In this document: in pieces, positions 1 through 22,147 of the stretch | How the letters are laid out: every line of letters starts with the position of its first letter | Position numbering within the stretch: the first letter of the stretch is position 1 | IMG/VR virus record: IMGVR_UViG_3300011116_000905 | Coordinates: 1-22,147 of that record | DNA from: a virus | Reading direction: 5' to 3' (one strand) | DNA length: 22,147 nt | Position numbers and translations under genes: made by a program | Notes under the pieces: model-generated | Seen by the model: only the letters and a program-made list of their open reading frames with translations | Told to the model about the DNA's origin: nothing | Database searches by the model: none

Positions 1-181
1 GTCTCCAATAGATCGCACCGTTGCTGAGTAAACAATTAAACAACGTTGCACGCCCGCTAATACTCCCCAAAGAAAATACCACGCAGTCTTCAGTTTCGCC
101 TTGATGTTCTCGTAAGTCATATAAATATTCCCTCCTTATTTGACAATAGATTGGTGGTATATTTGCATTTAAATATGCCAT
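1..181 (-). CDS. Conserved phage protein of unknown function, C-terminus beyond window
   Basis: The first 60 codons of a minus-strand gene are visible, and it runs off the left edge with no stop. The ATG lies 2 nt after the polA TGA, so the two genes are probably translationally coupled. The protein starts MAYLNANIPPIYCQIRREYL. It continues with EDCVVFSLGS at about 31-40 and SNGAIYWR at 53-60. From memory this resembles a small protein often seen beside polA in uncultured marine phages. I know of no function for it. GC is about 45% in bases 1-120, higher than in most of the window. A competing frame starts at 120 behind an AAGGAGG sequence. I prefer this frame because of its position after polA and the recalled family pattern. 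The gene's presence is fairly sure; its role is unknown. Confidence 0.7.
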   Translation of the reverse strand, partial: MAYLNANIPPIYCQIRREYLYDLREHQGETEDCVVFSLGSISGRATLFNCLLSNGAIYWR

Positions 182-183
182 AA

Positions 184-2043
184 TCAACCATATATATCTC
201 CCCAAGTTTCACCGCTTTCGTAATCAACTTTGTTAGGGATTGCCAAAGTTACGGCGTTTTCCATTATTTGAACAATCTTTTTTGCATGATTGTCATCTAC
301 AACAGAAATATCTAATTCATCATGGATTTGTATATGTGGGATTATTCCCTCTTTATATAAATCCAACATTGCTTTCTTAGTCATATCAGCAGCGGATCCT
401 TGTATTAATTTATTTAAAGCTTTGTAAGTCATTGCTCTTCTAATTCTACCACGTCCATAAGTTCTCTCTGCTTCTTCAAATGACATTGCAGTATGCATAC
501 CAAATGTTGCTGGTTCCCATTTATTAAATCTACAACGACGACCAAGTAATGTTCCAATTGATCCTGATGTCTGTGCAAATTGAGATGTTTTGTTCATTAA
601 TTCTTTTACAAATGGAACGTTATTATGATATTGATTGAATAATACTTCTGCTTCTTCTTTTGTATTTAATCCAAGTTCAGCTTGTAATTTTGCTTTTCCC
701 ATTCCATAAAATAATCCAAGGTTAATTGTTTTAGCTTGATCTCTTGATATTCCTGCCATGATTGCAACTGTCTTATGAAAATCTACAGAATCATTTTTAA
801 ATTCTTCTACAATTTTTGTAACTGATTCATCAAAACAAATTGGTTCAGTTGTTGCTGCATAATGCACAACTAATCTTGGTTCTTGTTGGGAATAGTCAAA
901 ACAACCCCACTTATGATCTACTTCTGGTAAGAATAATGATCTTATCATAGGTCCTAGTTCCTTGTTTCTCGCTGGAATCTGCTGGAGATTAGGATTAGCA
1001 TAAGAAAATCTACCTGTTACAGTTCCACCTTGATCAGATCTAATTGGATTGATGTCAGCATGTATTCTTCCCTTATGAGTAAATTTTAAAATTGTATCTA
1101 TAAAAGTTGTATGAGCTTTATTAATTTCTCTTGCTTTAGCAATCATTTGAACTATAGGGTGTTTATGTTCTTGTAAAAAATTCTTTGTAAAGGATGGTGC
1201 AGATGATTTCTCGGTTCTTTCATAATGTAGGCCAAGCTTATCAAAAACTGTTGCAATGCTTCTTGCTGCCCAAATCTGTGGTTCTATCCCTGTTTCTTGT
1301 TTTACTTTTAATAACAATTCATGCTCTTGTGCTGTTAGCTGTTGTTTTAATTTGTGTGCTTGGTCTGTATCAATTCTTACTCCTTTAAATTTCATATCAA
1401 TGAGACATGGAAATAATTGTGTCTCAAGATCAAATACATTTTGTAAATTTTGTTTTTGTATTTCTCGTGATAAAACTTTAAACAATTCTAATGTTAATTT
1501 TGCATCTTTTTCTGCATAATTACCTACATACATTGCAGGAAGTTTATACATTTCAGATTTAGGATCTATTCCCCAAGATTGTGCTGCCTCTGTTAAAGCT
1601 TTTTCATCTTTAACTTCACCTAAAAATTCAAATGAAATACTATTTAATGTATATGCTAATCTATTTTCATCAATTAATGATGCCATCACCATTGTATCTA
1701 CAATGTGTCCATTGATTATAACTCCTGCCGCTCGAAGCCAGCACACGTCATACATTGCATTGTGAAATATTTTTACATTATCATTTGCACAAACTTGTTT
1801 AATCCAATTTAAAACTTTATCTTTATCTAAATTGCCACCACCTTCATGAGCAATCGGATAGTATGCGGACCATCCTTCAACAGCTATAGCAATACCAACA
1901 ATATTACCATTACCTATAACTGCACCAGATCCTCTTGATTTAAGATCAGGATCTTTAGTTTCTAAATCAATTGCAATATATTTATATCCTTTTAAATCAG
2001 GATAATTTTCTGGACAAATCCATTCTTTCTGAGCTTCAAACAT
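184..2043 (-). CDS. polA: DNA polymerase I, family A, with 3'-5' exonuclease domain
   Basis: This 619-aa protein copies phage DNA. Residues about 20-195 form a DnaQ-like proofreading domain: D26xE28, the NAMYD segment near 95-99, and D180 in YAEKDAK. Residues about 200-619 form the polymerase: TGRFS near 343-347, motif A DYSQQEPR at 383-390, motif B with R434, K438, L442 and Y446-G447, and motif C HDE at 574-576. No 5'-3' exonuclease domain is present, as is usual for phage PolA. Leu442 (codon 718-720, CTT) sits where E. coli Pol I has Phe762. The ATG has no good Shine-Dalgarno sequence. It follows a tiny hydrophobic ORF by 3 nt, which suggests coupled translation. All catalytic motifs look intact. 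Confidence 0.97.
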   Translation of the reverse strand: MFEAQKEWICPENYPDLKGYKYIAIDLETKDPDLKSRGSGAVIGNGNIVGIAIAVEGWSAYYPIAHEGGGNLDKDKVLNWIKQVCANDNVKIFHNAMYDVCWLRAAGVIINGHIVDTMVMASLIDENRLAYTLNSISFEFLGEVKDEKALTEAAQSWGIDPKSEMYKLPAMYVGNYAEKDAKLTLELFKVLSREIQKQNLQNVFDLETQLFPCLIDMKFKGVRIDTDQAHKLKQQLTAQEHELLLKVKQETGIEPQIWAARSIATVFDKLGLHYERTEKSSAPSFTKNFLQEHKHPIVQMIAKAREINKAHTTFIDTILKFTHKGRIHADINPIRSDQGGTVTGRFSYANPNLQQIPARNKELGPMIRSLFLPEVDHKWGCFDYSQQEPRLVVHYAATTEPICFDESVTKIVEEFKNDSVDFHKTVAIMAGISRDQAKTINLGLFYGMGKAKLQAELGLNTKEEAEVLFNQYHNNVPFVKELMNKTSQFAQTSGSIGTLLGRRCRFNKWEPATFGMHTAMSFEEAERTYGRGRIRRAMTYKALNKLIQGSAADMTKKAMLDLYKEGIIPHIQIHDELDISVVDDNHAKKIVQIMENAVTLAIPNKVDYESGETWGDIYG

Positions 2044-2046
2044 TGT

Positions 2047-2136
2047 TTATAATATCATAATTAAATAACAAAGTACACATAGACAAGTCAACAAACCCAT
2101 ATGAAAAATTGCTTTTTTGTGTCCTCTAAACATCAT
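2047..2136 (-). CDS. Tiny predicted single-span membrane peptide between DUF3310 gene and polA
   Basis: This 29-codon frame starts at tandem ATGs inside the last codons of the DUF3310 gene (11-nt overlap) and stops 3 nt before the polA ATG. A purine-rich stretch (AGAAAGAGA) precedes the start. The peptide opens with basic MMFRGHKK and continues as a hydrophobic stretch rich in Leu, Ile and Cys through residue 29, enough for one membrane span. polA lacks its own clear Shine-Dalgarno sequence, so this frame could carry ribosomes to polA. It may therefore be a real membrane peptide, a leader for coupling, or chance. Function is unknown, and so short a frame is only moderately supported. Confidence 0.45.
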   Translation of the reverse strand: MMFRGHKKAIFHMGLLTCLCVLCYLIMIL

Positions 2137-2338
2137 AGTCTCTTTCTATAATCATCTGTATATAATGTGTTGCTTTTAACAAATCTTGTTTTTTACCTTT
2201 GTCTTGATGTCTGCAAATATATTTAATTGCATTACCTTCTGCAAATAATATTTTATTCTCATTAATAAATTTAGAAGGCTGTATTTTATATTTTTTATAA
2301 TGTTTTCCTCCTACTTGTCTAAAAAACGCTTTGTTCAT
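2126..2338 (-). CDS. DUF3310 family protein
   Basis: This 70-aa protein matches the DUF3310 pattern: GKHY at 11-14, IQP at 19-21, GNAIKYICRH at 35-44, then a K/D-rich stretch with DLLKA at 52-56 and HY at 58-59. The domain is found in many phages, including as part of the T7 gp1.7 nucleotide kinase, so a role in nucleotide metabolism is possible. No catalytic activity can be read from this short copy. Its ATG overlaps the stop of the upstream helicase gene in an ATGA, and its Shine-Dalgarno AGGAGAT lies inside the helicase's last codons. It therefore belongs to the replication operon. The family assignment is firm, the function is not. Confidence 0.85.
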   Translation of the reverse strand: MNKAFFRQVGGKHYKKYKIQPSKFINENKILFAEGNAIKYICRHQDKGKKQDLLKATHYIQMIIERDYDV

Positions 2339-3867
2339 AGTATCGGATCTCCTGGTATATAGTTATAATAATCATCTATATCTGGTTGCATGATATAAAG
2401 ATTTTCTTTTGCACGCGTCACACCCACAAAAAACAATCTGTGTTCTGGATCAGGATTTCTTAATGCTGCGTCATGTATAATCTTTTCCATTCCTGTATAT
2501 AAGACTACATTTTCGCATTCTTCACCTTTAACACCATGTATTGTGGATACTTTAATTCTTGCAGGTTTAAATAAATCATCACCATTATTTAATAATGATT
2601 TAATATATAATTTTGTATCTTCTTTAAAATTTAATTGTTCCCAGCTCCCCGTCACTCGCAACCCGTGATTAAGCATAAGATCATCAATATCTACATAATC
2701 TACAGCATCTAATGACTTACCACTAGAAAATCCATAATCAACATGTTGCATATTATAATTTAAAACTTTATAAACTGATTTTGCTTCTTCAGCGCCAACA
2801 GTTGCTCCTTCATTTAATCTATTCCATACTTGATAAGCTTCTAATAATTCTTTAGATAAAACTGTATTTGTTTTACTATCAAATCTTAAATTTAAAGTAG
2901 TTAAATGAGCTTTAATTGGATTTAACATTTGATTAGTTCTAGCTATAATCATCCATTCTCCTTTACTAAAATCTAAATCATCTAATCTTTGATCTTCAAA
3001 AATTTGTCCTTCAGCATCTCTTGGAAGCCAACTCTTAATCATTCTATTATCTACATGTTGTAATATATCTAATGCTTTTCTATGAATAACACGTGGACAT
3101 CTTCTTGATTCAACTCTTGCATCTACTTCACCTTTTAAATTTATAAATATATTTGGATCAGCACCTTGAAACGTATAAATCGTTTGATCGTCATCCCCTG
3201 CAACGTATGATCGCTCACATCGAGATTCAATGTAATTGAACATTTCCCATTGCAGAGGATTCAGATCCTGTGCTTCATCCAAAAAGACAACGCTGAGTGG
3301 AGGGCATTTGTCTTTCTCAATGAACTGTTTAATCATATCGGAATACTCAATCATCCCAGTTTGTTTCTTATATGATTTTAAATCGGCATTAATTTGTTCT
3401 GTTAACCAAATATCTATAATTTGATGTTTATCTAATTCTACTGCCGCATCCATAATAGATATTTTTTTACATCTTGAATATTCAATAACTTTCATATGAT
3501 CATTTTTATATGTAATTGCTTCTGTGTAAGGATCAAAATAAGAATCAAAAGATAAGTCTTTGCATATTTGTGAAAAATTTTTAAAAGCATTCCATTTTTC
3601 ATCTTTAAGTAATTGTGTATTTGTATCTATATTTAATTGTCTTGTTCCTAAAGAATGCATAGTGCATATGTATGGAAATTCTTTTATCTGTGGAAATGTA
3701 GGTAATATTCTTCTTCTTGCTTCATTAGTTGCTGCATTACTAAATGTTAAATAGGCAATTTTATCTCCAGGAATTTTATTTATTTCAATTTCTTTTTTTA
3801 AATAATTATTTATTAAATGGTATGTTTTACCTGTTCCTGGAGGTCCTGGAATGATTGTTCTTTTCAT
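2335..3867 (-). CDS. Superfamily 1 DNA helicase, UvrD/PcrA-like
   Basis: This 510-aa protein is an ATP-driven DNA helicase, probably acting at the phage replication fork or in recombination. SF1 motifs appear in order: Walker A GPPGTGKT at 8-15, TFSNAA near 41-46 (motif Ia), Walker B LDEAQDLNP at 196-204, motif III GDDDQTIYTFQGA at 224-236, motif IV IIAR near 307-310, motif V VSTIHGVKGEE at 440-450, and motif VI FFVGVTRAKENLYIM at 479-493. It is shorter than cellular UvrD (about 720 aa), which suggests reduced 1B/2B subdomains. The gene overlaps the primase stop by 4 nt (ATGA), and AAGGAG lies about 12 nt upstream of the ATG. Bases about 3181-3300, coding for motifs II-III, are GC-richer and use CTG/CTC leucines, unlike the TTA-rich flanks. 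Confidence 0.93.
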   Translation of the reverse strand: MKRTIIPGPPGTGKTYHLINNYLKKEIEINKIPGDKIAYLTFSNAATNEARRRILPTFPQIKEFPYICTMHSLGTRQLNIDTNTQLLKDEKWNAFKNFSQICKDLSFDSYFDPYTEAITYKNDHMKVIEYSRCKKISIMDAAVELDKHQIIDIWLTEQINADLKSYKKQTGMIEYSDMIKQFIEKDKCPPLSVVFLDEAQDLNPLQWEMFNYIESRCERSYVAGDDDQTIYTFQGADPNIFINLKGEVDARVESRRCPRVIHRKALDILQHVDNRMIKSWLPRDAEGQIFEDQRLDDLDFSKGEWMIIARTNQMLNPIKAHLTTLNLRFDSKTNTVLSKELLEAYQVWNRLNEGATVGAEEAKSVYKVLNYNMQHVDYGFSSGKSLDAVDYVDIDDLMLNHGLRVTGSWEQLNFKEDTKLYIKSLLNNGDDLFKPARIKVSTIHGVKGEECENVVLYTGMEKIIHDAALRNPDPEHRLFFVGVTRAKENLYIMQPDIDDYYNYIPGDPIL

Positions 3868-5384
3868 TTAAATGCAGGCTCCTTCATTGTAGTCTCTGTA
3901 ATAGTTGGTTTATCAACATTTACTGTTTCGACTTTCCATATTCGCATTGATTTTTTATCTAATTTTAAAACTTCTTCTTTTGCCTTAAAAATATCTTCCA
4001 ACATTTTTTGTGTTTTTGCTTTTGGTAAATCCCACGACTTACTTCTTTTTAAAAAACTATTAAAACTTTGGTATTTAAAATAACTGTGGCCATTTTCTGT
4101 ATATGGAATACCTCTTTTAACATCTTCCATAACTTTACCTGTTGCTCTATTTAAAAAATCTCCAAGTAATTCTTTTAATTGATAATCAAGTCTTGCTGCT
4201 TGTGGAACTTCTAATATTTTAAATGTATCTTTATTGGACATAATTTTATGTAATAATTTTTTCCAAATCATTTTTCCTATAGGCATTAACACTTGATTTA
4301 ATTGATCCATTACTTCCATAGAAAATTTATCAAATTCATGAAGTGTTGCTCTGTCTACTTCAACTGGCTTACCATCAAGATAAACAATATAAATTGTTGG
4401 GTGTGATGGATATTTTTCTATTCTTTCTATTTCTGGTGTTGGAACATTTTCTCCAACTCCAAATTTTCTTTTGACACAAATTTTTGATTCACAAAAACTT
4501 CTAATAGGTTCTTGTTTACATTTATAACGATAATCCTTATTTAATAATGATTTAATAACCCCTTCTATTTCAGAATCTGTTAATGGTTCAACCATGTATT
4601 TACCATTATAAGTACTTAACTTTGTTTTCCATGTATCTGGAAATCTTTTTCTTAAGTAAACACCAACATTAAACATAGTATCATTTCTTTTACCTTTAGG
4701 AACTTTATCAGATAATAGTGTAACTAAACAAGGAGGAGCTTCTAATAAATCTTCATCTCCTGTAGTTATAGGTTCTTTCCATTGTATTAAATCTTTTTCA
4801 GATAAAACTTTTTTATCATACAATTTAAAAAATTCTTCTAAAGTTAACAACTCTGCATCATCTCCTAGTGCACGTCTTACAGATTGATCCCCACCGTGAT
4901 ATGGAACATTCAACCAACTACCAACTTGGTTTTTATCTGCAAGTATATAATCTTGTTTTGGAAATAATTCTTTACCAGCATGACCTAACATTGCGGCCAT
5001 TGTTTTTAATTTTTCTCTAACTAAAGACGCTGGAACAAATTCTTTTACAAATAAAAATATATGTGCACCACCTGATTTTGATTTAAAAACTATTAAAGGT
5101 AAATTTTTATTTTTTATTTTTGTAATTAATTCTTTATGATCTAAATCATAAACATCGACGTCTAAACATCCCCATTTACATTTACTATCTTGTCTAATGG
5201 GTACAATTCCTAATGCTGGAAATTCTCCATTCAAATGTTTTTGCCATAACGTATCTGTTACAGACTTATGTACCGTTATTGATTCTGCTTCATTTTTTCC
5301 ATCATCTCTAATTTCACCAGTCATCTTTGTCTGACCATAGGATGATTCTAGGCCAGCAAATACTTGCTTAAATCTTTCTAACAT
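3864..5384 (-). CDS. AEP-type DNA primase, similar to TOTE-system primases
   Basis: This 506-aa protein probably makes replication primers. Counting from this ATG, the archaeo-eukaryotic primase motifs are DVD at 75-77 (metal binding), SKSGGAH at 102-108 (nucleotide binding) and VGSWLNVPYHGGD at about 154-166. FPKQD near 141-145 and the flanking pattern resemble primases of TOTE conflict systems, a group also found in phages. A helical middle with KGKRNDTMFNVG near 230-241 is PriCT-like. It is followed by cysteines at about 289, 298 and 303, a possible zinc site. The frame stays open to a TTG at 5396, but no Shine-Dalgarno precedes that TTG, whereas GAGAGTGG precedes the ATG at 5384. The gene overlaps the helicase start by 4 nt, which fits primase-helicase partnership. 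No DnaG or T7 gp4-type primase is seen in the window. Confidence 0.85.
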   Translation of the reverse strand: MLERFKQVFAGLESSYGQTKMTGEIRDDGKNEAESITVHKSVTDTLWQKHLNGEFPALGIVPIRQDSKCKWGCLDVDVYDLDHKELITKIKNKNLPLIVFKSKSGGAHIFLFVKEFVPASLVREKLKTMAAMLGHAGKELFPKQDYILADKNQVGSWLNVPYHGGDQSVRRALGDDAELLTLEEFFKLYDKKVLSEKDLIQWKEPITTGDEDLLEAPPCLVTLLSDKVPKGKRNDTMFNVGVYLRKRFPDTWKTKLSTYNGKYMVEPLTDSEIEGVIKSLLNKDYRYKCKQEPIRSFCESKICVKRKFGVGENVPTPEIERIEKYPSHPTIYIVYLDGKPVEVDRATLHEFDKFSMEVMDQLNQVLMPIGKMIWKKLLHKIMSNKDTFKILEVPQAARLDYQLKELLGDFLNRATGKVMEDVKRGIPYTENGHSYFKYQSFNSFLKRSKSWDLPKAKTQKMLEDIFKAKEEVLKLDKKSMRIWKVETVNVDKPTITETTMKEPAFK

Positions 5385-5402
5385 ATCCACTCTCAATGTA
5401 TT

Positions 5403-5424
5403 GGGGTGATATTTCTACCACCCC
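5403..5424 (-). terminator. Hairpin between 243-aa gene and primase, attenuator or processing site candidate
   Basis: GGGGTG at 5403-5408 can pair with CACCCC at 5419-5424 around a 10-nt loop. It lies about 10 nt after the stop of the 243-aa gene and upstream of the primase start. No U-tract follows in the leftward direction, so it is a weak intrinsic terminator at most. It could lower primase expression relative to the upstream genes or protect an mRNA end. Confidence 0.35.
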
Positions 5425-5433
5425 ATTTAGTAT

Positions 5434-6165
5434 TTACTTATTATTTGCTAAACTTTGATAGAACTGTTTTGCTCTTTCATAGATAGCTGCATCACTTACA
5501 GGACCAACTTTTGTAATGTTGTATCCATACCATTGATTTCCTTTACCGGAATTTAAAACGGTATTTAATTTGTATACGTGACTAAATGATGGTGGTGTGT
5601 ATGGACCATTTTTTCCGTCCATAGTTATTGACATCATCATTGCATTCCACTTTCTGCTAATTTTACCTTGAGATGAACTCATAGATATAAGAGCAGTTTC
5701 AGTAGAACCTTTATCTACTATTAAAACAAAATGTTGACCAACCGTAAGAATGTAATTACCATTTGGCAATCTATCCTTACCCATTTGATCTTTTGTAGTT
5801 TTAGTTAGTATATCAGAAGTATCTGGATAGATTTGTTCAGGTCTTCCCGAACCTGTTCCAAAATCTGACCATTCTTGAAACTCCAATTTATAATGACATG
5901 GAATAACTTCTATTCCTTTTGAACCATCATAAACTTTCTTTGTTACTGTATTTAGTAACATTCCTGGTTCAGCACCTTCTACATAAGCTTGATTTCGCTT
6001 TTGTCCTTCTGCTGATCCATTCTGTAATAGTTTTAAGATAGGTAAAGCAACACTAGTGTTCTTTACATTCTCAAAACCAGCATGTGCATCGCTTTCAAAC
6101 AATATTGATGAAGGCAATGGTGCATCTTTTTTTATTGCTACTTGTTTCTCGTTTCTCGTTTCCAT
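5434..6165 (-). CDS. Replication-region protein, possible single-strand DNA-binding protein
   Basis: This 243-aa protein is of a type common in phage replication clusters, but I cannot name its family with certainty. It has a charged N-terminus, then LPILKLLQ near 42-49, AYVEGAEPGMLLNTVT near 60-75, and GIEVIPCHYKLEFQEW near 84-99. It ends with aromatic and basic residues rather than the acidic tail of T7 gp2.5. It sits just upstream of the primase and after a coiled-coil protein, so a role in binding replication DNA is plausible by context only. Its Shine-Dalgarno AGGAGA is formed by the last two Arg codons of the upstream gene, 10 nt before the ATG. The gene call is sure, the function tentative. 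Confidence 0.55.
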   Translation of the reverse strand: METRNEKQVAIKKDAPLPSSILFESDAHAGFENVKNTSVALPILKLLQNGSAEGQKRNQAYVEGAEPGMLLNTVTKKVYDGSKGIEVIPCHYKLEFQEWSDFGTGSGRPEQIYPDTSDILTKTTKDQMGKDRLPNGNYILTVGQHFVLIVDKGSTETALISMSSSQGKISRKWNAMMMSITMDGKNGPYTPPSFSHVYKLNTVLNSGKGNQWYGYNITKVGPVSDAAIYERAKQFYQSLANNK

Positions 6166-6171
6166 TTTCTA

Positions 6172-6720
6172 TTATCTCCTAGTTATTTTTGTCTGGTTAC
6201 CCGCAAACGTTTTAAATAGATCAGAGGGCATATCATGTCCAGCTTCGATACGCTCTCTGACCACTGCTTTGAGTGTCTGAGAATGAACACCAACTTTCTG
6301 GACTGGTTCAAATCCCTGACCTCGTGCAAGGACAGCATATTGTGCCGCCTTGTTATCTTCGCCACGACCAAAGGTAACAGTGATATCGTTTTTAATGATA
6401 TCGCCTAGACCGTTGTTACGAAGCCATGTAAAAGCTTGTTCCTGAACTTCAGGAATAATAGTTGCACTGTAAAAAGGTTTTACTTCTACAGATTCACCAT
6501 CTTTTAGCTTTAATTTTGTAATGTGCATTTCCTGCATCATGGCAGGAATTTCTACTTGAGAAAGTATTCTAGCTTGTTCTTTTAATTTGTTAATACTTTC
6601 TTCCGCATTAGCAATTTCATCTTCTAAATCTTTTAACTTTAAAACTTTATCAGATAAAGTTTTAGCCGCATCAATTTGAGTTACTGATTCTACTCGGTCT
6701 TGTTCAAAATTTATTGTCAT
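6172..6720 (-). CDS. Coiled-coil protein of the replication operon, function unknown
   Basis: This 182-aa protein has a heptad-rich, charged N-terminal helix at about 20-57. A compact C-terminal part follows with LKLKDGESVEV at 70-80, FTWLRNNGLGDIIK at 97-110, VTFGRG at 115-120 and VGVHSQTLKAVVRER at 143-157. It is the first gene after a perfect-consensus sigma70 promoter and lies 6 nt upstream of the putative DNA-binding protein gene. That arrangement suggests an abundant early replication factor that may form oligomers. I do not recognise a named family with a proven role. GC rises from about 29% in the 5' part (6541-6720) to about 47% in 6241-6420, with codons such as CTC, GTG, CGT and ATC, a hint of mosaic origin. 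Confidence 0.75.
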   Translation of the reverse strand: MTINFEQDRVESVTQIDAAKTLSDKVLKLKDLEDEIANAEESINKLKEQARILSQVEIPAMMQEMHITKLKLKDGESVEVKPFYSATIIPEVQEQAFTWLRNNGLGDIIKNDITVTFGRGEDNKAAQYAVLARGQGFEPVQKVGVHSQTLKAVVRERIEAGHDMPSDLFKTFAGNQTKITRR

Positions 6721-6746
6721 GTTTTTATCTTTCTATTTTTCTGTAT

Positions 6747-6775
6747 ATTATAATCCCTTAAATTAATATTGTCAA
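6747..6775 (-). promoter_or_regulatory. Perfect-consensus sigma70 promoter for the replication operon
   Basis: On the minus strand TTGACA (6770-6775) is separated by exactly 17 nt from TATAAT (6747-6752), a full match to the bacterial housekeeping consensus. Expected transcription start is near 6740, about 20 nt before the ATG at 6720. The -35 box overlaps the TGA stop (6772-6774) of the 118-aa gene. It should drive the coiled-coil protein, DNA-binding protein, primase, helicase and polymerase genes using host RNA polymerase. Confidence 0.85.
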
Positions 6776-7128
6776 GTGTCCAAATTTGTTTTTTGATACA
6801 AGTCAATTTCAATTGGATAATATCTCCTTTCTTGTTTATCCCATTTTAATAATTTATACTTGCCATTAGTAATATCAGATACAACAGAACATGCAACACC
6901 AATTATTGCTGGATCACCTGTAAGTAGTAAATAATCTTCTGAAGTGTAATCTTTTAGCAACTGTCGTAACTTAAATACAACAGGTCCTGCACTTAATATA
7001 ATTTGTGCATTTTCTGGTAGCAGAACTTTTAGTGAACCAAATTGAGAAGCACCAATAATATTTATTTTTGGTCTTCCTTCCCTTGTGCCTGGCACATCTT
7101 GAATAACGTAAACTTTATTTTTTTCCAT
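6772..7128 (-). CDS. Conserved phage protein of unknown function
   Basis: This 118-aa protein has no catalytic motif that I can name. Visible marks are VYVIQDVPGTREGRPKINII near 7-26, SEDYLLLTGDPAIIGVACS near 63-81 and GKYKLLKWDKQERRYYPIE near 89-107. From memory, proteins with the YLLLTGDP and LLKWD patterns recur in phages of marine alphaproteobacteria, always without a known role. It is the first gene of the leftward operon, transcribed from a promoter that overlaps the start of the divergent SNF2 gene. Its stop codon is embedded in the -35 box of the next promoter. A regulatory or takeover role would fit the position but is speculation. Confidence 0.7.
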   Translation of the reverse strand: MEKNKVYVIQDVPGTREGRPKINIIGASQFGSLKVLLPENAQIILSAGPVVFKLRQLLKDYTSEDYLLLTGDPAIIGVACSVVSDITNGKYKLLKWDKQERRYYPIEIDLYQKTNLDT

Positions 7129-7130
7129 TC

Positions 7131-7160
7131 TTGACTTCTTTTATATTAATGTGTTATACT
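7131..7160 (+). promoter_or_regulatory. Extended -10 sigma70 promoter for the SNF2 helicase gene
   Basis: TTGACT at 7131-7136 and TATACT at 7155-7160 are 18 nt apart on the plus strand. TGT directly before the -10 hexamer gives an extended -10 (TGnTATACT). The start codon at 7189 is 28 nt downstream. This is a five-of-six match at both boxes, and it stands immediately before the only plus-strand gene. Confidence 0.75.
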
Positions 7161-7181
7161 AATCAATAGAAAGAACTAACT

Positions 7182-7210
7182 ATTATATATGCATTATAAG
7201 TTTAAGACAA
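7182..7210 (-). promoter_or_regulatory. Divergent sigma70-like promoter for the leftward replication genes
   Basis: On the minus strand TTGTCT (7205-7210) and a perfect TATAAT (7182-7187) are 17 nt apart. Transcription would start near 7175 and lead into the ATG at 7128. The -35 lies inside the first codons of the SNF2 gene and the -10 directly before its ATG. Leftward initiation would therefore interfere with rightward initiation and with SNF2 expression. Confidence 0.6.
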
Positions 7211-8622
7211 AGCCATTTGCACATCAATTAAAGGCATTAGAAATGTCTTGGGATAAAAAAGTATTTGCTTATTTTATGGAAATGGGGACCGGTAAGTCTA
7301 AAGTATTAATAGATAATATGTCAATACTTTATGATAAAGGCCTTATAAATGGCGCCTTAATTATAGCTCCTAAAGGTGTTTATAAAAATTGGTTTGACTC
7401 TGAAATACCAACTCATATGGCAGACCATATAGAGAAAAAAATGGTACTGTGGGAATCTACAGCAAGTAAATCTAAAGAAAAAGAATTAGAAATATTATTT
7501 AAATCTGATCATGACCTTCATATTTTAATTATGAATGTTGAAGCATTATCTACTAAAAAAGGAAAACAATTTGCAGAAAAGTTTTTAAATTGTCATAAAA
7601 CTTTAATGGCAGTAGATGAATCAACTACTATTAAAAATCCAGGAGCTGCAAGAACAAAAAATATAATTACTTTAGGCAAACATGTTTCATATAAAAGAAT
7701 ATTAACAGGATCACCTGTTACTAAATCTCCCTTAGATTTGTATACACAATGTTGGTTTTTAGATCCTTGGTTATTAGATCAACAGTCTTATTATAGTTTT
7801 AGAACTCGATACGCATTAATGCGTAAAATAATGGTTAGTGGAAGACAAATAGAAATTGTAGTTGGTTACAGAAATCTTGGTGAATTGTCAGAAAAAATTA
7901 AACCTTTTTCACATAGAGTTTTAAAAGATGACTGTTTAGATCTTCCACCTAAAACTTATATGAAAAGAACTATTCAGTTAACCGAAGAACAACAGAAAGT
8001 TTATAAACAAATGAAAGAAATTGCACTTGCAACATTAAATGGAAAATTAACAACAACACATAATGTTATAACTCAATTAATGAGATTACATCAAATTACA
8101 TGTGGTCATTTTAAATCTGATGATGGTCAAACACAAAAAATTGCAAATAATAGATTAAATGAATTAATGGATGTTTTATCTGAGATGGAAGGTAAAGCAG
8201 TTATATGGGCTCATTATAGATATGATATAGAAGTTATTGTTGAAGCTATTAAAAAAGAATACGGAGAAAATTCTGTAGTTACTTATTATGGAGACACAAC
8301 TACAGATGATAGACAAAAAGCAATTAAATTAATTCAAGATAAAGATAGCCCTGTAAGATTTATTGTAGGCACACCACAAACGGGTGGATATGGAATTACA
8401 TTAACAGGGGCATCAACTATGATTTATTATTCTAATGGATATGATTTAGAAAAACGTCAACAATCTGAAGCAAGAATTGATAGAATTGGTCAAGAAAAAC
8501 CTATGACTTATATTGATATTATAGCAGAAAAAACCGTTGATGAAAAAATAGTAAAAGCTTTACGAACTAAAGTTAATATTGCAACCCAAGTTATGGGAGA
8601 AGATTTAAAGGAGTGGATATAA
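7189..8622 (+). CDS. SNF2-like superfamily 2 DNA helicase/translocase
   Basis: This 477-aa protein is a SWI2/SNF2-type ATPase that probably moves along double-stranded phage or host DNA. Motifs in order: an N-terminal HQLKAL Q-like segment near 12-17, Walker A MEMGTGKS at 30-37, IIAPKGVYKNW at 58-68 (motif Ia), Walker B AVDEST at 141-146 (DEST rather than DEAH), motif III LTGSP at 172-176, TGGYGITLTGAS near 398-409 (motif V) and QSEARIDRIGQ at 425-435 (motif VI). Length is typical of compact phage SNF2 proteins with no accessory domains. It is the only gene on the plus strand, with its own promoter. Its stop codon sits in the loop of a hairpin that probably ends transcription. The role is uncertain: replication, recombination or displacing DNA-bound proteins. 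Confidence 0.92.
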   Translation: MHYKFKTKPFAHQLKALEMSWDKKVFAYFMEMGTGKSKVLIDNMSILYDKGLINGALIIAPKGVYKNWFDSEIPTHMADHIEKKMVLWESTASKSKEKELEILFKSDHDLHILIMNVEALSTKKGKQFAEKFLNCHKTLMAVDESTTIKNPGAARTKNIITLGKHVSYKRILTGSPVTKSPLDLYTQCWFLDPWLLDQQSYYSFRTRYALMRKIMVSGRQIEIVVGYRNLGELSEKIKPFSHRVLKDDCLDLPPKTYMKRTIQLTEEQQKVYKQMKEIALATLNGKLTTTHNVITQLMRLHQITCGHFKSDDGQTQKIANNRLNELMDVLSEMEGKAVIWAHYRYDIEVIVEAIKKEYGENSVVTYYGDTTTDDRQKAIKLIQDKDSPVRFIVGTPQTGGYGITLTGASTMIYYSNGYDLEKRQQSEARIDRIGQEKPMTYIDIIAEKTVDEKIVKALRTKVNIATQVMGEDLKEWI

Positions 8623-8634
8623 ATTTCCACTCCT
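8609..8634 (+). terminator. Bidirectional terminator hairpin overlapping the SNF2 stop codon
   Basis: AGGAGTGG at 8609-8616 pairs with CCACTCCT at 8627-8634 around a 10-nt AT-rich loop that contains the TAA stop (8620-8622). The SNF2 gene and the hsp20 gene converge here. Downstream bases in either direction are only modestly T-rich (TCTTCATT rightward, TTTAAATC leftward), so efficiency is uncertain. Confidence 0.6.
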
Positions 8635-8652
8635 CTTCATTGTAAGGAATCA

Positions 8653-9096
8653 TTATTTAATATTTATTTTAATGCCTTCAATTTCTTTTGGTTCATTAAA
8701 ACCAAATTTAATTTTAAGTAACCCATCTTTCATTTCAGCTTCATCAACTATTACATCTTTAGCTAATTCAAACTGTTTGAAAAATTTTCTAAATGCAAGA
8801 CCTTGTTTAACATAGTCTACATTTTTATTATCTACTTTTCCTTCTACTGTTAAGATACCGTCTTTAACTTCTACAAGTACATTTTCTTTATTGTATCCGG
8901 CTAAACCAATTTCTAAACCGTATTTACCTTTTGAGTATTTTACTACGTTATAGAAAGGAAATGATTGTACTTTTGACCACGTGTCAAAAATATTTTCAAA
9001 AGCATCATCAAAAAATTTTGTTGATCCATTGAATACTTGTTTTTGTAATTTGTTTACATCGAGTAAACCATTATTGTCTAATAGATTATTAAACAT
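8653..9096 (-). CDS. hsp20: Small heat shock protein, Hsp20/alpha-crystallin family
   Basis: This 147-aa ATP-independent chaperone binds unfolding proteins and probably assembles into oligomers in the infected cell's cytoplasm. The alpha-crystallin domain spans about 47-132, with PFYNVVKY near 47-54, LEIGLAGYNKENVLVEV near 61-77, GILTVEGK at 80-87 and FRKFFKQFELAKDV near 102-114. The C-terminal I-x-I anchor is INI at 144-146. A strong Shine-Dalgarno (AAAGGAGA) precedes the ATG. Small heat shock proteins are known accessory genes of cyanophages and other marine phages, where folding of virion proteins or host stress relief is assumed. It lies downstream of speD and its transcript converges with that of the SNF2 gene. 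Confidence 0.93.
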   Translation of the reverse strand: MFNNLLDNNGLLDVNKLQKQVFNGSTKFFDDAFENIFDTWSKVQSFPFYNVVKYSKGKYGLEIGLAGYNKENVLVEVKDGILTVEGKVDNKNVDYVKQGLAFRKFFKQFELAKDVIVDEAEMKDGLLKIKFGFNEPKEIEGIKINIK

Positions 9097-9117
9097 AATT
9101 ATCTCCTTTGTTAAGCA

Positions 9118-9129
9118 AGTTAATTAACT
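9118..9129. repeat. 12-bp perfect palindrome upstream of hsp20, operator candidate
   Basis: AGTTAATTAACT reads the same on both strands. It lies between the hsp20 Shine-Dalgarno sequence and a candidate -10 box, where a repressor could act. AT-rich palindromes of this size arise easily by chance in such DNA, so support is weak. Confidence 0.25.
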
Positions 9130-9154
9130 CATCCACATGATGCAGTCTTTAGGA

Positions 9155-9182
9155 TATATAATGATTTATTTTAAAATTTCAA
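9155..9182 (-). promoter_or_regulatory. Candidate sigma70-like promoter for hsp20
   Basis: On the minus strand TTGAAA (9177-9182) and TATATA (9155-9160) are 16 nt apart. They lie within and just after the end of the speD gene, about 60 nt before the hsp20 ATG. The matches are five and four of six. The region is AT-rich, so chance is a real alternative. Confidence 0.35.
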
Positions 9183-9540
9183 GGTTATGTTCTCTATCTA
9201 AAAATTTATATTCAATTTTTGTAGTATTAAAATCTTTCTTTATTTTTTCACATATTGTTTTTGGATCAAATTCACCGCAAGAATAAACATCAAATTGTAG
9301 CAAGGCGGGGTCAGGTTCATCCCATACATGCATTACTATATGAGATGTTTCTATAATAGCAGCCCCAGTAATACCACGATTGCCAATCATATTAGAATAT
9401 TTAACGTAAGGTCCCATCATAACTTTCATACCTATATCTTTAATAAATTGTTCAAACCATTGCCTAAGAAAACTTTCTTCCATAGGAGGATTTTTTGCCT
9501 CGGCACGAATAATTAAATGTTTATGTACAAGTACTTCCAT
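9166..9540 (-). CDS. speD: S-adenosylmethionine decarboxylase proenzyme family (SpeD-like)
   Basis: This 124-aa protein matches the short class 1b SpeD proenzymes, which cleave themselves to form a pyruvoyl cofactor and decarboxylate S-adenosylmethionine for spermidine synthesis. The signature IIETSHIVMHVWDE is at about 62-75, with predicted cleavage Ser66, His67 and His71. QFDVYSCG at 82-89 supplies Cys88. The spacing agrees with Ser63, His68 and Cys83 of the Thermotoga enzyme. The residue before the cleavage serine is Thr65 instead of the usual Glu. Some SpeD relatives have become arginine or ornithine decarboxylases, so the substrate is not certain. A TTAGGCG sequence precedes the ATG. No speE or other polyamine gene is nearby, so the product would feed host pathways. 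SpeD genes are known in marine phages. Confidence 0.88.
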   Translation of the reverse strand: MEVLVHKHLIIRAEAKNPPMEESFLRQWFEQFIKDIGMKVMMGPYVKYSNMIGNRGITGAAIIETSHIVMHVWDEPDPALLQFDVYSCGEFDPKTICEKIKKDFNTTKIEYKFLDREHNLEILK

Positions 9541-9578
9541 AAACGCCTAATACAACTTTTTTAAACTAATGCAATGCT

Positions 9579-9800
9579 TTATTTTAATAAATTGAAAGAT
9601 AATGTTAATAATAAAGTTATGGTTGATCCAAGTCCACCTATAATCCACCATGTAAGTTTATCAAATTTTTTTTCAAATTTAGAATGCATTTCAGAAGATT
9701 CTTGTCTAAGTTCTTGTAAATCCCTTTTTACCCCAGTTATATGGCCATAAAGAGCTACAATATGTTCACCTGTTGTTTCTGGTTTTTTACCATTACCCAT
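9579..9800 (-). CDS. Small coiled-coil protein with C-terminal membrane segment, holin candidate
   Basis: This 73-aa protein has a polar N-terminus with KPETTGEHIVALYGHITGVK near 6-25 and a charged amphipathic helix at about 26-50. A single hydrophobic span WWIIGGLGSTITLLLTL follows at about 51-67, with a short tail. A soluble coiled coil plus a C-terminal anchor resembles XhlA-type hemolysin/holin proteins, and its place at the end of the virion operon fits lysis. No endolysin gene is visible in the window to confirm this. Its ATG shares one base with the stop of the giant gene (TAATG), so translation is probably coupled. It might instead be a virion membrane anchor. Confidence 0.6.
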   Translation of the reverse strand: MGNGKKPETTGEHIVALYGHITGVKRDLQELRQESSEMHSKFEKKFDKLTWWIIGGLGSTITLLLTLSFNLLK

Positions 9801-12800
9801 TATGCTAATCCTCGTTGTCTTAATCTCATTTGTTTTTCGCTTTGACTTAATAAAGCATTTTCCGTTGGCGTCAATCCATTTTGTAATCCTGCAAATTGTT
9901 GAACAGGAGGAGTTAAAATAGAAGCATTAGGCATTGGCGTATTTAATGGTTGAGTATTTTCTGAAAGAGAAGGCATATAACTTTGTATTCTTGGTGTAAA
10001 TTGTTTATCTAATTTTTGTAAACTAAAATCTCTTTCCATTGCTCTTAATGTCCCTTGAGCTTCTATAAATGGATTAGATTGCCCCGTTGTTCTAGATATT
10101 TCTTGAAACCTGTCAATAATACCTTGTGATGGAAAGAATGGATCAAATTTATCACGATATAAATTTCCAACAGTTTCTTCTGATAATCCCCTTGTTTTAA
10201 ATAAATTAGCAAGATTACCTCTTGCAACACCTAATGTTTCTGCATTTTTTAAATGTGTAGACATTTTTTGTTGCACATCAAATAATGCTTTATTTGCAAC
10301 ATAATATCTTTCAATTAAATCTTTAGGAGTTTTTATTTCACCTGTTAATAATCCTTCTGGTCCACCAGTAAATTCTCTTCTTGAATTTCTTTCACCTTCT
10401 TGAAAATCAGAAATGTAAAATCCCATTGTTTTTAATGGATCTATTTTTTCTGCTCTCATTCCAAATATACCAGCAAACTCATAAGGTACTTCATAAACTT
10501 CACCTCCTTTTGCAGGAGCCTCTGTTATTGCTTGGTATGTTCTTGTAAAAGGTTTATAACTTGGAGCTAATGCATCTGCTAAATGCATAATAATTCTTTG
10601 CATTTTTTCATTAGTTGGAGTTTCATCTGTGTATAATATTTTACCTTCTGGCGTACGACCATTTCTTGACCAAATATCCATAACTGCTTCTGTCCAAATA
10701 GAAGGTTCAACAAATGGACTAGATATACTTCCACTTGCTTCTGCAATACCTTTTATAAATCCAGTCATTAAAGGTTTTTCTTTATCAATACCTTCTTGTA
10801 TATTTCTTAATAATGTAGCAAATGGTCTTTGTAATGTATCATAAGAATTCATTTTACTATAATCTATAAAATATAAATTCCCTGTTTCAGAATTTCTCAT
10901 AAATATTTTCATTGAATCTTTTGCCCATGGAGCTACGAAATCTGATGCAGCTTTTGCTTCTTCATCAGATACTCCAAATATTGCTTTACTTCCTTCTGTA
11001 ACTCCATAAGGAATAGCTGCAAGAGCTGTTGTTGATCCAATTAATCTTTTCATAGCAATACCTTTCATAATATTTGTACTTGTTATTGGATTAATTGAAC
11101 CTGTGATTGGATCTCTTAAATCTTTTATTATTTGTTCTGCAATTCCAACTCCAGTTCTAAATATTTCTGATGGAAATGACATGAAATTACCAAAAGGAAG
11201 GCCTCTAGATAATCTTATATATTGACCTACTCTTGAATAATTTTGCACTGTATTTTTAACAATTTCAGCTGCTTCTTTTTCTAATTCCTCTGTTGTTTTT
11301 TTAACTCCTGCTTTTAAATAAGCCGCTCCTCTTCTTGCAACTTCAACTTCAAAATTAAATATTTTAATAACGTCATCTGATGTGGTGTATACTTTTTCTG
11401 CAAATTGCAATCCTTTTTTAGCTAATTGCCCAGTTTTTCCTAATGATTTTACTAAAGGATCTAAAAGACTATCTGTACCTAAATTTCCATTTGCTGAAAG
11501 TCTTGTATCTCTTAATAAATTATCTAAATCTCCTTTTACAGAACTACTTTCAGCTATTCCTAATCTTATGTATTTTCTATATTGTTCCATAGACAAAGGT
11601 TGTCTAAGTCCAAGTTGTGCAGTCATACCAGCTTTTTTTGCAGCTTGTGCAACTATTTCAGGACTTTCAAATATTGTTCCATTAGATAATGCAAAAATTC
11701 CATTTGCTAAAAAGTTTTTTATTTGAGTAGGTACAGATAAAATTGTTTTATCGTATTGAGATACTGCTTTTGGTAATAACATTAAATTTCTATACATCCA
11801 TGAAAATGTTTTTCCTAAAGGACCATCCATTTCTCCTCTCATAAAATCTTGTAATATAGAAGTATTTTTAAATCCTTCTGCAATTTCTTTTGTTGTCCAT
11901 TTACCTTGTAATGCATTTACAACAGGACTTCCTTTAAAATCATTTCTTACATAATCATCTAATTTAACAAGTTTACTATTTGGACCAAATGCTTTCATTG
12001 CATCATATTCGCTATCATGAAAAAATCCTTTTTTCCCAAGTGGTGTATCTTTAGTTATATTTGCTTTTATCAATTGGTCATTAACTAACATTTCTTCATA
12101 CATTTCATTTCTTCTTGCAACAGTAGATAACTTTGAAACTCCTTCATATATAGAACGTCTAACATCATCTACTCCCCCTAATAATTCTCTAAATGCTTTA
12201 CTACCTCTACCAATAACTTGAAATTCTGTTTCTCCTCCTGCCATTTTTTGTTCCAATGTTCTTGCAAAAGTTTTTTTAATGTAATCTCCTTTATCTGATC
12301 CAATTGTTAAATTTCCATATTGAAAAGATGGCATTTTATCTATTTTAGGAAATGATTTTTTTGCTTGATCTAAAATACTATCTACCATTGATTGAGCTTC
12401 TATATCAGTTATTTCTTTACCATGTTTAGCACCATATCTAATAAATATTTGTTTAACTTTATCTACAACATCTTTTGCTGGAGTAAATTTAGTAAACATA
12501 CTAGCAAATTTATTATCAAAAATTGCATATGTATCTCCAACCATTGTTTTTAATCTATCTCCCATTAAATTTTTTAATTGTAATGTTAATTCAGTTGGTA
12601 ATTCTCCAGATCCTCTAGATGCAATATTTATTAAATCTCCATATTGATTTCTTATTTTTTCTATCGCTGTTAAAATAATATCAACGCCTTCAGGACTAGA
12701 TCCACGTTTTCTCATAGTATCAACAATATTATCTATTATTTCTTTATCTATTTTTTCATCAATTTTTCCTGAATATAAAGCATTATCTAAAGTTTTTAAA

Positions 12801-13717
12801 AAAGCTTGTTTTTCTGTATCACTAGCTGCATTAAAAAATTTATTTGTTTCCGGAAACATTTTATTTACTTCAATATCTATTCTATTAACCTGTTCCATTG
12901 CTAAATGTTGATCTGCTCTAATTGCAGCATTTTCAGATTCTCTTGCAAGAAATTGTTCTCTTGGTCTTGCACCTTGTGGAGTAAAAAAACTTCCAACTTT
13001 AAAAAAGAATCTATCTAATTCAGAACTACTGTAAGCTAATGCATCACCTTGTTTTAATAATTTTTTTGCTCCTTCTCCAACTCCAAATACAACGGGTGCA
13101 AGTAATAAAGATTCAGTTCCAAATTTAAATCTATTCATTAATTTTGTTACAGCATCTTCCCTGCCACCTGTTTCTTCATCAATATCTCCAAGTTGAGTAG
13201 GGCCAACTCCAAATGCTGATCCAATAGTCCCTAGCTTCTCGATGTCCGCTACAAATGCCTCGCCTACAGCTCCTCCTGCAGCAATCGCTCCATATCTTTG
13301 TGTTGTAGATAATTTATTTAATTTATCTGCTTCAGCTGTTGCTTTAATTAAATTAGGACTAGTTAAACTAGCATAAACTCCAGCTCTTCTTGCTTTTAAT
13401 GCTGTTTCCGCAAGTTTAGTTGCAACTTTAGCACCTGCTGCTGATGGGACTCCAATTTGAACTAAACCTTCTAATAATCTCCCTGACAATCTTTCATTAG
13501 CTACTTCTTCAAATGGATTAATACCATCAAAAAATTGTTCTACAGAAGACGCACTATTAGTATCAAAACCAATATCTAATAATTCTGCCCCTAATGAAAA
13601 TACTCCTTTTGGAATTTTAATAATTCCAGATGCAATACCGGCAACACCAGATTTTATTAAACCTACTTTTTGATTACTTTCTCCAATCGTTTCAAATGGA
13701 TCTATATATTCAGCCAT
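9800..13717 (-). CDS. Giant 1305-aa probable internal virion/DNA ejection protein
   Basis: This is the largest protein in the window, similar in length to the 1318-aa T7 gp16 core protein. I see no lytic transglycosylase or peptidase motif. Gly/Ala-rich amphipathic or hydrophobic stretches occur near 18-48, 142-172 and 200-220, with another in the C-terminal half (LIGSTTALAAIPYG). Long charged helices lie between. The C-terminus is Gln/Pro-rich and ends with LTPTENALLSQSEKQM plus a basic tail, which I recall from uncultured marine phage virion proteins. Alternating helices and membrane-active stretches suit an ejected protein that helps DNA cross the cell envelope. A GGAG overlapping the previous stop precedes the ATG. 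Bases 13201-13290 are about 54% GC, sharply above the surroundings. Function is inferred from size, composition and place. Confidence 0.6.
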   Translation of the reverse strand: MAEYIDPFETIGESNQKVGLIKSGVAGIASGIIKIPKGVFSLGAELLDIGFDTNSASSVEQFFDGINPFEEVANERLSGRLLEGLVQIGVPSAAGAKVATKLAETALKARRAGVYASLTSPNLIKATAEADKLNKLSTTQRYGAIAAGGAVGEAFVADIEKLGTIGSAFGVGPTQLGDIDEETGGREDAVTKLMNRFKFGTESLLLAPVVFGVGEGAKKLLKQGDALAYSSSELDRFFFKVGSFFTPQGARPREQFLARESENAAIRADQHLAMEQVNRIDIEVNKMFPETNKFFNAASDTEKQAFLKTLDNALYSGKIDEKIDKEIIDNIVDTMRKRGSSPEGVDIILTAIEKIRNQYGDLINIASRGSGELPTELTLQLKNLMGDRLKTMVGDTYAIFDNKFASMFTKFTPAKDVVDKVKQIFIRYGAKHGKEITDIEAQSMVDSILDQAKKSFPKIDKMPSFQYGNLTIGSDKGDYIKKTFARTLEQKMAGGETEFQVIGRGSKAFRELLGGVDDVRRSIYEGVSKLSTVARRNEMYEEMLVNDQLIKANITKDTPLGKKGFFHDSEYDAMKAFGPNSKLVKLDDYVRNDFKGSPVVNALQGKWTTKEIAEGFKNTSILQDFMRGEMDGPLGKTFSWMYRNLMLLPKAVSQYDKTILSVPTQIKNFLANGIFALSNGTIFESPEIVAQAAKKAGMTAQLGLRQPLSMEQYRKYIRLGIAESSSVKGDLDNLLRDTRLSANGNLGTDSLLDPLVKSLGKTGQLAKKGLQFAEKVYTTSDDVIKIFNFEVEVARRGAAYLKAGVKKTTEELEKEAAEIVKNTVQNYSRVGQYIRLSRGLPFGNFMSFPSEIFRTGVGIAEQIIKDLRDPITGSINPITSTNIMKGIAMKRLIGSTTALAAIPYGVTEGSKAIFGVSDEEAKAASDFVAPWAKDSMKIFMRNSETGNLYFIDYSKMNSYDTLQRPFATLLRNIQEGIDKEKPLMTGFIKGIAEASGSISSPFVEPSIWTEAVMDIWSRNGRTPEGKILYTDETPTNEKMQRIIMHLADALAPSYKPFTRTYQAITEAPAKGGEVYEVPYEFAGIFGMRAEKIDPLKTMGFYISDFQEGERNSRREFTGGPEGLLTGEIKTPKDLIERYYVANKALFDVQQKMSTHLKNAETLGVARGNLANLFKTRGLSEETVGNLYRDKFDPFFPSQGIIDRFQEISRTTGQSNPFIEAQGTLRAMERDFSLQKLDKQFTPRIQSYMPSLSENTQPLNTPMPNASILTPPVQQFAGLQNGLTPTENALLSQSEKQMRLRQRGLA

Positions 13718-13723
13718 GGTCTA

Positions 13724-14614
13724 TTACTCCATGTTTGGCTTATTTTTATTCGCTAGTTCTTCGTAAAATCTTTTTTTATTCCATGATCTAGGGTCATAAG
13801 CAGCCCCAGGACTTTCAAAAAATGAAGGTTGTTTAACAGGAGTTGATGGAGCTGGTATTTCTTGTCCACTTGTTTGTACTCTTACCCAACCTGGACCTTC
13901 TTTTACTCTCTTATAAAAATTTCCATAATTATCATAAAATACTTTTCCTTCAGGAATTGTTGCTACATCTTGTGGATTTGGTTTAGCAGTTTTAACTCCT
14001 CCTTTACCTGTAACAACTACTGACTCTACTGAAAATTTTGAAACAGGTATTTTATTTTTTTCAAGTTGTTTTATAGTATCAAATACTCCTTCAGCTTTAC
14101 CTCTCAAATCTGGATTAGATTTAATAAAAGCTTCTTTTGCATCTTGTTCTAATTTCATTTTAGCTATTGATAATTCTTTATCATATTTATTTTGTGCTTC
14201 TTCAGATGATAATGCTTGTGTTAAACCAGCTAATCTTAATTGTCTTTGAAATGTATCTTCTGCTTCTCCAGATTTTAAATATTCATCTACTGGTTGTTCA
14301 AAAGCTTTTGAAACTGTTGCAAATAATCCACCTCTAGGAGTTTCTGACATTGTTCTAAGTCCACCTCTAATTAATAAATTAGAAAGTCTTTCATCTTGAC
14401 TTCTCCCAGTTCCTGCAAACTGATTCATAATTGCAGCATTTCTAATTGCTTTTTTATAAAGATCACTTCCTGTATCTAATTGATAATTATCTAATGGATT
14501 TGCAGCTCCTGTTGGATCAGCATAATTTGCTCTTTTTGGAACAACATGAGACATAATACCTTCATTAGTAGATCCTCCGATTCTAAACATTGGTCTTTTA
14601 AGTATTCTAGACAT
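13724..14614 (-). CDS. Probable virion-associated protein, 296 aa
   Basis: The protein starts MSRILKRPMFRIGGSTNEGI, a short basic and glycine motif that I recall at the start of virion proteins of uncultured marine phages. A segment at about 100-175 (FQRQLRLAGLTQALSSEEAQ and beyond) looks like long charged helices. The C-terminal third is Pro-rich, with KVFYDNYGNFYKRVKEGPGW near 224-243. It sits between the Gln-rich protein and the giant protein, only 2 and 6 nt from its neighbours, so it probably acts with them in the virion. No enzyme motif is seen. It may be an ejection or scaffold-like protein. Confidence 0.55.
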   Translation of the reverse strand: MSRILKRPMFRIGGSTNEGIMSHVVPKRANYADPTGAANPLDNYQLDTGSDLYKKAIRNAAIMNQFAGTGRSQDERLSNLLIRGGLRTMSETPRGGLFATVSKAFEQPVDEYLKSGEAEDTFQRQLRLAGLTQALSSEEAQNKYDKELSIAKMKLEQDAKEAFIKSNPDLRGKAEGVFDTIKQLEKNKIPVSKFSVESVVVTGKGGVKTAKPNPQDVATIPEGKVFYDNYGNFYKRVKEGPGWVRVQTSGQEIPAPSTPVKQPSFFESPGAAYDPRSWNKKRFYEELANKNKPNME

Positions 14615-14616
14615 TA

Positions 14617-15462
14617 TTATGTTTTTGCTCCTGAATAAATATTAATTGGATTTTGCGCTGGATTAAATGCTTTGTAAATTCCAGCAAGTGTTGCACCAGC
14701 TCCTAATGCAGTTTGTAATGCAGTTGGAGATGGAGTTGTTAAAGTTGACTCTCTTCCAGGATATCCAGATATTAAAGGTTGAATACCTGCTCCATAAATT
14801 TGTGCAGCTTCTAAAGGTTGATATGCTTGTTTTTGTGCAAGTTGTTGTTGTGCACTTAATAAAGCTTGTTGTTGAGCTTGTTGTTGAGCTCCTAATGTAG
14901 AAATACCTGCAATTTGTCCTCCTAATAATCCTTGTGATTGTTGTGCTAAATTTAATTGATTACCAAATTGATTTTGAGCTAAATTTTGAGCTTGTCCATA
15001 TCCTTGTTGTAATAAATTAGCTTGAAGTAATGCTCTATTTAAATCTGATTGATTTTGATATTCAGCTCTTTGAACTCCTTCTCTTCCTCCACCAAATGCA
15101 CCGGCTCCAATTGCTTGTGCTGCTAATGCTGGTAAACCTTTTTGTGCTTGAATATCATATTGTTGTAAAGTTGTATCCATAACTGATTGTTGATATGGAG
15201 ACATATATTGTTGATATGCCTGTGGGCCTAAATTTTGTTGTGCAGCTTGTAAATAAGGTTGATATCCACCAAGCCCTGTTGCTAATTGTTCTGCTTGTTG
15301 TTGAAATTGAGATGGACCCGCAACAAATTGTTGTCCATAAAGTTTAGATACATCTAAACCTTTAATACCACCAACTGCTTCTGCAAGTTGTGGTAAATAT
15401 GTTTCTGCAGCAGCTTGTATAAATGGTGCTGGTAATACTTGGGTTTGTTGAACTTCAGCCAT
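14617..15462 (-). CDS. Gln/Ala-rich probable internal virion protein
   Basis: This 281-aa protein has about 57 glutamines by hand count (roughly 20%), many in runs such as QQQAQQQ near 197-203. PYQQSVMDTTLQQYDIQ near 89-105 and the glycine-rich GAGAFGGGREGVQRAEY near 119-135 form a pattern that I recall from DNA-transfer or internal proteins of short-tailed phages. The centre should be a long helical, coiled-coil stretch. It shares a TAATG junction with the 503-aa gene upstream, with GGAGG as Shine-Dalgarno. A role in the virion interior and in DNA delivery is inferred from pattern and context only. Confidence 0.6.
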   Translation of the reverse strand: MAEVQQTQVLPAPFIQAAAETYLPQLAEAVGGIKGLDVSKLYGQQFVAGPSQFQQQAEQLATGLGGYQPYLQAAQQNLGPQAYQQYMSPYQQSVMDTTLQQYDIQAQKGLPALAAQAIGAGAFGGGREGVQRAEYQNQSDLNRALLQANLLQQGYGQAQNLAQNQFGNQLNLAQQSQGLLGGQIAGISTLGAQQQAQQQALLSAQQQLAQKQAYQPLEAAQIYGAGIQPLISGYPGRESTLTTPSPTALQTALGAGATLAGIYKAFNPAQNPINIYSGAKT

Positions 15463-16973
15463 TATACAGATCCTCCACTTTCAAGATTTTTCATTAAAGT
15501 ATACATTCTTTTAGCCCCTAGATTCTCGTCACCACCACCTGCATTTCGTACAGCGTCAGCAGTAAATACAAATTCATTATTAGATAACATAGCAGGTATA
15601 TCGTCTGCTTTTTCTTTTATACCAATTGGAGGAACAAATCCACCTGTATTTCTATAATCTAATTCAGTAATACCAGCTTGATTTTCTCTTGTTGGAACTT
15701 CTTTACCCATTGCATATCCCATTCTTCCACCCATAGCCATCATAGGTGTTCCAAAAAAAACTTGTTGAGTTGTTTGTTTAACCAAATCTCCAATACCACC
15801 TTCTTGATAACCTATTCTTCCTCCGTTTGCTCTTCTTTGAGCATAGAAAGGATTATTAGGATATAAATTCATTGGAGCATTTGTAATACTTAAAGTTGGA
15901 TTACTTACTCCTTGTTGATAAAGTAATTTATATTGATTAACTCTTGTTTGATAATCTTCATTTGATTCACCAGGATTTTGTTGAGGAACTCCACCTGCTA
16001 ATGCTCCACCTAATGCTCCTGCAGCACCACTAATTAAAGCACTTGTTCCGTATTTACTTACTAAATCTCCAATTCCTGTTGGTAATAATCCTGATATTCC
16101 ACCTGAAAGTAAAGTACCTGACATTGGAGCAAAAGAGCCACCTACTCCTAATAGTCCTGGAAACATAGATCCTTCTACTGCATTTATTCCTCCTAATAAC
16201 CCACCTGCGCCGCCTAATGCTCCACCTGGACCAAATAAAGTTCCAGCACTTGCAAATCCAGGTCCACCAAATAAAGCTCCACCACCTGTTGCATAAATAG
16301 CTGCTGCAGCTAATGCAGCTTTTCCAATAGGACTAGATGCAACTGATTTAACTGCATTTGTAACTCCTGATACAACACTAGAAACTGCTTTACCTACTCC
16401 TTTAAAAATACTTCCAAGTCCATATTGTTCTCTACCATTAATACTTCCACCAAATCTTGCTCCGATTCTTTCATCAGACATTTCTCCCATACCACCTTCA
16501 GCAACTGCTTGAACCATCTGTAATGCGATTTGTCTTGCTTGCTCAGGAGGTATTCCTTGAGCGATTAACATTTGAATAATAATTTCTAAAGCTTGTTTTG
16601 GATCTTTAATATCTGATTGTTGTCCTTCCATTCCTTGTAATGGAGGTTGTGCTGGTTGTTGTGGCTGCTGAGACTGTTGCATTAATTGATCATCTATATT
16701 TACAACATCTCCATTTGCATACCCTAATCTTGTAATTCCACCACTTCTCATAGTTAAAGGAGTCCCTCCTCCATTTGCAAGTGGAGATTGACCATAATTT
16801 AATAATGGATTTGAAGTTATATTTTGCGCTGATGAATAATTAGGCATTGGCATTTGCCCTTGATTATTTATTTGTAATGATTGACCATAGTCCATAGGCA
16901 TAGTTGCTATACCTGTTGGACTGCCACCGAATTGATATAATTGTCTATACATTTGAGCTCGCGCTATTGTCAT
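15462..16973 (-). CDS. Gly-rich virion protein with GGRxGY repeats and LSNNEFVF motif
   Basis: This 503-aa protein has a Gln/Pro/Met-rich start, a helical part at about 125-160 and a Gly/Ala-rich hydrophobic middle at about 190-330. Its C-terminal domain carries IPAMLSNNEFVFTADAVRNAGG near 459-480 (quoted in parts: IPAMLSNNEF, VFTADAVRNAGG). The form LSxxEFVfxADAV recurs in many phage virion proteins. Three short motifs of one kind occur: GGITRLGYANG at 78-88, GGRIGYQEGG at 384-393 and GGRMGYAMG at 415-423. The ATG has no Shine-Dalgarno, and a -10-like TATATA lies only 10 nt upstream. A second ATG at codon 8 is possible. It is likely an internal or tail-associated virion component; the exact role is unknown. 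Confidence 0.6.
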   Translation of the reverse strand: MTIARAQMYRQLYQFGGSPTGIATMPMDYGQSLQINNQGQMPMPNYSSAQNITSNPLLNYGQSPLANGGGTPLTMRSGGITRLGYANGDVVNIDDQLMQQSQQPQQPAQPPLQGMEGQQSDIKDPKQALEIIIQMLIAQGIPPEQARQIALQMVQAVAEGGMGEMSDERIGARFGGSINGREQYGLGSIFKGVGKAVSSVVSGVTNAVKSVASSPIGKAALAAAAIYATGGGALFGGPGFASAGTLFGPGGALGGAGGLLGGINAVEGSMFPGLLGVGGSFAPMSGTLLSGGISGLLPTGIGDLVSKYGTSALISGAAGALGGALAGGVPQQNPGESNEDYQTRVNQYKLLYQQGVSNPTLSITNAPMNLYPNNPFYAQRRANGGRIGYQEGGIGDLVKQTTQQVFFGTPMMAMGGRMGYAMGKEVPTRENQAGITELDYRNTGGFVPPIGIKEKADDIPAMLSNNEFVFTADAVRNAGGGDENLGAKRMYTLMKNLESGGSV

Positions 16974-16983
16974 AATATTAGTT

Positions 16984-17012
16984 TATATAAGGCAGGCGTA
17001 GAGTCCTGAAAA
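16984..17012 (-). promoter_or_regulatory. Weak candidate promoter before the 503-aa virion gene
   Basis: On the minus strand TTTTCA (17007-17012) and TATATA (16984-16989) are 17 nt apart, each four of six to consensus. The predicted start would fall only about 3 nt before the ATG at 16973, giving a nearly leaderless mRNA. That would fit the absence of a Shine-Dalgarno sequence. Support is low. Confidence 0.25.
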
Positions 17013-17020
17013 CGTATACT

Positions 17021-17923
17021 TTACTTGTTTTTTTGAGAATCGTCAACGGTTTTAACAAATTCTAAATTGTCTTTTAATCTACCGCTATATTGATATTCCC
17101 CAACATGAGTAATGTAATCATCTACATAACAATAACATTTTCCACCAATTTTAGTCCATTTTCTACAAAATCCAAAGTCTTCTCCATAGTATTTTTTATT
17201 TACAGGATCATGAACTGTATCAAAGAAATTATACATATATGGATTAGATTTAGCTTCTCCATTAACAATTGTAGCTTGATCTATAAAATCATTCGGATAT
17301 GCTTTAATCATTTTATCAAATACTTGTCTTTTAATTAACATACATCCAGTCGGTGCATGAGATACTTCAATTAAACCATTTACAACACTTATTTCTTTTT
17401 TAACATCATCTACTAACCCATCCATTTTTATTGGATAAATAAAACCAGATCTCATTAGTTCATCTTTATCTTTAATTTTCCCAGTTTGTAATCTATCCCA
17501 TATTTGTTCCCAATGAATGTGTTTCATAGGATAAGGTGTAGCTATTACTTCTTTATCAAATTTTAACATCTTTACGATTGTTTCAAATTTAAAATCAATA
17601 TCTGAATCTATAAATAACATATGTGTGTAATTACCTGGATCATTTAAAAAATTAGCAACACATAAATTTCTACCTTGTGTAACTAAAGATGATTTAAGAA
17701 GAGAGAAAGATACTGTTATATTACTCATTATACAGCATTGTTGAAATTTTAATAATGCTTGTGTGTAATGAATTGAACATTCACTATGAACAGGAGTTGC
17801 TACATATATTCTATATTGAGGTGTTCCTATATCAATATTTTTTGCATGCTGTTTTAAATCAATATCTTTTACTTCTTTATCTTTTATTTTTTTAAACCAA
17901 ATAGGTTTACTTGCGTCTTGCAT
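17021..17923 (-). CDS. Glycosyltransferase, GT-A fold type
   Basis: This 300-aa protein looks like a nucleotide-sugar dependent glycosyltransferase. YRIYVATPVHSE near 37-48 starts the Rossmann-like fold. MLFIDSDIDF at 102-111 holds the metal-binding DSD (106-108). HAPTGCMLIKRQVFDKM near 189-205 and YYGEDFGFCRKW near 245-256 resemble the acceptor and catalytic region, with His273 a possible second metal ligand. There is no signal peptide or membrane span. It overlaps the GT-B gene by 17 nt and has a good Shine-Dalgarno (GGAG). The pair may glycosylate a virion protein, a host surface sugar or DNA bases. The sugar and target cannot be read from sequence. Confidence 0.82.
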   Translation of the reverse strand: MQDASKPIWFKKIKDKEVKDIDLKQHAKNIDIGTPQYRIYVATPVHSECSIHYTQALLKFQQCCIMSNITVSFSLLKSSLVTQGRNLCVANFLNDPGNYTHMLFIDSDIDFKFETIVKMLKFDKEVIATPYPMKHIHWEQIWDRLQTGKIKDKDELMRSGFIYPIKMDGLVDDVKKEISVVNGLIEVSHAPTGCMLIKRQVFDKMIKAYPNDFIDQATIVNGEAKSNPYMYNFFDTVHDPVNKKYYGEDFGFCRKWTKIGGKCYCYVDDYITHVGEYQYSGRLKDNLEFVKTVDDSQKNK

Positions 17924-18842
17924 TTATAACTCCTTGTAAAAATCTATTCCAAACCATGCCTTTTGATTTCCATGAATAGTATTTGTTTGTATATTCTATT
18001 TGAAACTTTAAATGATCTTTGACATTTTTTTCATTTAATTGAAGGGAAGCTGCATCAATGACTCTAGCAAATGTTTGAGCAAGTTTTACATAATTTTTTT
18101 CATATGGAACATAAACAGCAAATTCAGCGCATGTTTCAAATAAAGCACCATAATCTGTTGTAATACAATAAAGACCTGCAGCCATTGCTTCAAGCGCTGA
18201 TATACAAAATGTTTCTTCCCATATATTTGGATAAACAAACATATGATAATTCTTTAAATTTTCTTTTATATATTCATTAGGCTTATACCCAACATACGTT
18301 ACATTAGGTAAAATCTTAGCTTGTTCATATAAATCTTTAAATTGTTCATCATTCGCTGATTTAAATTTATCTCCATATACTTGAGTTGAAGAATAAACAT
18401 CTAAATGTATCAATGGATTTTGAACTAATTGCATTGCAGCAAGCAAAACATTTAATCCTCTCCATGGGGTAGAAGTATAAACTAATTTAATTGGTTTACC
18501 TTTTTTATAATTTAAATTTCTTGGTTTTATGTTATCAACACCGTTTTTAATAACTAAACATTTATGTGTAGGTATATCAAATTTCATTCTAAATTTTTCA
18601 TAACACCAATGAGAATTAAATATATACCAATCATATTTATCATGGTTTTCTTTATTTAAAAACCATGGAGCTAAATTAGCTTGATCGTATGAATTTTGTT
18701 GCCAAAGTATATTTGGTTTAGTTGGATGTAATGGTATTTTCTCAGGTATAGATGTTGTTATTTGAACTTGATCTAATAGTTTTTTATCTGCGTATTTCTC
18801 AAGTAATTCTACCTGTAATTCTGTTCCACCTCTTGGATTCAT
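17907..18842 (-). CDS. Glycosyltransferase, GT-B fold, family 4-like
   Basis: This 311-aa protein resembles retaining GT4 enzymes. It opens with GGTEL (5-9), like the N-terminal GG-x-E loop of the family. ILWQQNSYD near 45-53 and FNSHWCYEKF near 75-84 belong to the N-terminal domain. IKLVYTSTPWRGLNVLLAAM at 118-137 starts the sugar-nucleotide domain, and WEETFCISALEAMAAG at 208-223 contains the EX7E pair (E210 and E218). It is somewhat short, so the first strand may be trimmed. It overlaps its neighbours on both sides and has no strong Shine-Dalgarno, which suggests coupled translation. It probably works with the GT-A enzyme downstream. Confidence 0.85.
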   Translation of the reverse strand: MNPRGGTELQVELLEKYADKKLLDQVQITTSIPEKIPLHPTKPNILWQQNSYDQANLAPWFLNKENHDKYDWYIFNSHWCYEKFRMKFDIPTHKCLVIKNGVDNIKPRNLNYKKGKPIKLVYTSTPWRGLNVLLAAMQLVQNPLIHLDVYSSTQVYGDKFKSANDEQFKDLYEQAKILPNVTYVGYKPNEYIKENLKNYHMFVYPNIWEETFCISALEAMAAGLYCITTDYGALFETCAEFAVYVPYEKNYVKLAQTFARVIDAASLQLNEKNVKDHLKFQIEYTNKYYSWKSKGMVWNRFLQGVINARRK

Positions 18843-19027
18843 TTTTGATTCATTACTTTCTGCATTAAATCTAAACCTTTATTTGTAATAGTAATAGATA
18901 CATCTTTTTGTAAATCTTCAATTTTATTTTCTTTTAAAAAATCCTCCATATTATTATATGTCTTTCCAGTTTTTTTACTTTTAATTATTTCTTCTGTCTG
19001 ACATTCTATCTTTGTTATATTATCCAT
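18839..19027 (-). CDS. Short hypothetical protein upstream of the glycosyltransferases
   Basis: This 62-aa charged protein contains IECQTEEIIKSKKTGKTYNN near 7-26 and KDVSITITNKGLDLMQKV near 41-58. No domain, signal peptide or membrane span is evident. A strong Shine-Dalgarno (AAGGAG) lies 3 nt before the ATG, inside the end of the 113-aa gene, which it overlaps by 8 nt. Its end overlaps the GT-B start by 4 nt. The tight packing and good ribosome site support a real gene. The TGKTY stretch is too short to call an ATP-binding site. Confidence 0.65.
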   Translation of the reverse strand: MDNITKIECQTEEIIKSKKTGKTYNNMEDFLKENKIEDLQKDVSITITNKGLDLMQKVMNQK

Positions 19028-19361
19028 TTTCTCCTTGTCTTGTTAATAATGCATATGAAATTTGACCGGATATATAATTTGCTCCATTTGCTTGAAATTG
19101 TAAATAATCTCCTTCTTCTAATACTAAAGCATTATGAACTGCATTATCGTGAGAATCTGCAGCAATTTTAGTATGATAAAATTTATAAGTTGTTGATGTA
19201 GAAGAATCTGTAAAATAATAATCTACATCAACTGTATTAGTATGATCATTTGCAACTGATATTTCTTTTATAATAGCAACGGTTGAAGTGTTAATATTTA
19301 ACACGGTTGTTAGATTAGTTGTGGTTAAATCATAACCTTGATTTTTATAAAAGATAGCCAT
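19020..19361 (-). CDS. Probable small virion structural protein
   Basis: This 113-aa protein is rich in Thr, Val, Asn and Tyr, with alternating hydrophobic and polar residues that predict a beta-sandwich. Marks are TTVLNINTSTVAIIKEISVA near 18-37, VDVDYYFTDSS near 44-54, and LVLEEGDYLQFQANGANYIS near 79-98. That pattern suits small phage decoration, head-completion or fiber-tip proteins, and the genes around it are virion genes. No family name is certain. It shares one base with the stop of the 59-aa gene (TAATG). Confidence 0.6.
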   Translation of the reverse strand: MAIFYKNQGYDLTTTNLTTVLNINTSTVAIIKEISVANDHTNTVDVDYYFTDSSTSTTYKFYHTKIAADSHDNAVHNALVLEEGDYLQFQANGANYISGQISYALLTRQGENG

Positions 19362-19540
19362 TAATCTTTAGGTCCACTAAATATAAACCAACTAAATGCC
19401 TCTAACTCATCTTTCAAATCTTTTTGAAAAGAAAAATTAAGTTGATCTTTAACTGTATTAATTGCTTGTACAATTTGTCTTTGATTATTAATATCATAAT
19501 TATCTGTTGGTTCTGGTATATAAGCTGTAATTTTTGCCAT
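19361..19540 (-). CDS. Conserved 59-aa phage protein of the virion module
   Basis: This short frame starts MAKITAYIPEPTDNYDINNQ and continues as a helix (RQIVQAINTVKDQL near 21-34) to an aromatic end, FSWFIFSG near 49-56. From memory similar short proteins, with a PEPT-xx-YD-xNNQRQ pattern, are common in marine phage virion regions. A very strong Shine-Dalgarno (AGGAGGAAG) precedes the ATG. It is joined to both neighbours by TAATG junctions, so it is certainly read as part of this operon. The function is unknown; a small connector or chaperone for the 650-aa protein is a guess from position. Confidence 0.75.
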   Translation of the reverse strand: MAKITAYIPEPTDNYDINNQRQIVQAINTVKDQLNFSFQKDLKDELEAFSWFIFSGPKD

Positions 19541-21492
19541 TATCTTCTTCCTCCTGCTTCAATGTCTAATCTTAAAGTTCCATATCTCCAAGTTTCATCA
19601 ACAGCATCATTTTCAATTTTTAAACTCACCTGTCTTCCTCTAACACGTGTATCTACTTTATCAGTTGAAGATGTAATTGTAAAGGGTCCAGTAATTAATG
19701 GAGGTGTTGTAGATGGCGTTGATTCACTATTTGCTGGATAATCTCTAAAGTATAAAGTTATTTTAGCATTGCCTTCTAAACTCTTAAAGTCTGGAATAAA
19801 TCTTTTAACACGCATAATTAACTGACCATCTCCACCTAATCCTTGTTCTGATATATCATAATCTCCTGATTTGATATAAGAAGTAATTGCAGTTTTATTT
19901 CCACTTGCATCTACTTCATTAACCCCCGTTTCTTGTGCCCAGTATTTAGATGAACCATAGGTATTAGTTACACCATTAATAGTTGGAAATGTTGGTGTTC
20001 CAGTTCTATTATATTGTGTTGCATAAGGTAAACTATAAGTGGATGAATCCATATAAGTTGTTCTTGCTAAAGTTCCAACTGCCCAAGTGTTTTCAACAAA
20101 GTTATATACAACGTTTCTATCTATTTGAGAGGATCCAGATTGTGCATAATTAAATCCAACTTCATTAAATAATGAATTATGATAAGCATAGACTATCTGA
20201 CTCGCATCATAATTAATTCCTAAATTATCACCCGTTGTTGTAAATACAAAGTCTTCTACTAATGAAGGTATTTGTTTGACTGTTCCATCAAATGCAAAAA
20301 ATCCTCCACCAAATCCCATCCAAAATACAGCACCTTGTGCATAGATCATTGCATGTTGACCAATACATCCACAGTTTGTTCCAACTTGTCTAACAGAGAA
20401 TGTAAATGGAGGACCAACATATTGAATAGTATAAGCTGCTTGATCTGTCAAAACTAAAATATAATCTTTACCTTGTAATGCTCCTATAATCTCATTTCCT
20501 GTATCTAACCTAAATGTTCCTGATGTATTTGTAACTGTTGGGTTCCAAGTATTAATATCTTCTTGATTTGAGAATCTTATAAACATTGGATCTTGAGTTG
20601 TTGGATCTCCAATTGTAGTTTCAGTTCCAAATGCAAATAAATGTCTATCTCTGTCTGATACTAAAGTACAAACAGAAGCCGTTGGTGCATTTGCAACTAC
20701 TGTTGCTCTTACTGCTAATCTATTTGCAACTGATGGATCCCAAGTATATGTTTTTCCATTCTTGACTGTAGCAACTAGTAACTGACCATAGTTATCGAGT
20801 GACCAGGAGCCAGGGGCTAATGTAACGTTTGTAGTAGATGAATCTTGTCCCCAACCAGGTCCTCCAATATATGATCCCCAGTTTCCAGTTCCCCATCCAT
20901 AAGCTGGAGTTTGTGCAACTGGACCAATTATTACATAAGGATTAACTGATGAACTTCCTTGTGCTGACATTCCAGTTCCACCTTCATTAACTAACATAGT
21001 GATAGTAAATGTATCAGTTGTTGGAACAGTTTTTATTTCAAATGCATTAGTTGTAAAATCAGATGTTGTAAAAGTAGTAACTCCACCACCTGGTAATGTT
21101 ACAGATGTAAATGTAAAATAATCTCCAACCGATAATCCATGTGCTACTTTATTAACTGTAACTGTTGGAGAACCTGAAGTTGATGTAAAAGTACAACTTG
21201 TTAATGCTGTACTAAGAGGTGTTATATCGTAAAAATTTCCTTCGTAATAAATAACTAATACTTTAGATGATCCTAAAGCTGCATATTTTTTACCATCTAA
21301 GGCAGTCCAAGTATGTTGATCTCTAATAGGTCCTGCTATTGTTTTATTAACTAACTGCTGCCAACCACCTATTTTTTGAGGTTCACCATAACGGAATCTT
21401 ATATTATCACCTTCAATCCATTGCCCTTCGGCTCCGGTTGCTGTTTGTTGTTTATTAAAACCAGGCTTAAACTGTATTTTTTGTAATGGCAT
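19540..21492 (-). CDS. Tail/stabilisation-like virion protein, possibly P22 gp10-related
   Basis: This 650-aa protein begins MPLQKIQFKPGFNKQQTATG, followed by WIEGDNIRFRYGEPQKIGGW at about 26-45. The pattern of an FKPG start and an NxxRFRxGxPxKxGGW stretch is typical of a widespread family in marine short-tailed phages, thought to resemble the P22 gp10 DNA-stabilisation/tail hub protein. The rest is rich in Gly, Thr, Ser and Trp with repeated beta strands such as GWGTGNWGSYIGGPGWG near 199-215, which suits a beta-propeller. The C-terminus repeats beta strands (RVRGRQVSLKIE). AAGGA lies 7 nt before the ATG. It is probably a tail component that seals packaged DNA. The structural role is likely; the exact place is inferred. 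Confidence 0.65.
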   Translation of the reverse strand: MPLQKIQFKPGFNKQQTATGAEGQWIEGDNIRFRYGEPQKIGGWQQLVNKTIAGPIRDQHTWTALDGKKYAALGSSKVLVIYYEGNFYDITPLSTALTSCTFTSTSGSPTVTVNKVAHGLSVGDYFTFTSVTLPGGGVTTFTTSDFTTNAFEIKTVPTTDTFTITMLVNEGGTGMSAQGSSSVNPYVIIGPVAQTPAYGWGTGNWGSYIGGPGWGQDSSTTNVTLAPGSWSLDNYGQLLVATVKNGKTYTWDPSVANRLAVRATVVANAPTASVCTLVSDRDRHLFAFGTETTIGDPTTQDPMFIRFSNQEDINTWNPTVTNTSGTFRLDTGNEIIGALQGKDYILVLTDQAAYTIQYVGPPFTFSVRQVGTNCGCIGQHAMIYAQGAVFWMGFGGGFFAFDGTVKQIPSLVEDFVFTTTGDNLGINYDASQIVYAYHNSLFNEVGFNYAQSGSSQIDRNVVYNFVENTWAVGTLARTTYMDSSTYSLPYATQYNRTGTPTFPTINGVTNTYGSSKYWAQETGVNEVDASGNKTAITSYIKSGDYDISEQGLGGDGQLIMRVKRFIPDFKSLEGNAKITLYFRDYPANSESTPSTTPPLITGPFTITSSTDKVDTRVRGRQVSLKIENDAVDETWRYGTLRLDIEAGGRR

Positions 21493-21528
21493 AAGATATC
21501 CTTATACCACCAGATTTGTTGATTTACA

Positions 21529-22147
21529 CTATTTTTTAGTGAATGGTGGTAATCCTAATAGAGGTCTCTTATCATATAAATTAGAATCTGCAAACTGTCC
21601 ATTTACATGGTTATAATGCAAGAAAACTTGAGCACAAATGTTCCCTTGAAACTCATCTCTCCAATGTTCTAATTCACAACCTGAATAAACTAACATATCA
21701 CCTGGTTCTAGATCCACTCTTATACCTTTAGGAGCATCTGGCTTCATTATATTCTTATATTCATCAATAACATTATTACTACCCGTTGGATCAATAAAGA
21801 TTGGCCATGGATCTCCACCTAAATTTAATGTTGTAGATATTTCGCACGATGGTCTATCTTTATGTCTTTTTAAGATTGATCCCTTTTCATAAATTCTTGC
21901 ATAAGAATAAGTTGGTATTAAATTAAGATTTGTTTGTTGTTTCATTATAGGCATAACTTTCATTAGTAATGTTTCCATAACAAAGTCTGCATAATGAGAA
22001 TATACATTTGGAACTTGTTGGTCTTTCCACGTCCCTAGCATCCCGTTTTCCGCTACTATATTATTTGAATATAGATAATTAACAGCGTCTCGTTTTAGTA
22101 GAAAATAGTTAAATACAAAGTTAGCAAGTTCATATGGAATTGCTTTT
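21529..22147 (-). CDS. 2-oxoglutarate/Fe(II)-dependent oxygenase, N-terminus beyond window
   Basis: The gene stays open to the right edge, so it is partial. A Met at 22041 is internal, because 35 codons upstream of it (starting KAIPYELANFVFNYF) read without a stop and look like the usual N-terminal helix of phage oxygenases. Counting from that Met, H60-x-D62 and H126 form the iron site. YSYARIYEKGSILKRHKD near 45-62 and CEISTTLNLGG at 66-76 flank it, followed by LEPGDMLVYSGCELEHWRDE at 111-130. The usual Arg that binds 2-oxoglutarate shortly after the distal His is not obvious. Such oxygenases are common in marine phages. Hydroxylation of a protein or nucleic acid is likely, but the substrate is unknown. 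It is the furthest upstream gene seen in the virion operon. Confidence 0.85.
   Translation of the reverse strand, partial: KAIPYELANFVFNYFLLKRDAVNYLYSNNIVAENGMLGTWKDQQVPNVYSHYADFVMETLLMKVMPIMKQQTNLNLIPTYSYARIYEKGSILKRHKDRPSCEISTTLNLGGDPWPIFIDPTGSNNVIDEYKNIMKPDAPKGIRVDLEPGDMLVYSGCELEHWRDEFQGNICAQVFLHYNHVNGQFADSNLYDKRPLLGLPPFTKK

Follow-up and report, generated by a model that had tools for sequence, protein, structure and literature searches.

The virus record IMGVR_UViG_3300011116_000905, a linear stretch of 22,147 bases that was analysed as a whole and is called the window below, encodes a family A DNA polymerase (PolA) with leucine at the position of Escherichia coli Phe762. Schmidt et al. 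2014, as cited in PMC6302109, PMC9069017 and PMC13228545, proposed that Leu762 goes with a temperate or pseudo-temperate lifestyle, so the literature link named in the preliminary description of this DNA does exist, and metagenome papers have taken the residue as a sign of temperate viruses. The question raised by this locus is whether the leucine tells of the lifestyle of the phage or of the replication machinery to which the polymerase belongs. The reading that we favor, and consider quite probable, is that the enzyme is the replicative PolA of an HTVC023P-type relative and a normal member of Leu762 Group II, in which leucine is under selection and marks a replisome lineage rather than temperate life.

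The polymerase and its residue at position 762

The polymerase gene and the motifs discussed here are located as follows.
184-2043, minus strand: PolA, family A DNA polymerase (open reading frame of 619 aa; PF00476, PF01612, PHROG 17, fold match to DpoZ, Bst and Klenow)
316-324, minus strand: catalytic motif C, H574-D575-E576, corresponding to E. coli 881-883 (no variation across the 20 proteins of alignment A1)
703-744, minus strand: motif B or O helix, R434 DQA K438 TIN L442 GLF Y446 G447 (from the alignment; model helix 434-446)
718-720, minus strand: codon CTT of Leu442, equivalent to E. coli Phe762 and T7 Tyr526 (phmmer, MAFFT)
874-897, minus strand: motif A, D383-Y-S-Q-Q-E388-P389-R390 (from the alignment; E388 is the steric-gate Glu710)

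A Pfam scan of the protein returned a 3'-5' exonuclease domain (residues ~17-195; PF01612, 4.4e-14) and a polymerase domain (residues 227-616; PF00476, 1.6e-62) with no further Pfam domain. The score against DNA_pol_A (PF00476) was 212.1 bits at a curated cut-off of 34.3, which places the enzyme in family A, and it falls in PHROG 17, DNA polymerase. Its AlphaFold model (mean pLDDT 78.9) has the Pol I fold, matching Klenow 1d8y with Z 27.6 and an rmsd of 3.7 over 545 aligned residues, reported as ranges and not as residue pairs; a predicted helix spanning residues 434-446 includes Leu442 and lies where the O helix is expected. Residues 434-447 read RDQAKTINLGLFYG. Phmmer aligned this region to Klenow without a gap (AKTINLGLFYG against AKAINFGLIYG), and MAFFT with full-length E. 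coli K-12 PolA (locus L110) placed Leu442 in column 762. The earlier reading of CTT as leucine at the Phe762 position is thus upheld by two sequence alignments, as distinct from a residue-level structural alignment, and neither put another residue there.

The MAFFT alignment demonstrated that PolA retains the equivalents of E. coli D705, E710, R754, K758, Y766, N845, Q849, H881, D882 and E883. Within motif A, Gln387 and Pro389 stand in place of E. coli Ile709 and Leu711 (DYSQQEPR against DYSQIELR). Residues D26, E28, D99 and D180 of the exonuclease domain were invariant in the 20 aligned proteins and, on our reading of the motifs, would correspond to E. coli D355, E357, D424 and D501, which serve in proofreading. 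By analogy with other enzymes, Leu442 would lie in the O helix at the point where phenylalanine (in cells) or tyrosine (in T7) touches the sugar of the incoming dNTP.

The preliminary description had credited studies of virioplankton PolA with linking Leu762 to slower, more accurate synthesis. The measurements of rate and fidelity behind this statement come instead from a Phe-to-Leu mutant of Taq polymerase (Suzuki et al. 2000, as cited in PMC6302109 and PMC13228545). In T7, according to PMC13228545, the Y526L enzyme lost 97% of its activity, the cycle was not completed and fidelity could not be measured. This 2026 T7 preprint states that compensating changes must be present in native Leu enzymes, and it names finding them as a key direction, while PMC9069017 cautions that mutants may not stand for native Leu762 enzymes. 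We infer that the window enzyme may be slower in synthesis.

The phage and its replication genes

Comparison of the 22 window genes with known phages found 19 collinear with Pelagibacter phage HTVC027P (its 43.8-57.5 kb and 0-8.2 kb) and 16 with matches in 023Pt_psg01, the respective PolA identities being 59.1% and 59.9%. The window had no megablast match among 50,697 phage records. Its gene order, shared with HTVC027P, makes the phage a divergent pelagiphage of the HTVC023P type, in agreement with the earlier guess of a SAR11-type phage; a SAR11 host, taken from the relatives, and a lytic life would be expected for it. The genes surrounding PolA are the following.
2-205, minus strand: start of the gene after PolA, truncated at the edge of the window (homologous to HTVC027P gp11, which is annotated as PurM)
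2126-2338, minus strand: DUF3310 protein, adjoining PolA (PF11753)
2335-3867, minus strand: UvrD-type superfamily I helicase (PF00580, 1.1e-27)
3864-5396, minus strand: archaeo-eukaryotic-type (AEP) primase (PF22548, 3.4e-13; PHROG 21866, primase)
7189-8622, plus strand: SNF2-type superfamily II helicase (PF00176, 1.9e-21; PF00271)

The truncated gene is 68.9% identical to gp11 over 61 aa, and the SNF2 gene is 64% identical to its HTVC027P counterpart. In the loci of close relatives, the best 80 of at least 600 viral relatives of PolA, a tblastn match to the DUF3310 protein was found in 79 and a UvrD match in 76; where at least 7 kb of sequence was present, UvrD matched in all 32 loci and SNF2 in 15 of the 32. 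Leu762 Group II, as described by Nasko et al. 2018 (PMC6302109), has UvrD-like and SNF2-like helicase neighbors, and in both data sets of that paper Leu762 outnumbers every other type (934 of 2,095 and 624 of 1,215 PolA). The window has Leu762 together with both helicases, and by this residue and these neighbors its PolA is classed as an ordinary Leu762 Group II member. No ribonucleotide reductase was seen among the 20 of its 22 genes scanned with Pfam, the window being a fragment. In the favored reading this PolA would act beside the UvrD-type helicase, the SNF2-type helicase and the AEP-type primase, with its proofreading residues intact.

Several other genes of the window deserve mention. 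Three genes in a row at 5434-7128 (minus strand) are related to gp34, gp33 and gp32 of phage Pam3, and their order is kept beside the HTVC027P replication genes. Genes for S-adenosylmethionine decarboxylase (SpeD) and HSP20, at 9166-9540 and 8653-9096 (both minus strand), had no match in HTVC027P or 023Pt_psg01 in the gene-by-gene comparison. A 1305-aa protein (9800-13717, minus strand) is 38% identical to an HTVC027P protein at 51.9-55.9 kb, had no Pfam match and is perhaps a large virion protein.

Conservation of Leu762

Residues and codons were counted in the same best 80 of at least 600 viral relatives. Leucine occupied position 762 in all 80, with R754 aligned in 79 and a gap there in the remaining one, and was encoded by five codons (CTT 41, TTA 23, CTA 8, TTG 6, CTG 2). 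Since leucine is kept while its codon varies, selection appears to act on the amino acid itself; since phenylalanine lies a single base from CTT, TTA and TTG, its replacement seems to be selected against. Leucine would then be the settled state of the clade.

Before further counts, 10 of 379 rows that were short or lacked key positions were removed. The phylogeny comprises 149 representatives (75% identity) and was built by a 'quick' method with SH-aLRT support only, after removal of the motif A and motif B columns. The window PolA falls in starred all-Leu762 sets of five and nine rows, the larger of which holds HTVC027P and 023Pt_psg01; it thus sits in a supported all-Leu set and not in a Phe or Tyr clade, the placement that the preliminary description had named as evidence against it. 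Residue 762 requires only nine changes on this tree, the minimum possible being two and shuffled labels giving about 40.

A natural change away from leucine was found in a search of viral_contigs for QEPR combined with Phe or Tyr762 (scan A), which gave six matches, five of them with a PolA open reading frame. Two were true QEPR enzymes with Phe762 (L235 and L238, both TTT); the other three have no QEPR at that spacing in the reading frame and were judged to be chance hits ahead of motif B. L235 (IMGVR_UViG_3300017710_000169, match at 3170-3345, minus strand) has Phe762 in an intact open reading frame and groups with HTVC023P in a starred set of five, nested among Leu762 enzymes. A Leu-to-Phe change with motif A unchanged therefore seems to happen within the Leu762 clade, although this is a single metagenomic contig that could carry an error, and the intact reading frame indicates that leucine is not locked in.

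The best surviving alternative to selection for leucine is that Leu762 is a lineage marker without present adaptive meaning, fixed in ancestors, compensated and since traveling with the clade. The small number of changes relative to shuffled labels and the phenylalanine of L235, with its QEPR retained, are what such a history would leave, whereas the uniform leucine across five codons speaks against it; we hold this alternative to be possible but somewhat improbable.

As a separate observation, the tblastn match in L174 (IMGVR_UViG_3300042731_007656) covers 2937 bases for a PolA query of 670 residues, a length that suggests that the polymerase gene is interrupted by an insertion, for instance an intein.

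Residue 711 and possible compensation in motif A

Besides the QEPR enzymes, a second set with Leu762 was recovered. Scan B, for I-E-x-R with Leu762, gave at least 120 matches, three of those listed being without a PolA open reading frame, which leaves at least 117 Leu762 enzymes. These share Leu762 with the window PolA but have I-E-[A/P/V/Q]-R rather than Q-E-P-R, and they stand elsewhere on the 149-representative tree than the window set. Among the matches listed, an SNF2 match was found in 53 of the 73 loci with at least 7 kb, and a match to the window UvrD in none of the 120 loci and none of those 73. The IExR-type enzymes are probably Leu762 Group I, a name taken from their neighbors and not from comparison with any published sequence. 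Scan C, run on bacterial genome contigs with a pattern that fixed one Gln codon and Pro711 and so misses others, gave 31 matches, 19 with a PolA open reading frame; all 19 had Leu762 and QEPR. All 19 were in metagenome-assembled or single-cell genome records and none in a cultured isolate, which suits phage contigs better than prophages. PF00589 was matched somewhere in the bins of two of these contigs, L361 and L362, which were left out of the counts. Over the three scans, 16 of 157 pattern loci were without a PolA open reading frame. A query with the PolA of phage Dp-1 found no relatives in viral_contigs.

Residue 711, which follows the steric-gate Glu710, was counted in the sets whose search had left it free (scans A and C omitted), many of the rows being close relatives. 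Leu762 enzymes had Pro in 165, Ala in 76, Val in 7, Gln in 1 and Phe, Tyr or Leu in 1 each, so that Pro, Ala, Val or Gln accounts for 249 of 252. The three exceptions (L100, L157 and L158) all have Phe766 as well. Phe762 enzymes had Tyr in 28, Leu in 12, Met in 1 and Val in 1, and Tyr762 enzymes had Leu in 49 and Ala in 2; Leu or Tyr was thus present in 89 of 93 Phe/Tyr762 enzymes, against Pro in the QEPR group and Ala, Pro, Val or Gln in the IExR group. A column scan found that 711 separates both Leu groups from the rest most strongly after 762 itself. The scan is suggestive only: this separation is partly built in, because the QEPR group is defined by a motif containing Pro711, and some QEPR rows in it came from scan C. 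Only two independent Leu/non-Leu pairs fall on supported branches, so a sign test cannot reach 0.05 and the coupling of 762 with 711 is given without significance. HTVC022P (Tyr762, Val711) and the two Tyr762 enzymes with Ala711 speak against a tight rule. A stricter rule, Q709-P711 for Leu762, had fitted the first 226 enzymes, with QEPR in 134 of 137 Leu762 enzymes and 0 of 89 others. It was dropped when scan B gave at least 117 Leu762 enzymes without Gln709, and the weaker lead at 711 was kept.

In the favored reading the enzyme would be tuned to leucine by other substitutions, the likeliest being those that adjoin the steric gate in motif A (Gln at 709, Pro at 711), for which a compensating role is conceivable. 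That the compensatory changes of native Leu762 enzymes include residue 711, a small residue or proline reshaping the pocket for the dNTP sugar, is a tentative proposal that we regard as rather unlikely. Literature searches found, among the matches listed, no paper joining Leu762, compensatory changes, motif A and DNA polymerase I; a QQEPR-type motif A was not found in print, the one match being unrelated, and the term 'motif A' was absent from the main text of PMC6302109, PMC9069017 and PMC13228545. If the proposal for residue 711 were true, L235 and the window enzyme would form a natural test pair.

Leu762 and lifestyle

The preliminary description had proposed that this phage tests the link to temperate life, no integrase being seen. 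The window had no PF00589 match, and a scan of 20 of its 22 genes showed no Resolvase; since this fragment of 22 kb reaches 38% of the length of HTVC027P, a missing integrase says nothing, and the proposed test falls away. Complete relatives are more telling. Residue 762 was read in 28 named phage records, and the whole records were searched for tyrosine (PF00589) and serine (PF00239) recombinases. No recombinase was found in any of the 10 Leu762 phages; the two carriers were one of the 15 Phe762 phages (Texage, PF00239) and one of the three Tyr762 phages (HTVC119P, PF00589). The T7 record had neither domain.

A survey of 44 viral contigs of at least 35 kb, among the matches listed and leaving out L316 (36 kb, without a PolA open reading frame) and L319-L358, detected PF00589 in 1 of 28 Leu762 contigs (L261), 0 of 9 Phe762 contigs and 7 of 7 Tyr762 contigs, where absence may mean that the gene lies off the contig; PF00239 was found in none of the 44. 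The sampling was uneven, and the Tyr762 contigs are related and were recruited with one integrase-bearing phage, which makes them an unfair sample of Tyr762. L261 counts against the reading of Leu762 as a mark of replisome lineage only.

The contrast is sharpest in two phages of the same host. PMC12753301 describes HTVC022P, with a latent period of ~15 h, as temperate, and HTVC027P, with one of ~18 h, as obligately lytic. HTVC022P has an integrase and Tyr762, while the whole record of HTVC027P, a Leu762 phage, had neither PF00589 nor PF00239. The two also differ in genome size (42.0 kb against 57.6 kb) and in whether they encode an RNA polymerase of their own. The equation of leucine with temperate life fails for this SAR11 pair: lifestyle runs opposite to the link, and speed is weakly in line with it. 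Virulent Leu762 phages of Bradyrhizobium elkanii have already been published, with the conflict noted and lysogeny not excluded there (PMC12632393).

The proposal that Leu762 marks temperate or pseudo-temperate phages, a slower and more accurate enzyme suiting lysogeny, can point to the published association, to L261 and to the longer latent period of HTVC027P. Set against the recombinase counts, the same-host pair and the Bradyrhizobium phages, it appears very unlikely to explain the leucine studied here, and the link named in the preliminary description did not hold in the complete relatives. These closest complete relatives suggest that a temperate lifestyle cannot be read reliably from Leu762. 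The residue would rather be a mark of replisome lineage, the nearest cultured relatives being lytic. HTVC023P-type phages are reported to occur widely and to rank with the most abundant pelagiphages (PMC9599517, PMC12753301), and if those with Leu762 are lytic, as reported for HTVC027P, residue-based counts of 'temperate' virioplankton would be too high. The same-host pair makes this point directly testable. The protein is ordinary for its kind, and the interest of the locus lies mainly in the same-host contrast, in L235 and in the lead at 711.

Comparison with known systems

Structural comparison gave DpoZ of vibriophage phiVC8 (7pbk) as the top, though tied, match to the window PolA model, at 25% identity. 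The two share the family A fold and Leu762, which is L455 in DpoZ (PMC8599892), an enzyme of solved structure. DpoZ is linked to 2-aminoadenine and has Phe at 766, as do L100, L157 and L158, whereas the window PolA has Tyr766. That a modified nucleotide lies behind Leu762, as in the 2-aminoadenine phages with their Leu-bearing DpoZ, is suggested by this match and by the Leu762 phage AbaS-Bhz9, which has a PF00709 gene near PolA, but the idea is hardly credible here given Tyr766 and the presence of PF00709 in only 1 of 15 records (Bhz9), with none in the window (a fragment), HTVC027P, 023Pt_psg01, HTVC023P, DSL-LC04, Ab18, MW2, JM2 or Dp-1; the DpoZ/PurZ reading was rejected on this absence from the window and its close relatives.

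The enzymes L100, L157 and L158 are DpoZ-related, with Leu762, Phe766 and an H-E-x-R motif A. L100, from Acinetobacter phage vB_AbaS-Bhz9 (PV067731.1), is a close relative of phiVC8 DpoZ (7.6e-145), so that 7pbk shows a natural leucine at this position. The Bhz9 PF00709 gene (adenylosuccinate-synthetase family) comes shortly after PolA, behind a single-strand-binding protein gene, and is perhaps PurZ; the genome may contain 2-aminoadenine.

Klenow, T7 gp5 and the window PolA have the fold and the catalytic residues in common. E. coli Pol I has Phe762 with IELR in motif A and T7 gp5 has Tyr526 with LELR, while the window enzyme combines leucine with QEPR. E. coli Pol I has a 5'-3' exonuclease, and T7 polymerase works with thioredoxin and a ring helicase. 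Leu762 Group II, as presented in PMC6302109, resembles the window in its residue and its UvrD and SNF2 neighbors, and no difference from it was found. The polymerases of HTVC027P and 023Pt_psg01 differ from the window PolA by ~40% sequence divergence, the window being a fragment, but they share with it Leu762 and the QEPR motif A, and their loci have the same gene order of DUF3310, UvrD, primase, Pam3-like genes and SNF2.
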